64,000 nt of DNA from an uncultured Prevotellaceae bacterium (GTDB taxonomy: Bacteria > Bacteroidota > Bacteroidia > Bacteroidales > Bacteroidaceae), in assembly GCA_900315095.1 (NCBI GenBank), contig OMXS01000015.1, forward strand, positions 62,001 through 126,000, given 5' to 3'. The notes under the pieces are model-generated. The model was not told the DNA's origin and ran no database searches. It worked only from the letters and a program-made list of their open reading frames with translations. Position numbers and translations under genes: made by a program. Below are positions 1-64,000 of this stretch, in pieces. Positions within the stretch are counted from its first letter, which is position 1. The number at the start of each line of letters is the position of its first letter.

Positions 1-854
1 TGGTGTTCACTCCTGATGGAGAGTTTCCTATCGGCACACCGTCATCACCGCTGGCGCATCATATCATAATGCTTGACATGGATTGCATGGTGCATTCCAT
101 GGCTCCAGTCGTGCTGAGGTATGCCGACAATTATTTCCTTGCGGCGCAAACTGCAGAAGAACTGCAGAGAGCGAAATGGAGATTGCGCAACTGGTGGTGG
201 TACGACCTCGGTTTAAGAATGAAACGACATGACGTGTCGTTATTCCCGATGACGCAGAGCATCGATTTCTGCGGATATGTCTTCCATAGAAACGGGGGTA
301 AGACAATAACGTCTCACGACAAGGGCTATACTACCATCAGGAAGAGCACAGAGAAAAGAGCACGGAAAAGCGACTCTAAGGCATGGCCAAGTTACTACGG
401 CATGTTGTCGCACGCGGACGCATTCGGATTGATAACTAAAATAGAAAGGAACATGAAATTGCAAGAACTGTCATCAAGAAAGCGCATTGACAGGAAGATG
501 GATGCGCGGAAGATTGAGGTAAAAGAATTGGCAGAAAACAACACTGTCTTCACAATCTATGACTATGAGATAAGGAGAAACGGAGACGGCGTGGCCAACT
601 GGATAAAGTGCCTAATCGGCATACCAGAGACAAAGGACGGGCAGCCGACGGGTAAAATCCAGGCAAGAGAGTTTCACGGGAATTACAGTTGCCTCATTCA
701 GTCGATGGAACTATGGGAAAAGGAATTTGGGAAGTCCAACATACTGCCCATAGAAGAAGCAGAGATAGAAAACCAGTGCGGGTATATCTTTAAGGGGAGC
801 ACCAATCAATTAACATATATAGATGATGATTATAAGCAAAGTAATGGTTCCTGA
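1..854 (+). CDS. Reverse transcriptase, C-terminal part, with extra C-terminal domain (partial)
   Basis: The reading frame is open at the left edge; the first full codon is at base 3 and the GTG there is probably internal. Numbering from it, residues 8-27 look like RT motif 4 (GTPSSPLAHH...LDMD), residues 40-43 are YADN where RTs normally have YxDD, and residues 90-96 (CGYVFHR) look like the motif after the palm. Residues 130-143 (SYYGMLSHADAFGL) resemble the post-palm/thumb motif of retron-, DGR- and group-II-like RTs. Residues 165-275 form an added domain, rich in beta-strand-like stretches and possibly OB-fold-like; this is a guess from pattern. The stop lies inside the next gene, so the two are probably translated together. 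It sits at the end of an integrated element, so a DGR, retron-like or defence RT are all possible. The fingers are outside the window, so the class cannot be assigned. Confidence 0.75.
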   Translation, partial: VFTPDGEFPIGTPSSPLAHHIIMLDMDCMVHSMAPVVLRYADNYFLAAQTAEELQRAKWRLRNWWWYDLGLRMKRHDVSLFPMTQSIDFCGYVFHRNGGKTITSHDKGYTTIRKSTEKRARKSDSKAWPSYYGMLSHADAFGLITKIERNMKLQELSSRKRIDRKMDARKIEVKELAENNTVFTIYDYEIRRNGDGVANWIKCLIGIPETKDGQPTGKIQAREFHGNYSCLIQSMELWEKEFGKSNILPIEEAEIENQCGYIFKGSTNQLTYIDDDYKQSNGS

Positions 855-1191
855 GTCTGTCAAAGACGGACAGGGAACACTCCTAAGGAGAAACGGTAAA
901 GTGGTGGCCTACGAACGTGGGTCGGTGGCAAATGTCTATATCTTCCATGAAGATACAGAAGAAGGTACGAGGGCAATGGAACTGAAAGTGCCAATACCCA
1001 TAACAAGAGCAAAGTGCATCAACGCTGCAGAAATGGCTGCTTATGGGCTGAATGACGCGATGGACGTGGCATCTTTCGCCTCTTCCTTGAGCCGGAAGGA
1101 ACGCAAGGGCGAAGATATTGAAGAGGTCCAAGAACACGATGCCTTCATAGGTGAAGTGAAAGAAGAACTCACAGCACTTGGAATTTTGTAA
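823..1191 (+). CDS. Small protein overlapping the reverse transcriptase gene
   Basis: I do not recognise this 122-aa protein. It has no signal peptide or membrane segment. The N-terminal two thirds look beta-rich (GTLLRRNGKVVAYERGS...VYIFHEDT). The last 45 residues are charged and helical (SLSRKERKGEDIEEVQEHD...EVKEEL). Its ATG lies 32 bases inside the RT gene in another frame, with further possible starts at 826 and 844. The tight overlap implies translational coupling and a shared job with the RT. It is not obviously an Avd-type DGR accessory protein. A strong hairpin terminator follows at 1251-1277. Confidence 0.6.
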   Translation: MMIISKVMVPESVKDGQGTLLRRNGKVVAYERGSVANVYIFHEDTEEGTRAMELKVPIPITRAKCINAAEMAAYGLNDAMDVASFASSLSRKERKGEDIEEVQEHDAFIGEVKEELTALGIL

Positions 1192-1250
1192 CTCACAATT
1201 TTGTTTTTCATAGTAGTATTTGAATTATAGTTTAGTAGTAATTGTTCGGC

Positions 1251-1277
1251 AAGCCCTCGCAGTGATTGCGAGGGCTT
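1251..1277 (+). terminator. Rho-independent terminator of the RT cassette
   Basis: A perfect 10-bp stem, AAGCCCTCGC / GCGAGGGCTT, with a 7-nt loop is followed by TTCCTT. It ends the RT/small-gene unit and separates it from the opposing small gene at 1298-1510, for which it may also serve in the other direction. Confidence 0.75.
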
Positions 1278-1297
1278 TTCCTTGACAGTAACGGGAG

Positions 1298-1510
1298 TCA
1301 CTTGCGCGACTCCCACATCAACCTGCAGTAACTGTTATCATCAAGCGGCAGACCTGTCTGGCTCTTAACCAAGAACATGTAGTGCAACGCACTCTTGACG
1401 TTCTTGCAGTACTGCTCGTACTTCTTTCTGCCGGGGATATATACTCTCCATACTCGACTCTCGCTGCGGTTAGACTTAACCTTCTCTACCATGATGCTTT
1501 TCGTTTTCAT
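1298..1510 (-). CDS. Small basic hypothetical protein of the integrated element
   Basis: This 70-aa ORF has an ATG start and a strongly basic N-terminus (MKTKSIMVEKVKSNRSESRVWRV). A segment near the end reads LVKSQTGLPLDDNSYCRLMW. There are no membrane segments or cysteine motifs. It lies 27 bp downstream of the second small gene (1538-1741) on the same strand, so the two probably form one transcript. Short basic proteins like this are common as accessory genes of Bacteroidales integrative elements. The function is unknown. Confidence 0.5.
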   Translation of the reverse strand: MKTKSIMVEKVKSNRSESRVWRVYIPGRKKYEQYCKNVKSALHYMFLVKSQTGLPLDDNSYCRLMWESRK

Positions 1511-1537
1511 AATCTTGATATTTAAATGTGAATGATA

Positions 1538-1741
1538 TTACTTGTAAACCTCGATGTAACTAACCTGGATGCCTTCGTTCTGAGCGATGCACTCTGCCTT
1601 GCGGCTTGCCTCCTGCTCGCTTGAAGCGCTTATCTCGTATTCTTTGCACTCGCCGTCGAAGTCGTTGACAACTACTGTGTAGTAACTATTTCTTGTTCTC
1701 GCTACGGTGGTGAACTGTGATGTGATTGTAATTGCTGTCAT
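1538..1741 (-). CDS. Small hypothetical protein of the integrated element
   Basis: This 67-aa ORF starts with ATG. The sequence suggests a compact alpha/beta fold: two beta-like stretches (TAITITSQFTTVA and YYTVVVNDFDG), then a helix (SSEQEASRKAECIAQNEG) and a final strand (IQVSYIEVYK). It is the first gene of a two-gene minus-strand unit with 1298-1510. The N-terminal pattern resembles small phage or ICE accessory proteins, but I cannot name a family. Confidence 0.5.
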   Translation of the reverse strand: MTAITITSQFTTVARTRNSYYTVVVNDFDGECKEYEISASSEQEASRKAECIAQNEGIQVSYIEVYK

Positions 1742-2293
1742 GATTCTTGTTTTTTAGAGTTTAACTTGAAGCGACTGGCGCTTTTGTAATTTTTACGTGC
1801 AATTTGTCTGCATGCAGCGGAAAACAACAAGACAAGGAATTTCGCAGATTTTTTATGAAATACCTCTTTTCATCGAAAAGGGGAAAGCGTGTCGGAAATA
1901 AATCTGCAGAAATAGCCACGCGGTACTTGACGTTCGTGGGCTGTGCTAACTTTGCAAAGGAAAAATCAAACCGCCTGACGCAGCAAAAACGGAAAAACAA
2001 CATGACGGCAACAAGCCCATCACGGACACCGCCTCGAAGAACTGAAACATCGGAACAACATCAACGATATCGACAGAGAGAGAAAAAAAGAGTGCGGAAA
2101 GCAGCAGGGCAACCCACCGCAATCCGCACAGAATGATGACAGAAAAGGCAAAAATGTGAAGGAGAGGTCAATTAATTGCCAAATATCTCACATTATATCA
2201 TGGTCATGAAAACGCTAAAAAGGTAACATATCCGCTTCATCATGGTAAAGAAAAGGCAAAAAAGTAACATATGCAGCGACAGTCAAGCATGGC
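1742..2293. other. Mostly non-coding stretch in the integrated element
   Basis: About 550 bp without a convincing gene. A plus-strand -7 box (TAACTTTG) lies near 1947-1954. It is followed by the frame 1804-2136, whose only proper ATG (2001) would give a 44-aa Arg/Thr/Pro-rich peptide. A neighbouring frame reads LEELKHRNNINDIDRERKK, more protein-like but with no start and a stop just upstream, so this may be the remnant of a small gene. At 2212-2232 and 2252-2272 two imperfect copies of AAAAAGGTAACATAT occur near the integrase 3' end and could be recombinase arm sites. Confidence 0.35.
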
Positions 2294-3472
2294 TCAGAGT
2301 ACACCACGGTAGCGAAGGATAAGCGGGTTGGCATCCTTAATGTCAAGCGGCGTGTACGTGTTGGTTATGAGCAGCGATGAGTGACGTGCTTGGTCACGGA
2401 CACTCAGCGGGTCGGTGTTGGCACGCAGCATATTGGTGATGCCAGTGTCCTTCAGACTGTAGAACTTGTATTCGGCAGGCAGCTTCAGCTCTTTGCGGAC
2501 ATGGTGGTTCCAGTAGTCGCGGAACTGCTTCGAGTCGCGCCACTTTCTGCCTGGTGCAAAACCATCTGAGAAGAGGTAGTCGGAGTCGGCATGGCGGAAC
2601 ACCTCGAGTTCCACCATCAGACGCACTATATGGTCGGGCAGGGTGACAACGGCACTCTGACGGTTCTTCGTCTGGTCGTCATGCAGCACCAGTGTCTTCT
2701 TCTGCAGATGGAAGTCGCCTATCTTCAGCAGAGACATTTCGTGTGGACGAATAAACATATAGTGTAGAATGTTACACGCAAGAAGAAAATGTTTGTTGTG
2801 CTCCTCCAGGTATTCCCTGACGTTAGTCAGTACCGAGTCCGGAATTACGGTGCGGTTCTTCGACGTGGTCTTGCGCACCCTCTTGATGCCTACAGTCGGG
2901 TCATCGTGGATGTACCGACGCTCAATAAGCCATCTGCAGAAGCCCTTCAGCCATACTACATAGTTGTTGTATGTCTGGGGCGACCAGTTGCGCTCCACGA
3001 ACATCTCGTCGAGGAACTGAAGCACAACAAACTCATCCATCTGATAGGTGTAATACACAGAGAAGTGTGACGTGGCCACCCACTCCTGAAGAACCTTCAG
3101 ACGTGACAGGTAGTCGCGCATCGTCTCGTCACGGAACGAATGGTCATTGTTCAACTTCACCACGTACTGGTGGTATCTGCTGCACACCTCTTCCCATGGA
3201 ACAAACTGTGCAGCGCTCTTCGACTCCACCCAGGGATTCCAACCGCGCATCAGTTTCTGAGTCAGTTCGCCAATAACTTGTTTGGCGTAACTGCACATCG
3301 CCTTCTTGGTGTGGAACTTGTCAACCATCACCTTCTTGCGCCGCATTCTGCCGGCAGCAGGGTCAAAGGCGTAGAAGTCCACGTAGTTCTCCTTACCTTG
3401 GTGAAACATCGGCGCAGTCCATTCTATTACAGGTATGCGCCGAACTGACAAAGATAAATTTTTTTTGTTCAT
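2294..3472 (-). CDS. Tyrosine recombinase / phage-type integrase
   Basis: A site-specific recombinase that would integrate and excise the element lying to the left. I chose the ATG at 3472 (392 aa); an in-frame GTG at 3496 would add 8 residues. An N-terminal SAM-like core-binding domain (about residues 90-195, WEEVCSRYHQYV...NYVVWLKGFCRWL) is followed by the catalytic domain. The likely active-site residues are R242 (MFIRPHE), a Lys near 269 (QTKNRQ), box II SLKDTG at about 339-344, H364 (QARHSS) and Y373 (TNTYTP). Box II has Ser/Lys where the classical HxxR is expected, a variant I associate with Bacteroidetes integrases. It lies 144 bp from the 3' end of tRNA-Pro, the usual arrangement for a tRNA-targeting element. 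Confidence 0.9.
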   Translation of the reverse strand: MNKKNLSLSVRRIPVIEWTAPMFHQGKENYVDFYAFDPAAGRMRRKKVMVDKFHTKKAMCSYAKQVIGELTQKLMRGWNPWVESKSAAQFVPWEEVCSRYHQYVVKLNNDHSFRDETMRDYLSRLKVLQEWVATSHFSVYYTYQMDEFVVLQFLDEMFVERNWSPQTYNNYVVWLKGFCRWLIERRYIHDDPTVGIKRVRKTTSKNRTVIPDSVLTNVREYLEEHNKHFLLACNILHYMFIRPHEMSLLKIGDFHLQKKTLVLHDDQTKNRQSAVVTLPDHIVRLMVELEVFRHADSDYLFSDGFAPGRKWRDSKQFRDYWNHHVRKELKLPAEYKFYSLKDTGITNMLRANTDPLSVRDQARHSSLLITNTYTPLDIKDANPLILRYRGVL

Positions 3473-3574
3473 ATCTTCAAATTTTCTTGAAGACACAAAC
3501 CACGTTCTTATTACTCAAAAAAATCACCATACTCGGGTGCGTCCGAATTTCGTCCGACCATATTCGGGCGACAA

Positions 3575-3611
3575 AGGGTGGAAACCCTTTCATTCAAAGC
3601 GTTTCCACCCT
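3575..3611. terminator. Hairpin between tRNA-Pro and the integrase
   Basis: An 11-bp perfect inverted repeat (AGGGTGGAAAC / GTTTCCACCCT) has a second short CTTT/AAAG stem inside it. It begins 4 bp beyond the encoded CCA of tRNA-Pro, so it is most simply the tRNA terminator read leftwards, though the following T-run is short. Since the element joins the chromosome here, it may also be part of the attachment region. Confidence 0.5.
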
Positions 3612-3615
3612 CTTT

Positions 3616-3691
3616 TGGTCGGGATTACTGGACTCGAACCAGCGACCTCGCGCCCCCCAGACGTGTGCGCTACCAACTGCGCTAAATCCCG
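3616..3691 (-). tRNA. tRNA-Pro (GGG)
   Basis: Read on the minus strand: acceptor stem CGGGATT/AATCCCG, D-arm GCGC-AGTTGGTA-GCGC, an anticodon loop CTGGGGG giving anticodon GGG, T-arm GCTGG-TTCGAGT-CCAGT, discriminator A, and an encoded CCA at 3616-3618. The anticodon stem has one A-C mismatch. It is transcribed from the promoter at 3766-3797. Its 3' end faces the integrase and is the probable attB site of the element to the left. Its first eight bases are part of a 33-bp tandem duplication. Confidence 0.92.
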
Positions 3692-3749
3692 ATCCGTTAT
3701 TGATGAGCCACGGGTGAAATCCCGATCCGTTATTGATGAGCCACGGGTG
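3684..3749. repeat. 33-bp perfect tandem duplication overlapping the tRNA-Pro 5' end
   Basis: Two identical 33-bp units lie at 3684-3716 and 3717-3749, each beginning AAATCCCGATCCGTTATTGA and ending GCCACGGGTG. The first eight bases of each unit are the 5' end of the tRNA on the minus strand, so the leader transcript carries a decoy of the tRNA 5' end upstream of the real one. Confidence 0.95.
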
Positions 3750-3765
3750 TGGCTGAAATCATGTG

Positions 3766-3797
3766 CAAAGGTATAGACTTTTGGCGATATAACCAAA
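3766..3797 (-). promoter_or_regulatory. Promoter of tRNA-Pro
   Basis: On the minus strand TTTG (3797-3794), a 20-nt spacer and TACCTTTG (3773-3766) match the Bacteroidetes vegetative promoter exactly. Transcription would start near 3759, about 68 nt before the mature tRNA. Confidence 0.75.
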
Positions 3798-3812
3798 TAT
3801 TTGCGAGAAATT

Positions 3813-4238
3813 TTAATTTTTCTCTTCCTCTGAAGGGAGTATTTCTTGCAGAGGTTTCATGACGAAATCCCGCTCGCGCATCAGCGGGTGCGGAATCTTC
3901 AGGTCGGGCTCGTCAACGGTGATGTCGTCATAGAGCAAGATGTCGATGTCGATGATGCGGTCGTGATATTGTCCGCCCACCGACTTCTTGCCTCTCCCCA
4001 TCTTTCGTTCTATCTTTTGCGTCAGCGTGAGCACTTCTCTTGGCGTGTGCTCTGTGGTGCAACAGATGGCGGCATTGGCGAACAGATGCTCCGACTGGAA
4101 TCCCCAAGGCTCGGTGACATAAAAAGTTGACTGGCGAGTGACATCGCCAACCAACTTATTTATCTCTTCTATTGCTTTGCGCAGGTTCTCCTCTTTGTCT
4201 CCGAGGTTGCTGCCAAGACTAAAATATACGGTGTGCAT
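3813..4238 (-). CDS. folK: 2-amino-4-hydroxy-6-hydroxymethyldihydropteridine diphosphokinase
   Basis: Transfers pyrophosphate from ATP to 6-hydroxymethyl-dihydropterin in folate synthesis. The start is the ATG at 4238, giving 141 aa that begin MHTVYFSLGSNLGDKEENL, the family N-terminal motif. Also visible are the substrate region TEPWGFQSEHLFANAA and the metal/ATP motif DRIIDIDILLYDD. The much longer frame upstream is the shadow of queA. The start codon shares one base with the queA stop (TAATG), so translation is probably coupled. It is the last gene of the ftsX-to-folK operon. folB, another folate gene, lies separately at 41.0 kb. Confidence 0.95.
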   Translation of the reverse strand: MHTVYFSLGSNLGDKEENLRKAIEEINKLVGDVTRQSTFYVTEPWGFQSEHLFANAAICCTTEHTPREVLTLTQKIERKMGRGKKSVGGQYHDRIIDIDILLYDDITVDEPDLKIPHPLMRERDFVMKPLQEILPSEEEKN

Positions 4239-5356
4239 TAATCGTTGAGAATTAGCATTGCGTCGCCGTAGCATCCGAATCGATAGCCGTTCTTCACCGC
4301 CATGTCGTAAGCCTCCATCACGAGGTCGTAACCTCCGAAAGCTGCTGTTGACATGAGCAGGGTGGAGTAGGGATGATAGAAGTTTGCTATCATCGAGTCG
4401 GCAAGATTCACCTCGTATGGCGGGAAGATGAACTTGTTGGTCCATCCCTCATATTCTTTCAGCAATCCATCGGTGCCCACGGCTGTCTCTGTGGCCTTCA
4501 GCACGCTGGTGCCTACGGCGCAGATGTGGTGGCCAGTCTTCTTCGTTTCGTTCACTAGACGGCAAGCCTCGGCGTTGATGAACATCTGCTCTGAGTCCAT
4601 CTTGTGCTTCGTGAGGTCTTCCACTTCAATTTCGTGGAAGTTACCAAGAGCGCAATGCAAGGTGATGTAAGCGAAGTTTATGCCAATGATTTCCATGCGT
4701 TTCATCATCTCTCGGCTGAAGTGAAGGCCCGATGCCGGTGCCGTAACGGCTCCTTCGTTCTTGGCATAGATGCACTGGAAATCGTCCATATCTTCCAGAG
4801 TTGTTGCACGGCGGTCCACGATGTAGTGAGGGAGCGGAGCCTCGCCGAGCGCAAACAGTTCGCGCTTGAACTCATCATGAGGGCAGTCGTAGAGGAAGCG
4901 TAGTGTGCGTCCGCGGCTTGTGGTGTTGTCGATTACCTCGGCCACCATTGTTCCGCTCTCGTCGAAGAACAATTTGTTGCCTATTCTTATCTTGCGTGCA
5001 GGCTCCACGAGCACGTCCCATAGTCGCATCTCCTCGTTCAGTTCGCGCAGGAGGAACACCTCAATCTTGGCGTCTGTCTTCTCCTTTGTTCCGAAGAGTC
5101 GTGCCGGGAACACCTTAGTGTCGTTGAACACGAATGTGTCTCCTTCATCGAAGTGCTCGAGCACGTTGCGGAAGTCCAAGAACACGGGGTTGCCTTCCTC
5201 GTCCTTGAGGGGCTCGCCGTTCTCGTCGGTCTTGTACATGTCTATCTTGTTCGACTTACGATGCAGAATCATAAGGCGGCATTCATCGCGGTGGTACGAT
5301 GGCTGGAGCGCTATTTGCTCTTCTGGTAGTTTGAATTTGAATTGCGATAGTTTCAT
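4238..5356 (-). CDS. queA: S-adenosylmethionine:tRNA ribosyltransferase-isomerase
   Basis: Adds the epoxycyclopentanediol precursor from SAM to preQ1-modified tRNA, the next-to-last step of queuosine synthesis. I chose the ATG at 5356 (372 aa, MKLSQFKFKLPEEQIALQPS) because family members begin with this motif; the frame extends further only by chance. Diagnostic stretches are FNDTKVFPARLFG, GAVTAPASGLHFS and HCALGNFHEIEVEDL. It is slightly longer than the usual 340-360 aa because of an insertion near the N-terminus (KIDMYKTDENGEPLKDEEGN). It sits between truB (68 bp upstream) and folK (one-base overlap). Confidence 0.95.
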   Translation of the reverse strand: MKLSQFKFKLPEEQIALQPSYHRDECRLMILHRKSNKIDMYKTDENGEPLKDEEGNPVFLDFRNVLEHFDEGDTFVFNDTKVFPARLFGTKEKTDAKIEVFLLRELNEEMRLWDVLVEPARKIRIGNKLFFDESGTMVAEVIDNTTSRGRTLRFLYDCPHDEFKRELFALGEAPLPHYIVDRRATTLEDMDDFQCIYAKNEGAVTAPASGLHFSREMMKRMEIIGINFAYITLHCALGNFHEIEVEDLTKHKMDSEQMFINAEACRLVNETKKTGHHICAVGTSVLKATETAVGTDGLLKEYEGWTNKFIFPPYEVNLADSMIANFYHPYSTLLMSTAAFGGYDLVMEAYDMAVKNGYRFGCYGDAMLILND

Positions 5357-5424
5357 ATTTATATTTCTGGTTTTTACTGTTTTGGGGGTTGCTACGGCGT
5401 CGCAACATACTTGGCGGAAAGATG

Positions 5425-6123
5425 CTAGCCCTCGAGCGTTTGCTGGTCGAGCCAAGGCTCGAAAGTGTCGAATGTGTGGCACTTGTCTATCGTGGCATCG
5501 CCTACGCGTGTTCGGCGCAGAGAAGTGAGATAGGCGCCGCTTCCGAGAGCCTCGCCGATGTCTCGGGCAAGCGAGCGTATGTAGGTGCCTTTGCCGCACA
5601 CCACGCGTATGGTGGCCTGCATCTTCTCGGGGTTGAACTCTTGAAGTTCTATTTCCTCGATGCGTATCGGCTTTGCCTCCAGCTTCACCTCGCGGCCCTT
5701 TCTCATCAGCGTGTATGCCCGTTTCCCGTTCACGTTGCACGCACTATATGCTGGGGGCACCTGCTCGATGTCTCCAATGAAATGAGTCAGCACCTCCTCG
5801 AGTTTCTCTCGGGTGATGTGCTCGGTGGGATAGGTGGCGTCCACAGGGTGTTCCATGTCGAAACTGGCGGTGGTGGCACCGAACTGAAGCGTGGCCACAT
5901 ACTCCTTGGTGTGGCGCTGAAGCTCTTCAATCTTTTTCGTCGCGCGCCCGGTGCATAGTATCAGCACGCCAGTGGCAAGCGGGTCGAGCGTTCCAGCATG
6001 ACCCACCTTCACCTTGTATCCCATTCTCTTCGTAAGCACATAGCGTATATGAGCCAAAGCACCGAAGCTGCTCATGCGGTATGGCTTGTCGATATATAGA
6101 ATCTCTCCTTCGCGGAAATTCAC
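5425..6123 (-). CDS. truB: tRNA pseudouridine-55 synthase
   Basis: Converts U55 of the tRNA T-loop to pseudouridine. The 232-aa protein shows the N-terminal motif EGEILYIDKPYRMSSF and the catalytic motif GHAGTLDPLATGVL, with catalytic Asp at residue 47, then the later motif CGKGTYIRSLARDIGEALG. The start is GTG: an in-frame TAA lies two codons upstream and the first ATG would remove conserved sequence. It lies between uppP (81 bp upstream) and queA in a conserved Bacteroidetes operon. Confidence 0.95.
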   Translation of the reverse strand: MNFREGEILYIDKPYRMSSFGALAHIRYVLTKRMGYKVKVGHAGTLDPLATGVLILCTGRATKKIEELQRHTKEYVATLQFGATTASFDMEHPVDATYPTEHITREKLEEVLTHFIGDIEQVPPAYSACNVNGKRAYTLMRKGREVKLEAKPIRIEEIELQEFNPEKMQATIRVVCGKGTYIRSLARDIGEALGSGAYLTSLRRTRVGDATIDKCHTFDTFEPWLDQQTLEG

Positions 6124-6204
6124 GTTTTAGTTCCTAAGTTTATGAGTTTAAAGTTCCAAGGACCTTGAGTTCTTTCCGTTCTCAGGTCCTTAAGCTTCTA
6201 TAGT

Positions 6205-7002
6205 TTATAGCATCGAGCACACTATGGTCACAACGCCTACTATGGCACAGTAGATGCCGAAGTATATCAGCTTGCCTTTCTTCACGATGTCTATCATCCA
6301 TTTGCACGCGAGACAACCCGATATGAAGGCCGCTACGAAGCCCACAACGAGCGGAACGACACCGATATCGCCGAACACGTCAACGCCCTTTGCCGCCTTC
6401 ATGGTGTCGAGGAGAGCCTCGCCCAGTATCGGCGGTATCACCATGAGGAAAGAGAACTGAGCCAGTTTCTCCTTCTTGTTGCCCAGAAGCAAGCCTGTGG
6501 CGATGGTGCTGCCCGAGCGCGAAAGTCCAGGCATCACGGCACATGCCTGCGCAATGCCGATGATGAAGGCGTCTTTCATGCTTATCTTCTCCTTCTGACG
6601 AGGGCGGGCATAGTATGAGAAGGTGAGTAGCGCCGCCGTGACGAGCAGCATGATGCCCACGATGAGCAGGCCCGAGCCGAAGATTTCCTCAACATAGTCC
6701 TTGAAGAACACACCCACGATGCCCACGGGAATCATGCTGACGAGAATGTTGATGAAATAGCGCATCTCGTCGTTCATCTTGAACTTCAGCACGCCATTGA
6801 CAAGCCACACTATTTCGCGCCAGAGAATGAACAGGGTGCTCATCACCGTGGCCACATGCACGAGTATGGTGAATGCAAGATTCTCCGAGCCTTCAATGCC
6901 GAAGAGGTTGGCGCCGATGGCCAGATGGCCGCTGCTGCTCACTGGCAGATACTCTGTCAGTCCCTGAATAATTCCTAAGATTAATGCTTCTAACCAGTCC
7001 AT
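6205..7002 (-). CDS. uppP: Undecaprenyl-diphosphatase
   Basis: An integral membrane phosphatase (BacA family) that recycles undecaprenyl pyrophosphate for cell-wall and surface-polysaccharide synthesis. The 265 residues form about eight hydrophobic segments. The two catalytic motifs are present: (Q/E)[13 protein letters not shown] at residues 13-26 and [13 protein letters not shown] near 156-168. The start overlaps the stop of the DUF3098 gene (TGATG), indicating translational coupling. Confidence 0.96.
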
Positions 7003-7253
7003 CAGTCGTTTTCTTTAATTGATGTGTCCTTGTCCTTCGGTTTGTAGATGATTGCAACGATGATTGAGATGAACCCGAGGAATGTCACCACCGGAGCAAC
7101 CTTAATCTTCATAGCGCTGAAAATCTCGGGGTTGAATGTCTCTTCTGTTGTGCCCGACCCGCTCATGAGCAGGAAACCGAGGATGATTACTGCCACGCCG
7201 ATGGCAAGCAGTATGAAATTCATTTTGCCAAAGGCAAGATTTCTTTTATCCAT
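7002..7253 (-). CDS. DUF3098 small membrane protein
   Basis: An 83-aa protein with two membrane helices ([21 protein letters not shown] and [18 protein letters not shown]) joined by a loop containing [12 protein letters not shown]. This is the Bacteroidetes DUF3098 family, found next to ftsX and uppP in many genomes. Its stop overlaps the uppP start. The function is unknown; the neighbours suggest a role in envelope or division machinery. Confidence 0.85.
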
Positions 7254-7337
7254 TATATAATTACGAATGTTGAATTACGAGTTTTGAGTTGTCGCGCAAA
7301 GCGACTATCAATTATAAATTGTAAATTATCAATTAAA

Positions 7338-8216
7338 TTAGACTTTGTACAGGTCTCCCGCTTTCATTTTCAGGAACTTGTTCACGGAGACATAGCTGCA
7401 GAAGGTGGTTATGATGAGACCGAACAACAAGATGACGCCCGCGGTGATGGCGAGCACCTCCCATGTAATGACTACCATGATGTCGGGGAACTTGGAGTAC
7501 CACGCATATACGCCTCCACCAAGCACCAGTATGGCGATGATGGCGGCCACAAGTCCGATGGCGATGGCACGCCAGATGAACGGACGGCGGATGAATCCCC
7601 ATGAAGCTCCCACCAGTTTCATCGTGTGTATGTTGAAACGGCTGGCATAGACGCCAAGGCGAACGTGGTTGTTAATCAGCGAGAACGAGATGATGGAGAG
7701 CAGCACCGCCAGCACGATGAGCACGATGCTTGCCTTGCCGATGTTGTCGTTCACCTGGTCCATCAAGTCTTGCTGGAAGTCCACCTCCTTCACTTTCTGG
7801 TGCTTCTTCAGCTCGGCGCCAATCCATTTCATCGAGTCGCGGTTGGCATAGTCTGACTTCAGGTTCAGTTCCAGCGAGGCGGTGTAGAAGTTGACGCCGG
7901 CGAACTCCGTAGGGTCGTAACCCAGAGCCTTTGTCTCTTCTGCCAATACCTGCTCCTTGCTGATATATTTCACATGCTGAACGTATCTCTTGCCTTCCAG
8001 CGATTTCTTCATCTGTGCCACCTCGGGCTCCGTGATTTCCTCAGAGAGCACCAGAGTGACGGTGAGGTTCTCCTTCACAACCTTCGAGAGATTGCGGGCG
8101 GAGAGCACAGAAAGAACCACCAGTCCCACCAAAATAAGCACCAGAGCAGTGCTTATGCATAAGGTAACTACCTGCAAACTACTGCGTTTGCTGGCTTTTT
8201 TCCGTCTTTTTCCCAT
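7338..8216 (-). CDS. ftsX: FtsX-family cell-division permease
   Basis: The membrane partner of the FtsE ATPase, which controls peptidoglycan hydrolysis at the septum. I chose the ATG at 8216 (292 aa, MGKRRKKASKRSS); a GTG at 8237 would add seven residues. The layout is a basic cytoplasmic N-terminus, one membrane helix (about 17-40), a periplasmic domain (about 45-165, with KYISKEQVLAEETKALG), then three more helices around residues 170-285, as expected for FtsX. It is the first gene of the operon leading to folK. ftsE is not in the window. Confidence 0.93.
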   Translation of the reverse strand: MGKRRKKASKRSSLQVVTLCISTALVLILVGLVVLSVLSARNLSKVVKENLTVTLVLSEEITEPEVAQMKKSLEGKRYVQHVKYISKEQVLAEETKALGYDPTEFAGVNFYTASLELNLKSDYANRDSMKWIGAELKKHQKVKEVDFQQDLMDQVNDNIGKASIVLIVLAVLLSIISFSLINNHVRLGVYASRFNIHTMKLVGASWGFIRRPFIWRAIAIGLVAAIIAILVLGGGVYAWYSKFPDIMVVITWEVLAITAGVILLFGLIITTFCSYVSVNKFLKMKAGDLYKV

Positions 8217-8350
8217 TGCTTTTCGGCTATAATACACCTAATTTGGCGCAAAATTACTGAAAAAAACGTGAAAAGGGAAATGTTTAACCACTCTTAACAC
8301 AATAAAATTCCTTTTCTCCTTCTGATGCACCACATTTCATTTTAATTCAG

Positions 8351-8358
8351 TAACTTTG
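8351..8358 (+). promoter_or_regulatory. -7 promoter box directly before the radical SAM gene
   Basis: TAACTTTG ends six bases before the ATG at 8364. With the usual 6-8 nt distance to the start point, the mRNA would begin at or within a few bases of the start codon. No TTTG -33 box is visible at the right spacing. Confidence 0.5.
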
Positions 8359-8363
8359 CCCCC

Positions 8364-9143
8364 ATGAGCACAATAATTTATCCTTCGCCCATTTTCGGGC
8401 CTGTTCATAGCCGGCGCCTCGGTGTAAGTCTGGGCATCAATTTGCTGCCCGACGACGGCAAGGTGTGCACTTTCGATTGCATTTATTGCGAGTGTGGTTT
8501 CAACAAAGATCATCGCCCGAAGCATCATTTCCCCTCGCGGGAGCAAGTGGCCGAGGCTTTGGAGGAACGCCTCAGAGACATGCAGAAGAACGGTCCTGCA
8601 CCCGACGTGCTCACTTTTGCGGGCAACGGCGAACCCACATGCCATCCTCATTTCCCGGAGATTATCGACGACACGCTGCGCCTGCGCGACAAATATTTCC
8701 CCAATGCCAAGGTAAGCGTGCTCACCAACGCCACCCTGCTGCACATTCAGAAGGTGCACGACGCTCTGATGCGGGTGGATAACAACATCGTGAAGCTAGA
8801 TACCGTCAGCCCTGAATATATCAACCGGGTTGACCGCCCCAGCGGAGAGTGGTATGACGTGGGGCAGGTTATCGAGGGGATGAAGCGCTTCCGCGGCCAC
8901 GCCATCATCCAGACGATGTTCATGCGCGGAAAGAGCGGGGGAGCGAGCGTTGACAACACCGGAGAGGAGTATGTAGGGCCGTGGCTTGAGAAGGTAAAGG
9001 AGATAGTACCTGAGAGCGTAATGATTTACACCATCGACCGCGAGACGCCTGACCATGGGCTGCAGAAGGCGCCGCGCGAGGTGCTCGATGACATCCGCGA
9101 CCGTGTTATAGCCGCAGGCATTCCTTGCACCGCTTCCTATTGA
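8364..9143 (+). CDS. Radical SAM protein
   Basis: A 259-aa radical SAM enzyme. The iron-sulfur motif is CTFDCIYCECG (Cx3Cx2C) at about residues 34-44. It is followed by the SAM-binding stretch VLTFAGNGEPTCHPHF and by KVSVLTNATLL, both typical of a partial TIM-barrel radical SAM domain. There is no obvious SPASM or second cluster domain. The substrate is unknown; compact proteins with the start SRRLGVSLGINLLP are widespread in Bacteroidetes and archaea. It is transcribed alone, divergent from ftsX, and followed by repeat element A. Confidence 0.85.
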   Translation: MSTIIYPSPIFGPVHSRRLGVSLGINLLPDDGKVCTFDCIYCECGFNKDHRPKHHFPSREQVAEALEERLRDMQKNGPAPDVLTFAGNGEPTCHPHFPEIIDDTLRLRDKYFPNAKVSVLTNATLLHIQKVHDALMRVDNNIVKLDTVSPEYINRVDRPSGEWYDVGQVIEGMKRFRGHAIIQTMFMRGKSGGASVDNTGEEYVGPWLEKVKEIVPESVMIYTIDRETPDHGLQKAPREVLDDIRDRVIAAGIPCTASY

Positions 9144-9204
9144 TTCCATTTCGGGAGCATCATTTCAAACAACGCGATTTCATAAGACACTTTTTCAAAG
9201 AGCA

Positions 9205-10046
9205 CTTTTCGCCTGTCGGGCGATTGGTGCACCTCTCATGGTGCCGTTTGTATACCAGCGGGGAGCGAACGGTATATGTTTGAGGGGGCGGAAGGTATAT
9301 GTTTCGAGTGCCGGCCGGTATATTATAAGGCGGCGAAAGGTATATGTTTCGGGGAGTATGGCCGTGGGCGGTTCGGCATCTCCTCGCGGGAGGCATGGTG
9401 GGGGATTTGCTGTTACAAAATTACAAAATAATTTTCATTTCTCCAAATTTCGCTTGGCTGAAACTGGCGAAAATCCACGAAGAAACCGCCCTTGAACTCT
9501 TAAAAAATATTAAATTTGTGATAGCTCACACGATACCAGTACATTGCGCGATTACGTATCGTAGCGTTTCAAGAAAATTGCGAGGCGGAGTGTTACGCTG
9601 TTACGGTATTACAGTTCTCGAGAAGGGTATTCCTATATCCAAATTCTACTTTATATTTATATATATTATAATATATATATAAATATAACTATCATTTTGA
9701 CTTTCGTACTATCTTTTTTGGAACTGTAACACTGCAACACTGCAACACATCGTGTGCTATTCTGCCGAATTGCACGTTTTACTAAATAATGTGTAAATTC
9801 CCGTACTACTAATAGCCCCTGTCATTTGTCATAGGATGAGTGTTTATATCAAAAATGGTTTGAGTTATGTGCTTCATTCTCTGATTCTTGCTAACTCGCT
9901 AATAACATGGGAATTATAAGAAGATTAAAAGTATTTAACGGTTATACTACGGTTTCTTAACGTATTTTCACAAGTTACGGATGGCTGTTTTTTGGCAATC
10001 TAGAAAATATTTTGTATCTTTGCAATACAAACGTCGGGATGACGCA
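9205..10046 (+). repeat. Dispersed non-coding element, copy A
   Basis: One of three related elements in the window (B at 25264, C inverted at 57459). The order is: hairpins TCGCC-TGTC-GGGCGA and GCACC-TCTCAT-GGTGC; four to five degenerate GGTATATGTTT-containing units; the hairpin CTCCTCGCGGGAG; direct repeats of GTTACGCTGTTAC type; an AT-only palindrome near 9650-9690; repeated CAACACTG; and a promoter at 9991-10022 ending in the inverted repeat CGTCGGGATGACG. No ORF is conserved between copies. Homology with copy B continues about 40 bp further right. It could be a MITE-like element, a structured RNA or a portable promoter. Confidence 0.85.
9991..10022 (+). promoter_or_regulatory. Outward promoter at the end of element A
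   Basis: TTTG (9991-9994), 20 nt, TATCTTTG (10015-10022) is an exact Bacteroidetes promoter, followed by CAATACAAACGTCGGGATGACG. It points at the xylE-like gene 280 bp away. The same layout is kept in copies B and C. Confidence 0.7.
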
Positions 10047-10170
10047 AGGGGGCGGAAACTTTGCTGGGACAGCAGGGACAATTAAGAAGGGAAGGGGCCG
10101 TTATTTCGCTTTTTTGTTCCAAAATAGTAAAAAAATCAGTTTATTGTTGTCGGATTGTCAATTAAATTTG

Positions 10171-10178
10171 TACTTTTG
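10171..10178 (+). promoter_or_regulatory. -7 box upstream of the xylE-like gene
   Basis: TACTTTTG, downstream of the element-A promoter and about 125 nt before the ATG at 10303. No clear -33 box at the best distance, so it may need an activator or be secondary to the element promoter. Confidence 0.4.
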
Positions 10179-10302
10179 CAATCGATTTACAATGTAACAT
10201 GTATTTCGGCATTACCAATACGGGAATTTGACACATGGAAAGCATTTCCTAATCGCCTAAAATTACAAGGTATTATTAACAATAAACAATTCAATTACTA
10301 AA

Positions 10303-11778
10303 ATGAAACAAAACGAAACAGGCAGCAGAGCCTATCTCATTTCCATCGTGATGGTGGCAGTGCTTGGCGGTTTGCTCTTCGGTTATGACACCGCCGTTAT
10401 CTCGGGTGCAGAAAAAGGTCTTCAGGCGTTCTTCATGGAAGCAAAGGATTTTGCATACACTGATGGCTGGCATGGATTCACATCGGCAAGCGCCTTGATT
10501 GGATGTATCATCGGTTCGGCACTTTCTGGTTTCCTGGCCACAAACCTTGGCCGCAAGAAGTCGCTTATAATCGCGGGCATCCTTTTCTTCATCTCCGCTC
10601 TGGGGTCTATGGATCCTGAGTTCCTGTTCTTCAATTATGGTGAGCCTAAGTTCTCGCTGCTCATCATGTTCAACATCTACCGTGTCATTGGCGGTATCGG
10701 CGTAGGACTTGCTTCTGCTATCTGCCCGATGTATATCGGAGAGGTGGCGCCGTCGAACATTCGAGGCATGCTCGTTTCTTGGAACCAGTTTGCCATCATC
10801 TTCGGCCAGCTTGTCGTTTATTTCGTGAACTTCTTCATCCTGGGCGACCATATCCAGCCGTTAGTTGAGGAGATGGGCAAGGGCATTGCCGCCATCACCC
10901 CGGCTGCACAATGGACTGTCACCACCGGATGGCGATATATGTTCGGTTCGGAGGCAGTGCCTGCAGGACTCTTCGCCCTGCTCATCTGCTTCGTGCCTGA
11001 GACACCGCGTTACCTCGTTTCAATTGGCCAAGACGAGAAGGCTCTTGGTATCCTGTCGAAAATCAACGGCTCGGGCAAGGCTCAGCAGATTCTGCAGGAC
11101 ATCAAGGACACTATGGTTGTGAAGACAGAGAAGCTGATGACCTACGGCTTCATGTGCATCTTCATCGGTATCATGCTCAGCGTGTTCCAGCAGGCTGTGG
11201 GTATCAATGCTGTGCTCTACTATGCTCCGCGCATCTTCGGTGATATGGGTATGGATAACCCGATGATTCTTACCGTGTTCATGGGTATCATCAACATCTC
11301 GTTCACGCTTGTGGCTGTGTTCACCGTGGAGAAATGGGGACGCAAGCCGTTGCTTATCTGTGGCTCGCTCGGTATGGCTCTGGGTGCTTTCGGCGTGGCC
11401 CTCACCTTCGGTAACGAGAGTCTTGCGCTCGTAACAGCTGCGTCGCTGCTCGTCTACAGCGCCTCGTTCATGTTCTCTTGGGGACCAATCACATGGGTGC
11501 TCATCGCGGAAATCTTCCCCAACACCATTCGTGGCGGTGCCGTTGCAATCGCCGTGGCATTCCAGTGGATTTTCAACTTCATCGTGTCAAGCACCTTCGT
11601 GCCGATGTTCAACATGCACCTCACCGAGGGCGATGACTTCGGTCACTGGTTCACATACGGTCTCTACGGCATCATCTGCGTCATTGCAGCCATCTTCGTT
11701 TGGCGCCTTGTGCCTGAGACAAAGGGCAAGACTCTCGAGGATATGACCGCCCTCTGGCGCAACCGCATGAAGAAATAA
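10303..11778 (+). CDS. xylE: XylE-like sugar:proton symporter (MFS)
   Basis: A 491-aa, twelve-helix transporter of the MFS sugar porter family, closest in look to the D-xylose:H+ symporter XylE. Signatures are GGLLFGYDTAVISGAEKG in helix 1, NLGRKKSLI after helix 2, CPMYIGEVAPSNIRG, PETPRYLVS in the middle loop, GRKPLLICG, and PETKGKTLEDM at the C-terminus. Helix 7 carries QQAVGINAVLYYAP, the sugar-contacting motif. Xylose is the likely substrate, but other aldoses cannot be excluded, and no xylose catabolic genes are nearby. Element A lies directly upstream. Confidence 0.88.
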   Translation: MKQNETGSRAYLISIVMVAVLGGLLFGYDTAVISGAEKGLQAFFMEAKDFAYTDGWHGFTSASALIGCIIGSALSGFLATNLGRKKSLIIAGILFFISALGSMDPEFLFFNYGEPKFSLLIMFNIYRVIGGIGVGLASAICPMYIGEVAPSNIRGMLVSWNQFAIIFGQLVVYFVNFFILGDHIQPLVEEMGKGIAAITPAAQWTVTTGWRYMFGSEAVPAGLFALLICFVPETPRYLVSIGQDEKALGILSKINGSGKAQQILQDIKDTMVVKTEKLMTYGFMCIFIGIMLSVFQQAVGINAVLYYAPRIFGDMGMDNPMILTVFMGIINISFTLVAVFTVEKWGRKPLLICGSLGMALGAFGVALTFGNESLALVTAASLLVYSASFMFSWGPITWVLIAEIFPNTIRGGAVAIAVAFQWIFNFIVSSTFVPMFNMHLTEGDDFGHWFTYGLYGIICVIAAIFVWRLVPETKGKTLEDMTALWRNRMKK

Positions 11779-11814
11779 CAGACTTCATTTCATAAGGGAG
11801 TTACATAACATACA

Positions 11815-11876
11815 ACCCCCATCCCTATCAATCCCTGCACATGTAGCGGAGAGACAGGGACGGGGGTGCTTTTTTC
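11815..11876 (+). terminator. Terminator after the xylE-like gene
   Basis: CCCCCATCCCT pairs with AGGGACGGGGG (one mismatch) across a long loop and is followed by TGCTTTTTTC, placed 35-100 bp after the stop codon. Confidence 0.65.
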
Positions 11877-11886
11877 AAGACGCCTG

Positions 11887-11917
11887 TTTGTTTTTCTAAA
11901 TGAAATTCATATCTTTG
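11887..11917 (+). promoter_or_regulatory. Promoter of the retropepsin-like gene
   Basis: TTTG (11887-11890), 19-nt spacer, TATCTTTG (11910-11917), about 37 nt before the ATG at 11955. Confidence 0.75.
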
Positions 11918-11954
11918 CACCGAATTTTATGACTTTCAGACAGAATTCTTTAGG

Positions 11955-13274
11955 ATGAAATATCTTAATTTGGCGCTTCTCGTTCTCGTTGTCCTTGTTT
12001 CAAGAGGGGAACCGGCACAACACGCAGACAAAAGAGTGGCAGAACTTGTCAACTCTGAGCAATGGTTTGCGCTCGAACAGGAATATCCTGCTTTGAAAGA
12101 CTCTATCCATTCCGACTTCATGAAACTGGTGGCAGAGGCTATGATTGGATGGAAGTTCAATCGAAAGGACGATGCCCTGGATGCTGTGGAGAAGTTACTG
12201 AGCAAGCATCAAACAGAGATTGGAAGTCAGGCAGCGACTAACTTCGCAATGATGAGGCTTAGGCTGCTGGGTGAGCTGGGAAGATATGCCGAGGCGGCAG
12301 ACGGTGCCAAGAAGTTGCTCAGTCAGTTGAGCGATGCTGGTCCTGGCGGTTTGGAGACATTGCGGTCGGTGTACGCTCAGTATAATTCCTTGCGCGACAT
12401 CCCGCCGATGTCTATTAGCCGTCCAAATAGGGATGCATACGTCCCGTTTACGGTTCAGGGATTCAGAGCACCGAGCAGAGAGTCGTGGATGATGCCTGGC
12501 AGGACGGGATTTCAAGGCTATCTGATGACCATTCCCGTTACGGTTCACGGCAAGCAGTTGCCTTTCATCTTCGATACTGGGGCCAGCAGCACATTCATCA
12601 TGGAGAAAACGGCGAGAGACTTAGGGCTCCGCATATTGCCCGACACCATTATTCTCAATGGCAACCAGAAAGGCTTAAGGGCCTACATCGACAGCCTTCA
12701 GGTGGGAGAGGTCACCGTTCGCAACATGATTGCCTATGTCGGTCTGCCTAATGCGTTGGATGGTGTTGTCAGCGGCATTGAAGCCGTGCTGGGAATGGAT
12801 TTCATTAATGCCATCGGAGAGACGCAGATATTGTTTGACGAGTGGCAGTTGAAGTTCCCTTACGTGCAGACACCGATGCCCGCAACGGGGAGAAACCTCA
12901 CAAACGACATGTTGATGAAGGCTACGAAGGATGGTCACATGCTTCAGTTCACTCTCGATACGGGCGATACAACGGCTGAATTGTACGCCGCTTATTATGA
13001 AAAGTTCCGCAAAGAAGTAGAGGCTGATGCCGTGCGTGACCGCATCACCAAGGGCAGTTACGGCAATGTCTCCACCATCGAGACGCTGTTCCTTAATAAC
13101 GGAGTGTCTTTCAAGGTGGGTTCCACACCTGTCAACATCGACGAGATATACCTTCTGCCAAAATCGGACGACCGTTTGCACCATCATGACGGGCGCATGG
13201 GGATGGACTTGATTCGCCGTTTCCGCAAGACAACCATCAACCTTCGGGATATGTTCGTGAAGTTTGAGGAGTGA
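11955..13274 (+). CDS. Secreted retropepsin-like aspartic protease
   Basis: A 439-aa protein with a signal peptide (MKYLNLALLVLVVLVSRGEP), a helical region of about 130 residues resembling TPR-type repeats, and a C-terminal aspartyl-protease region. Two catalytic-type motifs are present: FDTGASSTF (Asp207) and LDTGDTTAEL (Asp335). This suggests a tandem of two retropepsin-like halves within one chain. VLGMDFINAIGETQILFD matches the usual motif after the flap. It is expected in the periplasm or outer membrane. The substrate is unknown. It is a single-gene unit with its own promoter and terminator. Confidence 0.85.
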   Translation: MKYLNLALLVLVVLVSRGEPAQHADKRVAELVNSEQWFALEQEYPALKDSIHSDFMKLVAEAMIGWKFNRKDDALDAVEKLLSKHQTEIGSQAATNFAMMRLRLLGELGRYAEAADGAKKLLSQLSDAGPGGLETLRSVYAQYNSLRDIPPMSISRPNRDAYVPFTVQGFRAPSRESWMMPGRTGFQGYLMTIPVTVHGKQLPFIFDTGASSTFIMEKTARDLGLRILPDTIILNGNQKGLRAYIDSLQVGEVTVRNMIAYVGLPNALDGVVSGIEAVLGMDFINAIGETQILFDEWQLKFPYVQTPMPATGRNLTNDMLMKATKDGHMLQFTLDTGDTTAELYAAYYEKFRKEVEADAVRDRITKGSYGNVSTIETLFLNNGVSFKVGSTPVNIDEIYLLPKSDDRLHHHDGRMGMDLIRRFRKTTINLRDMFVKFEE

Positions 13275-13320
13275 AAAGGTGCTTTGTCGCTTATTAATAA
13301 GTGGTGATAATAATAAAAAT

Positions 13321-13352
13321 CCCCGCTCTTCGGTGTGAAGGGCGGGGTTTTT
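13321..13352. terminator. Bidirectional terminator between the protease gene and rpsO
   Basis: An 11-bp stem (CCCCGCTCTTC / GAAGGGCGGGG) with loop GGTGT is followed by TTTTT on the plus strand and ATTTTTATT on the minus strand. It serves the two convergent genes. Confidence 0.85.
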
Positions 13353-13382
13353 CTTGAAGCCTTTCGGCGTGAATGCCTTAGA

Positions 13383-13652
13383 TTATCGACGAAGACCAAG
13401 TGCCTTAACGATGGCACGGTAGCGAGTGATGTCGCGTTCCTTCAGATAATCGAGCAATGCACGACGCTTACCTACCAGCTTTGTCAGAGAACGTGCGGTA
13501 GTATGATCTTTACGGTTCTGCTTCAGATGCTCCGTCAAGTGGGAAATACGGTATGAGAACAATGCTATCTGGCTCTCAGCTGAACCAGTATCAGTGTTAG
13601 ACTTTCCGTACTGTCCAAAGATCTCTTCTTTCTTTGCTTTGTCTAAGTACAT
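13383..13652 (-). CDS. rpsO: 30S ribosomal protein S15
   Basis: 89 aa, the normal S15 length. It shows TGSAESQIALFSYRISHLTEHLKQNRKDH and the C-terminal LVGKRRALLDYLKERDITRYR, the rRNA-binding core of S15. S15 binds 16S rRNA helices 20-22 and nucleates the platform of the small subunit. It is monocistronic here; no pnp follows. The start is the ATG at 13652, about 45 nt after the promoter. Confidence 0.98.
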   Translation of the reverse strand: MYLDKAKKEEIFGQYGKSNTDTGSAESQIALFSYRISHLTEHLKQNRKDHTTARSLTKLVGKRRALLDYLKERDITRYRAIVKALGLRR

Positions 13653-13700
13653 AGCGATTAATAATGTGAATGAATTAAACTAAAATTTGAAAATCGGGTG

Positions 13701-13732
13701 CAAAGGTACTGCTTTTTATTTTAACTGCCAAA
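13701..13732 (-). promoter_or_regulatory. Promoter of rpsO
   Basis: On the minus strand TTTG (13732-13729), 20 nt, TACCTTTG (13708-13701). Confidence 0.8.
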
Positions 13733-13785
13733 CTTTTGCCAGCTATTTTTGCATGAATCTTTAAGTTGCGCCGTTTTTCTTGCCG

Positions 13786-16653
13786 TCAACTCCTGCTTAT
13801 TTGCAATCCATTGGTGCTCAGAGTCATATCCACGAAGCGTGCGTTTTCGCTCTTGTGGCTGGCCGTGATTATCTGCTTTATCCTTGCGGCTGCCTCGGGG
13901 TCTTTGGCAATCATATAGAGATAGCCGCCACCGCCAGCACCTGGCAGTTTATAACCGAGACAAAGGTCATCAACCATCGATGTCAGACGAGCTACCTCTT
14001 CGGGGTTGGTGCCGCTGTCAAGTGCCTGGTTTTGTGCCCAAGTCTTGCGTATCAGCGTGCCCATCAGGTTGAAATCGTTGCGAAGAATAGCTTCGCTCAT
14101 GTCTTCCGCTTGTTGCTTCATTTGCCTCAGGAGAGCCAGTTGCTCGTGCTGGTTGAGGAACATTCGGCGCACTATCTCAGACAAGATGCTCTTCGCGGTG
14201 CGCGTGATGCCTGTATAATATAATAGGTGGCAGGCGTGATATTCGGGTTGTGTGTAAATGGTGTCGGGCAGCCAACTAACCGATGGCGATTGCATGAAAC
14301 CGCTCTCCGTGCGCAATAGTTTCACGCCATGAAGCAATCCGCCGAACTGGTCTTGCCATCCCCCGCCCGTAGTGAGCAGTTGTTCCAGCGCTAGTGTGCG
14401 TGTGCCAATCTCGTTCTTGTCCCATGCAAGCGAGCAGAAATCGTTGAGCGCTCCGAGAACGGTGGCCGCGAGGATTGAACTTGTACCCAATCCGCTGCCC
14501 GCAGGGATAGCAGAGAACATCGTGAGTTCTATTCCGCTACCGAAATCTTCGAGTTGTTCGCGTAGAGAGGCGTATGGTGTTTGTGAGTATTCGGGCAGGA
14601 ATCCCGCCAGTGCCAGTGCTGCCTTGGGTATCGAGAACGGACTTCCCACACGGTTGAACATGGCCAGTTGCTCGTAGGTCTCTACCTTCTCGGCGGCTCC
14701 GAGGTCGATGCTTCGCAACACGATATGCGGTTCTTTCGACGGGCGGATGTATGCTTGCAAAGGTGGCTGACCGTTAAGCTCTATAGCAAGGTTTACCACC
14801 GCCCCGCCTTCTATCAGACAATAGGGTGGAGTGTCGGTCCATCCGCCAGCGATATCTATGCGCACTGGCGATCTTCCCCATACTATCTGGTCGTGGCAAA
14901 CCGCCATTTTCGGCTGTTGCTTGTCCTGCAGAACGCTGTCAAGAATGCCGTTGCTGAGCAATCTGAAGGCATTTCTCTCATATTCGTCAAATGTTTTGTT
15001 TTGCTTGCGAAGAACCTCAGAGCGGAACATACTATCGCTAATTCGCTTCGTTAGAGGCGCTTCTTCTTTGAGTGGCAACGGTATCATGATATTCTCGTCG
15101 GCATAATGTTGAGCCGCGTCTGACAAGTCCAGCTGGTAGAACACGCTATGTTCGTGGTTACGAGCCAGTTGCATCCAGTTTTCCCTTTGGAACATTTGAC
15201 GTTGTTCGGTGAGCCGTTTGAGGTTGGCATAGGCGGAAATTTCATCAGCGCTAAGTCGCTTACTGTCAAGCCATATCGCTCTTCCGCCCATCAGCTCCGT
15301 ATGTCCGAGCATCCACCGCAATACGAGTCCCATGTCGCGAACATTATCAACCACAGGAAAGATGCGTGCCGATTGCAGGTCTTCTTTTCCTTCGATGTCG
15401 TTTATTTCGATATCTCTTTCCTTTGTCCATTCGGCAAATGGCTTGCCTATGAATGTGACATTAGGGTCGCTGAGAGCACCACGGAATCGGTCGTCATAAC
15501 CGTATGGCCGCACGGCATAACCGTTTTCGCCTATCGGAACGATGTCTATGCACTGGCCTTCGTCAAGAGTGATGTCCCAATTGTTCTCCGGCACGCCTGT
15601 GATAAAGTTTTTCTTAGCCAATTGCCACTTAAGTCCCACCCAGCTGTTCTCTATCCACAAGTTTTTGTTTGCTTCGGTTATAGAGGTTTCGGTGAATGAG
15701 TTCTGCACGAACATCGCAGGGTGTGGCTTGCGCGAGCGATGCATTATGCGCCTCTGGTCGGCAACAAGGTTTTGTACGGCGAGCGTAGATGAAAGAACCT
15801 CGTGTGTCGTTCCGTAATGGTAGAACTCTCCTCCTGGCAGAGGAAGTATCACCACCGAGAGTTTGCTTATTTCCTCATCTTCTATTGTAGGCTTCGTTCC
15901 GAGACATCGACCGAAGTCGGTGTACATGTCATAGTTCCTGATGCTATCGGCCGAAATGGTGTCGCTGGTCATACTTTTCTTCATTAGCAACTTTACCGCA
16001 CGGTCGCTCAACAACCAAATTCCTATATCAGTAAGGTAGTAATGTGTCTGTTGAAGTTTCGCCAAAGTGTCTAGTGAGGGTTTCTGTAACATACACTCCA
16101 TTTTGTCGGGCGAATGATGTGAAGAAACAAATACTCCGTGGTCTTTCGCAATGTCTGCATCGAGCCAAAGCCCATAACATACAATATCGGCCTCAGGAAT
16201 AGGTTGCAGGGGTTGTGTAGAGCGTATTAGCACGTCGCCGCTCACTATCATTGTGTGAATGTTTTCGGGTGCTTTCTCCATTATCTGCTGGTAGAGTGGC
16301 ACCTGAAGGTCGAGCAATGACTGGCCGAGTCGTTGTCCTCGTTCCCATCGGAACACAGGAATCGGCGTAAGAATCTTTCCTGATGGTGCGTATGCTGGCA
16401 ATCGTCGGCTCTGTCCTCCGGCATGAAGCAGCAGACGTTTCTCGCTTCCTAACCATTCGTCGAACGACTTTCCATCGCGTTTTTCTTTGTTTTCGCTTCT
16501 ATAAGCCTCGTACAACAGCCATGTTGTTCCGCCTCCCGAACCCAGTTTCTTGCCCACAGGGTCGTTAGTGCAGAACCACTCCTTCGAGTCAAGTCCTGTG
16601 ATGTCGTGAAAGCAGTTTGTAAGGTTTGGCGGTAGAGATAGTAGTTTTTTCAT
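13786..16653 (-). CDS. fkp: Bifunctional fucokinase / GDP-L-fucose pyrophosphorylase
   Basis: Converts L-fucose plus ATP to fucose-1-phosphate, then with GTP to GDP-L-fucose, feeding fucosylation of capsule and glycoproteins. I chose ATG 16653 (955 aa, MKKLLSLPPNLTNCFHD) because it matches the start of Bacteroides Fkp (about 949 aa); an ATG lies two codons upstream. The N-terminal half is the nucleotidyltransferase, with LGSGGGT and SEKRLLLHAGGQSRRLPAY. The C-terminal third is a GHMP kinase, with WGRSPVRIDIAGGWTDTPPY, the ATP loop PAGSGLGTSSILAA and KLPGAGGGGYLY. It is divergent from fucP across about 110 bp. Confidence 0.96.
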   Translation of the reverse strand: MKKLLSLPPNLTNCFHDITGLDSKEWFCTNDPVGKKLGSGGGTTWLLYEAYRSENKEKRDGKSFDEWLGSEKRLLLHAGGQSRRLPAYAPSGKILTPIPVFRWERGQRLGQSLLDLQVPLYQQIMEKAPENIHTMIVSGDVLIRSTQPLQPIPEADIVCYGLWLDADIAKDHGVFVSSHHSPDKMECMLQKPSLDTLAKLQQTHYYLTDIGIWLLSDRAVKLLMKKSMTSDTISADSIRNYDMYTDFGRCLGTKPTIEDEEISKLSVVILPLPGGEFYHYGTTHEVLSSTLAVQNLVADQRRIMHRSRKPHPAMFVQNSFTETSITEANKNLWIENSWVGLKWQLAKKNFITGVPENNWDITLDEGQCIDIVPIGENGYAVRPYGYDDRFRGALSDPNVTFIGKPFAEWTKERDIEINDIEGKEDLQSARIFPVVDNVRDMGLVLRWMLGHTELMGGRAIWLDSKRLSADEISAYANLKRLTEQRQMFQRENWMQLARNHEHSVFYQLDLSDAAQHYADENIMIPLPLKEEAPLTKRISDSMFRSEVLRKQNKTFDEYERNAFRLLSNGILDSVLQDKQQPKMAVCHDQIVWGRSPVRIDIAGGWTDTPPYCLIEGGAVVNLAIELNGQPPLQAYIRPSKEPHIVLRSIDLGAAEKVETYEQLAMFNRVGSPFSIPKAALALAGFLPEYSQTPYASLREQLEDFGSGIELTMFSAIPAGSGLGTSSILAATVLGALNDFCSLAWDKNEIGTRTLALEQLLTTGGGWQDQFGGLLHGVKLLRTESGFMQSPSVSWLPDTIYTQPEYHACHLLYYTGITRTAKSILSEIVRRMFLNQHEQLALLRQMKQQAEDMSEAILRNDFNLMGTLIRKTWAQNQALDSGTNPEEVARLTSMVDDLCLGYKLPGAGGGGYLYMIAKDPEAAARIKQIITASHKSENARFVDMTLSTNGLQISRS

Positions 16654-16679
16654 CTCCATTAATTTAAAATAAGCAAGGG

Positions 16680-16687
16680 CAAAGTTA
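16680..16687 (-). promoter_or_regulatory. -7 box of fkp
   Basis: TAACTTTG on the minus strand, about 27 nt before the chosen start. A -33 box is not clear. It lies back to back with the fucP -7 box, so a shared regulator could act on both. Confidence 0.5.
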
Positions 16688-16729
16688 CTAATTATTCCGC
16701 AATATTGTAAATTATTCACGGAAAATTCT

Positions 16730-16737
16730 TACCTTTG
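16730..16737 (+). promoter_or_regulatory. -7 box of fucP
   Basis: TACCTTTG, 28 nt before the fucP ATG; a weak -33 (ATTG) lies 22 nt upstream. Confidence 0.55.
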
Positions 16738-16765
16738 CATCACTAAATTACATCTATCAATACCT

Positions 16766-18082
16766 ATGACTACTAAAAAAGATGGAATGCTAAGGCATAA
16801 TGGGGTAAGTTTCTTGCTGCCATTCGCTATGATTACCATTTGTTTTGCAATGTGGGGCTTTGCCAACGACATCACGAACCCGATGGTGAAGGCTTTCTCC
16901 AAGATTTTCCGCATGAGCGTCACCGAAGGCGCTCTGGTGCAGGTTGCCTTCTACGGCGGTTATTTCTGCATGGCCTTCCCAGCCGCTATGTTCATCCGCA
17001 AGTTCAGCTATAAGTCGGGTGTGCTGATGGGTCTCGGACTCTATGCCACGGGAGCGCTGCTCTTCTTCCCGGCCAAGATGGTGGGCGTGTATGGCTGTTT
17101 CCTTATTGCCTATTTCATAATGACCTGCGGGCTCTCTTTCCTCGAGACTTCCTGCAATCCCTACATCCTAACGATGGGCTCCGAGGAAACCTCCACGCGA
17201 CGATTGAACATGGCCCAGTGCTTCAATCCCTGCGGTTCCATCATAGGCATGTACGTTGCCATGAACTTCATCCAGGCGCGGCTTAATCCCATGTCGTCGG
17301 ACGAGCGTGCCAATCTGTCTGGTGAACAGTTTGATGCGATGAAGGAAGCCGACCTCTCGGTACTCATCTCGCCCTATCTGGCCATCGGACTGGTCATCGT
17401 GGCCTTATTCATCATCATCTTGCTCACCAAGATGCCGAAGAACGGCGACCAGAACAAGGAGATTCATTTCTTGCCTACGCTGAAGCGCATCTTCTCGTTG
17501 AAATACTATCGTGAAGGAGTCATTGCCCAGTTCTTCTACGTCGGCGCCCAGATTATGTGCTGGACGTTCATCATCCAGTACGGTACTCGCGTGTTCATGG
17601 CCGAAGGCATGGGCGAGCAGGCTGCTGAAGTACTCTCCCAGCGCTTTAACATTGTCGCCATGCTGATTTTCATCTGCTCGCGCTTTGTGGCCACCTACCT
17701 GATGAAATACGTCAATCCTGCACGTCTTTTGGCAGCCTTTGCCATCGGCGGCATGATCTGCACGCTGGGCGTCATTGTCTTCCAGAATCGTCTCGGTATG
17801 TATTGCCTGGTGGCCACCAGCGGTTGTATGTCGCTCATGTTCCCCACCATCTACGGCATTGCTCTGAAGGGTCTCGGCGATGATGCTAAGTTCGGTGCTG
17901 CCGGACTCATCATGGCCATCCTCGGCGGAAGCGTGTTGCCTCCGTTCCAGGCCGCCATCATCGACATGGGCACGGTGTTCGGTTCATTCCCCGCCACCAA
18001 CGCCTCGTTCATCCTGCCATTCATCTGCTTTGCAATCATCGCTATCTATGGATGGCGTACCTTCGTCAGACTGAAGGTTTGA
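16766..18082 (+). CDS. fucP: L-fucose:H+ symporter
   Basis: A 438-aa, twelve-helix MFS transporter of the FucP family. The N-terminus NGVSFLLPFAMITICFAMWGFANDITNPMV is characteristic, including the Asn/Asp in helix 1 important for the fucose permease. Further family features are TCGLSFLETSCNPYI in helix 4 and a C-terminal half with GLGDDAKFGAAGLIMAILGGSVLPP. It imports L-fucose, which the divergent Fkp activates. No fucose isomerase or aldolase is in the window, so salvage into GDP-fucose is the likelier use here. Confidence 0.93.
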   Translation: MTTKKDGMLRHNGVSFLLPFAMITICFAMWGFANDITNPMVKAFSKIFRMSVTEGALVQVAFYGGYFCMAFPAAMFIRKFSYKSGVLMGLGLYATGALLFFPAKMVGVYGCFLIAYFIMTCGLSFLETSCNPYILTMGSEETSTRRLNMAQCFNPCGSIIGMYVAMNFIQARLNPMSSDERANLSGEQFDAMKEADLSVLISPYLAIGLVIVALFIIILLTKMPKNGDQNKEIHFLPTLKRIFSLKYYREGVIAQFFYVGAQIMCWTFIIQYGTRVFMAEGMGEQAAEVLSQRFNIVAMLIFICSRFVATYLMKYVNPARLLAAFAIGGMICTLGVIVFQNRLGMYCLVATSGCMSLMFPTIYGIALKGLGDDAKFGAAGLIMAILGGSVLPPFQAAIIDMGTVFGSFPATNASFILPFICFAIIAIYGWRTFVRLKV

Positions 18083-18183
18083 TGTGTATTTGCCCGAAAG
18101 TCCTTTATTCAATTTGCGAAAGGTGCTTGTTTGAGTTGCAAAATATGGCTAATCGCACGGTAAAAGACGGCTAATTAGATAAT

Positions 18184-18226
18184 GAAAGATGCCCTTTCAG
18201 AATGTGAAAGGGCATCTTTCGTATTA
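18184..18226. terminator. Bidirectional terminator between fucP and the YfhO gene
   Basis: A perfect 15-bp stem, GAAAGATGCCCTTTC / GAAAGGGCATCTTTC, with a 7-nt loop between two convergent genes. T-rich sequence follows on the plus strand. Confidence 0.85.
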
Positions 18227-18247
18227 TTATCAGATATCTATTGTCTG

Positions 18248-20761
18248 TCAGGCCTTTGCTTCTTGCGGTGCTGACTTACGTTTTCTATACTCCAAAAAGA
18301 TGCCGACGGCAATGACGATGAAGAGCACCGCGTATGCGATGTATGCCACCGTTTCGGTATTGTTCACGGACTTCGGCTCGAACACCAGTTCCACCTTATG
18401 GTTGCCAGCAGGCATCTGGAGAGCGCGGAGAATGTAGTCGGCACGTCCAACCTCAGCAGGCTTGCCGTCGATTGTTGCAGTCCAACCAGGATAATAAACC
18501 TCGGAGAACACCACAATACCGCCCGTTTCCGACTTCACATCGTATGTCAGACGATTCGGCTTGTATGAGGTGATAGTCACCGTTGCTTCGCCTGTCTGTT
18601 CCTTCGATTGTCCCAGCGCTTGCTCGAACTTCTTGTCGGCCACTGCTTCATGGCGAAGGTTGAGTTTTCCTATGCCTTCCATCTCGCCGTTAGCATTGTC
18701 GGCGTATGTTATTTTGTCAACAAACCATCCGTTGCCGTATCCGTATGGATTCTTTACAGGTGCCGTCTGACCGCCCTGAACAGGCATGATGAAATAGCGA
18801 GTATTCAGCATGTTGAGCACCGGGAACAGGCTGTCGCCGTTCAGTTTAGTCATGTCGCCCATAGCATCGGCTATCGCTGGCATTGTGGCTTGCATCTGCG
18901 GAGCGATGTAGTTCTCAATCAACTCCTGATAACGGCGCAATTTTGCGGCGTGATAACCACCGATGCTCTTATGATAATAAGATGTGTTGTTCTCGTTGAA
19001 CGTGTTTGTAGCGAAGTTCAGCACACGGAAATTGCCCAGCGAAGTCTTGTCGCTCAGTATCTGCTCGTCGGTTTGTGTCATTTCTATTGGCGCCTCGCGC
19101 TCCGACTCACTCACAAACATGTCGTTGTTAAGGTAGCGCTTGTCCACCTGCCAAAGGTCGAAGAGACAGAGCACAAGCAATGCGATTGTCATCACGGTGG
19201 CATTGAGTTTCTTTGCTTTGAACAACAAGAGAATCAGCGTTCCCACAACAATGATGAAGAACGAGCGCCAGCAGTCGGCCGTGAACATTGCCATTCGCAT
19301 CTCGCGGAGGTTAGGAAGCAGAGCGTCGAGAGCCTCCTTCGGGAAACTGGCCAGCGCCTTGTATTCTGCCGATGATATGAAGTCGCTGAAGAAGAGGGTT
19401 GGAGCGAGTGCGAAGAGGAGGCATGCTCCTGCTGTCAGAGCGAAGCTCACGATTACCCATTTCATTTTCTTGCTCAGCGTCTCCGGCTCGTCTACGAGTT
19501 TCTTCAATGCCAACATTGCGAGCAACGGAATGGTAAACTCGGCGATAACGAGTATCGAAGCCACCGTTCGGAACTTGGAGTACATCGGGAAGTGGTCAAT
19601 GAAGAAATCGGTGAACGGCATGAAATTATGTCCCCACGACAACAATATAGAGAGAATAGTGGCTGCCAGCAACGCCCATTTCACGGGACCTTTCACGATG
19701 AAAAGCCCGAGAATGAATAGCATCAGCACAAAAGCGCCCACATAGACAGGTCCGCTTGTGCCTGGCTGTTCGCCCCAGTACTGCGGTATTTGCTGGTAAA
19801 GTTCATAGAACTGGCTGTCGGCGTGGTCCATTGCCGTTTGGTTGTGTGACAAAGGAATGCTTGCGCCGCCCTTTGTGTTCGGTATCAGCAAGGTCCATGT
19901 CTCATCGATTCCGTAACTCCATTGCGTGATATAGTCGCGGCCCAGTCCGCTATCAGTTTGGTCGGCTGATTGTGTTTTCGCCAGTTCGCTCTTTCCACGC
20001 ATCGACTCGTTTTGATACTGCCATGTGTGGTAAAGGTTGGAGAGGTTGATGCATATGCCAATCAATGCAGCCACAAGGCATATTCCCGTGGCCTTCAGGA
20101 ATCGGCTCAGTTGTTTCTCGCGTATGGCTTCCACGAGGAAAGCTATGACGAGGAAGGCGATGATGAACAGATAGTAGTAGGTCATCTGCACATGGTTTGC
20201 CTTCACCTCGAATGCCGTGAATATCGCCGTGACGATGAAACCCCAAAGGAATTTGCCACGATAGGCGAGCACGATGCCCGCAATCATCGGCGGCAGATAG
20301 GCCAATGCCATCACTTTCCAAAGGTGGCCGGCGGCTATGATGATGAGGAAATAACTGCTGAAAGCCCATATCACGGCTCCCAGTGCTGCCATCCACTGGC
20401 GGAAATCGAACGCGCGCAGAAGGATATAGAATCCCAGCAGGTAGGCGAAGATGAGCCACACGTTCTCGGGCAGCCACAGGTGGTAGGCATTAATCGCCTG
20501 GTTCAGTCCGTCGGTACTGTTGTATGACGGTGCAATCTGATATGTTGGCATTCCGCTGAAGGCCGAGTTTGTCCATCGCGAATGCTCTCCCGTTTGCTCG
20601 TAATACTCCGTCAGTTCGTGTCCAAGTCCCTTTCCCGCCGATGAGTCGTGGCGGTAGAGAATCTTTCCCTCGATGTCTGCGGGGAAGAAATATGCGAACG
20701 AGATTATCACAAACAACACCAGGACGATGATGTCTAGCAAATATTTTTTCAGTATTTTCAT
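18248..20761 (-). CDS. YfhO-family polytopic membrane protein
   Basis: An 837-aa protein with about 13 membrane helices and a C-terminal soluble region of about 200 residues. Helix 1 is followed by FFPADIEGKILYRHDSSAGKG, the conserved extracytoplasmic loop with acidic residues seen in YfhO/GT-C-fold proteins. The last helix (about 805-825) is followed by a short basic tail. Gram-positive YfhO homologues glycosylate teichoic acids; the Bacteroidetes role is not known, so a lipid-linked-sugar glycosyltransferase is only an inference. I use ATG 20761; the upstream GTG (20764) would add one residue. It stands alone. Confidence 0.82.
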   Translation of the reverse strand: MKILKKYLLDIIVLVLFVIISFAYFFPADIEGKILYRHDSSAGKGLGHELTEYYEQTGEHSRWTNSAFSGMPTYQIAPSYNSTDGLNQAINAYHLWLPENVWLIFAYLLGFYILLRAFDFRQWMAALGAVIWAFSSYFLIIIAAGHLWKVMALAYLPPMIAGIVLAYRGKFLWGFIVTAIFTAFEVKANHVQMTYYYLFIIAFLVIAFLVEAIREKQLSRFLKATGICLVAALIGICINLSNLYHTWQYQNESMRGKSELAKTQSADQTDSGLGRDYITQWSYGIDETWTLLIPNTKGGASIPLSHNQTAMDHADSQFYELYQQIPQYWGEQPGTSGPVYVGAFVLMLFILGLFIVKGPVKWALLAATILSILLSWGHNFMPFTDFFIDHFPMYSKFRTVASILVIAEFTIPLLAMLALKKLVDEPETLSKKMKWVIVSFALTAGACLLFALAPTLFFSDFISSAEYKALASFPKEALDALLPNLREMRMAMFTADCWRSFFIIVVGTLILLLFKAKKLNATVMTIALLVLCLFDLWQVDKRYLNNDMFVSESEREAPIEMTQTDEQILSDKTSLGNFRVLNFATNTFNENNTSYYHKSIGGYHAAKLRRYQELIENYIAPQMQATMPAIADAMGDMTKLNGDSLFPVLNMLNTRYFIMPVQGGQTAPVKNPYGYGNGWFVDKITYADNANGEMEGIGKLNLRHEAVADKKFEQALGQSKEQTGEATVTITSYKPNRLTYDVKSETGGIVVFSEVYYPGWTATIDGKPAEVGRADYILRALQMPAGNHKVELVFEPKSVNNTETVAYIAYAVLFIVIAVGIFLEYRKRKSAPQEAKA

Positions 20762-20910
20762 CACTCTCTTTTTGATAAATATGTCTTTTCGACCGCAAAA
20801 TTAAACATTTTTCCCGAGATAATGGCCCTGTAGTGGAAAAAATAACTATCTTTGAGATGTTTTCTCGATGATAGGCTGCACCTTATCAATAAAAATAAAT
20901 CGTTATTTAT

Positions 20911-20941
20911 TTTGTATTGTATTCGGTTTGCACTATCTTTG
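20911..20941 (+). promoter_or_regulatory. Upstream duplicate promoter for mtnN
   Basis: TTTG (20911-20914), 19 nt, TATCTTTG (20934-20941), identical to the proximal copy 87 bp downstream. Confidence 0.65.
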
Positions 20942-20997
20942 AGCCACTTACTCGAAGATAGGCTGCACCTCAACAATAAAAATAAATCGTTATTTAT

Positions 20998-21028
20998 TTT
21001 GTATTGTATTCGGTTTGCACTATCTTTG
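20998..21028 (+). promoter_or_regulatory. Proximal promoter of mtnN
   Basis: TTTG (20998-21001), 19 nt, TATCTTTG (21021-21028). The ATG at 21046 follows 17 nt later, leaving a leader of roughly 10 nt. Confidence 0.8.
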
Positions 21029-21045
21029 CAGCAAACTTTTATGTT

Positions 21046-21741
21046 ATGAGAATAGGTGTAATAGTTGCAATGGAGAAGGAACTGGTGCAATTGCGCGGTC
21101 TTCTCAAAGATGAAAGAATAGAGAAGAGGGGTGTTATGGACTTCTTCCTTGGCACCATCGGAAACAACGAGATTGTCTTGGAACAGTGCGGAATAGGCAA
21201 GGTGAACTCTGCCATCGGTGCTGTCGAGATGATAGATGAGTACCATCCAGAGCTCATCATATCTACAGGTGTAGCAGGAGGAGCATCCACCGAGCTTAAC
21301 ATAACTGAGGTTGTGGTTGCTCGCGAGTGTGTTTATCACGATGCATATTGCGGAAAGGATTGCGAGTACGGGCAGCTTCTGGGCATGCCTGCACGCTTTG
21401 CCGCTCCGTCGGAACTTGTTGGCAAGGCGTTGTCGCTGAACGATTTAGACAGTGGCTTGCCTCATATTCACGCTGGACTTACGGTTAGCGGCGAGTGGTT
21501 TGTAGACACCAAGGAGAAGATGCGCAGCATTCTCGACCACTTCCCCGAGGCAATGGCGGTTGACATGGAGAGTTGCTCCATCGCCCAGACCTGTCACATA
21601 TATGGCGTGCCGTTCATCTCGTTCCGCATCATTAGCGACATTCCGCTGAAGGATGTCGATGCTGCTATGTATTTCCATTTCTGGGAGCGCATTGCGAATG
21701 GCTCCTTTGGAGTTACAAAAGCATTCTTGGAGAGAATTTGA
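21046..21741 (+). CDS. mtnN: 5'-methylthioadenosine/S-adenosylhomocysteine nucleosidase
   Basis: Cleaves methylthioadenosine and S-adenosylhomocysteine to adenine plus the thio-ribose, recycling SAM by-products. The 231-aa protein begins MRIGVIVAMEKELVQL, the Pfs/MtnN N-terminus with the conserved Glu. It contains CGIGKVNSAIGA, STGVAGGA, MESCSIAQ (nucleoside-binding Met-Glu) and RIISDIPLKD with the catalytic Asp. I rejected the upstream in-frame start at 21004 because it lies inside the promoter. Confidence 0.95.
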   Translation: MRIGVIVAMEKELVQLRGLLKDERIEKRGVMDFFLGTIGNNEIVLEQCGIGKVNSAIGAVEMIDEYHPELIISTGVAGGASTELNITEVVVARECVYHDAYCGKDCEYGQLLGMPARFAAPSELVGKALSLNDLDSGLPHIHAGLTVSGEWFVDTKEKMRSILDHFPEAMAVDMESCSIAQTCHIYGVPFISFRIISDIPLKDVDAAMYFHFWERIANGSFGVTKAFLERI

Positions 21742-21746
21742 GTATT

Positions 21747-21779
21747 GAGGAGTTAGGGATTAACTCCTCTTTTTTTTTA
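21747..21779 (+). terminator. Terminator of mtnN
   Basis: GAGGAGTTA / TAACTCCTC with a 5-nt loop and a run of nine to ten T. It overlaps the 3' end of the convergent MATE gene. Confidence 0.85.
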
Positions 21780-23190
21780 TAATAGAAGGGTAAAGGAAAG
21801 TCTGAATAACGCCTCGAATGAACATGTAACACATGAAGGCGAACCACAATCCGTGATTGCCGAGAGGTTTCGCGGCGATGAAATATACTATGAAAAATGT
21901 TGCGGCGGCAACGAACATCGACAGAAGCATCTGACGAGAGGCGGTGAGTCCGATGAAAATGCCGTCCCACATGAATGCCGCAACACTACAGAAAGGCACA
22001 AGATAAGCCCACCACACATAACTTGTGGAGGCTTCCACCACCGAGGGTTCGTCGGTGAGGAGTCGCAGGAAGTGCTTACCGCCCGCGATGTAAGTCACGG
22101 TGAATGCCACCGCTGTAATCATTCCCCAGAAGAAGATGCGGCGAACCGTTGTTCGCAAGGCATCGTTATCGCCTGCGCCATAGAATTTTCCGCTCAATGC
22201 CTCGCCAGCATTGGCAAAGCCGTCCATGATATAACTCACGAGAAGATACAGCTGCATGAGCAATGTGTTCACCGCCAGCACCACCTCGCCTTGCCAAGAG
22301 CCTGCACTGGTGAAGAACATCATGACACACACCATGCACAACGTGCGAAGGAAAATGTCGCGGTTGATGCGGAAAAAGGCTTTGTAGGTGATGGGGGAGA
22401 GGGGAGGTTTGAGGGTTGATGGTTGAGGGTTGATGGTTGAGGGTTGATGGTTGAGGGTTGAGGGTTGATGGTTGATGGTTGAGCGATGGGTGTAGAGGGG
22501 TGATGGCGATAGGTAGTATCTTAACGGTTGTATGTCCTCGGTGATTGGGTTTTTGCCGAAATAGTTGTGCCAGCATAGGAAGCAGCCCATGAGGAATCCG
22601 CACCATTGTGCAATGAGCGTACCTGATGCAACGCCTTCAACGCGCATGCCTAAGCCGAAGACCAGCACCAGCGAAACGAGAATGTTAACCACGTTCTGCG
22701 TTATGGCAATCATCATAGGTATCTTGGAGTTTTGCATGCCGATGAACCATCCCGTCAGGGCGAAGAGGCCGAGCGTGGCGGGCGCTCCCCATATACATAT
22801 ATTATAATAGGTGACTGTCAGCTGGCGTACCTCTTCGGTGGGCTGCATTATCAGCAAACCAAGTTCGCGCAGGGGAATCTGCAACACCAGCAACATCACG
22901 GCAATGGCAAAGGCGATGGCAATGCTCCGTGCCAGCATGCGAATGATGTTGTCGGAGTCTCCGCGTCCTAACGATTGCGATGTTAGTCCGCTCGTTCCCA
23001 TGCGAAGGAATGCGAAGATCCAGTAGATGATGTTAAACAGCATACCTCCCAAGGCGATTGCCCCGATGTACGAGGCGGCGCCCAGGTGCCCTGTGATGGC
23101 AACGTCGACAAGTCCCAGCAGGGGCACGGTGATGTTGCTCACGATGCTGGGCACGGCGATGTCGAGAATCTGCTTGTCTGTCTTCTTCAT
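21760..23190 (-). CDS. MATE-family efflux protein with a heptad-repeat insertion
   Basis: A 476-aa cation- or proton-coupled multidrug exporter of the MATE/DinF type, with twelve hydrophobic helices. The N-terminus is DKQILDIAVPSIVSNITVPLLGLVDVAITGHLG, typical of DinF-like MATE proteins. At residues about 237-260, between the two six-helix bundles, there is a hydrophilic insertion made of STINHQP/STLNHQP/STINPQP units. It is encoded by ten 7-bp repeats (22413-22482). Because 7 is not a multiple of 3, gain or loss of single units would shift the frame of the whole second bundle. In the present state the gene is in frame. Confidence 0.9.
   Translation of the reverse strand: MKKTDKQILDIAVPSIVSNITVPLLGLVDVAITGHLGAASYIGAIALGGMLFNIIYWIFAFLRMGTSGLTSQSLGRGDSDNIIRMLARSIAIAFAIAVMLLVLQIPLRELGLLIMQPTEEVRQLTVTYYNICIWGAPATLGLFALTGWFIGMQNSKIPMMIAITQNVVNILVSLVLVFGLGMRVEGVASGTLIAQWCGFLMGCFLCWHNYFGKNPITEDIQPLRYYLSPSPLYTHRSTINHQPSTLNHQPSTINPQPSTLKPPLSPITYKAFFRINRDIFLRTLCMVCVMMFFTSAGSWQGEVVLAVNTLLMQLYLLVSYIMDGFANAGEALSGKFYGAGDNDALRTTVRRIFFWGMITAVAFTVTYIAGGKHFLRLLTDEPSVVEASTSYVWWAYLVPFCSVAAFMWDGIFIGLTASRQMLLSMFVAAATFFIVYFIAAKPLGNHGLWFAFMCYMFIRGVIQTFLYPSIIKKKRS
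22413..22482 (-). repeat. Ten 7-bp tandem repeats inside the MATE gene
   Basis: Units GGGTTGA or TGGTTGA (plus strand), ten in a row without interruption. All three frames through the array translate to the same cyclic heptapeptide, so no stop arises inside the array in any frame. Confidence 0.95.
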
Positions 23191-23202
23191 GTTCCTTTAA
23201 AA

Positions 23203-23232
23203 AATCCCCGGGGGCTTGGTGCTCTCGGGGAT
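23203..23232 (-). terminator. Terminator of typA
   Basis: On the minus strand, AATCCCCG and CGGGGATT form a stem around a GC-rich loop, followed by TTTTTT, 16-45 bp after the typA stop and just before the MATE start. Confidence 0.75.
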
Positions 23233-23247
23233 TATCATTTATCTTGT

Positions 23248-25053
23248 CTATGCGTCTTTCATCGCTTTCTTTCTCTGGTCGTGGTCGAGTATAATCTTGC
23301 GCATGCGCATCGATTTTGGCGTCACTTCGACGTACTCGTCTTCCTTGATGTACTCCAGACATTCCTCAAGGCTCATCACCGTCTTCGGTATCACACGTGC
23401 TTTTTCATCGCTTCCCGATGCACGCACGTTGGTGAGTTGCTTGGTCTTTGTGACGTTGATTACGAGGTCGTTGTCATGAACATGCTCGCCAACCACCTGA
23501 CCAGCATACACCTCCTCGCCCGGGTCGATGAAGAACTTGCCGCGGTCTTGCAGCTTGTCGATAGAGTAGGCCACTGCCGTTCCTGTCTCCATTGCAATCA
23601 TCGAGCCGTTGATGCGGCGTGTGATGTCGCCTTTGTACGGCTGGTATTCCTTGTATCGGTGAGCCATTATCGCCTCTCCCTGGCTTGCGGTGAGCACGTT
23701 GGTGCGCAGGCCTATGATGCCTCTCGAAGGTATGTCGAACTCGATGTTCACGCGTTCTGCCTGACTTTCCATTGAGGTCATCTCGCCCTTGCGCTTTGTC
23801 ACCATGTCAATCATCTTCGAGGCGAATTCCTCGGGCACGTTGATTGTTAGCTCCTCGATAGGCTCGCAACGAACACCGTCAATTTCTTTATATATCACTT
23901 GCGGCTGGCCCACCTCCAATTCGTAGCCCTCGCGGCGCATTGTCTCGATGAGAACGGAGAGGTGCAGCACACCGCGGCCGCTGACAATCCACGAGTCGGT
24001 GGAGTCTTCGAAAGGCTCAACCCTCAGCGCGAGGTTCTTCTCCAGTTCCTTCTGCAGGCGGTCGTTGATATGTCTTGATGTGCAGTATTTGCCTTCCTTG
24101 CCGAAGAATGGCGAGTCGTTGATGGTGAAGAGCATCGACATTGTGGGCTCGTCGATGGCTATTGGCGGCAGTGCCTCGGGGTTCTCGAAGTCGCATATGG
24201 TGTCGCCAATCTCGAAGTGCTCCAGTCCTATCACGGCACAGATGTCTCCCGAGCTCACCTCGTCGGTCTTCACATGTCCCATACCCTCGAAGGTGTGCAG
24301 TTCCTTAATCTTTGTTTTCTCTATCGAGCCGTCACGATGAGCGATGCTGATGTTCATTCCGCTCCGCAATGTGCCGCGGTGAACGCGTCCCACGGCGATG
24401 CGTCCGGTGTATGAAGAGTAGTCGAGACTTGTTATCAGCATCTGCGGAGTGCCCTCCAGCCGTTCCGGTCCTGGTATCACCTCAATGATTTTGTCCAGCA
24501 GGTATGTGATGTCCTCGGTGGGCTTAGAGTAGTCTTCGCCCATCCATCCGTTCTTTGCCGAGCCATAGACAACAGGGAAGTCCAGTTGGTCTTCGGTGGC
24601 ATCGAGCGAGAACATCAAGTCGAACACCATCTCGTAAACCTCCTCAGGACGGCAGTTAGGCTTGTCCACCTTGTTCACCACAACGATAGGCTTCAGACCT
24701 ATCTGCAATGCCTTTTGCAGCACGAAACGCGTCTGCGGCATCGGTCCCTCGAAAGCATCTACGAGCAGCAGGCAGCCGTCTGCCATGTTGAGCACGCGCT
24801 CCACCTCGCCGCCGAAGTCAGAGTGCCCCGGAGTGTCGATGATGTTAATCTTAACGCCTTTGTAGTTTATCGAAACGTTTTTCGACAGAATTGTTATCCC
24901 TCGCTCGCGTTCCAGGTCATTGCTGTCCAGCACCTGGTCGCTAAGGTTCTGCCCTTCGCGGAACAAGTGTCCTGCCAGCATCATTTTATCTACGAGTGTT
25001 GTCTTTCCGTGGTCAACGTGAGCGATAATCGCAATGTTCCTAATGTCTTGCAT
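23248..25053 (-). CDS. typA: Ribosome-associated GTPase TypA/BipA
   Basis: A translational GTPase that binds the 70S ribosome and aids 50S assembly and stress adaptation. From ATG 25053 it is 601 aa ([19 protein letters not shown]). G1 is AHVDHGKT, switch I contains ERERGITI, G3 is [16 protein letters not shown]4 is NKVDKP and G5 is GSAKNGWMG. The BipA-specific C-terminal domain is visible near residues 480-560. The upstream extension to 25104 is rejected because it spans the promoter. Confidence 0.97.
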
Positions 25054-25079
25054 TCTTCTCTTTCTCTTTAAATCGGGTG

Positions 25080-25110
25080 CAAAGTTACGGAAAGTCGAGA
25101 GCATAACAAA
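25080..25110 (-). promoter_or_regulatory. Promoter of typA
   Basis: On the minus strand TTTG (25110-25107), 19 nt, TAACTTTG (25087-25080). Confidence 0.75.
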
Positions 25111-25263
25111 AGAAATTCTTTCTTTTTTTTGCCGAGATGCAGAATTCGAACATGTTTCGCTTGCTCAGAGCAAGAAGTTCGCCATTTTAACGGCAAAGTT
25201 TACGGAAAACTGGAAACAACGCCGAATTGCGGCATCGTATATTTCCTCGCATGTCAATGAACG

Positions 25264-26054
25264 CTTTTTCGCCTGTCGGGCGATTGATGCACCTCTCTCG
25301 GTGCCGTATGTATACCATTGGGCGATGAATGGTATATGTTTGAGGGGGCGGAAGGTATATGTTTCGAGCGCCGGCCGGTATATTATAAGGCGGCGAAAGG
25401 TATATGTTTCGGGGAGTATGGCCGGGAGCGGTTCGGCATCTCCTCGCGGGAGGCATGGTGGGGGATTTGCTTTTACAAAGTTACAAAATAATTTTCATTT
25501 CTCCAAATTTCGCTTGGCTGAAACTGGCGAAAATCCACCAAGGAACCGCCCTTGAACTCTTAAAAAATATTAAATTTGCGATGACTCACACGATGCCAGT
25601 ACATTGCGCGATTACGTATCGTAGAGTTTCAAGAAAATTGCGAGGCGGAGTGTTACGCTGTTACGGTGTTACAGTTGTCGGAAAGAGTATTCCTATACCC
25701 AAATTCCTCTTTATATTTATATATATTATAATATATATAAATATAAGTATTACTTTTGATTTTTGTGCCATCTTTTTTGGAACTGTAACACTGCAACACT
25801 GCAACACATCGTGTGCTATTCTGCCGAATTGCACGTTTTACTGGATGAGTGTTTATGTCAAAAATGGTTTGAGTTATGTGCTTCATCCTCTGATTCTTGC
25901 TAACTCGCTAACAACATGGGAGTTATAAGAAAATTAAAAATATTTAACAATTATACTATGGTTTCTTAACGGATTTTCACAAGTTGCGGATGGGTGTTTT
26001 TTGGCAATCTAGAAAATATTTTGTATCTTTGCAATACAAACGTCGGGATGACGC
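25264..26054 (+). repeat. Dispersed non-coding element, copy B
   Basis: Same order of parts as copy A and very similar in sequence throughout, including the starting hairpins, GGTATATGTTT units, AT palindrome, CAACACTG repeats, promoter and the CGTCGGGATGACG end. It lacks about 50 bp that copy A has at 9784-9833. It lies between typA and the Nudix gene with its promoter pointing at the Nudix gene. Confidence 0.88.
26000..26031 (+). promoter_or_regulatory. Outward promoter at the end of element B
   Basis: TTTG (26000-26003), 20 nt, TATCTTTG (26024-26031), as in copy A. Confidence 0.7.
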
Positions 26055-26194
26055 AAAGGGGGCGGAAACTTGCTGGGACAGCGGGGACAATCTGGGGGCG
26101 AATAGATTTTGTGGCCAATGCGGCCCCTTAAGGCTCTACGTGATTTGTCGAAACAAAAATCATGGTTATTGCAGAAACAATGAAATCTTTTTCT

Positions 26195-26202
26195 TATCTT
26201 TG
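26195..26202 (+). promoter_or_regulatory. -7 box of the Nudix gene
   Basis: TATCTTTG, 21 nt before the ATG at 26224. The -33 region is weak. Confidence 0.5.
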
Positions 26203-26223
26203 CAACGAGAAAAACAACAGATT

Positions 26224-26685
26224 ATGTTTACATACAAATACCCACGGCCTGCCGTGACTGCCGATTGCGTGGTGTTCGCGCAGGTGAAAGACCAAGTGAA
26301 AGTGTTGCTCATAGAGCGCGGCGACGAGCCGTGCAAGGGAATGTGGGCCATTCCCGGAGGGTTCATGAATATGGACGAGACGGCCGAAGAGGCTGCTGTC
26401 AGAGAACTCAAGGAGGAAACCGGAATAGAACTGACGAAGGTGGAGCAGATAGGCGCTTTCAGCAAGGTCGACCGCGACCCGCGAGGCAGGGTGATAACGG
26501 TGGCGTTCTACGCCGTTATAGGCAAGGCGGTGAAAGCGGTTGGACAGGACGATGCAAGGCGAGCCAAGTGGTTCCCCCTGACCAAACTGCCTGCCCTTGC
26601 CTTCGACCATGCAGAGATTCTGGCCTCCGCCAAGCGTCTGGCATTCAAGACCGAAGCGCCCAACGCCAATGTGTTCTATCACTAA
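26224..26685 (+). CDS. Nudix hydrolase
   Basis: A 153-aa pyrophosphohydrolase of the ADP-ribose pyrophosphatase-like type. The Nudix box fits perfectly: G46-x5-E52-x7-R60-E61-L62-x-E64-E65-x-G67 (GFMNMDE...RELKEETGI). The segment before it, ADCVVFAQVKDQVKVLLIERGDEPCKGMWAIPGG, is typical of NUDIX proteins acting on ADP-ribose or related nucleotides. The start at 26224 follows a -7 box. The longer upstream frame is not coding because it runs through element B. The next gene follows after 21 bp on the same strand. Confidence 0.92.
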   Translation: MFTYKYPRPAVTADCVVFAQVKDQVKVLLIERGDEPCKGMWAIPGGFMNMDETAEEAAVRELKEETGIELTKVEQIGAFSKVDRDPRGRVITVAFYAVIGKAVKAVGQDDARRAKWFPLTKLPALAFDHAEILASAKRLAFKTEAPNANVFYH

Positions 26686-26706
26686 ATTACTTGCCATCCC
26701 CAAATA

Positions 26707-27546
26707 ATGAATATGGAATTCAGGACAAAGATAGACATCGAGCGTTCGGCAAGTCAGATAGCGCCCTGTGCGAGGATGCTGTTCGTGGGCAGTTGCTTTG
26801 CCGACAGCATTGGCAAGCGCTTCGAGGAAGAGCGGTTTCCGGTGACGGTGAACCCCTTCGGCACTATGTATAACCCTGTGAGCGTGTGGCACACGGTGGA
26901 GAAGGTGCTGGCGAACGGCGATGCCGGAGAGAAGACGGAATGGGTGTTCATAACCCTTGGCACCAACCACATATATATATTAAAGGAGACGGGCGAGGTG
27001 GTGGACAACTGTCAGAAACGCCCGCAGCGGCTGTTCGAGGAGCGCGCTATGACGGTTGATGAGTGTGCCCAGTGGCTGCAGCGCTCGGTGGATGCGCTGA
27101 CGGCACGAGATGCCGAGACACACATCGTTTTCACCGTGAGCCCCATCCGCTATCGCAAGTACGGCTACCACGAGAGCCAGTTGTCCAAGGCGACGTTGCT
27201 GCTGGCGGTGGACAAGGTTCTCGAGCAGAACAAGCAGAAGGGCACGCTAAGTTATTTCCCCGCCTACGAGATTGTGAACGACGAACTACGCGACTACCGG
27301 TTCTATGCCGAAGACATGATTCACCCCTCCGGCCAGGCGGTGGAGTATATCTGGGAACGCCTTGTTGACACCTATTTCTCTGACGATGCGAAGCATTATC
27401 TCGAGGAGTGGCGACCGCTGAAAGAGGCACTTGGCCATCGCCCTTTCAATGCCGAGAGTGAGGAATATCGACTTTTTATGCAAAAAACACGGGAAAAGAT
27501 AGCGGCGTTATCAAAAAAATATCCTAATTTTGCAGAACTTATATAA
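26707..27546 (+). CDS. GSCFA-domain protein
   Basis: A 279-aa protein of the GSCFA family, named for the motif seen here as LFVGSCFADSIG at about residues 24-35. This resembles block I of SGNH/GDSL hydrolases; DMIHPSGQAVEYIWERL near residue 205 carries the matching Asp-x-x-His pair. Hydrolase activity on an ester or acetyl group is therefore plausible but unproven. There is no signal peptide. It forms a likely operon with the Nudix gene upstream and murF-alr 38 bp downstream. Confidence 0.88.
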   Translation: MNMEFRTKIDIERSASQIAPCARMLFVGSCFADSIGKRFEEERFPVTVNPFGTMYNPVSVWHTVEKVLANGDAGEKTEWVFITLGTNHIYILKETGEVVDNCQKRPQRLFEERAMTVDECAQWLQRSVDALTARDAETHIVFTVSPIRYRKYGYHESQLSKATLLLAVDKVLEQNKQKGTLSYFPAYEIVNDELRDYRFYAEDMIHPSGQAVEYIWERLVDTYFSDDAKHYLEEWRPLKEALGHRPFNAESEEYRLFMQKTREKIAALSKKYPNFAELI

Positions 27547-27584
27547 GATAGGTTTTAGGAGTTAGCTCCAAAAATTAGAAGAAA

Positions 27585-29972
27585 ATGTATTCAATAGTAA
27601 AAGTAACGACTCTCATAGGAGCCCGCAGATATGGAGAGGCAGATGCAAACATCGGGTGGCTGCTGACCGACAGCCGAAGCCTGTGTTTCCCCGAGGCAAC
27701 GCTGTTCTTCGCCATCAAGACAGACAGAAACGACGGTCATAAATACATTGACGACCTGTATCGTAGCGGAGTGCGCAACTTCGTGATAGAGAAGCTGCCC
27801 GAGGAATATGCCGTGATTTATCCCGACGCCAATTTCCTCATGGTGCCCTCAACGCTGAAAGCATTGCAACGGCTGGCCGAGAGACACCGCGACGAGTTCG
27901 ACATCCCCATCATAGGCATCACGGGAAGCAACGGAAAGACCATCGTGAAGGAGTGGCTCTACCAACTGCTGATGCCCACGCGAGTGGTGACACGAAGCCC
28001 TCGCTCGTACAACTCACAGATAGGCGTGCCCCTGTCGGTGTGGCTTCTTGACGAGCGCACCGAGATAGGACTCTTCGAGGCTGGCATAAGCATGCCGGGA
28101 GAGATGGCAGCGCTAAGCGGCATCATTCAGCCAACGATAGGCATCATCACGAACATCGGCCAGGCACATCAGGAGAATTTCGGCTCGATGGACGAGAAAT
28201 GCCGAGAGAAGATGCGGCTATTCCATGATGCTAAGGTGGTGTTCTATAATGCCGACGACGAGACGATAAAGGCGAACATCGGAATGCTGAAGTGCGAGAA
28301 GGTGCCTTTCCATCCATACGAGGGCGAGATGCCTTTCATCGACCGCGCATCGAAAGAGAATGCCGGAGCTTGTGCCGCGGTGGCTCGTTACTTGGGACTC
28401 ACCGACAAGGAGATTGCCGACGGCATGCGGAGACTTGAGCCAGTAGCAATGAGACTTGAGGTGAAGCAGGGACAGCACGGGTGCATCCTGATTAACGACT
28501 CGTACAACTCAGACATCAACTCGCTCGACATCGCTCTCGACTTCATGCAACGCCGCCAGGACACCAGTCACGGAGGACAATTGCCAGAGACGCTGATTCT
28601 GAGTGATATCTACCAGAGCGGAGTGGCGCAAGAGACATTATACGGAGAGGTGTCAACACTCGTCAAGGAGCGCGGAGTGCAGAAGATTATAGGCATCGGA
28701 GAGCAGATAAGCCAGCAGAAAGACGTTTTCGACATCGCCGAGAAATACTTCTTCGAGAGCACTTCCGACTTCATCGACAGCGAGGTGTTCGATAATCTGC
28801 ATGACGAGATAATACTCATCAAGGGTGCCAGAAAGTTCGGTTTCGACCATATCACCGAACTCCTGGAGCAGAAAGTGCACGAGACAATACTTGAAGTGAA
28901 CCTCAATGCCGTGGTGGACAATCTGAATTTCTACCGCTCGTTCCTGCGTCCGGAGACAAAGATGGTCTGCATGATAAAGGCCGACGGATACGGAAGCGGG
29001 GCGGTGGAGATAGCGAAGACATTGCAGGATCATCGCGTCGATTACCTTGCCGTTGCCGTTGCCGACGAGGGAGTGACTCTGCGCAAGGCGGGAATCACAT
29101 CGAACATCATGATTATGAACCCCGAGATGACCTCTTTCAAGACGATGTTCGACTATGAACTTGAGCCTGAGGTCTATTCGTTCCGACTGCTCGAAGCACT
29201 CATACGTGCCGCACGCAAGGAGGGAATCACGGGCTATCCCGTTCACATAAAACTCGACACAGGCATGCACCGGTTGGGATTCAACCCCAAGGAAGACATG
29301 CCGCGGCTCATCGACCGCCTGCAACATCAGAAGGCACTGACCCCTCGCTCGGTGTTCAGCCATTTCGTCGGGTCAGATAGCGATGACTTCGACAACTTCT
29401 CCGCCATGCAGTTCCGCCTCTTCGATGAGGCAAGCAGCCAGTTGCAGGCAGCCTTCACACACAAGATTCTCCGACATATAGACAATTCGGCAGGCATAGA
29501 GCATTTCCCCGAACGCCAGCTCGACATGTGCCGTCTGGGCATCGGACTCTATGGAGTGGACAGCCGTGACAACCGCATTCTGCATAATGTATGCACCCTG
29601 AAGACCACAATACTTCAGTTGCGCAAGGTTCCGAAGGAAGAGACCGTAGGCTATAGCCGCCGCGGAGTGCTCACACGCGATAGTGTGATAGCAGCCATTC
29701 CTATAGGATATGCTGACGGCCTGAACCGCCATCTCGGGCGTGGAAAATGCTATTGCCTGGTGAATGGCAAACCGGCACCCTACATAGGCAATATCTGCAT
29801 GGATGTGGCGATGATAGATGTAACAGAAATTGATTGCCGCGAGGGCGATACCGTGGAGATTTTCGGCGACCATCTGCCCGTGACGGTGCTCAGCGATGCC
29901 ATCGACACCATCCCATACGAGGTGCTGACAGGCATCAGCAACCGCGTCAAGCGCGTTTACTTTCAAGACTGA
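27585..29972 (+). CDS. murF-alr: Bifunctional MurF ligase / alanine racemase
   Basis: A 795-aa fusion that makes D-alanine and attaches D-Ala-D-Ala to UDP-MurNAc-tripeptide. The MurF half (about 1-430) has the ATP loop GITGSNGKTIVKEW at about 110-123 and LINDSYNSDINSLDIAL. The alanine racemase half (about 435-795) has the PLP lysine K465 in MIKADGYGSGAVEIAK, IKLDTGMHRLGF and IPIGYADGLNR. The fusion is usual in Bacteroidetes and lets the cell make the dipeptide terminus in one polypeptide. It ends in a strong terminator. Confidence 0.96.
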   Translation: MYSIVKVTTLIGARRYGEADANIGWLLTDSRSLCFPEATLFFAIKTDRNDGHKYIDDLYRSGVRNFVIEKLPEEYAVIYPDANFLMVPSTLKALQRLAERHRDEFDIPIIGITGSNGKTIVKEWLYQLLMPTRVVTRSPRSYNSQIGVPLSVWLLDERTEIGLFEAGISMPGEMAALSGIIQPTIGIITNIGQAHQENFGSMDEKCREKMRLFHDAKVVFYNADDETIKANIGMLKCEKVPFHPYEGEMPFIDRASKENAGACAAVARYLGLTDKEIADGMRRLEPVAMRLEVKQGQHGCILINDSYNSDINSLDIALDFMQRRQDTSHGGQLPETLILSDIYQSGVAQETLYGEVSTLVKERGVQKIIGIGEQISQQKDVFDIAEKYFFESTSDFIDSEVFDNLHDEIILIKGARKFGFDHITELLEQKVHETILEVNLNAVVDNLNFYRSFLRPETKMVCMIKADGYGSGAVEIAKTLQDHRVDYLAVAVADEGVTLRKAGITSNIMIMNPEMTSFKTMFDYELEPEVYSFRLLEALIRAARKEGITGYPVHIKLDTGMHRLGFNPKEDMPRLIDRLQHQKALTPRSVFSHFVGSDSDDFDNFSAMQFRLFDEASSQLQAAFTHKILRHIDNSAGIEHFPERQLDMCRLGIGLYGVDSRDNRILHNVCTLKTTILQLRKVPKEETVGYSRRGVLTRDSVIAAIPIGYADGLNRHLGRGKCYCLVNGKPAPYIGNICMDVAMIDVTEIDCREGDTVEIFGDHLPVTVLSDAIDTIPYEVLTGISNRVKRVYFQD

Positions 29973-30002
29973 TTAACGCTTTTACGTTAACGTTTTCAGA
30001 GA

Positions 30003-30041
30003 AAAATATCGGTAGCTTTAGACAAGTTACCGATATTTTTT
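30003..30041 (+). terminator. Terminator of murF-alr
   Basis: AAAATATCGGTA / TACCGATATTTT around a 13-nt loop, followed by TT, about 30 bp after the stop. Confidence 0.8.
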
Positions 30042-30102
30042 GTATCTTTGCTGAAAATTTCAGCGAAGTTACTTTGTCCAGGCTAAAAAAAGAATGAATT
30101 CT

Positions 30103-30133
30103 TTTGTTTTGCTCTCGACTTTTCGTAACTTTG
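30103..30133 (+). promoter_or_regulatory. Promoter of the exuT-like gene
   Basis: TTTG (30103-30106), 19 nt, TAACTTTG (30126-30133), about 38 nt before the ATG. A second -7 box (TATCTTTG) lies at 30043-30050. Confidence 0.75.
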
Positions 30134-30170
30134 CCGTCAAAATCTAAATCATAAAACAAATCAAAGTAAA

Positions 30171-31637
30171 ATGGCATCACTACAAACTGCTAAAATGTCC
30201 AATTTCCGTTGGATTATCTGTGCGTTGCTTTTCCTTGCAACCACTATTAATTACATGGACCGTCAGGTGCTTTCACTCACATGGAAAGACTTCATCGCCC
30301 CAGAATTCCACTGGACCGACGCCAATTATGGTAAGATAACGGCCTATTTCTCAATTTTCTATGCCATAGCAAACCTCTTTGCAGGTAAGTTCATCGACTG
30401 GATGGGCACCAAGAAGGGTTATCTCATCGCCATCTTCGTATGGTCGCTGGGCGCATGTATGCATGCCGGATGCGGATGGGTGGCAATGAATATGGAGGGC
30501 TACAACTCTATCGCAGAGTTAGGTCAGCTCACCGGCGATGCCGCTGTGGCGCTTGCAACCGTCTCGATGTACCTCTTCCTCGGTTGCCGTATGATTCTTG
30601 CACTTGGTGAGGCAGGCAACTTCCCTGCTGCCATCAAGGTGACGGCAGAGTATTTCCCCAAGAAAGACCGTGCTTTCTCTACCTCTATATTCAATAGCGG
30701 TGCTTCTGTCGGAGCATTGGCGGCACCTGCCACCATTCCATTGCTCGCCCGTGCATGGGGTTGGGAGATGGCATTCATCATCATTGGTGTGCTCGGTTTC
30801 ATTTGGATGGGCCTTTGGATGTGGCTCTACGAGAAACCTCACAAGAGCAGCCGCGTAAATCAGGCAGAGTTGAACTATATCGAGCAAGACACCGATATCG
30901 CTGACGTACAGGACAAGCAGGAGGCAAAGGAAGAGAAGACCATCTCTTTCTGGAAATGCTTCACATACAAGCAGACATGGTCGTTCATCGTAGGCAAGCT
31001 GCTCACCGATGGCGTGTGGTGGTTCTTCCTCTTCTGGGCGCCGGCATATTTCTCTGACCAGTTCGGCTACACCAGCGACTCTACAATGGGTATTCTCCTC
31101 ATCTTCACACTCTATGCAATCGTTACTCTGCTCAGTATCGGTGGTGGTTACCTGCCAACATACTTTGTTGAGAAGAAGGGAATGAACCCTTATCAGGGAC
31201 GTATGCGTGCTATGCTCATCTTCGCTTGCTTCCCGTTGCTCGGCTTGTTGGCACAACCGATGGGCGCATACAGCGCATGGTGGCCCGCAATAATCATCGG
31301 TCTGCTCGGTGCTGGTCACCAGGCATGGTCGGCCAACCTCTTCTCAACCATCGGTGACATGTTCCCGAAGAGCACAATCGCCACTATCACAGGTATCGGT
31401 GCTATGGCAGGAGGTGTTGGTTCTTATCTCATCAATCTTGGTTCGGGTAACTTCTTCGACTGGGCTTCAAAGCACAGCCTTGCACTTGACCCGCAGGGAG
31501 CATTCCAGTTCTTCGGTTTCGACGGCAAGCCGGCAGCCTACATGGTGGTGTTCTGCATCTGCGCCGTTGCATATCTCGTAGGATGGTGCATCATGAAGGC
31601 TCTCGTTCCTAAGTACAAGCCAATCGTGGTGGAGTAA
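30171..31637 (+). CDS. exuT: ExuT-like hexuronate transporter (MFS)
   Basis: A 488-aa member of the anion:cation symporter family, with WIICALLFLATTINYMDRQVLSLTW in helix 1 and the signature GNFPAAIKVTAEYFPKKDRAFSTSIFNSGASVGA. These features match ExuT-type transporters for galacturonate and glucuronate. There are twelve helices, with a long charged central loop (about 225-265). No uronate catabolic genes are in the window, so the substrate is by homology only. The start is ATG 30171; a second ATG is eight codons on. Confidence 0.88.
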   Translation: MASLQTAKMSNFRWIICALLFLATTINYMDRQVLSLTWKDFIAPEFHWTDANYGKITAYFSIFYAIANLFAGKFIDWMGTKKGYLIAIFVWSLGACMHAGCGWVAMNMEGYNSIAELGQLTGDAAVALATVSMYLFLGCRMILALGEAGNFPAAIKVTAEYFPKKDRAFSTSIFNSGASVGALAAPATIPLLARAWGWEMAFIIIGVLGFIWMGLWMWLYEKPHKSSRVNQAELNYIEQDTDIADVQDKQEAKEEKTISFWKCFTYKQTWSFIVGKLLTDGVWWFFLFWAPAYFSDQFGYTSDSTMGILLIFTLYAIVTLLSIGGGYLPTYFVEKKGMNPYQGRMRAMLIFACFPLLGLLAQPMGAYSAWWPAIIIGLLGAGHQAWSANLFSTIGDMFPKSTIATITGIGAMAGGVGSYLINLGSGNFFDWASKHSLALDPQGAFQFFGFDGKPAAYMVVFCICAVAYLVGWCIMKALVPKYKPIVVE

Positions 31638-31678
31638 AAAACATGAAAAAGTTTTCTTATATATAATAAGGTGATTGA

Positions 31679-31715
31679 TAATCCCTTCCTCGTCATTGGG
31701 GAAGGGATTATTTTT
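31679..31715 (+). terminator. Terminator of the exuT-like gene
   Basis: TAATCCCTTCC / GGAAGGGATTA with a 10-nt loop, then TTTTTG. Confidence 0.85.
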
Positions 31716-31989
31716 GTTCTTTTCATTCGTGTTGCGACAGATTTCAAGTGTGTTTCCCCTTATTGTCGCAAATAAGGTTGATTGTCGCAACAAACGAGGC
31801 ACAAAAACATGAAAATGTTATGAGCATGGCAAAAATCAATCTATCTTTGCAATGTCAAAAGTAACAAACAGCATTCAACAGATAAGAGATTAATAATATA
31901 AAGATACATTTTACGTTTTTTTTAGGTTAGTAATAATATAGAGTTTAGTTTTTTTCGGCATCATACTTAATTACAAAGACAAGATGCAA
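31716..31989. other. AT-rich intergenic region with repeated TGTCGCAA
   Basis: No gene is visible. It holds an inverted GTTGCGACA (31731-31739) and two direct ATTGTCGCAA copies (31762-31771 and 31781-31790). A -7 box TATCTTTG (31842-31849) faces right without a clear -33. A transcript from there would run about 170 nt to the hairpin at 31990-32023, so a small RNA is possible but unsupported beyond this. Confidence 0.35.
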
Positions 31990-32023
31990 AATCCCTTCCC
32001 CTGAGGATTCAGAGGGAGGGATT
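31990..32023. terminator. Terminator, probably bidirectional
   Basis: A 15-bp stem (AATCCCTTCCCCTGA / TCAGAGGGAGGGATT) with loop GGAT and one mismatch. CTTTTTG follows on the plus strand and TTTTG on the minus strand. It lies about 12 nt beyond the alternative stop (32035) of the minus-strand gene above. Confidence 0.7.
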
Positions 32024-32117
32024 ACTTTTTGTTGTTATTCTGCTTTCTTTTCTTGTAGTTGGAAATGGGTGTCGCAAATCGCAACGGTGGTTTTGCCTTC
32101 CTTGTTTACATGGGCAA

Positions 32118-32741
32118 TCAACTCATTCTCTTTTTCTCTTGCTTGTATGTATTCAATGTCCTGTTGATTGTCTTGCTGACACGCCTTGCCAAATCAATGT
32201 CGTCGTAGAACTGGAACTTTTTAGTTGGATGTTGATTTAGTGTGGTTTCGATAATTAAGCAATAGTTGTTTGCTATGCTATCGGGTACCATTTGCACGGT
32301 TTTCTTTCGTTTCGCGGACAATCCCCCTATCAACATCCCGACATTGCCGCCGAGAAATGAGCCAATGGCCGACCTTGTGAGAAGACTTGTCATATCTACA
32401 TCTGATGTCTCAACAGACTTTGCGGCATATTGCACAGAGGTGTGGTCGAGTTCTACCTTGCTGCTGATGATATCAGCAAATCTGAGGGCTTTCTCGTTTA
32501 TTACAAAGACCTCAGATTCTTTGTATACACGCAGAGTGTCATACTCGTATTCTGTGGGATTCTTTATGATTTCAGAGCATGTTCCGTATTTCTTGTCGAA
32601 CCGTGCGATAAAAGACCTGTAACGATTCTTCCTCGTTTCCAGGATTTCTGCTTCTCGTTTCTTCTCGAGAATGCTTGCCCATACATATATAATCACACAA
32701 AGAGCGACTATAATCAATAATACTATTACGAATACTTTCAT
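32118..32741 (-). CDS. Membrane-anchored hypothetical protein
   Basis: A 207-aa protein of unknown function. ATG 32741 gives MKVFVIVLLIIVALCVIIYVWASILEKKREAE, an N-terminal membrane anchor. A soluble domain follows, with a glycine-rich stretch SAIGSFLGGNVGMLIGGLSAKRKK at about 134-157 that could be a second hairpin-like membrane insertion. I ignore the longer frame upstream because it is low-complexity and overlaps the nitroreductase gene. It lies 61 bp after the nitroreductase and may be in the NRPS operon. The C-terminus may be frameshifted: another frame stays open from about 32190 to a stop at 32035 and reads protein-like (ELIAHVNKEGKTTVAICDTH). Confidence 0.65.
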   Translation of the reverse strand: MKVFVIVLLIIVALCVIIYVWASILEKKREAEILETRKNRYRSFIARFDKKYGTCSEIIKNPTEYEYDTLRVYKESEVFVINEKALRFADIISSKVELDHTSVQYAAKSVETSDVDMTSLLTRSAIGSFLGGNVGMLIGGLSAKRKKTVQMVPDSIANNYCLIIETTLNQHPTKKFQFYDDIDLARRVSKTINRTLNTYKQEKKRMS

Positions 32742-32802
32742 CCTTCTTGTGCTCGAAATAATGTTTTTACATCGGTGAGATGGATAACAACAGGAATGTA
32801 CT

Positions 32803-33540
32803 TTACATGAATCCTTGGTGGCGCAGGGCCTCGAGGAATCCTTCAGACATCGCTTCGTTGTCCTTCTTCGTATATCGGATGTCGGTGAAAATCTGTGCAA
32901 GAGTTTCCTTGTTGTTTATCTTCACGAACTCCTCGTTCTCTGCCAGCGATTCCTTTGCGTTGTAGAAGCGGTCGATGAGTTCTGGAGTGTAGTCGTGATA
33001 TGTCTCCTCGTGGATTATTGACTCAATGGGCAGACGGTCGGAGAGCGGTGGATTCTCGTCGGGCCAACCTAGTGTTATCGTTGCTATCGGCATCACGAGG
33101 CGAGGCAGTTCGAGCACATCGATAATCTGCTGAGGCATGTAAACCGTAGTTCCGAGATAGCAGTAGCCAAGTCCTTCCTCATCTGCGAGATTGCAGAAGG
33201 TTTGGGTGTAGAGCAGAGCATCAGATGCGGCGTTGATGAAAGACAGGAAGTTGTCGTATCCAGGCACGGCTTTCCGTTCCTCCGCCCATCGTGATGTGCG
33301 GCGAAAGTCGGCGCAGAATGTGAGCACAACGGGTGCCTCGGTCACCATCGGTTGATTGAAATGAGCGGGTGCTAGTTGGCGTTTCTTCTCTTCAGAACGT
33401 GTCACCACGACGCTGTATAGTTGCAGGTTGCCCATCGTCTGTGTGCGTTCTGCCTCTCGGAGAAGTCTTGTGAGCAGTTCGTTACTTACATCCTTATCGG
33501 CGTATTTTCTTATACTTCTTCTTTTGTTTAATGATTCCAT
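32803..33540 (-). CDS. Nitroreductase-family flavoprotein
   Basis: A 245-aa FMN-dependent protein of the nitroreductase superfamily, NfsA/frp-like. The N-terminal RRSIRKYADKDVSNELL is the FMN-phosphate-binding start, NLQLYSVVVTR and AASDALLYTQTFCNLADEEGLGYCYLGT are typical core motifs, and PIATITLGWPDENPP closes the domain. The usual roles are NAD(P)H-dependent reduction of nitro groups or quinones; some members instead oxidise peptide-derived rings in natural-product pathways. It starts 57 bp after the NRPS stop on the same strand, so a tailoring role is possible. Confidence 0.9.
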   Translation of the reverse strand: MESLNKRRSIRKYADKDVSNELLTRLLREAERTQTMGNLQLYSVVVTRSEEKKRQLAPAHFNQPMVTEAPVVLTFCADFRRTSRWAEERKAVPGYDNFLSFINAASDALLYTQTFCNLADEEGLGYCYLGTTVYMPQQIIDVLELPRLVMPIATITLGWPDENPPLSDRLPIESIIHEETYHDYTPELIDRFYNAKESLAENEEFVKINNKETLAQIFTDIRYTKKDNEAMSEGFLEALRHQGFM

Positions 33541-33597
33541 ATTTTTGAATGATGAATGTTGAGTTTTTGATTATGAGTTGTTGCGCGATGCTTCATA

Positions 33598-36500
33598 TTA
33601 AAAGAATCTGTTGCCCGCAAGTTGCTTGATTATCCCTTTGATATAGTCGGGCGGCAAATTCGGCATGCTGTGATCGAGATTAGCGATAACCTTAAGTGTG
33701 AAGTCGTTGTTCCAGCAGAACGAAGGAGCACCGAACGATTGTGTCTCTCTTGCCACCGCCAGCGACTGTCCTGCTCTTTCGTCGTTGAGAAGGTCATGAA
33801 GTCGTTGGGCAAATGCCTCTTCTGATGTCGTCTCCACGTTGATTCCGCATTGTTTCATGGCACTTATGACATCGGCGACACTAAGTTTCGGCGGACAGAA
33901 CACATGAAAAACATTGCCGCTTGCGGGTGTTTCGGAGAGCAAGACAACGGTTTGTGCCGCCACATCCACGGGAGTGAACTCTACTGGAACATCCATATAT
34001 GATTGTGGACAGCAACGTGTGAGTGCAATGATACGCATCCAGTTGAGTGCGGCATTTTGCTCGAAACCCTTCTGCAACATTCCGTCGGAGAGGCGAGGGG
34101 AGAGGTTTCCCATGCGCATAATCTTCACTTTCGCGCCTCTGCCGGCATCATTCAGCAACAGCCGCTCGGCTTCCCATTTCGTCGTTGTGTAGGGATTGGC
34201 GGTTGAGGGCAGAGGAGTGAATGTGGCTTCCGTAATGTGTTGTCCTTCAGGATGTTGCTTTCCCGTTGTCGGCATGATTGTGTTTAGCGTGGAGATGTGT
34301 GTCATCCTTGCATTATGTCGAGAGCAGAAGTCGGCGAGTCGTCTCACCGCATCAACGTTGATGCGCTCCATCATGCCCTTCGGGGCGAAATGCTTCACTA
34401 TTGCGGCACAGTTGATGACGGTCAAGTCGCGGCTCTCGATTGTTTCAAGCCGCTGGAATGTCGCCGCCATCGTCAAGTCTCCCTCCACCGTTTCCACACA
34501 TTCGGCAAAGCGGGTGTCATGCTTCGTGCCGAAATAATGATGCAAAACACCGAGCAACTTCTCGTTGGCCGTCTCCTCGCCCGTGCGTCTTACCACGCAC
34601 CATACTTTATTAATATTTCGCGTGAGGAGTTCCGCGAGAATGTGAATGCCAAGAAAGCCCGTCGCTCCTGTTAGCAAAACATCGTGCAAGGGCACATTCT
34701 CGTTGCTGCCAAGGCATGCGGAATTGCCTTCCGCGATGGCCTTTTGAAGTGTTGTGAAGTCATCATCCGCAATGTCGTGACTTTCTTCTTTATTCTCAGA
34801 ATCAACCCATTTAGCTAGTTGTCGGGCAGTAGGATGACCATAGATGTCGGCATATTGCACATCTATTCCATGCTTCTCCAGTTGCATCAAAACATGGACG
34901 GCGGTGATGCTGGTGCCGCCTGTCGCGAAGAAATCGGTCTCGGCACCCACGCGTTCCTTTCCAAGCACGTTGGCGAACACCTCGCAGATGATACTTTCCG
35001 TTATGTTCTGAGGTTCGGTGTAATCGTCATCAACGGCAATCTCAGGTTTCGGTAAAGCCTTGCGGTCAACCTTCCCAGTTGTCGTAAGCGGCAGAGTGTC
35101 AATTTGTTGCATCGTCAACGGAACCATCGCAGAAGGCACCCGAGCGAGCATCTCCTGTCTAATCGCGGCGAAGTCGAGAGGCTCTTGAGCAACGAGGAAT
35201 GCCGCTATTTGCATCGTTCCGTTTGCATCGGCGAATATTGTTGCCGCGGCTTCCTCCACACCAGAGCAATTGCGTAGAGCCGCTTCCACGGCACCGAGTT
35301 CCACGCGGAAACCGCGAATCTTCACCATTCCGTCCTTGCGACCAAGAAACTCCAGCGTTCCGTCAATACGATAGCGAACGATGTCTCCAGTACGGAACAC
35401 ACGGTCGAATGGCCGTTCCTTGCAGAAAGGATTCTCGATGAATGCCTCCGTCGTCTCCTTTGGACGCTTGTGATAGCCTTCAGCCACCTGACTTCCCGCA
35501 ATCCAGAGTTCACCTGGCGCTCCTATAGGCGCTCGTCTGCCGTGAGAATCGACAACATAGAGTCGCGTACCCGTTATCGCCTTGCCGATGGGGATATATT
35601 TCTCATTGCCTTGCAAGTGATATGCGGTTACGGCAACGGTGGTCTCCGTAGGTCCGTATTGGTTGTAAATGTTATAATCGTGACAAGCCTTGAATGGTGT
35701 TACCGCCTCGCCTCCCAGCACAATATGGCGCAACGTGTTGCATCGCTCGTGCATCGCGAAGAGCCGTCCTATCTGCGTTGGCAGGTCGATTATCTCAATC
35801 TGCTGATTGTCAACATATTCCGCCACCGCTCGGATGTCGTTTTTCAGCCGTTCGGGAACTATCGCAAGTGTTGCGCCCGACGATAGGGTAGTGAACATGT
35901 CCGTTACGGAAGCATCGAATGCGAAGGCGTTATATGCCCCGATTACGGTGCCCTCGTGCGGTTGGAAATATTCGCGATACCAATGGCAGTAGGCCGCCAC
36001 GTTGCCATGAGTTATCCTCACGGCTTTCGACTTGCCCGTAGAGCCGGAGGTATAGAACAATGCGAAGAGGTCGTTCGGGCAGATTTCAACGTTTGAAAGA
36101 GCCTCTTCCGAAAGATGTTCTATGTGATAATCGTTCTCATCGAGAGTCAAAATGGTGCCTTTGAACTGCCCGGTACGATGCTTTAAGTTGCTCGTTGTCA
36201 CAAGGATTTCGGCCTCGGCGTCAAGCCATTGCTCACTAATCACGGCATCGGGAGAGGCCGCAGAACAGGGCAGATATGCCGCACCCGACTTCAGAACGGC
36301 AAGGGTGCATAGAGGCATAGAGACGTCTCGCGGCAGAAGTAAGGCCACCACGCTCCCCCTGCCTGCACCCGACGATTTCAGCAATGCCGCCAGGCGGTCG
36401 CTCTGCAGGTTGAGTTCGGCGTAAGAAAGTCTGTTTCTTTCGTCGCATACGGCTATCGCATCGGGTGCCACTTTTGCCCAATGGCGGAACAATTCTATAA

Positions 36501-37839
36501 TATTCTTCGGAGAACTAGGCGCGTTCTTCGTGTCGTTGAATGTGTCGAGCAAGGCCATCGTTTCATTGTCGGCAAAGCGAATGTCGCCAACCGTCTCTGC
36601 CTCTGCTATGTTACAAAGCACATGCTCGAAGCATTTTGCCATCCCGACAACCATTTCTCGCGAGTAGATGGCGGCGTTATACTCCACATAAAGGTCAAGT
36701 CGCCCGCACTCGAACCATAGTTCCATAGCGAGTGCCGAGCCCGACATGTTGGGCATTATGAACTTCTTCTTCAGCGGATAGCCGCAGAACTGCTGTTGCG
36801 GTTGGGTGTTCCCTTGGTATATGAAGTTCACTTCGCCGAAGCCGCCGCATAGTTTTCGCACCTCGCTGAACGGGTGGATGTCGTTCACCATGCATCTAGC
36901 CTGTTGCCAGCGTATGTCGTGCATCAGGTCGGAAACGCGTGTCTCGCCGTTCCATCGGGCAGCAACGGGAATCGTCTGCACCAGCATGCCTACCGTGCGT
37001 TGCATGCTCTTGCCGTGACGACCATGAAAAACGGTGGAGAAACGCACCTCGTCCTCGCCCGTGAAACATCCAAGGAATAGCGCGAAAGCGGTGAGACTCA
37101 CGACGTTAGCGCTTTGTCCTGCCTTCTGGCAGATGGCGTTCCATTGCTCTGTAGTTATGCTTGTGGGGAATATCTCGAACGTTGGCATCGGCTCGCTGGC
37201 ATCATATTTGTCGGCGGGCGGCATGCTTCTTAGTGCTGTTTTCGGGAAAGTGGTCTCGTGCCATTGGCGTGCAGCCTCGTAGTCGGCGGTCGTTCGACGT
37301 TCACTTTCCTTGCGTGCAACATCAAAGAGGTCGTCGGTTTCGGGTTGCAACGGCATTCCTGCATAGGCATCTGTAATGTCGCCGAGCAGTATGTTCATCG
37401 AGATGCCGTCGAAAACGGTATGGTGGAAGTTGGCGAGCAACGACACCCCGCTCTCCGTTTTCAGGATGAGCAAACGGTAAAGTCGGCCTCCATCGTAGTC
37501 GAGTGGAACGCAAAAGCGGCTCACCGTCTCGTTTTCCTTGTTATCTGTTGTCACTACGGTTTCCACGAAGGGCGGTTCCTCGTCGTGCCTCACCATAAGA
37601 GGCTCGCCGTCGTTGTCGGTTGTCAACCTCGCTTTCACTATAGGGTGATTGTTCACGGCGAGTTCCGTTGCAGCCTTAAGTCTCTGGATGTCAAGGTCGG
37701 GGAATGGTCCGAAACGCATGCAGATATGGTAAGCGGGAGTGCCGCGATGCACATGACAGTAGGTCCATACTGCCTTCTGCGTCTCGCTGAGCCTGCTCGT
37801 TGCTGTCTTGCTGTTGCCGTTTTGGATGTTCGTCTGCAT
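33598..37839 (-). CDS. One-module NRPS: condensation-adenylation-carrier-thioester reductase
   Basis: A 1413-aa non-ribosomal peptide synthetase. The condensation domain (about 15-435) has the catalytic HHxxxDG at 139-145 (HHTVFDG) and LSETQ at 18-22. The adenylation domain (about 445-925) has A3 YTSGSTGKSK (596-605), A5 NQYGPTE (726-732), FRTGD and the A10 lysine K923 in TGKVDRKAL. The carrier protein (about 940-1010) carries GGTS with the phosphopantetheine Ser977. The terminal reductase (about 1053-1410) has the NAD(P)H loop LLTGATGFLG and the Tyr1217-x3-Lys1221 pair (YTTTK). All catalytic residues look intact. The logic is to condense an incoming acyl group with one amino acid and release it reductively as an aldehyde or alcohol. 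No phosphopantetheinyl transferase is nearby. No closely similar named cluster comes to mind. Confidence 0.93.
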   Translation of the reverse strand: MQTNIQNGNSKTATSRLSETQKAVWTYCHVHRGTPAYHICMRFGPFPDLDIQRLKAATELAVNNHPIVKARLTTDNDGEPLMVRHDEEPPFVETVVTTDNKENETVSRFCVPLDYDGGRLYRLLILKTESGVSLLANFHHTVFDGISMNILLGDITDAYAGMPLQPETDDLFDVARKESERRTTADYEAARQWHETTFPKTALRSMPPADKYDASEPMPTFEIFPTSITTEQWNAICQKAGQSANVVSLTAFALFLGCFTGEDEVRFSTVFHGRHGKSMQRTVGMLVQTIPVAARWNGETRVSDLMHDIRWQQARCMVNDIHPFSEVRKLCGGFGEVNFIYQGNTQPQQQFCGYPLKKKFIMPNMSGSALAMELWFECGRLDLYVEYNAAIYSREMVVGMAKCFEHVLCNIAEAETVGDIRFADNETMALLDTFNDTKNAPSSPKNIIELFRHWAKVAPDAIAVCDERNRLSYAELNLQSDRLAALLKSSGAGRGSVVALLLPRDVSMPLCTLAVLKSGAAYLPCSAASPDAVISEQWLDAEAEILVTTSNLKHRTGQFKGTILTLDENDYHIEHLSEEALSNVEICPNDLFALFYTSGSTGKSKAVRITHGNVAAYCHWYREYFQPHEGTVIGAYNAFAFDASVTDMFTTLSSGATLAIVPERLKNDIRAVAEYVDNQQIEIIDLPTQIGRLFAMHERCNTLRHIVLGGEAVTPFKACHDYNIYNQYGPTETTVAVTAYHLQGNEKYIPIGKAITGTRLYVVDSHGRRAPIGAPGELWIAGSQVAEGYHKRPKETTEAFIENPFCKERPFDRVFRTGDIVRYRIDGTLEFLGRKDGMVKIRGFRVELGAVEAALRNCSGVEEAAATIFADANGTMQIAAFLVAQEPLDFAAIRQEMLARVPSAMVPLTMQQIDTLPLTTTGKVDRKALPKPEIAVDDDYTEPQNITESIICEVFANVLGKERVGAETDFFATGGTSITAVHVLMQLEKHGIDVQYADIYGHPTARQLAKWVDSENKEESHDIADDDFTTLQKAIAEGNSACLGSNENVPLHDVLLTGATGFLGIHILAELLTRNINKVWCVVRRTGEETANEKLLGVLHHYFGTKHDTRFAECVETVEGDLTMAATFQRLETIESRDLTVINCAAIVKHFAPKGMMERINVDAVRRLADFCSRHNARMTHISTLNTIMPTTGKQHPEGQHITEATFTPLPSTANPYTTTKWEAERLLLNDAGRGAKVKIMRMGNLSPRLSDGMLQKGFEQNAALNWMRIIALTRCCPQSYMDVPVEFTPVDVAAQTVVLLSETPASGNVFHVFCPPKLSVADVISAMKQCGINVETTSEEAFAQRLHDLLNDERAGQSLAVARETQSFGAPSFCWNNDFTLKVIANLDHSMPNLPPDYIKGIIKQLAGNRFF

Positions 37840-38412
37840 GTTTCCCCTTTCGTTCGTTGTGTGGGTTTTGCTTGCAAATTTAATATTTTATTTTGAATAA
37901 TCGTCCTATTTGAAGCAAAAAACATAACCCCCTGTTTTCTCATTGATGCCTTTTCGTCTTGCGATTGATGGCTTTTGAGGATGTCAGAGATGGCTTTTGA
38001 GGATGTCAGAGATGGCTTTTGAGGATGTCAGAGATGGCTTTTGAGGATGCCAAAGATGGCTTTTGAGGATGCCAAAGGTATATCATTGGGAAACCGATAA
38101 TGTCATTCCACGCTTGTCTTGCATTTTATAGGGAAACAAGACGAACAAAAATGACGGGCATAATCTTACTTCTTGTCCAATAAGTAAAGCCTTTTCTGCG
38201 GACGATGTTTCCCGTTTTGGGAAACTTTTGAAAAGTAGCGAAGGAAAAAGTTTTCTGTTTTGGAAAACCGAAAAGTAAATTTTTTATATGTAAATAATCT
38301 ATAAAGTATTTCTTTGTTTCAGAAAAAAACTTTATCTTTGCACCATAATTTAATACACATGTAGGGAAGACTTTACCCGCGAATTACTGAAATCAACATC
38401 TTAAAAGCAATT
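37840..38412. other. Intergenic region between the NRPS and nrdJ
   Basis: 573 bp without a gene. On the minus strand a -7-like TAAATTTG (37882-37875) precedes the NRPS by about 36 nt, with no clear -33. It contains five 22-bp repeats (37967-38076). On the plus strand TATCTTTG (38333-38340) is the likely -7 of nrdJ. I see no cobalamin riboswitch. Confidence 0.6.
37967..38076. repeat. Five 22-bp tandem repeats
   Basis: Units start at 37967, 37989, 38011, 38033 and 38055 and read GATGGCTTTTGAGGATGTCA plus GA. The last two carry GCCAAA in place of GTCAGA. No spacers exist, so it is a plain minisatellite and not a CRISPR array. Confidence 0.95.
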
Positions 38413-40971
38413 ATGGAACATCAGAAAACCTACTCTCAAGAGGAAGCATTCAATGAGTCCTTGAAATATTTTAATGGCGACGAACTCGCCGCTCGCGTAT
38501 GGGTGAACAAATATGCGATGAAGGACAGTTTCGGAAACATATACGAAAAGAGTCCTGAGGACATGCATTGGAGAATAGCAAACGAGGTGGCTCGCATAGA
38601 GAAAAAATATCCCAACCCTATTAAGGCGGAAGATATCTTTGAGTTGCTCGACCACTTCCGCTATATCGTTCCTGCTGGTTCGCCGATGACGGGAATAGGT
38701 AACAACTTCCAGGTTGCTTCGCTTAGCAACTGCTTTGTTATCGGGCTTGACGGCAATGCCGACTCTTATGGCGCCGTGATGCGCATCGATGAGGAGCAGG
38801 TTCAGTTGATGAAACGTCGCGGAGGAGTAGGTCACGACCTCAGTCAGATACGTCCTAAGGGAACGCCTGTGAACAATTCGGCACTCACTTCTACAGGACT
38901 TGTACCTTTCATGGAGCGTTACAGCAACTCCACTCGTGAGGTGGCTCAGGACGGAAGACGCGGTGCGCTGATGCTCTCGGTAAGCATCAAGCACCCCGAC
39001 AGCGAGGCTTTCATAGATGCTAAGATGACCGAAGGCAAGGTGACTGGTGCCAATGTGTCGGTGAAAATCGACGATGAGTTCATGCAGGCAGCCACCGAAG
39101 ACAAGGAGTATGTTCAGCAGTTCCCCATTGATAGCAAAGAGCCGATGGTGAAGAAGACCATCAGCGCAAAGGCGCTTTGGGAGAAAATTGTTCACAATGC
39201 ATGGAAAAGTGCCGAGCCAGGAGTGCTCTTCTGGGACACTATTCTTCGCGAGAGCATCCCCGACTGCTATGCCGACCTCGGCTTCCGTACCGTCTCTACC
39301 AACCCATGTGGTGAGATTCCGCTCTGTCCTTACGACTCATGCCGACTGCTGTCGATAAACCTTTTCAGTTACGTTAAGAATCCTTTCACCAAGGATGCGT
39401 ACTTCGACTACGACTTGTTCCGCAAGCATGTGGCTCTGGCTCAGCGCATAATGGACGACATTGTGGACCTTGAGATGGAGAAGATAGACCTCATTATGGC
39501 TAAGATAAAGAAAGACCCGCAGAGCGAGGAGGTGAAAGGCGCCGAGTATCATCTATGGGAGAAGATTCAGGACAAGAGCTCTAAGGGACGCCGAACGGGC
39601 GTGGGCATCACAGCCGAAGGCGACATGATAGCCGCTATGGGACTTCGTTACGGCACTCAGGAGGCTACAGACTTCTCTGTGAATGTTCACAAAACGCTTG
39701 CCCTCGCGGCATACGGCTCGTCGGTGGAGATGGCAAAGGAGCGCGGCGCATTTGAGATTTTCGATGCCAAACGCGAAGAAAAGAATCCGTTCATCATGCG
39801 TATCAAGGACGCCGATCCTAAACTCTACGAGGAAATGAAGAAATACGGCCGCCGCAACATCGCATGTCTTACTATAGCACCAACTGGCACTACATCGCTC
39901 ATGACACAGACAACGAGCGGCATCGAGCCCGTGTTCCTGCCTGTATATAAGCGCCGCCGCAAAGTGAATCCTGGTGACCAGGGCGCTCATGTCGATTTCG
40001 TTGACGAGGTGGGCGACTCTTTCGAGGAGTACATTGTTTATCACAAGAAGTTCCTCGACTGGATGAAGATAAACGGAATAGACACCGAGAAACGATACAC
40101 TCAGGAGGAAATAGACGCGCTGGTGGAGCAGTCGCCATACTATAAAGCAACTGCTAACGATGTCGACTGGCTGATGAAGGTGCGCATGCAAGGTGCAATA
40201 CAGAAGTGGGTAGACCACTCTATCAGCGTCACCGTTAACCTTCCGAACGATGTTGATGAAGAACTCGTTAACCGACTCTATGTTGAGGCTTGGCGTAGCG
40301 GGTGCAAGGGATGCACCATCTATCGTGACGGCTCGCGCTCGGGAGTGATGATTCAGGTGAACGAAAAGAAGAAGAAAACCGAGGAGAAGCCTGCGGAACC
40401 TGTTCCATGCAAGCATCCTGAGGTGACAGAAGTGCGTCCGCAGACACTCGAGTGCGATGTGGTACGATTCCAAAACAACAAAGAGAAGTGGGTGGCTTTT
40501 GTCGGATTGCTCGACGGTTATCCATACGAGATATTCACAGGTCTTCAAGACGACGAAGAGGGCATTATGCTCCCGAAGTCGGTTACCAAAGGAAAGATTA
40601 TCAAGCAGGTGAACGAGAACGGCACGAAACGATATGACTTCCAGTTCGAGAACAAACGAGGATACAAGACAACTGTGGAAGGATTGTCGGAGAAGTTCAA
40701 CCCCGAGTACTGGAACTACGCGAAACTCATTTCGGGAGTGCTGCGCTATCGTATGCCTATCGACCACGTTATCCGTCTCGTAAGTTCGTTGCAACTGAAG
40801 AGCGAGAGCATCAACACATGGAAGAACGGCGTGGAGCGCGCCTTGAAGAAGTATGTTTCTGATGGAACAGAAGCCAAGGGACAGCGCTGCCCTAACTGTG
40901 GTCAGGAGACTTTGGTATATCAAGAGGGATGTCTCATCTGCACCAACTGCGGCGCCTCACGTTGCGGATAA
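38413..40971 (+). CDS. nrdJ: Adenosylcobalamin-dependent ribonucleotide reductase, class II
   Basis: Makes deoxyribonucleotides using coenzyme B12 and works with or without oxygen. The 852-aa protein has FRYIVPAGSPMTGIGNN, SNCFVIG with the first active-site Cys, RRGGVGHDLSQIRPKG, TNPCGEIPLCPYDSCRLLSINL with the radical Cys, and APTGTTSLMTQTTSGIEPVF. The C-terminus carries a zinc-ribbon-like CPNCGQETLVYQEGCLICTNCG, which may act in redox shuttling. There is no nrdB-type partner in the window, as expected for class II. folB lies 55 bp downstream on the same strand. Confidence 0.95.
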   Translation: MEHQKTYSQEEAFNESLKYFNGDELAARVWVNKYAMKDSFGNIYEKSPEDMHWRIANEVARIEKKYPNPIKAEDIFELLDHFRYIVPAGSPMTGIGNNFQVASLSNCFVIGLDGNADSYGAVMRIDEEQVQLMKRRGGVGHDLSQIRPKGTPVNNSALTSTGLVPFMERYSNSTREVAQDGRRGALMLSVSIKHPDSEAFIDAKMTEGKVTGANVSVKIDDEFMQAATEDKEYVQQFPIDSKEPMVKKTISAKALWEKIVHNAWKSAEPGVLFWDTILRESIPDCYADLGFRTVSTNPCGEIPLCPYDSCRLLSINLFSYVKNPFTKDAYFDYDLFRKHVALAQRIMDDIVDLEMEKIDLIMAKIKKDPQSEEVKGAEYHLWEKIQDKSSKGRRTGVGITAEGDMIAAMGLRYGTQEATDFSVNVHKTLALAAYGSSVEMAKERGAFEIFDAKREEKNPFIMRIKDADPKLYEEMKKYGRRNIACLTIAPTGTTSLMTQTTSGIEPVFLPVYKRRRKVNPGDQGAHVDFVDEVGDSFEEYIVYHKKFLDWMKINGIDTEKRYTQEEIDALVEQSPYYKATANDVDWLMKVRMQGAIQKWVDHSISVTVNLPNDVDEELVNRLYVEAWRSGCKGCTIYRDGSRSGVMIQVNEKKKKTEEKPAEPVPCKHPEVTEVRPQTLECDVVRFQNNKEKWVAFVGLLDGYPYEIFTGLQDDEEGIMLPKSVTKGKIIKQVNENGTKRYDFQFENKRGYKTTVEGLSEKFNPEYWNYAKLISGVLRYRMPIDHVIRLVSSLQLKSESINTWKNGVERALKKYVSDGTEAKGQRCPNCGQETLVYQEGCLICTNCGASRCG

Positions 40972-41026
40972 GAGTTGACTTCTCATATAAAACATAGCGC
41001 TTCCGAACCCCTAAAGTCCTAAGATA

Positions 41027-41407
41027 ATGACAATAAAAGAGTGTTGGATATCGATAGACAAGATGAGGTTTCACGCCTGTCACGGCGTGATGCCTCAGGA
41101 GAGAGTCACGGGGGGCGAGTTTGTCGTTTCACTCGACGTGAAATGCGACATCTCAGGTGCCGTCTTGTCCGACGATGTCAATGATACCGTTAACTATGCT
41201 GAAATATTCAAAATCGTAAATAGAGAGATGCAACAGCCTTCCTGCTTGCTGGAACACCTGGCAGGCAGGATTGGCAAATGCATTTTCAGCGAGATTGAAG
41301 GCATCAGCGAGATGTGTATCAAAGTGCAGAAAGTGAATCCTCCGATGGGCGGACAATGTGAGGGAGCCGCCGTTTCGCTTTACTTAATAAATGATAAAAC
41401 TTTTTGA
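41027..41407 (+). CDS. folB: Dihydroneopterin aldolase
   Basis: Cleaves dihydroneopterin to 6-hydroxymethyl-dihydropterin and glycolaldehyde in folate synthesis, the step before FolK. The 126 aa include FHACHGVMPQERVTGGEFVVSLDV (family N-terminus with the pterin-binding Glu), DTVNYAEIFKIV and LLEHLAGRIGKCI, and end KVQKVNPPMGGQCEGAAVSLY. It is slightly longer than the usual 120. It may be cotranscribed with nrdJ; the next gene has its own -7 box at 41436. Confidence 0.95.
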   Translation: MTIKECWISIDKMRFHACHGVMPQERVTGGEFVVSLDVKCDISGAVLSDDVNDTVNYAEIFKIVNREMQQPSCLLEHLAGRIGKCIFSEIEGISEMCIKVQKVNPPMGGQCEGAAVSLYLINDKTF

Positions 41408-41435
41408 AAGTTATCGGTTTTTCGCTTATAATATA

Positions 41436-41443
41436 TAATTTTG
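41436..41443 (+). promoter_or_regulatory. -7 box of the amidase gene
   Basis: TAATTTTG, 17 nt before the ATG at 41461; a -33 box at the normal spacing is lacking. Confidence 0.45.
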
Positions 41444-41460
41444 CACACAATTAATAAGGT

Positions 41461-42654
41461 ATGCGCAAGAAATTGACATTTGTGATGGTGCTTTTGTTCG
41501 GCATATTGGTTAATGTTACCGGTGCCGGAAAGAAGACTTTCACTCTTGTCATTGATGCTGGTCACGGCGGACACGATGCCGGTGCGGTGGGCGCAATATC
41601 CAAGGAGAAGAACATCAACCTTAATGTGGCGCTGGCGTTTGGCCGACTTGTTGAGGCCAACTGCCCAGATGTGAACGTTGTATATACACGAAAGACTGAT
41701 ATCTTCATCCCGCTCAACGAGCGCGCTAACATCGCAAACCGCCACAAGGCCGACCTTTTCATCTCGGTGCACACCAACGCCCTGCCGAAGGGTAGGATAG
41801 CGCGAGGCTTCGAGGTGTATACCTTGGGAATGCACCGTGCGGCAGACAACCTCGCCGTTGCTAAACGCGAGAATGCCGTGATATCGCTCGAGAAAAACTA
41901 CAAGCAGCGCTATCAGGGCTTCGACCCTAACAGTAGCGAGAGTTACATCATGTTCGAGTTCATTCAGGACCGCAACATGTCGAAGAGCGTGGAACTTGCG
42001 AAGATGATTCAGAAGGAGGCATGTGCCTCTGCAGGGCGCAACAACATGGGCGTTCATCAGGCCGGATTCCTCGTGCTGAGAGCTACATCAATGCCGAGTT
42101 GTCTTATCGAGTTGGGTTTCATTACCACCCCCGACGAGGAACGATACCTTAACTCTAAGGACGGCATCAACCGCCTGGCTCGTGGCATTTACAACGCTTT
42201 TGCAAAATATAAAAATAAGTATAACACAGGACTCTCGGTTCCTTACATCGAAGAAACGGAACAGGTGATGCCGGATATGGCACAGACGGTGGAAGAACCT
42301 CAGCCAGTCAAAGTAGTGCAAGAGGTGGAGGAGACTCCCGCTCCGGCACCTGTGCAGGACGAAACACAAGGAATGCCGGTGTTCAAGGTGCAGGTTCTGG
42401 CAAGCAGCAGGCCGCTCCCTGCTGGCAACAGTCAATTTAAGGGAATGACAGGTTTTGAAAGTTATGTTGAGGATAACCTCGTGAAATACACCTACGGGGA
42501 ATCTACCGACTACAATAAGATAAGCCGTATGCGACAGCATCTTCTCGACAAGTTCCCTCAGGCCTTTATCATCGCATTCCGCGATGGCGTGAAAATGGAT
42601 GTCAGGGAGGCGGTCAGAGAGTTCAAGGCAAATAAAAACAAGAAGCAGTTATGA
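41461..42654 (+). CDS. N-acetylmuramoyl-L-alanine amidase
   Basis: A secreted zinc amidase (Amidase_3/AmiC type) that cuts stem peptides from peptidoglycan. The 397-aa protein has a signal peptide (about 1-22) and the zinc motifs IDAGHGGHDAGAVG, ERANIANRHKADLFISVHTNA and LIELGFITTPDEE. The C-terminal 95 residues (MPVFKVQVLASSRPL...AFIIAFRDG) look like a SPOR-type glycan-binding domain, joined by a Pro/Glu-rich linker. It overlaps the next gene by four bases (ATGA). Confidence 0.92.
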   Translation: MRKKLTFVMVLLFGILVNVTGAGKKTFTLVIDAGHGGHDAGAVGAISKEKNINLNVALAFGRLVEANCPDVNVVYTRKTDIFIPLNERANIANRHKADLFISVHTNALPKGRIARGFEVYTLGMHRAADNLAVAKRENAVISLEKNYKQRYQGFDPNSSESYIMFEFIQDRNMSKSVELAKMIQKEACASAGRNNMGVHQAGFLVLRATSMPSCLIELGFITTPDEERYLNSKDGINRLARGIYNAFAKYKNKYNTGLSVPYIEETEQVMPDMAQTVEEPQPVKVVQEVEETPAPAPVQDETQGMPVFKVQVLASSRPLPAGNSQFKGMTGFESYVEDNLVKYTYGESTDYNKISRMRQHLLDKFPQAFIIAFRDGVKMDVREAVREFKANKNKKQL

Positions 42655-43553
42655 AGTTTTTTACAAAGGAAGTGAAGATAGCCATCGTGGCTATTATAGG
42701 GCTCGTAGTTCTTTTCTACGGTCTTAATTTTCTTAAAGGACTGAGTCTTTTCTCTCAAGAAAACATCTATTATATAAAGTTTAATGACGTCAGCGGACTC
42801 GGACAATCAAGTCCTATCTATGCAAATGGCTTCCGCGTGGGAGTGGTCAAGGAAGTCTTGTTCGACTATAAAAAGCCCGACGACGTGAAGGTGGCTGTGG
42901 ATATAGAAGAGGAACTTCAGATTCCTAACGGCTCGACGGCAGAGATTGTCAGCGATATGCTGGGCAATGTGCAGGTAAATCTTTTGCTCGGAGACGACAG
43001 AACACACTTTATGCAGCCTGGCTCAACATTGCAGGGAGAGACCAGCGAGGGCGCTCTCGGTCAGGTGAAGAAGATGATTCCCACCATTGAAAATATGCTG
43101 CCGAAACTCGATTCCATAATGGTAAGTGTCAACACTCTGCTTGCTGACCCAGCCATAGCACAGTCGTTGCATAACGTGGAGCATGTTACGGCAAACCTAA
43201 ATACATCCACTCGTGAGCTGAACAAATTGATGGCACAACTCAATCATGATGTTCCAGGCATGACACAACGTGCCAACAAACTGATGGACAACGCCAATGA
43301 AATGGTGACAAATCTGAACAAGGTGGATGTGGACCAGACAATGCGCAAGGTGAACGCCACACTTGATAACGTGGAGCAGTTTACCGCACAGCTCAACAGC
43401 AACAATGGCTCGCTCGGATTGCTCATGCGCGACAAGTCGCTCTACAACAATCTGAACGCCACGATGTTGTCTGCCGACTCGCTGCTCACCAACCTTCGTG
43501 AGCATCCGAAGCGTTATGTTCACTTCTCTTTGTTCGGGAAGAAGGATAAGTAA
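42651..43553 (+). CDS. MCE/MlaD-family lipid-transport protein
   Basis: A 300-aa protein with one N-terminal helix (about 8-28, VKIAIVAIIGLVVLFYGLNFLKG) and an MCE domain (about 37-115, YYIKFNDVSGLGQSSPIYANGFRVGVV...VNLLLGDD), the fold that forms hexameric rings for phospholipid transfer across the periplasm. The rest is a long helix-rich region with many Asn and Leu (about 150-285). The Mla ATPase and permease are not in the window. It is translationally coupled to the amidase (ATGA). Confidence 0.9.
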   Translation: MKFFTKEVKIAIVAIIGLVVLFYGLNFLKGLSLFSQENIYYIKFNDVSGLGQSSPIYANGFRVGVVKEVLFDYKKPDDVKVAVDIEEELQIPNGSTAEIVSDMLGNVQVNLLLGDDRTHFMQPGSTLQGETSEGALGQVKKMIPTIENMLPKLDSIMVSVNTLLADPAIAQSLHNVEHVTANLNTSTRELNKLMAQLNHDVPGMTQRANKLMDNANEMVTNLNKVDVDQTMRKVNATLDNVEQFTAQLNSNNGSLGLLMRDKSLYNNLNATMLSADSLLTNLREHPKRYVHFSLFGKKDK

Positions 43554-44036
43554 TGACTTGTTTCATACGAGAATTGTATTTATGCGTTTTTTATCTATAA
43601 TATTTTAGGGCAAAAAATAGCGTTAATTAAAATTGGTCTAAATAGAAAATTCGTCATTGATACACTTTAGGAAAATTCTCTCAAGCATTATAAATCAGCC
43701 ATTTTCGTCACCTTAAGTGAACTTTAACATCACGTTTGGCAATTAGTGTTAGTATGATATAAATCTCACTAAATCAAAGACTTTGAAATATGCAAGCGTT
43801 TTTTGTGGAGACAAAAACGTCAAATTTCATAAAGGCAATAAATTAAACGATTTATGGCAATATTCAAAATAAATTATAAAAACACACATTTGCCCAATTC
43901 GATTAAAATTGCGAAATTTGCACTCGTAAAACTTCTACATGCCTTTTGAGCGATGTATCATTAACGACATCGCATCAACGAGAGAAACAGAAGACTAACC
44001 GCGGAGGCCAACCTCCAACATTTAAAAAAATTATTA
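43554..44036. other. AT-rich region upstream of dnaA
   Basis: 483 bp, strongly AT-rich, with no gene. I found no TTATCCACA-type DnaA boxes in it, so an origin here is not supported despite the position. Confidence 0.6.
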
Positions 44037-45446
44037 ATGACAAAGAGAACCCAAGCTCTCTGGGACGAAACGCTCCGATTAATAAAGGAGAATGTCTCGG
44101 AACAGCAATTCAGCGCACTGTTTAAGCCGATGATTCTCGAGAGTTTCGATGAAAACTCGAGAAGAATCTTGGTGAAGCTGCCCAGCATGTTCGTCTATGA
44201 ATATGTTGAGGAGCACTATGCTGACTTGTTGTTTAAGGTTCTCACGCGTACATTCGGCCCTGGATTCCAGCTCAACTACCGCATTCTTGCCGATAAAGAG
44301 CACGGCAAGACAAATGTCATTGAGTCTGAACCAGTAGCTAATATCGACCAGCAGCGCCAGCGTTCGGGCGTCAATCAGTCTCCGACAATTCTCGATGCTG
44401 TGCAACCGCAGCAGATAGATTCGCAACTGAATCCTCGTCTCACGTTTGCCAATTTCGTAGAAGGTGCAAGCAATAAACTGCCACGTACTGTCGGACTTTC
44501 CATTGCTGAGCACCCGCGCACCACGTCATTCAACCCGATGTTCATATTCGGTCCGAGTGGTTGTGGCAAAACACACCTTATTAATGCTATAGGTGTGCGC
44601 ACGAAGGAACTGTATCCTCAGAAGCGCGTTCTTTATGTTTCGGCACGTCTTTTCCAAGTGCAGTACACCAATGCTGTGCTGAAAAACTCGCTCAACGATT
44701 TCATCCGCTTCTACCAGACCATAGACATGCTCATCGTGGATGATATCCAGGAGTGGATGAGTGCAACGAAAACACAGGACACTTTCTTCCACATCTTCAA
44801 CCATCTCTTCCGCAACGGCAAGCGCATAATACTTGCATCTGACCGTCCGCCGGTTGACCTTAAGGGAATGCATGAGCGTCTGCTAACTCGTTTCTCATGT
44901 GGACTTACAGCCGAACTGGAGAAACCTAACGAGCAACTTTGCATTGACATACTCAACCGCAAGATTAAGCATGACGGACTGAACATCCCTGAAGATGTGG
45001 TGCGTTTCATCGCGCAGACAGCCAACGGCAGTGTCCGCGACCTCGAAGGAGTGGTGAATTCGCTGATGGCATACAGCATCGTGTATAACCGCGACATTGA
45101 CATGACTTTGGCAGAGCGTGTTATCAAGCGTGCTGTTAAGGTGGATGACCGTCCTCTTACTGTTGATGAAATCGTAGAGACGGTATGCGGCCATTTCAAC
45201 GTCTCTACCACCGCTGTGAGCAGCCGTAGCCGTAAGCGCGAGCATGTAATGGCTCGTCAGGTGGCGATGTACCTCACTCAGAAATACACCAAGATGCCAG
45301 CTTCGCGTATCGGGCAGCTCGTTGGAGGCCGTGATCATAGCACTGTTATCCACAGTTGCTCTCAGGTGGAGAAGCGACTCACCACTGACCGCAATTTCAG
45401 CGATGAGATTTCAGAGATAGAAAAATCATTCAAACTTAAGAAATAA
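44037..45446 (+). CDS. dnaA: Chromosomal replication initiator DnaA
   Basis: A 469-aa AAA+ initiator that opens the origin. Domain I is at about 1-90 (LWDETLRLIKENVSEQQFSALFKPM). The Walker A GPSGCGKT is at 172-179, Walker B is IDMLIVDDIQ, and the C-terminal helix-turn-helix ends in the DnaA signature VGGRDHSTVIHSCSQV. It stands alone between the MlaD gene and the thiamine transporter, with no dnaN or recF beside it, which is usual in Bacteroidetes. Confidence 0.97.
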   Translation: MTKRTQALWDETLRLIKENVSEQQFSALFKPMILESFDENSRRILVKLPSMFVYEYVEEHYADLLFKVLTRTFGPGFQLNYRILADKEHGKTNVIESEPVANIDQQRQRSGVNQSPTILDAVQPQQIDSQLNPRLTFANFVEGASNKLPRTVGLSIAEHPRTTSFNPMFIFGPSGCGKTHLINAIGVRTKELYPQKRVLYVSARLFQVQYTNAVLKNSLNDFIRFYQTIDMLIVDDIQEWMSATKTQDTFFHIFNHLFRNGKRIILASDRPPVDLKGMHERLLTRFSCGLTAELEKPNEQLCIDILNRKIKHDGLNIPEDVVRFIAQTANGSVRDLEGVVNSLMAYSIVYNRDIDMTLAERVIKRAVKVDDRPLTVDEIVETVCGHFNVSTTAVSSRSRKREHVMARQVAMYLTQKYTKMPASRIGQLVGGRDHSTVIHSCSQVEKRLTTDRNFSDEISEIEKSFKLKK

Positions 45447-45473
45447 TACTCATCCCTTACTTTACATTCCAAT

Positions 45474-45516
45474 CTTTTGGAGGAGGTTAGCAGTTGATGC
45501 CAGCCTCCCCTTTTTG
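45474..45516 (+). terminator. Possible terminator after dnaA
   Basis: GGAGG...CCTCC with a partly paired interior, followed by CCTTTTTG. The stem is imperfect. Confidence 0.45.
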
Positions 45517-45610
45517 TTATGTATTTCTTGATGCTATTCTTGCCAACCGTAAGTATCTCCTCTACGTACTCGACGTGTTAGCCTACTTGCGGGGTATTTG
45601 CGAGAATAGA

Positions 45611-46282
45611 CTATGAAAACTTAGAAGATTCCATCATCCTTCGCCACTTCCTGTATCCTAGTATGGCGATGATGACATAAAGTGCATAGAGCGAAGCCTT
45701 GAAAGGAATGTCCTTGTAAAAATAAAGTGCGCATGTCACCACGTCAACTACAATCCAGATGATCCATTGCTCGAGATATTTGCGTGCCAAAGCCCAGATT
45801 CCTACGAAACTAAGTGCCGTGGTGAAGGAGTCGGCAACGGGTACTCGGGAGTCGGTGCAATAGGCAAGGAAGAGGTAGAGTGCACCCCAGATGACGAGTG
45901 TTGCGACGCCCCATATTATCGCCAGTCGCCTGGGGAAATGAGTTATAGACTTTCCTTCTTGTTCATCCTTGTGAAGTAGGGTAGCGGAGTCACTTTCTTC
46001 TTTAGAATTATCACTCCTCTCATTCGCTGGGATGGGTTGAGTGAGAGTCTTTTTTTTCTTTATCCAATGGAAGTACCCATAGATTGTCATTGCCAGATAA
46101 TAGAACTCCATTCCGCAATCGGCGTAGAGTCCTTTCTGGAAGTAAAGCACGATGCCGAGACTCTGCATTACGAAACCCACAGCCCACAGCCAGATGCTCG
46201 CCTTATATTCCAGGAGGATATAAGCGAGGCCTAATGCTGTGGTAAGCATATCAAGCCAGTGGGCGTAGAGAAATTCGGTCAT
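45611..46282 (-). CDS. pnuT: PnuT thiamine transporter (PnuC family)
   Basis: A 223-aa PnuC-family inner-membrane transporter with about seven helices (FLYAHWLDMLTTALGLAYILLEYKASIWLWAVG...GMEFYYLAMTIYGYFHW). An extra hydrophilic loop sits in the middle (about 75-115, rich in Lys and Glu). In this family PnuC takes up nicotinamide riboside and PnuT takes up thiamine. The position directly after a TPP-riboswitch-controlled TonB receptor makes thiamine the likely substrate; in Bacteroidetes this pairing is established. Confidence 0.85.
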   Translation of the reverse strand: MTEFLYAHWLDMLTTALGLAYILLEYKASIWLWAVGFVMQSLGIVLYFQKGLYADCGMEFYYLAMTIYGYFHWIKKKKTLTQPIPANERSDNSKEESDSATLLHKDEQEGKSITHFPRRLAIIWGVATLVIWGALYLFLAYCTDSRVPVADSFTTALSFVGIWALARKYLEQWIIWIVVDVVTCALYFYKDIPFKASLYALYVIIAILGYRKWRRMMESSKFS

Positions 46283-46298
46283 GATGTTTTTTTCAATT

Positions 46299-46362
46299 AT
46301 TCGTTATAACGCTATCCCGAAATAGCGGTATGTCGGAACAACGGTATAACGTTATAACGAAT
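46299..46362. repeat. Nested palindrome between the receptor and pnuT
   Basis: A 13-bp inverted repeat (ATTCGTTATAACG 46299-46311, CGTTATAACGAAT 46350-46362) whose arms are themselves palindromic, with an inner CGCTAT/ATAGCG hairpin at 46310-46327. It lies in the 92-bp gap of the operon. It could be an RNA processing or attenuation site, or a small repetitive element. Confidence 0.8.
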
Positions 46363-46374
46363 AACTTTTGAATG

Positions 46375-48774
46375 TTAGAACTTCAACGAAACGCTTCCCA
46401 TTGCCGTGAAACCAGCGGCAGGGATGAATCCTATCTGATAGTAGCGGTTGTCGTTGGGATGACCGCCGCTCTCGCACAATGCGCTGTAAACCCATCCGCT
46501 CTGAGCGTAACGCTTGTTGAAGATATTGTTCAGATGAGCGCCGAACACCACCTCTTTAAGTCCGAGGAACTTGCGGTCAACATTCAGGGTGTATGTTATG
46601 TTGGCATTCATCACCTCATAAGAAGGCAGCGAGCGGTCTTTGTTCTTCGAGTTGTCGAGATACATGCGGCTTACATATTGTGAGTGGAACACAGCCTGCA
46701 GTCCTTTGTAATGGAAGTTGATGAAGGCATTGCTGATGTTCGACGGCGAGAAGGCGAGAGTTGAGTTGTCATAGTGTATGGTTGTTCTAGCATTCTTGCC
46801 TTTGTCCCAGTCTTCAATCATCTCATCGAAGTCCTTTATCTTGTTGATGCTCAGCGCCGAGTTTACCTCCAAGGACAGCCATGATGTGATGTCGCATCCC
46901 AATGACAGTTCTGCTCCCATGCGGTAAGAGTCCTTGATGTTTGTGGTTAGGTTCTCGCCTATGTCACTCTGCTCACCAGTCTGCACGAACTGGTTCTTGT
47001 AATCCATATAATAGAGGTTGATGCCCAAATGATAGTCAGCCTCGTTGAAGGTGTATCCCATTTCGAAGTCGGTTAGGCTTTCAGCCTTTGGTGCTGGATA
47101 ACTGCCGTTGTCGGTGAAGTTGTTGCGCTCTGGCTCGCGATGACTCAAAGCCACAGATGCGTAAGCGCTGTGTGGCCCTTTGTGGAAACTAACTCCAGCC
47201 TTCGGGTTAAAGAAATCGTATTTCTCGTCGATGTTGAGTTCTTGGTTATAGTATCCGCTGCCTTCCTCATAGAACTTGTCGTTGATGCCGTCAATCTTGT
47301 ATCCCACATGGCGGTATTGCATGTCAGCGAAGACATTGAACATCTCGTTGATGCGGTAAGAAGCCTTCAGGAAAACGTTGCCGTCAAATTTCTTTGCGTC
47401 AGAGTCGTAGTATTTATAATTACCGTCCTTCATGATTGCGTTGTTCAGTTCGTTGTCAGCAATATAGGTAAGATAACCGAAGTGATTGCCATCGAACTGC
47501 TGTGCCGAAAGACCTCCAATGATGTCCCAGTCGCGGTCCTTGTAGTTGATGTTCCAAACCGCTCCGTAAGTGTCTTGCGAAAGTCCCTTCTGTCTTACGA
47601 AGTCGGTTCTTCCCAGTTCGGTGCCGTCAGCCTTTGTGAATGAAAGGCCGAACTTCTTAAGTTTGTTGTTCGGACGGAACTCGTTGTAGTAACCATATCC
47701 GTGAGTGTAGTGTAGCGAGCCGCTCATTACCCAGTTGTCGCTGATGTCCCATGCCGCTGACAGTATGTTGTGGTTCTGCCAGAAGTTATCGGTTGTCTTG
47801 CGCCATGTCGAGCCGTCGTTCAATGTGTATCTCTTAGTGATGTAGTTGCCGTTGGCATCTTTCGCGAAGTTGCCGCTTTCGTCATACACAAGACCTTCGT
47901 AGAGCGAGTTGAAACGGCCGAGCCCCACATTATACATATCCTTGTAGGTTTTGATGCCCGTGTTTGCGCCCCATGTTCCGTCCATCAGACTTAGGTCATC
48001 GTCGCCTGCTGTCACTCCGTTCCATGCCTGACCTGTCTTCTCGAAGTTTCCGATGTTCTTGTATCGGATAACGAAGTTGCGGTCATACCAAGCAAGTCCG
48101 CCGTAGTATGATCCCGAGCGTCCTTGAGTTCCGTGAATGAAGCCGTCGGTGTTGGTCTCGCTATAGGCGCCGTCGAAGATGAAGTGGTTCCATAGCATGC
48201 CTGTAGAGAACGAGGCACCAACGTTGAATGTGTTGTAAGAGCCGTATGAACCTTTCAGTTCGAACGACGGTGTCTGCGCAGGAGTTTTAGATGATAGCGC
48301 AATCGTTCCGCCGAAAGCGCCGTCGCCGTTTGTCGATGTTCCCACGCCGCGTTGTATCTGCACCGAGCCGAGGAGCGAAGCATAAGAGTTCATGTTTGCC
48401 CAGAACACGCACTGGTCTTCAGGAGAGTTGAGTGGCACACCGTCGAGAGTGACGTTGATGCGCGAGTCGCCAGCACCGCGGATGCGCATATATGTTGTGC
48501 CTGTTCCCACTCCGTTCTCGCTCCATGCCAGCACGCCTGGTGTTTGTGCAAAGAGGAACGGTAGTTCCTTGCCAGTCTTGGCGAAGTCGGTGAGTTCCTT
48601 GCGCTTGATGTTCTCAACAGCAAACGGTGCGCCTTTCTGTGCCTTCACGCCGCGCACCACCACCTCTTGCAGTTCTTCCATTCTCAGCGAGTCGGTGTCG
48701 GTTTGTGCCTGTGCCTTCTGCGTACCAAGAGCAATTGCTGCAAGTGATGCAGTCATAAAAATAATCCTTTTCAT
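46375..48774 (-). CDS. TonB-dependent outer-membrane receptor for thiamine
   Basis: A 799-aa TonB-dependent receptor. The signal peptide (MKRIIFMTASLAAIALGTQKAQA) is followed by a short N-terminal segment with the TonB box MEELQEVVVRG, a plug domain (about 60-160, with ENVGTGTTYMRIRGAGDSRINVTLDGVPLN shape) and a 22-strand barrel ending in F (SVSLKF). There is no N-terminal SusC-type carboxypeptidase-like domain, so it is a small-molecule receptor rather than a glycan receptor. The TPP riboswitch immediately upstream identifies thiamine or TPP as the likely substrate. pnuT lies downstream in the same operon. Confidence 0.9.
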   Translation of the reverse strand: MKRIIFMTASLAAIALGTQKAQAQTDTDSLRMEELQEVVVRGVKAQKGAPFAVENIKRKELTDFAKTGKELPFLFAQTPGVLAWSENGVGTGTTYMRIRGAGDSRINVTLDGVPLNSPEDQCVFWANMNSYASLLGSVQIQRGVGTSTNGDGAFGGTIALSSKTPAQTPSFELKGSYGSYNTFNVGASFSTGMLWNHFIFDGAYSETNTDGFIHGTQGRSGSYYGGLAWYDRNFVIRYKNIGNFEKTGQAWNGVTAGDDDLSLMDGTWGANTGIKTYKDMYNVGLGRFNSLYEGLVYDESGNFAKDANGNYITKRYTLNDGSTWRKTTDNFWQNHNILSAAWDISDNWVMSGSLHYTHGYGYYNEFRPNNKLKKFGLSFTKADGTELGRTDFVRQKGLSQDTYGAVWNINYKDRDWDIIGGLSAQQFDGNHFGYLTYIADNELNNAIMKDGNYKYYDSDAKKFDGNVFLKASYRINEMFNVFADMQYRHVGYKIDGINDKFYEEGSGYYNQELNIDEKYDFFNPKAGVSFHKGPHSAYASVALSHREPERNNFTDNGSYPAPKAESLTDFEMGYTFNEADYHLGINLYYMDYKNQFVQTGEQSDIGENLTTNIKDSYRMGAELSLGCDITSWLSLEVNSALSINKIKDFDEMIEDWDKGKNARTTIHYDNSTLAFSPSNISNAFINFHYKGLQAVFHSQYVSRMYLDNSKNKDRSLPSYEVMNANITYTLNVDRKFLGLKEVVFGAHLNNIFNKRYAQSGWVYSALCESGGHPNDNRYYQIGFIPAAGFTAMGSVSLKF

Positions 48775-48834
48775 TTTTACCTTAAACTAGAATAATTAAT
48801 GTTTAAAGGGGAGTGTCAATTGTGATACCAATTG

Positions 48835-48921
48835 AGTCTGTCGTTCATCCCTACGCCGGCATTACCCGGATCAGGTTTGAGGGTCTAATCTCAGCCCGCC
48901 CACGGCGGACACCCCTTAACT
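48835..48921 (-). promoter_or_regulatory. TPP riboswitch
   Basis: On the minus strand the conserved blocks read GGGGTGT, GGCTGAGATT, GACCC, ACCTGATCCGGGTAATGCCG and GCGTAGGGA, in order and at normal spacing, which is the thi-box aptamer. A TPP-bound state would repress the downstream receptor and PnuT. Just downstream (48817-48836) lies a TCAATTG/CAATTGA hairpin, and 48806-48816 (plus strand AAAGGGGAGTG) is complementary to the aptamer's own start, so an expression platform with alternative pairing is likely. Confidence 0.93.
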
Positions 48922-49032
48922 TACATTTTGTAAATCGGGTGCAAAAGTATATAAAAATCTTAATATATCCAAATCCTGACACATAAAGATTTTGTGCATT
49001 TCATCAAGGCAATAAAAATCTTATACAAATAA

Positions 49033-49064
49033 TTTGTTTTATATGGCGAAATGATGTATTTTTG
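49033..49064 (+). promoter_or_regulatory. Promoter of the Kelch-AraC gene
   Basis: TTTG (49033-49036), 20 nt, TATTTTTG (49057-49064). It overlaps the TTG at 49062, so translation must begin later. Confidence 0.75.
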
Positions 49065-49073
49065 CAAAACGTA

Positions 49074-50810
49074 ATGAAAACTGTTGTTTTACGAATGAAA
49101 TTAAATCTCCTGCATCATAGAAGGCTGTTGCTCTCGAAAAGCATGTTGCTTTTCTTCTTCCTCATGGCTGTTTTGCCCATGATGGCGCAAAAGCTGTCTG
49201 TGACTGCATGTCCTCAGCAGAAGATTGAAGCGGTGCGCCTGCCCGACCTTAATGTTCCGCGAGGCGGCCATTGTGCTTTCTTTGTGAATGGCGAGGTGGT
49301 TCTCGTAGGCGGTCACACCACAGGCTTCGTGCCAACCGCCACTGCCGAGTATCTGAAAGACGGCAAATGGCACCTGGTAAAGACAGCATACGAACACGAC
49401 GACGGTTTCGGTGTCGTTTTGAAGTCGGGCAAAGTGCTCATAGCGGGTGGTCACGAGAAGAGCCTAGGCATCGGCCAAACCTTCCCTACAGAGTATTACA
49501 ACCCTGCAGACCATAGTTTCGAGGGCTTCGGTTGTCTTGACAAGAAGCGTGCGTTGGCTCAGGTGCTGGAGATGGACAACGGCAATGTGGTCATTGCAGG
49601 CAACTGGTATCATACCGACGGCATAGAGATTTTCGACGGGAAGGCATCATTCACTCTTGTCAACGACATAGACTCGGGCATGGTGAGGCCGTACATCTTC
49701 CAGACTTCTGCAGACGACGTAGTGGTCTTCGGCGACCAGAACAATTACGGCAAACGCAGGCAGAATCTTGCATACCGTATTAAGGGCGAGTCTTTCAGCG
49801 TGCCTCTTTTCGACGAGTGGCATCCTTATATGTGTTTTGAAAGGAAGAGCGACAGCGAGAGTTTTGTTGGTGACAGGCAAAAGGACGTTTATGCCTATCT
49901 CTTCCCTGTGAAGAATGATGACGGACAATATGCAATAGCCAAGATGAATAGCGTGAAAGGCCAGTCTGCGCCAGACTTCTCGCTTCTTCCTGCAAAGCAT
50001 TCGATACCTACGAAAAGCCAGTGGGGCAAGGAGATATTCTATTCCAGTTCGATAATGGTTGACAAGAACACCGGCAAGGGGTATCTAACGGGAATTGATA
50101 AAGACAGTCGCTTCTATGTGCTATGTATTAATAATGTACGCGCTGAGAAAGACATTACCTACACACTTTATTATACCGACCCGCTCGAAGATGCCGGTTG
50201 TGCGACGCCAGTGCTTACCGATGACGGTAACATCGTTATTGCTGGCGGCATCACCGATTCCAATTTCTATCCCAAGTCATCTGCATACATGCTCTGCTTG
50301 AGTGGCAAGAATGCGGCGTTCACAAGGTCGGCAGGATATTTGCCCTGGATTGTTCTGGGGGCTCTGTTGCTCTTGTCCGCCGTGCTTTATAAAGTTCTAT
50401 TCCGCAAGAAGCAAGAGGAGGCTCCCGTAGAGGAACCGTCCGATGCATCCGATGGCAACGAGACGGAGAAACATCTTGTTCAGCGCATCTGCACATTGAT
50501 GGACACCGAACAGCCATATCTGCTTAGTGACCTTAAACTCTCGGATGTCTCGGCGATGCTCTCCACCAACAGCCGCTATGTATCCGAGGCCATCAAGAAC
50601 CAGCGCGGATGCTCGTTCACACAGTTCGTCAACGGCTATCGTGTGGAGTATGCCAAGAAGATGCTCCTCAGCCAGCCCGACCGCAAGATGACCGAAGTGA
50701 TTTCTGCATCCGGATTCTCTGGCGAGTCTTCATTCTTCCGCATTTTCAAGAGTTTCACGGGTCTTACACCAGGCGAATGGATAGCGCAGAACAATAAAGG
50801 CGAGGCATGA
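49074..50810 (+). CDS. Membrane-spanning Kelch-type sensor with cytoplasmic AraC DNA-binding domain
   Basis: A one-protein sensor and regulator. Start ATG 49074 gives 578 aa; ATG 49095 is also possible. An uncleaved-type or signal-anchor start (LLLSKSMLLFFFLMAVLPMMAQK) is followed by about 370 residues of Kelch-like blades with repeated VVLVGGHT, VLIAGGHEK, VVIAGNW, VVVFGD and IVIAGGI strands, a likely beta-propeller in the periplasm. One membrane helix is LPWIVLGALLLLSAVLYKVLF, followed by RKKQ. The last 100 residues form an AraC-type double helix-turn-helix (LSDVSAMLSTNSRYVSEAIKNQRG and MTEVISASGFSGESSFFRIFKSFTGLTPGEW). It is placed to control the adjacent secreted array. It lacks a histidine kinase, so it differs from hybrid two-component regulators. 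Confidence 0.85.
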   Translation: MKTVVLRMKLNLLHHRRLLLSKSMLLFFFLMAVLPMMAQKLSVTACPQQKIEAVRLPDLNVPRGGHCAFFVNGEVVLVGGHTTGFVPTATAEYLKDGKWHLVKTAYEHDDGFGVVLKSGKVLIAGGHEKSLGIGQTFPTEYYNPADHSFEGFGCLDKKRALAQVLEMDNGNVVIAGNWYHTDGIEIFDGKASFTLVNDIDSGMVRPYIFQTSADDVVVFGDQNNYGKRRQNLAYRIKGESFSVPLFDEWHPYMCFERKSDSESFVGDRQKDVYAYLFPVKNDDGQYAIAKMNSVKGQSAPDFSLLPAKHSIPTKSQWGKEIFYSSSIMVDKNTGKGYLTGIDKDSRFYVLCINNVRAEKDITYTLYYTDPLEDAGCATPVLTDDGNIVIAGGITDSNFYPKSSAYMLCLSGKNAAFTRSAGYLPWIVLGALLLLSAVLYKVLFRKKQEEAPVEEPSDASDGNETEKHLVQRICTLMDTEQPYLLSDLKLSDVSAMLSTNSRYVSEAIKNQRGCSFTQFVNGYRVEYAKKMLLSQPDRKMTEVISASGFSGESSFFRIFKSFTGLTPGEWIAQNNKGEA

Positions 50811-50851
50811 CAATGTCTTGAATATCTCCTATTTTAGGGCGTTTTATATAG

Positions 50852-50891
50852 AAAACGACTACCAAAACATGAATTGGTAGTCGTTTTTCGT
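50852..50891 (+). terminator. Terminator of the Kelch-AraC gene
   Basis: AAAACGACTACCAA / TTGGTAGTCGTTTT with an 8-nt loop, followed by TCG. Confidence 0.85.
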
Positions 50892-50923
50892 ATTATGGGA
50901 GTGGCCTAATGGCGTTTTGTGTT

Positions 50924-50931
50924 TACCTTTG
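50924..50931 (+). promoter_or_regulatory. -7 box of the secreted-protein operon
   Basis: TACCTTTG, 35 nt before the first ATG (50966). No TTTG lies 19-21 nt upstream; that position reads GGGAGTGG. This fits a promoter that depends on an activator such as the neighbouring AraC protein. Confidence 0.6.
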
Positions 50932-50965
50932 TAAAAATAACATAACTAATTCTTACTAACACTCT

Positions 50966-51955
50966 ATGAAAAAGATTCTATTATCTATCATCGCACTATG
51001 TTGCACGCTTATGGCGGGTGCACAGGACTCCGACCAAATCAGTGCCGTACTTCAGGTAGAAGACCAAACGCCACAAGTCTTTTTTGGCGCCAGTGCTCTG
51101 AAGAGCGCTATTGAGGCAGCCCCTGATCATGGTGGTGTCATCACGCTCACCTCAGGGCAGTTTAATGCAGCCGATATCACCAAGGACGTTATTATCTACG
51201 GTGCCGGTTTCGAGACCGATGCCGAGAAAGGTGTCTTCACGACCAGTATCCGTGGCGATATCAATGTTAACCTGCCAGAAGGCATTTCCGCACCCCATGG
51301 AATTTTTGTTGAGGGCATCTGGGTAACAGGAAACATCAATGTTAAGTCAGCCGTAGACGGCTTCACGCTGTCAAAGAGCAGTTTCAACAACATTGATTTC
51401 GATGCTCCTGCCACCCGTTGCGTGATAACGCAGTCGTATGTCAGGGCTGAGATTATCGACGGTTTTGACCTTTATGTGCAAAACAGTTATGTAAAAGAAC
51501 GTGTTATGGTTATGGATGACGCGAGTTACATACGGCTTGACCATTGTATTTTAACAAGAAATTATGATGATACCTATATGAGTTATACAAATAGAATGCG
51601 TTACAATTGCTCCAACTGCATTGTAACTAACACCAGACCTATGAATATTCAGACATACAACTACTGCATAATGACCGGTGTCAGCAATCTTAATGGTTAT
51701 TCAGCAACTGCCAATAATTATTTCATAAGTATTGCAGACGTTTTTGACGACGGCATAAACAACGCCACCTATAGTGAAGAACGCACATTTGAATTGAAAA
51801 ACCCAACTACCTACATAGGCAGCGACGGCAAGCCTATCGGACCATCGGGAGGAATAGGATGGAACAAGATTCCGAGCACGCCGATAGTCAAGAACCTCGA
51901 CGCAACTGTCAATGGCGCCAGCCTTGAAGTTGACTACGATGCAGAGGTTAGATAA
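50966..51955 (+). CDS. Secreted parallel beta-helix protein, paralogue 1
   Basis: A 329-aa protein with signal peptide MKKILLSIIALCCTLMAGAQ. The mature part carries ALKSAIEAAPDHGGVITLTSG, a pectate-lyase-like start, then repeating strands (HGIFVEGIWVTGNINV, GFTLSKSSFNNIDF, CVITQSYVRAEIID, LDHCILTRN, CIVTNTRPMN) that fit a right-handed beta-helix. It ends GSDGKPIGPSGG...NLDATVNGASLEVDYDAEVR. I see no catalytic residues of known lyases and no T9SS-like tail. It is the first of four tandem paralogues with near-identical signal sequences, each followed by a gap of about 20-35 bp. The role is unknown; surface adhesion or glycan binding is inferred from fold only. Confidence 0.82.
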   Translation: MKKILLSIIALCCTLMAGAQDSDQISAVLQVEDQTPQVFFGASALKSAIEAAPDHGGVITLTSGQFNAADITKDVIIYGAGFETDAEKGVFTTSIRGDINVNLPEGISAPHGIFVEGIWVTGNINVKSAVDGFTLSKSSFNNIDFDAPATRCVITQSYVRAEIIDGFDLYVQNSYVKERVMVMDDASYIRLDHCILTRNYDDTYMSYTNRMRYNCSNCIVTNTRPMNIQTYNYCIMTGVSNLNGYSATANNYFISIADVFDDGINNATYSEERTFELKNPTTYIGSDGKPIGPSGGIGWNKIPSTPIVKNLDATVNGASLEVDYDAEVR

Positions 51956-51978
51956 GAATAATATAAAAAAACAACAAT

Positions 51979-52965
51979 ATGAAAAAGATTCTATTATCAA
52001 TCATCGCATTATGCTGCACATTGGTAGCGGGAGCACAGAACGAGATTATGACCGTTGTGCTTCAGCATGGCAACGATGTGAGCACTTTCACGGGTGCAAA
52101 TGCCTTTATCAATGCAAATGCCCAGGCAGTTGACGGTGATGTTATTACACTTTCAGCAGGTGCATTTAATGTTTCTGATATCACGAAATCCATCTCCGTC
52201 TATGGCGCAGGGTTTGAAAAGGACGCGAACACCAGTACTGAGGTGTCAAAAATCAACGGTCAGTTGAATTTGGGAGTCTCAGGAGGCGAAACCCTCGCCA
52301 ATATCCACTTGGAAGGGATAAGTTTCGGTGCCGCTGTCAACACTAATGTGCCGCTGGAGGGGTTCTTTATGGAAAAGTGCTACGTTAACGGCAACGTCAA
52401 CGTAGGTGAAAACTCGAACACGATGATAAGGAACTGTGTCATTACAGGGGCTATCGCTGGAGGCGACAAAATGGCCAACAACTGTATCATACAAAACTGC
52501 TATGTAGGAGGTGCCATAAACACATTTAACGTGAGCAGCAGCGTCAAGATAGACCATTGCATCACTTGCAATTTCGTGGGGCCTTACTTCTGTACTAACA
52601 GCATCTTCACGTATTATTGGGTCGGTGCATATTATGACCGTGCGGCATTTGCCAACACAGAAGGAGCGGTTGTTCACAACTGTATCTTCAGGAATTTCGA
52701 TTATAACAATCAGGACAAGAATGATTTCCAAAATTGCTTTGCTGTTGACATAAAGAGCATTTTCTCTGATGCGCAAAATGCCACCTATTCTGCTGCACGA
52801 ACCTTCGAAATCCAGCAGCCTGCAACATGGATAGGCAACGACGGCCAGGAGATAGGCATTCGCTATGGATGGAGCAAGGTGCCGAAAATTCCTGCCGTGA
52901 AGAACTTGACCACCACGGTTAGCGGTGAAAACCTTGAAGTAGACTACGATACAGTAGTAAGATAA
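51979..52965 (+). CDS. Secreted parallel beta-helix protein, paralogue 2
   Basis: A 328-aa protein with nearly the same signal peptide as its neighbour (MKKILLSIIALCCTLVAGAQ), and the start NAFINANAQAVDGDVITLSAGAFNVSDITKSISVYGAGFEKD. The coils contain many N-C-x-I and V-H-N-C-I-F units (MIRNCVITGAI, NCIIQNCYVGGAIN, KIDHCITCNFV), typical of beta-helix stacking with inward Asn/Cys ladders. It ends ...VSGENLEVDYDTVVR, aligning to the ends of paralogues 1, 3 and 4. It lacks the PSGG motif (GNDGQEIGIRYGWSKV instead). The middle is diverged from the other copies while both ends are conserved. Confidence 0.82.
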   Translation: MKKILLSIIALCCTLVAGAQNEIMTVVLQHGNDVSTFTGANAFINANAQAVDGDVITLSAGAFNVSDITKSISVYGAGFEKDANTSTEVSKINGQLNLGVSGGETLANIHLEGISFGAAVNTNVPLEGFFMEKCYVNGNVNVGENSNTMIRNCVITGAIAGGDKMANNCIIQNCYVGGAINTFNVSSSVKIDHCITCNFVGPYFCTNSIFTYYWVGAYYDRAAFANTEGAVVHNCIFRNFDYNNQDKNDFQNCFAVDIKSIFSDAQNATYSAARTFEIQQPATWIGNDGQEIGIRYGWSKVPKIPAVKNLTTTVSGENLEVDYDTVVR

Positions 52966-52990
52966 GAATAAAAATAAAAACTAAAATAAT

Positions 52991-54010
52991 ATGAAAAAGA
53001 TTCTGTTATCAATCATCGCGCTCTGCTGCACAATGGCGGTGAGTGCGCAAGGCACAGACGAAATCAGTGCCGTTCTTCAGCATGGGGAAGAAGTGAGTGT
53101 ATACAAAGGCAGCACTGGCCTCCAGCAGGCTTATGCCGCTGCATCCGATGGCGACGTGATAACCCTGAGCAAAGGCACGTTTTACGCAGTAAACATAGAA
53201 AAGTCTCTGACCATTTACGGCGCGGGTTTCGAGGCTAACGAAGAAACGAAAACAGACATAACCACCATCAACGCGACATTAAACGTGGGTAAGGCCGACG
53301 ATGTCATCGAAGGTTTTCACATTGAGGGCGTTAAAATTAACGGCAATCTGGCGTTCACTCAAAAACTGAAGAACTCCACGGTACAGAGATGCTACATTAC
53401 GAGCCACTTGACTTTCGCGAAAGACATAGAGAGCGTGAGAGTGAAGCAATGCCGTGTTGGAGGTGACTTGTCTGGTTCGAAGACCGTTTTGGCCAATGGT
53501 TTGCTAATCACTAATTGCTATGTGTGGGGACTGATAAATTATTTCAGCAACGAGAGCATTGTGAACATAGACCATTCTTTCATAGGGTATCAATACAATA
53601 CTTACTATGATTATAATGATTATAACAATTATGCGCAGTTCTTATGGACGAACAGCATCATCTTCAACCGCGGTCCAAACTATCGTATGGCAACAGGTAA
53701 CTGCGCTACGGTGAAAAACTGCATCGTTGTCAATGGCGGCGGAGGAATTCGCGACAATAATATAATCGAGAACTGCTATTATGTAGACCTCGCCAATCTT
53801 TTTGCCGATGGCACAGATGCCGCCTATGCAGAGGACCGCACATGGAAACTGCAAGACGAAACCACCTATAAAGGCACAGACGGCACTCCTATCGGTCCGT
53901 CGGGCGGTTTTGGCTGGTACAAGGTGCCCTCAACACCTTACGTCAAGGACCTGAACGCTACAGTCAACGGCACCAACCTCGATGTTGACTACGAAGCAGA
54001 TGTAAGATAA
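52991..54010 (+). CDS. Secreted parallel beta-helix protein, paralogue 3
   Basis: A 339-aa protein, signal peptide MKKILLSIIALCCTMAVSAQ, then GLQQAYAAASDGDVITLSKGTFYAVNIEKSLTIYGAGFEAN. The coils carry CYITSHLTF, QCRVGGDLS, NCYVWGLIN, NIDHSFIG and VKNCIVVNGGGGI. A Tyr/Asn/Asp-rich turn (YNTYYDYNDYNNYAQF) interrupts the coils near residue 200. It ends GTDGTPIGPSGGFGWYKVPSTPYVKDLNATVNG...DYEADVR. It follows paralogue 2 by 25 bp. Confidence 0.82.
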   Translation: MKKILLSIIALCCTMAVSAQGTDEISAVLQHGEEVSVYKGSTGLQQAYAAASDGDVITLSKGTFYAVNIEKSLTIYGAGFEANEETKTDITTINATLNVGKADDVIEGFHIEGVKINGNLAFTQKLKNSTVQRCYITSHLTFAKDIESVRVKQCRVGGDLSGSKTVLANGLLITNCYVWGLINYFSNESIVNIDHSFIGYQYNTYYDYNDYNNYAQFLWTNSIIFNRGPNYRMATGNCATVKNCIVVNGGGGIRDNNIIENCYYVDLANLFADGTDAAYAEDRTWKLQDETTYKGTDGTPIGPSGGFGWYKVPSTPYVKDLNATVNGTNLDVDYEADVR

Positions 54011-54031
54011 TAATATAAAAACTATAATGAC

Positions 54032-55060
54032 ATGAAAAAGATTCTATTATCAATCATCGCGCTTTGCTGCACAGTTGTGGCAGGGGCGCAGAACTCGTCG
54101 CAGATTGTCAGTGCAATACTCCAGACTGATGATGAAACTACACAGTTTTATGGAGCAGATGCTTTGAAGAGCGCATATAATGCCGCTGCACAAACCGGTA
54201 GCGTGATAACACTGACTTCAGGACAGTTTAACTTTTCTGTGGATATCAAGAAATCGGTGGCAATATATGGTGTTGGATTTGAGAACGATGCCACACCAGG
54301 AGTGCAAAGAACTATTATAAATGGAATGGTAGGCTTTAAGGCAGATGCAGATGGCAACACTGTGCAGAATGCTAGGTTGGAAGGTGTTTATGTGAATAGC
54401 AGTATTTATGTGAACCATTCTGAAAATCTCACTATTGCCAAATGCCAGTTCACTGATTTGGTAATCGAAGGAACCGGTGTTGGAGGCATGCTAGTGCGTC
54501 AGTGTTATTTCAGAAATTTCGATGGAAGTAATTACCAGATAGAGGGTATTACTTTAAAGAACAACTATATTTCTGGAGAGATAGGGAGAATATCGGCAGA
54601 TAGCCAAGTGTTGTTTGATCATAACATTCTTTCTTATGGCGGCCGTGATAGATATGCACATGCTTGCGCGTCTTATACTAATAATATTATACTAAGTCAA
54701 GGATGGTATGGTTCGGGAGTAGCAGATAACTCTTATGCTGCCAATAATGCATTTGCTATAGGCACTATCCCAGAAAGTGTTACTTCTGAAAACAACAAGT
54801 TCGGTGTTAATTTCTCTACCTTTTTTAGTGATGGTGCTACAAATGCCAATTATACCACCGATCGGACATTTACCATAGCAGATCCAGATACTTACAAGGG
54901 AACTGACGGAACGCCAATTGGAGTTGTTGGCGGTACCTATCCCTGGTATAAGCAGCCTGAAATACCATACGTGAAGGATCTGAATGCAACAGTCAGCGGC
55001 ACTGATCTCAACGTTTCATACGAGGCTGGCGTAAGAACTACTAATCCTCCAACAGAATAA
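54032..55060 (+). CDS. Secreted parallel beta-helix protein, paralogue 4
   Basis: A 342-aa protein, signal peptide MKKILLSIIALCCTVVAGAQ, then ALKSAYNAAAQTGSVITLTSGQFNFSVDIKKSVAIYGVGFEND, closest to paralogue 1 at this end. Coils include LEGVYVNSSIYVNHSENLTIAKCQF, VRQCYFRNFDG and LFDHNILSYGG. It ends ...LNATVSGTDLNVSYEAGVRTTNPPTE, nine residues longer than the other copies. Its base composition in the middle is more AT-rich than in paralogues 1-3, hinting at a separate origin of that part. The next gene begins 5 bp after its stop. Confidence 0.82.
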   Translation: MKKILLSIIALCCTVVAGAQNSSQIVSAILQTDDETTQFYGADALKSAYNAAAQTGSVITLTSGQFNFSVDIKKSVAIYGVGFENDATPGVQRTIINGMVGFKADADGNTVQNARLEGVYVNSSIYVNHSENLTIAKCQFTDLVIEGTGVGGMLVRQCYFRNFDGSNYQIEGITLKNNYISGEIGRISADSQVLFDHNILSYGGRDRYAHACASYTNNIILSQGWYGSGVADNSYAANNAFAIGTIPESVTSENNKFGVNFSTFFSDGATNANYTTDRTFTIADPDTYKGTDGTPIGVVGGTYPWYKQPEIPYVKDLNATVSGTDLNVSYEAGVRTTNPPTE

Positions 55061-55065
55061 GACTT

Positions 55066-56973
55066 ATGAAAAGGATAAGATATTTGCTGATAGCGGCGGC
55101 AGCCTTGATAAGCACCGCGGCGGCAGCACAGACAAACGACATTGTAGAACGGAAATACTGGCTGGACGGAGACATCACCCAAGCACAGGACTTGGCACCT
55201 GACCACGCCAGCATAGACATCTCGGCGCTGAAGCCGGGAATACACTCGCTTTCCGTTCGTGTGAAGGACGCTGGGGGCTTGTGGAGCTCACAGGTGGCAA
55301 GGTACTTCATCAAGCCATATGCCGACAACAGCGCAAGCACCAATAGCATAGTGCAACACCAGTACTGGATTGACGGTAATCTGCAAGCAGCGGTCACTTC
55401 GGGCTCGAAGCCACAGCCCATCTCTGTCTCTTCGCTGAACGCAGGCCTCCACACGTTCACAGTGCGCGTGCAGGACCAGACAGGCACATGGAGCTCGCAA
55501 GTGGCAAAATGCTTCATAAAGCCGTATACCGAAATCAGCGTTGGCGACAAGGAGATAGTGAAGCACCAGTACTGGATTGACGGCAAACTGGAGGCGCAGG
55601 TGACTCAGGGCGACCCGATAAGGCTCATCGGCATCGAAGGGCTGAACCCCGGTCTGCACTCGCTTACCGTGCGCGTGAAGGACAACACCGGAGTGTGGAG
55701 TTCGCAGGTGGCCAAGTACTTCATCAAGCCTTATACCGAAATCAGCGTTGGCGACAAGGAAATAGTGAAGCACCAGTACTGGATTGACGGCAAACTGGAG
55801 GCACAGGTGACTCAGGGCGACCCGATAAGACTCATCGACATCGAAGGACTGAAGTCTGGTCTGCACTCGCTCACCGTGCGCGTGCAGGACAACACCGGAG
55901 TGTGGAGTTCGCAGGTGGCCAAGTACTTCATCAAGCCGTATACCGAAATCAGCGTGGAAGACAAGGAGATAGTTCAACACCAGTACTGGATTGACGGCAA
56001 CGTGGATGCCATAGTGACTCTGAATCAGAAGGACCCGATAGACGTCATCGACATCGAAGGACTGAAGCAAGGACTGCATTCGCTCACCGTACGCGTGAAG
56101 GACAACACCGGAGTGTGGAGTTCGCAGGTGGCGAAATATTTCATCGTGAAGGGTGATGAGACGGTGGAGGAGGCCACCATCACACGTTACATGTACTGGT
56201 TCGACGATGATACGGACGGCTTCAAGACTGGCCCGCTCACCTCGGTCACAGGCACGATGGACATCGATATCAGCGACGTGGAGGCAGGCACGCACACTCT
56301 GTGGTGGCGTTGCGGCGACTCCAAGGGCGCGTGGAGCGAGGCTCGTTCGGTGACTTTCGAGAGCCGTAGTTTCTACGACTACACCGTACCGGAATCGGGA
56401 GTAGGCACATTCTCTGCCGATGTCAACCTCGAACTGCCCGACGGACTGCAGGCTCATTTCTGCACCTACTTGAAGGAGGTGGACGAGGGACTGGCCATCA
56501 AGATTATCGGCATCGACGGCAACGTGATTTCTGCCAATACAGGTATGCTGATGAGCGGAACAGGCGGCGAGACCTACCGACTGAAGTACACCGCAGAGCC
56601 GGGAGCAACCAACGAGAGCAACAAACTGGTGGCCGTGGTTGAGTCGGAGCATATACCAGCCACCAACGGACTCTACACCAACTTCATGATGAAGGGCGGA
56701 AGGTTCGTCAAGATTCTTGAGGAGGACGAGTCGGTAATGATGCCCGCACACCGCGCTTACCTGCCGCTGCTCACCGCAGAGGTGGCTAATGCCAATGCCA
56801 TTGGCATCATCTGGGACGACGACACCGTGACAGGACTCGACGGCGTTGCTGCAGACGACAACCGCACCAATCCTAACCTCGATGGCACCATCTACAACCT
56901 GCAGGGACAGAAGGTTGACCACCCGACACGAGGAATCTATATCATAAACGGAAAGAAAGTTGTAATAAAATAA
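55066..56973 (+). CDS. Secreted repeat protein with T9SS-like C-terminal segment
   Basis: A 635-aa protein with signal peptide MKRIRYLLIAAAALISTAAAAQ. Six repeats of about 69 aa follow, each with (Q/K)YW(I/L/F)D(G/D), then an ITLxxGLHSLTVRVKDNTGVWSSQVAKYFI-like strand pair. Repeats 3 and 4 (55528-55941) are nearly identical at the DNA level, in 207-bp units. The last 180 residues hold a non-repeat domain and end in TIYNLQGQKVDHPTRGIYIINGKKVVIK, which resembles the C-terminal sorting segment of Bacteroidetes T9SS cargo. It would place the protein on the outer surface. It follows paralogue 4 directly and is probably expressed and exported with it. Confidence 0.82.
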   Translation: MKRIRYLLIAAAALISTAAAAQTNDIVERKYWLDGDITQAQDLAPDHASIDISALKPGIHSLSVRVKDAGGLWSSQVARYFIKPYADNSASTNSIVQHQYWIDGNLQAAVTSGSKPQPISVSSLNAGLHTFTVRVQDQTGTWSSQVAKCFIKPYTEISVGDKEIVKHQYWIDGKLEAQVTQGDPIRLIGIEGLNPGLHSLTVRVKDNTGVWSSQVAKYFIKPYTEISVGDKEIVKHQYWIDGKLEAQVTQGDPIRLIDIEGLKSGLHSLTVRVQDNTGVWSSQVAKYFIKPYTEISVEDKEIVQHQYWIDGNVDAIVTLNQKDPIDVIDIEGLKQGLHSLTVRVKDNTGVWSSQVAKYFIVKGDETVEEATITRYMYWFDDDTDGFKTGPLTSVTGTMDIDISDVEAGTHTLWWRCGDSKGAWSEARSVTFESRSFYDYTVPESGVGTFSADVNLELPDGLQAHFCTYLKEVDEGLAIKIIGIDGNVISANTGMLMSGTGGETYRLKYTAEPGATNESNKLVAVVESEHIPATNGLYTNFMMKGGRFVKILEEDESVMMPAHRAYLPLLTAEVANANAIGIIWDDDTVTGLDGVAADDNRTNPNLDGTIYNLQGQKVDHPTRGIYIINGKKVVIK

Positions 56974-56976
56974 GCA

Positions 56977-57222
56977 ATGAAAAAGAAATATATTTCACCG
57001 GAAATAATAGAGGTAACCGACTTTGGCAATCCGCTGCTAGACATCGGAACCACCATCCCAGTGGATACTGGCGGCAGCGGAGAAAGCCAGTCGGGCGCCG
57101 AGGGCAAGCGGCACAACGATGTTGTTGACGAGGATGAAGAACCAACCGACAGCATCATCAAGTACCGCCGCGACCCGATGGACTTCATCCCCAAATCGTT
57201 CACAAAGGTGTGGGAAGACTGA
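56977..57222 (+). CDS. Small acidic protein ending the secreted-protein operon
   Basis: An 81-aa protein, MKKKYISPEIIEVTDFGNPLLDIG followed by a Gly/Ser-rich linker (TGGSGESQSGAEG) and an acidic part (VDEDEEPTDS) ending DFIPKSFTKVWED. No signal peptide. Starts of this MKKxYxxPxxxxV type are common in short Bacteroidetes proteins of unknown role near surface-protein genes. It begins 4 bp after the repeat protein, so it is cotranscribed. A peptide precursor or a chaperone-like helper are both guesses. Confidence 0.7.
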   Translation: MKKKYISPEIIEVTDFGNPLLDIGTTIPVDTGGSGESQSGAEGKRHNDVVDEDEEPTDSIIKYRRDPMDFIPKSFTKVWED

Positions 57223-57236
57223 TTCCCGAACTTGTC

Positions 57237-57269
57237 AGACGGGCTGAATCATTCAGCCCGTCTTTTTTT
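57237..57269 (+). terminator. Terminator of the secreted-protein operon
   Basis: A perfect 13-bp stem AGACGGGCTGAAT / ATTCAGCCCGTCT with a 1-nt centre, then a run of T. Confidence 0.85.
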
Positions 57270-57458
57270 TGTAATTATATATTGTTTTACCCTACTATGG
57301 ATTGTTTTCCGTAAAATGCCCTGCCGGCAGTCGTTTTCCCCTTCAGCCAGCGACCGTTGGTTCCCCGCCCCTTTAGGGGAGTCGTTTGCACCTCCCTTGT
57401 CTTGCTCTCCTGTCAGGGTCTGCCCCGCGTCCCCTCTTTTCTCCTTTGTTGCCCCCAA

Positions 57459-58257
57459 CGTCATCCCGACGCTTTTGTATTGCAAAGATACAACACAAAA
57501 CGCCAAGTGCCAAAAATCGGGAGTCTGCAACTTGTAAAAATCTGTTAACAAACCACCTATAATTCGATAAATATTGTTAAATCCCATATAACTCCCACGT
57601 TATTAGCAAGTTAGCGAAGTGTCAAGGAACACACTCCAGTTAGTGAAATCAATCTAGGCATGGATTTACAACATTGTAACATTACAACATTACAACATTA
57701 AGGATTTCGATGTAGCATGTCAGAGTAAAAATCAGGTCATGGGTCAGAGAATAGGTTACAAATTATAAGTATTATAATTTAATAATAATATATATTATAA
57801 TATATATTATTATTAACCATTGTAGGCAACCCTTCTCTCTGCATGTCTGTAATTTCTTAATGTTGTAATGTTGTAAAGTTGCATTTCTTGAAACGCGACA
57901 ACGCATAATCGCGCAACTCTCTGGCATCGTGTTAGTTATGGCAGATTTTGCAATCTTTAAGAAAGTTGTATTATTTCTTTAACATATTTTTACGAGTTAT
58001 GGATGCTCGAAATTTCGCATACTGGAGAAAAAGTTGTATCTTTGTAACAGCAAATCCCCCACCATACCTCCCGCGAGGAGATGCCGAACCGCCCCCGGCC
58101 ACACTCCTCGAAACATATACCATTCGCCGCCCAGTCATATACCGGCCGGCACCCGGAACATATACCTTCCGTCCCCTCAAACATATACCGTTCGCTCCCC
58201 AATGGTATACATACGGCACCATGAGAGGTGCATCAATCGCCCGACAGGCGAAAAAGC
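57459..58257 (-). repeat. Dispersed non-coding element, copy C (inverted)
   Basis: In minus-strand orientation it has the same start (TCGCC-TGTC-GGGCGA, GCACC-GGTGC hairpins), GGTATATGTTT units and CTCCTCGCGGGAG, and the same promoter end with CGTCGGGATGACG, as copies A and B. Its middle is diverged: the AT palindrome, the CAACACTG repeats (here ACATTACA repeats) and their spacing differ. The small open frames across it are not conserved with copies A and B. Confidence 0.82.
57483..57514 (-). promoter_or_regulatory. Outward promoter at the end of element C
   Basis: Minus strand TTTG (57514-57511), 20 nt, TATCTTTG (57490-57483), reading leftwards toward the terminator of the secreted operon, with no gene in front of it. 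Confidence 0.65.
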
Positions 58258-58351
58258 GTTCATGGGCTTGCCGAATAAGCACCCGGAATGTACATAGAAA
58301 GCACTCTGAAGAGGATGCGACAAATGCTCAACCGCAGGCGTGTACATAATA

Positions 58352-58378
58352 AAACCGCACCTAGGACAGATGCGGTTT
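58352..58378 (-). terminator. Terminator of the HMA gene
   Basis: AAACCGCA / TGCGGTTT with an 11-nt loop, followed on the minus strand by TATT. Confidence 0.65.
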
Positions 58379-58441
58379 CAAAATACTCATATGTGTTGTG
58401 AATTCGATTCCTCTCAAAAGAGAGCAGGGTAGAGGCCCCGC

Positions 58442-58774
58442 TTAGTCCTTGCAGTCTTCCTTGCCGCAGTTGGGGTCGTGCTTCTTCTCCTTGCCTGCCT
58501 CGGGCTTCATCTTGCCTGCGGTGAATCCGAGTGCAACGATGGCTCGCTGGATGTCCTTCTTCGAGGTTTTCTTGGTGTCGAAGGTCACCACCATGTCCTT
58601 GGTCACCTCGTCCCACTGAGCCGTTTTCACGCCGTCGATGGCCTTGGCTGTTGTGGTGATGCGCTGTCCGCAGCGTTCGCAACGTCCGTTCACCTTGAAT
58701 TTGATTGTCTTGTCTTTTGCCTGTGCCGCGCCGCAGACGATGATTGCGAGGGCAGCGATGATGATTTTCTTCAT
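58442..58774 (-). CDS. Secreted heavy-metal-associated (HMA) domain protein
   Basis: A 110-aa periplasmic protein: signal peptide MKKIIIAALAIIVCGAAQA, then one HMA domain with the metal motif NGRCERCGQRI (C-x2-C) and TFDTKKTSKKDIQRAIVALGF. The C-terminal tail HDPNCGKEDCKD has two further Cys and a His that may bind metal. It binds copper or a similar metal, probably as a periplasmic chaperone. No partner transporter is nearby. It is a short gene with its own terminator, 95 bp from fumarase. Confidence 0.88.
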   Translation of the reverse strand: MKKIIIAALAIIVCGAAQAKDKTIKFKVNGRCERCGQRITTTAKAIDGVKTAQWDEVTKDMVVTFDTKKTSKKDIQRAIVALGFTAGKMKPEAGKEKKHDPNCGKEDCKD

Positions 58775-58813
58775 TTCTATAAGTTATTGAGTTTTATTAA
58801 TGTATTAAGTAGA

Positions 58814-58857
58814 CAAGTTAACAAGTCGACTTGTTTGCTCGTCTACTTGTTAACTTG
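58814..58857. terminator. Inverted repeat between fumarase and HMA genes
   Basis: A 13-bp perfect inverted repeat CAAGTTAACAAGT / ACTTGTTAACTTG with an 18-nt loop, 13 bp after the fumarase stop. There is no good T-run, so it may end transcription only weakly or act as an operator. Confidence 0.5.
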
Positions 58858-58869
58858 CCGGTTAGTCAG

Positions 58870-60516
58870 TTATGAGTTGCACTTCCAGGGCTTCAGTTGC
58901 TTGAAGAAGTCGTTGCCCTTGTCGTCAACGAGGATGAATGCGGGGAAGTCCTCAACGGTAATCTTCCATATCGCCTCCATGCCTAGTTCGGGATACTCGA
59001 CGCACTCGATGCTCTTGATGCTCGACTGCGAGAGCACAGCAGCCACGCCTCCGATGGTGCCGAGATAGAATCCGCCGTGCTTCTTGCAGGCGTCGGTAAC
59101 CTCTTGTGTGCGGTTGCCCTTGGCAATCATCACGAGAGATGCGCCGTGATCCTGGAACTCGTCAACATACGGGTCCATGCGGTTGGCTGTGGTAGGTCCC
59201 ATAGAGCCGCAAGGATAGCCTTCTGGAGTCTTTGCCGGTCCTGCGTAGAGGATGGGGTGGTCCTTGAAGTATGCCGGCATCTCCTCGCCTGCGTCGAGAC
59301 GTGCCTTGAGTTTTGCATGTGCGATGTCGCGAGCCACAATGATTGTTCCCTTGAGGTTTACTCGTGTTGAAACAGGGTACTTGGTGAGTTCAGCGCGTAC
59401 GGCGTCGATGCCCTTGTCGAGGTCAATCTCGATGCCCTTGCCGCCCTCGCCCGGCTTGCGGAACTCCTCGGGGATGAGTTCTGTTGGGTTGTCGTCCATC
59501 TTCTCAAGCCATATACCGTCGGCGTTGATTTTTGCCTTGATGTTGCGGTCGGCAGAGCAGCTTACGCCCATGCCGATGGGGCATGATGCTCCGTGACGAG
59601 GCAGTCGAACCACGCGGATGTCGTGAGCGAGTGCCTTGCCTCCGAACTGTGCTCCGAGCCCAATCTTGTGAGCCTCTGCGAGCAGTTTGTTCTCAAGGTC
59701 GATGTCGCGGAATGCGCGTCCTGTCTCGTCGCCTGTTGTAGGCAGGTTGTCGTAGTATTTTATTGAAGCGAGCTTCACGGTGAGCAGGTTCTTCTCTGCC
59801 GAGGTGCCGCCGATGACGAAAGCGATGTGATATGGAGGACAAGCCGCTGTTCCGAGGCTCTTCATTTTCTCCACGAGGAACGGCAGCAGGGTGCCTTCGT
59901 TCTGGATTGTTGCCTTTGTCATGGGGTAGAAGTATGTCTTGTTGGCCGAGCCGCCGCCCTTAGCCACCATTACGAAGCGGTACTCGTCGCCCTCCACGGC
60001 CTCGATGTCAATCTGTGCAGGCAGGTTGCAACGGGTGTTCACCTCATCGTACATGTTCAGCGGAGCGTTCTGCGAGTAGCGCAGGTTGTCCTCGGTGAAG
60101 GTGTTGTAGACGCCGAGCGAGAGAGCCTCCTCGTCCTCGAATCCTGTCCACACCTGCTGTCCCTTCTCGCCGTGTATGATGGCGGTGCCGGTGTCCTGGC
60201 AGAACGGGAGGATGCCCTTGCATGCTGTCTCAGCGTTGCGGAGGAACTGGAGAGCAACATACTTGTCGTTCTCGCTAGCCTCTGGGTCGCTGAGTATAGC
60301 AGCCACCTGTAGGTTGTGTTCGCGGCGGAGCATGAACTCCACGTCGTGGAACGCCTGCTGTGCGAGCAGCGTGAGTGCTTCCTTTGATACTTTCAGAATC
60401 TTGTGTCCTTCAAATTCGCCTGTGCTTACTCCTTCTTTTGAGAGCAGGCGATACTCCGTCTTGTCCTCGCCGAGCTGGAACATCGGAGCGTACTTAAATT
60501 CAGGTTTGTTTGCCAT
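58870..60516 (-). CDS. fumA: Class I fumarate hydratase (iron-sulfur)
   Basis: Interconverts fumarate and malate with a [4Fe-4S] cluster. The 548-aa single chain has the alpha and beta parts of class I fumarases fused. The cluster Cys motifs are [16 protein letters not shown] and [17 protein letters not shown], and [18 protein letters not shown] lies in the substrate site of the beta part. The length fits Enterobacteria FumA/B. It is a single gene between M16 and the HMA gene and supports the fumarate respiration or branched TCA route typical of Prevotella and Bacteroides. Confidence 0.95.
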
Positions 60517-60550
60517 AATGTTTCTTTTTATTTGGTTTGTTTGTAGGTGT

Positions 60551-60616
60551 TATTTCTAGCCTTTCTAGTCTTTCTAGAATATCTAGTTTTTCTAGCCAAT
60601 CTAGATTATCTATAAT
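60551..60616. repeat. Nine-bp phased TCTAG repeat
   Basis: TCTAG occurs at 60555, 60564, 60573, 60582, 60591 and 60600, followed by TCTAT at 60609, an exact 9-bp period in the gap between the protease and fumarase genes. Confidence 0.9.
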
Positions 60617-60620
60617 CCTT

Positions 60621-63533
60621 TTAATATCCGAACACCTCTTCTGTGGTGAGGCGTTTCACGGGTGCAATCTTCTCGAGAGCATCCATGTCGAGGTTGTTCT
60701 CATCGCCAAGGATGATGTACCGGTACTGCTTGTTGGCCATGAGATTCTTCTCGTAGTCGACAATGTCCTTTAGCGTCACCTTCGACAGGTCTTGATAAAT
60801 CTTGCCGTTAAGGTCGTAGTCGATGCCCAGACGCTTGGCGTTTAGGTAACTGTAGATGATGCTCATCTTAGTGGTGCGCATGCTGGCCAGCTGCTTTGTC
60901 AGGGCGTCCTTGGCAATGTTGAAGCCGTTCTCGCTGGCAGGCATCTCGTTGAGAATCTCGTTGTAGTGGTTGATGCAGTCCATCATCTTGTCGTTCTGCG
61001 TGATAATATGTGTCATGAACGACTCCTTGCGTCCCTTCACGCTGGGGCGAGAGTAGAAGGCGTAGGCATTGTATGCAAGTCCGCGTGTCTCGCGCATCTC
61101 CTGGAACACTATGCCGTTCATGCCGCCACCGAAATATTCGTTGAAGAGTGCGCGTATGGCTGCCTCGTCGGGGTTCCAGTCGCGCCCCTCGTTGTGATAC
61201 ATGCGCATGTAGATGTTCTTGGCGTCGTATGGAGCAAGCAGCACCTCGTTCTTGTCGGCCCTCTGGTCGAGATACGGGTTGTTCTGCGGAACGCTGGCGA
61301 GTTGTTTCGCCGTGCTGTGCAGTTTCTTGACGTTGTCTGCAACGGTCTTCTCGTCTGCAGGTCCGTAGTAGAGTACGCTATGTTCATACTGAGACAGATT
61401 CTTCAGCAGGTCGATGAACGCCTGTGGGTTTGCGCTCTTCAGTTCCTGTTCCGTCACGAGGTCGCGGTAGGCGTTGTGAGCGCCTTGTGTGCCGTAGGCA
61501 TAGAGGTATGCGAAATAAGACTGCTGGCTCTTCTTTGCATCGTCGCGTTTCTTCAATGTCATGTCCACCAGCTGGTCGTATGCCTCCTTGTCGGCCTTTG
61601 CATGCATGAACAGGTCGTCAAGCAATGTCATGGCCTGTGTCATGTTCTCGCTAAGTCCTGAAAGGCTTACGGTGAGGTTTTCCTCTCCCACGTTGATGCT
61701 CCAGTCGCATCCCAGTTCATAGAACTTCTGCTTGATGTCGGTGGCTGTCATGCGGTCGGTGCCGAGGTATTGTATGTAGTCGGCTGCAATGTCATACCGC
61801 TTGTCTGCGCTCTGTCCGAACTCATATCGGTAGGCAAGGTTGAACAATCCGTTGGTGGTATTCTTAACATAGTAGAGCGGCATGCCTTTCTTCATCTGCG
61901 AGGAAGAGAAGTCTGTCTTGTAATCTACGAACTTTGGTTGTATGGGTTCCACCTGCGAGTCTTGTATGTCCTTCACGAACTGGCTCATCTGGTCGCGGTT
62001 TGCCTGGATAGGAGTGATTATTGGCTTGTCGATTTTCTTCTGCAGAGAGTCGATGCCTTGTTTCTTGAACACGGTGACATAGCCGTCGGTGAAGAAATTG
62101 TTGGCAAAGGCCACCAACTCAGGCTTGGTGATGCGTTCGATGCGTTCGATGCGGCCCACCATCTGTTTCCAGTCAATCTCGTTGATGAAGGCATCGACGA
62201 ACTGGTCGGCACGTCCGCCGTTGCTCTCCAGCAACTGGTAGTAACTTCGTTTCTTGTTGTTGATGATGCTTGGCAGCAGGTTGTCGGGGAAGTCGCCCTT
62301 CTTCAGTTTGTCAATCTCGGCAAGCATCAGGCTTCTCACCTCTTCGAGGCTTTGTCCCTGCTTTGGCGTTCCCATAAGGAAGAAGCCGCCGTGGTCGTGC
62401 ATCAGTTCGCTGGTGCCTATAGCACGCTGCACCTTCATTGTCTGGTTGAGGTTGAGGTCGAAGAGTCCTGCGCGTCCGTTGCTCAGCACGTCCTCCAGCA
62501 GTTGGAGGGTGTCGGCCTGCAACGCGTTGGCCTCCTTTGTTCGCCATGCCATCCACACCTGTTCTGCCTCTTGTCCGATAACGGTTGAGTCCTTCGGTGT
62601 CGTCAGCGGTGTCAGCGGAGCGAATGTGGGTTGTGTTACATCGTCTCCCGGTTTCCAGTCGCCGAAATACTTGTCGATAAGGGCAATGGTCTTTTCGGGG
62701 TCTAGGTCGCCCGCCATGCAGATGGCAACATTGTTAGGAACATACCATTTGTTGAAATAGTTCTTGATGTTCACTATCGACGGGTTCTTCAGGTGCTCCT
62801 GAGTGCCGATGGTGGTCTGTGTTCCGTAAGGGTGGTTGGGCCACAGCATCTTGCTTATGGTGTAGAAGAGTTTGCGTTGGTCGCTGCTGAGTCCGATGTT
62901 ATACTCCTCATAGACAGCCTCCAGTTCGGTGTGAAAGCCGCGAATCACCATGTTCTTGAAACGGTCTGACTGTATTTTTGCCCAGTTCTCCACCTCGTTC
63001 GACGGGATGTCCTCGGTGTAGCAAGTCACATCGTTGCTGGTGTATGCGTTAGAGCCTTCTGCACCGATGGCTGCCATCAGTTTGTCATACTCGTTGGGTA
63101 TGAAGTACTGTGCAGCCAGTTGCGAGATGCTGTCAATCTCGTGGTATTTCTGACGGCGCAGTTCGGGGTCGGTTACGAGGCGGTATTCTTCATATCGCTT
63201 CTCAATCTCGTCGAGAAGCGGTGCCTCTGCTTGTGGGTTGTTCGTGCCGAATTGCTTGGTGCCCTTGAACATCAGGTGTTCCAAATAATGCGCCAAGCCT
63301 GTTGTCTCTGAAGGGTCGTTCTTAGAGCCTGTGCGAACGGCAATGAACGTCTGAATGCGCGGTTTCTCCTGATTGACAGAGATGTACACTTTCAAGCCGT
63401 TGTCGAGGGTGTAGATGCGAGTCTGCATCAGGTCGCCCGGCACGGTTGCATACTTGTAATCCTTTGCTGATAAGGACAAAGGTAAAAAAGTAAGAAGGTA
63501 GAAAAGCAGTATCCTACCGAATGTCTTTTTCAT
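60621..63533 (-). CDS. Secreted M16 zinc metalloprotease (pitrilysin family)
   Basis: A 970-aa protein with a signal peptide (about 1-23), and the inverted zinc motif HYLEH at residues 82-86 (GLAHYLEHLMFKGTKQFG) in the first of four M16 repeats; a distal Glu for zinc is expected around 160. Later M16 domains (about 220-430, 560-750 and 770-930) lack the zinc motif, as in normal full-length M16 proteins. It is exported to the periplasm or surface and degrades small proteins or peptides. The partial gene upstream is 18 bp away and may be its operon partner. Confidence 0.92.
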   Translation of the reverse strand: MKKTFGRILLFYLLTFLPLSLSAKDYKYATVPGDLMQTRIYTLDNGLKVYISVNQEKPRIQTFIAVRTGSKNDPSETTGLAHYLEHLMFKGTKQFGTNNPQAEAPLLDEIEKRYEEYRLVTDPELRRQKYHEIDSISQLAAQYFIPNEYDKLMAAIGAEGSNAYTSNDVTCYTEDIPSNEVENWAKIQSDRFKNMVIRGFHTELEAVYEEYNIGLSSDQRKLFYTISKMLWPNHPYGTQTTIGTQEHLKNPSIVNIKNYFNKWYVPNNVAICMAGDLDPEKTIALIDKYFGDWKPGDDVTQPTFAPLTPLTTPKDSTVIGQEAEQVWMAWRTKEANALQADTLQLLEDVLSNGRAGLFDLNLNQTMKVQRAIGTSELMHDHGGFFLMGTPKQGQSLEEVRSLMLAEIDKLKKGDFPDNLLPSIINNKKRSYYQLLESNGGRADQFVDAFINEIDWKQMVGRIERIERITKPELVAFANNFFTDGYVTVFKKQGIDSLQKKIDKPIITPIQANRDQMSQFVKDIQDSQVEPIQPKFVDYKTDFSSSQMKKGMPLYYVKNTTNGLFNLAYRYEFGQSADKRYDIAADYIQYLGTDRMTATDIKQKFYELGCDWSINVGEENLTVSLSGLSENMTQAMTLLDDLFMHAKADKEAYDQLVDMTLKKRDDAKKSQQSYFAYLYAYGTQGAHNAYRDLVTEQELKSANPQAFIDLLKNLSQYEHSVLYYGPADEKTVADNVKKLHSTAKQLASVPQNNPYLDQRADKNEVLLAPYDAKNIYMRMYHNEGRDWNPDEAAIRALFNEYFGGGMNGIVFQEMRETRGLAYNAYAFYSRPSVKGRKESFMTHIITQNDKMMDCINHYNEILNEMPASENGFNIAKDALTKQLASMRTTKMSIIYSYLNAKRLGIDYDLNGKIYQDLSKVTLKDIVDYEKNLMANKQYRYIILGDENNLDMDALEKIAPVKRLTTEEVFGY

Positions 63534-63550
63534 TAGTCTATTTATTTGTT

Positions 63551-64000
63551 TTATTTTTCGTAGTCTATTTCGTGGTCGAGGCTGTTGATGAAGTTCTCAT
63601 AAACCTCCTCCTCGACGTCGCCCATCTCAAACTCCTTGCCTGCATCCTTGCGTATCTCGGCAATCCATGCGCGGCGCGCCTTGATATAATCCTCTCGGAT
63701 GCGCTCGATGTCGGCCTCTGTGATGTGGTCGAGACCATAGTAATCGAGAATCATGCGGTAGGTCCAAGCCCATTGATATTCGCGGTAGTTGTTGTCAATC
63801 TCGGTGAAACGGTCGATTACCTGCTGGATGTCTGACAGCGTGCCGTTCTTGATGTCGTCGATGAGACGCTGTTCCTCGCTCTCGGGGAGAAGCAGACCTG
63901 AAAGGTCGTTCCACTTGCCGATACCAACGGTTGTCGTTGGGATTCCGAAAGCGCCGCGCTTCAGCACGCGTTTCATCACCGCTCCCATGTAAATGCGCAA
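63551..64000 (-). CDS. DUF4954-like protein, C-terminal part (partial)
   Basis: The frame is open at the right edge (149 aa here). It includes MKRVLKRGAFGIPTTTVGIGKWNDLSGLLLPES and a helical C-terminus (DIQQVIDRFTEIDNNYREYQWAWTYRMILDYYGLDHIT). This pattern matches my recollection of the end of Bacteroidetes DUF4954 proteins, which carry an N-terminal left-handed beta-helix similar to sugar nucleotidyl- or acyltransferases. The function is unknown, and the N-terminal part is outside the window. Confidence 0.65.
   Translation of the reverse strand: MRIYMGAVMKRVLKRGAFGIPTTTVGIGKWNDLSGLLLPESEEQRLIDDIKNGTLSDIQQVIDRFTEIDNNYREYQWAWTYRMILDYYGLDHITEADIERIREDYIKARRAWIAEIRKDAGKEFEMGDVEEEVYENFINSLDHEIDYEK

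Follow-up and report, generated by a model that had tools for sequence, protein, structure and literature searches.

In type Vb two-partner secretion, an exported beta-helix protein is encoded beside a dedicated outer-membrane barrel partner. The cargo of the type IX secretion system (T9SS) of Prevotella intermedia includes proteins of one to three pectin lyase domains, and its short CTD is described as 40-55 residues long, with motifs B, D and E, and as preferring PT/GI for cleavage (PMC11969387). Type B CTD cargo partnered by PorP/SprF is described in PMC9143113, and the Y_Y_Y domain (PF07495) is known from hybrid two-component sensors (PMC5121618).

The locus described here lies within a 64,000-nucleotide stretch of DNA (the window) from a rumen-type Prevotella. 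The initial annotation had placed four secreted paralogues of 328-342 aa, a six-repeat protein and an 81-aa protein at 50966..57222, and this layout was borne out. All six genes are on the forward strand, namely the exported beta-helix protein BH1 (329 aa, 50966..51955), BH2 (328 aa, 51979..52965), BH3 (339 aa, 52991..54010) and BH4 (342 aa, 54032..55060), the repeat protein YYY (55066..56973) and the small protein SML (81 aa, 56977..57222), with spacers of 23, 25, 21, 5 and 3 nt between them. BH1 was assigned from its ORF and structural model, BH3 and BH4 from their ORFs and a tree, and SML from its ORF. An intrinsic terminator was identified at the 3’ end of the operon (57237..57263, forward strand), with a 12-pair stem followed by a T run (-20.8 kcal/mol, z -6.30).

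Comparison with the systems above showed both likenesses and differences. As in type Vb secretion, an exported BH protein is encoded beside a dedicated partner, but here the partner, the next gene in 68 of 74 arrays, has Ig-like repeats and a T9SS tail and is not an outer-membrane barrel. The 46-residue tail of YYY, with Y-N-L-Q-G, GIYI and NGKKVVIK, is like that of P. intermedia short-CTD cargo; in contrast, the beta-helix proteins of P. intermedia bear the CTD themselves according to PMC11969387, whereas here it is borne by the separate partner YYY. Relatives of YYY at loci L117, L119 and L120 resemble the type B CTD cargo with a PorP/SprF partner described in PMC9143113, unlike the window YYY, whose tail is short and CTD-like and which no PorP/SprF gene adjoins. 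The repeats of the window YYY match Y_Y_Y (PF07495) at 3.9e-16, but in contrast to the hybrid two-component sensors of PMC5121618, the protein consists of tandem repeats, is predicted to be exported and has no propeller or kinase match. Compared to the pectin lyase-like superfamily (PL6 alginate lyase BcAlyPL6, 7dmk; pectin methylesterases), the BH proteins possess neither an above-cut-off curated family nor a visible conserved active-site cluster, and add a C-terminal hairpin outside the matched region. RemZ of Flavobacterium was considered as a precedent for CTD-less cargo and discarded, because PMC10994853 describes it as a CTD-bearing type A substrate. No description of the BH-YYY pair was found in titles and abstract openings among the matches listed in open-licence PubMed Central.

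The row of four BH genes beside a tagged YYY, the pairing of such genes in distant Bacteroidota and the swap of at least one BH gene give the locus the look of a surface system with exchangeable heads. Our preferred reading, to which we give about an even chance, is that of a two-partner surface system in which the BH proteins would be the heads, a T9SS-exported YYY the anchor, and exchange the means by which the heads are diversified.

Pairing of the BH and YYY genes

Within the genus, a profile of the BH proteins matched 53 of the 201 genomes (E<=1e-3). Arrays were drawn from the stronger BH matches of the genus and of later searches and counted as stand-alone BH genes (ORF <=460 aa, >=280 profile positions), with the duplicates L039, L040, L162 and L164 removed. 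Due to these stand-alone-only criteria and the removal of duplicates, the resulting 74 arrays do not include L056, the long-chain proteins from L045 and L167, L121 or L122. YYY was found directly after the BH array in 68 of the 74, with the other six consisting of arrays at contig edges (L066, L165, L166 and L168), one in which an extra BH ORF precedes YYY (L119) and one in which a 193-aa ORF does so (L123). The majority of arrays hold a single BH gene (62), with two genes in nine, three in one and four in two. Judged from these gene neighbourhoods, the pairing is a general feature and not just one of the window’s four-gene row. A correspondence of one BH head to each YYY repeat was also considered but was not supported (BH count against repeat number, rho 0.23, p 0.06, 68 arrays). 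No BH-YYY fusion genes were identified among the frames examined, and no BH gene was confirmed in viral contigs.

The reverse search with YYY (E<=1e-12) identified 32 of 151 genus genomes, 31 of them on the BH list (co-occurrence table 31, 10, 1, 109; Fisher 2e-22, taking genome handles to be identical between the two lists). In the single YYY genome off the BH list, only 139 nt of contig precede YYY. Inspection of two further YYY places for which no BH had been listed revealed one in each (E about 1e-14). Ten BH genomes fell below the strict YYY threshold; among three of these that were read, YYY was present in G041 (L074) and G142 (L057), and G013 (L066) is cut by a contig end.

Across the phylum, BH matches, mostly partial, were found in 50 of 395 genomes (own genome included), and the regions of 14 of the 49 others were read. 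Near full-length BH (>=288 of 332 positions) was identified outside the genus in 11 genomes, with YYY as the next gene in 10 and after the 193-aa ORF in L123; in L124, YYY follows a gene of 376 aa. YYY was absent beside the weaker BH-like genes of L121 (244 positions) and L122 (238 positions), the latter of which carries a CTD-like end of its own. All six of the YYY proteins scanned outside the genus possess a sorting domain, three of type A and three of type B (that of L119 lying below the NCBIfam cut-off and above the Pfam cut-off), and PorP/SprF was identified among the genes adjoining all three type B YYY genes (L117, L119, L120). As the pairing outside the genus comes with YYY of either type, these comparisons indicate that it is old and independent of the type of CTD.

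Export, fold and C-terminal ends of the two partners

YYY consists of six Y_Y_Y/Ig-like repeats, a linker region and a short T9SS-like CTD of 46 aa (56833..56970, forward strand), counted from the G of VT/GLDG. Its N-terminus (MKRIRYLLIAAAALISTAAAAQ) was judged by eye to be a Sec signal peptide. The T9SS-like tail that had been proposed for this repeat protein held up on comparison with the short CTD of P. intermedia, which it fits in length and motifs as described in PMC11969387; the putative cleavage site is VT/GL, 46 residues from the C-terminus, with Leu and not Ile at position +2. No curated CTD family was matched by the window YYY at E<=1. A genome-wide search with its tail yielded matches at 28 places at E<1e-3, counting the tail itself, and at 56 at E<=1, and the genome encodes the T9SS sortase PorU (1013.7 bits). 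With sorting-domain motifs B, D and E, a Sec signal and PorU in the genome, the window YYY is predicted to be T9SS cargo. It would be exported via this system and fixed at the surface by its CTD, where it may act as a stalk or scaffold; the structural model of YYY is of low confidence (pLDDT 56.2, pTM 0.21).

Variation was observed among the tails of other YYY proteins. A dockerin-like tail was seen by eye to replace the CTD-like tail in at least 12 of 68, with such tails found at L041, L042, L058, L061, L064, L067, L071, L072, L170 and L172, and a regex tally of the 68 gave 55 CTD, 10 dockerin-like and 3 other tails, with at least L041_1 and L041_3 misfiled. For L048, L052, L054 and for L170, L172, YYY proteins that start alike were observed to differ in their tails.

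The predicted export of the BH proteins was likewise supported, with signal peptides that end in A-Q. The model of BH1 is a confident right-handed parallel beta-helix with a C-terminal hairpin (pLDDT 89.1), and both model and structural matches place it in the pectin lyase-like beta-helix superfamily, which is defined by this fold. The modelled hairpin (strands 307-316 and 319-327) is formed by a conserved C-terminal block (codons 305-329; 51878..51952, forward strand); lying after residue about 305, it is not covered by the structural matches. This block is a constant element of stand-alone BH proteins, with 91 of 91 extending to profile position 326 or further of 332. Three long-chain proteins of the genus, tallied apart from six long proteins that belong to other families and match BH weakly and in part (L089, L098, L100, L102, L104, L105), were found to differ, as their BH domain ends early, at 308 (L056), 315 (L045) and 318 (L167, truncated at its start), and they possess a CTD-like tail at their end without the BH block. 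This swap of block for tail is the main hint that the block may stand in for an anchor. It is proposed that Sec exports the BH proteins and that their C-terminal hairpin could dock on the Ig-like repeats of YYY, bringing the heads to the surface or keeping them there.

The presence of the block in every stand-alone BH protein and its absence from the three CTD-tailed long proteins also look as if two signals alternate, which would suit the hairpin being a new, unrecognised T9SS export signal, with YYY merely co-expressed cargo. We consider this rather unlikely, as no T9SS sorting family was matched by any of the 67 BH proteins scanned (0 of 57 and 0 of 10, E<=0.01), the BH ends were seen by eye to be devoid of the CTD motifs given in PMC11969387, and YYY as the next gene would be left unexplained.

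Alternatively, the BH proteins could stay in the periplasm as a chaperone or gatekeeper for the export of YYY, a role that would agree with a Sec signal unaccompanied by a recognised outer-membrane signal and with a gene that is the near-obligate neighbour of a T9SS cargo gene. This is held to be unlikely because a highly variable and exchanged middle is unexpected in a periplasmic helper, and BH domains are found inside proteins with CTD-like tails. A weak match to the choice-of-anchor Q domain NF041518 was obtained for one of ten BH proteins outside the genus (4.1e-4, 20.5 bits, cut-off 25) and for none of the 57 in the genus set.

A structural search identified alginate lyases, pectin methylesterases and phage tailspikes among the nearest solved folds to BH1, and five named relatives, all Prevotella/Prevotellaceae metagenome assemblies, are rumen, buffalo-stomach (two of the five, water buffalo) or other uncultured Prevotella. 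Both observations would fit a role of the BH proteins on glycans of the diet or the host, as polysaccharide-active enzymes or as carbohydrate-binding proteins, with YYY as their anchor. However, column conservation across 57 members revealed no conserved catalytic-looking cluster in the BH variable region, though E116 and K137 are kept in more than 80% of them; no Pfam or NCBIfam family covers the BH proteins, and their family matches are all weak and below cut-off (one of ten with rhamnogalacturonidase at 4.8e-4), while a common fold does not show function. This reading is regarded as improbable. In the preferred two-partner surface system, the BH beta-helix would probably serve as a binding head rather than an enzyme.

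Exchange of BH sequences between species

Conserved ends and variable middles of the four paralogues had been taken in the initial annotation to suggest gene conversion or diversification, with a comparison of copy number and recombination in related strains suggested as a check. One genome per species was compared, and the number of BH genes was found to vary between species at the same site, between the TonB receptor and fumarase genes (four in the window, with 4, 3, 2, 2, and 1 plus a disrupted gene in the others). A tree placed the window’s four BH genes in four old lineages common to other species, and homogenising conversion among BH1-4 was therefore rejected as the main process. The first 60 nt of BH1-4 are 77-85% identical among themselves, compared to 77-92% to their L034 counterparts. 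The part of the earlier claim that stands is diversification, by exchange between species, for which the signal is strong in BH4 and suggestive in BH2.

BH4 shares 93.3% DNA identity with its L035 counterpart over the whole gene, against 57-84% for the neighbouring genes, with a 4-fold difference of 15.2% compared to 47.1% for YYY, 52.0% for fumarase and 51.1% for the peptidase. The identity is concentrated in a tract of 97.1% (54034..54915, forward strand; codons 1-295 of 342) that extends from the start codon to the conserved C-terminal block, the remainder of the gene showing 68.8%; the gain from this tract was 51.4, compared to at most 12.6 in block shuffles. These values are strong evidence that BH4 was swapped in from another species. 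For BH2 and L037, the 4-fold difference was 22.0% against 44-51%, and the middle of the gene (about 52042-52878) showed 91.7% identity with both ends at 80-82% (gain 16.5, at most 13.0 in block shuffles), suggestive of an exchange of the middle with a gene like that of L037, another Prevotella; no tract is seen between BH2 and L034. A disrupted BH3-like gene was also observed in L037 (about 9990-10920), between BH and YYY.

Further tracts were identified between L061 and L066 (codons 32-291 at 94.4%) and between L111 and L112 (codons 17-307, 100% vs 93.4%), and L048 and L170 share an entire BH gene at 96.1% with neighbours at 72.2% and 57.0%. The pattern is reversed for L113 and L115, where BH is less alike than the neighbouring YYY, and L078 is a chimera of paralogues, with the signal peptide from one L050 paralogue and the body from the other. 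Of 25 BH pairs with a middle identity >=75%, six had a middle that was more than 5 points above either end, with BH4/L035 not being among these because its tract takes in the signal peptide. Errors of metagenome assembly could yield single tracts, though those of 94-97% are harder to explain in this manner than the one of 100%.

Recombination is general in these genomes and not confined to BH, since YYY, the peptidase and the TonB receptor show signals too. Gains above block shuffles were obtained in 12 of 22 gene comparisons, YYY and the peptidase among them, with the largest found for the M16 peptidase against L038 (79.1; YYY against L038, 36.0), and the TonB receptor is unusually close between L035 and L037. 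A tract test on 13 pairs is non-discriminating on its own, as all 13 exceeded the shuffles, gene borders included. With recombination being general, what is special to BH is the position of the breaks and single genes that stand out from their neighbours. The gene of the M16-type peptidase (60621-63533 of the window) was observed to have a recombinant tract of its own against L038 (97.7% vs 84.8%). That the BH and YYY genes are ordinary unrelated secreted proteins, their pairing and exchange reflecting shared ancestry and general recombination, is very improbable despite the recombination of neighbouring genes, the common descent of the loci and L121 and L122 being without YYY, because the pairing holds elsewhere in the phylum, in families whose CTD types and regulators differ.

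In the two-partner surface system proposed here, homologous recombination would diversify the heads. With one break at the start of the gene or in the signal peptide and the other at the conserved C-terminal block, the body could be swapped while the export signal and the docking end remain compatible. We tentatively extend this to a possible, though doubtful, phylum-wide pathway, in which BH proteins without any recognised signal for outer-membrane export would reach the surface or be held there by hairpin docking on a T9SS-exported Ig-repeat partner, and recombination at the conserved ends would swap heads as cassettes between species, for example altering the ligand, the recognition of partners or the sensitivity to phages. 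If this is true, proteins devoid of a T9SS signal could be displayed by T9SS, giving a larger predicted surface proteome of Bacteroidota, and a phylum common in gut, rumen and environment would have a general means of swapping surface heads. The claim about the gene pair is itself precise and testable, and one of the two partners belongs to no Pfam or NCBIfam family.

Small proteins, regulator and expression

SML starts with MKKxYxxP and has an acidic tail, with no signal peptide evident. A search for the start pattern gave 11 matches in its own genome, nine of which are ORFs of 65-81 aa, and in 9 of 9 such small MKKxYxxP ORFs (L212-L222) the start lies 3-127 nt downstream of a gene whose end is T9SS CTD-like. 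Twelve other genomes gave 47 matches to the start pattern; the 27 loci read yielded about 17 similar ORFs, with six behind a CTD gene, and a stricter SML profile matched 11 of 201 genus genomes. By their positions behind CTD genes in its own genome and in the 12 others, SML-type proteins appear tied to T9SS cargo genes in the former and less regularly so elsewhere, and they may be partners of T9SS cargo. SML as a partner specific to BH was rejected, since similar genes trail T9SS cargo genes of other kinds in the same genome. A match to the KIS RiPP (0.01, below cut-off) was taken as chance. At L034 (16222-20280), a 1268-aa protein behind the operon was observed to share a stretch with YYY and to be followed by a second copy of SML.

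Upstream of BH1, REG (49062..50810, forward strand) encodes a Kelch-like propeller, a transmembrane segment (by eye) and an AraC-type HTH (HTH_18 4.1e-17; Kelch 2.7e-4, below cut-off). HTH and the Kelch-like region were its sole matches of note, with no kinase or receiver domains of a hybrid two-component protein found, and its true start is probably an ATG slightly downstream of the listed TTG. A Kelch-AraC homologue was identified directly upstream and in the same direction in 20 of the 74 BH arrays (the window included), with a divergent, shorter AraC-type gene directly upstream in seven of the 74. For L111-L115, a gene of about 240 aa lies upstream of the array, and is of LuxR type where scanned (L111). 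From its position, the adjacent AraC-type regulator probably sets the expression of the operon. A terminator-like hairpin with a T run was found between REG and BH1 (50851..50888, forward strand; -20.1 kcal/mol, z -6.15) and suggests that BH1 to SML form a transcript separate from REG; this hairpin is missing from the terminator scan, for which the loop limit was 8.

The Bacteroides promoter consensus is TTTG-N(16-24)-TANNTTTG. It was observed 19 times in the window (1-64000) compared to 1.7 times expected, with one occurrence just before REG and none before BH1. Furthermore, a TPP riboswitch (48831-48926, minus strand, 64.8 bits) was identified upstream of a TonB receptor and a further membrane-protein gene, a region that probably serves thiamine uptake.
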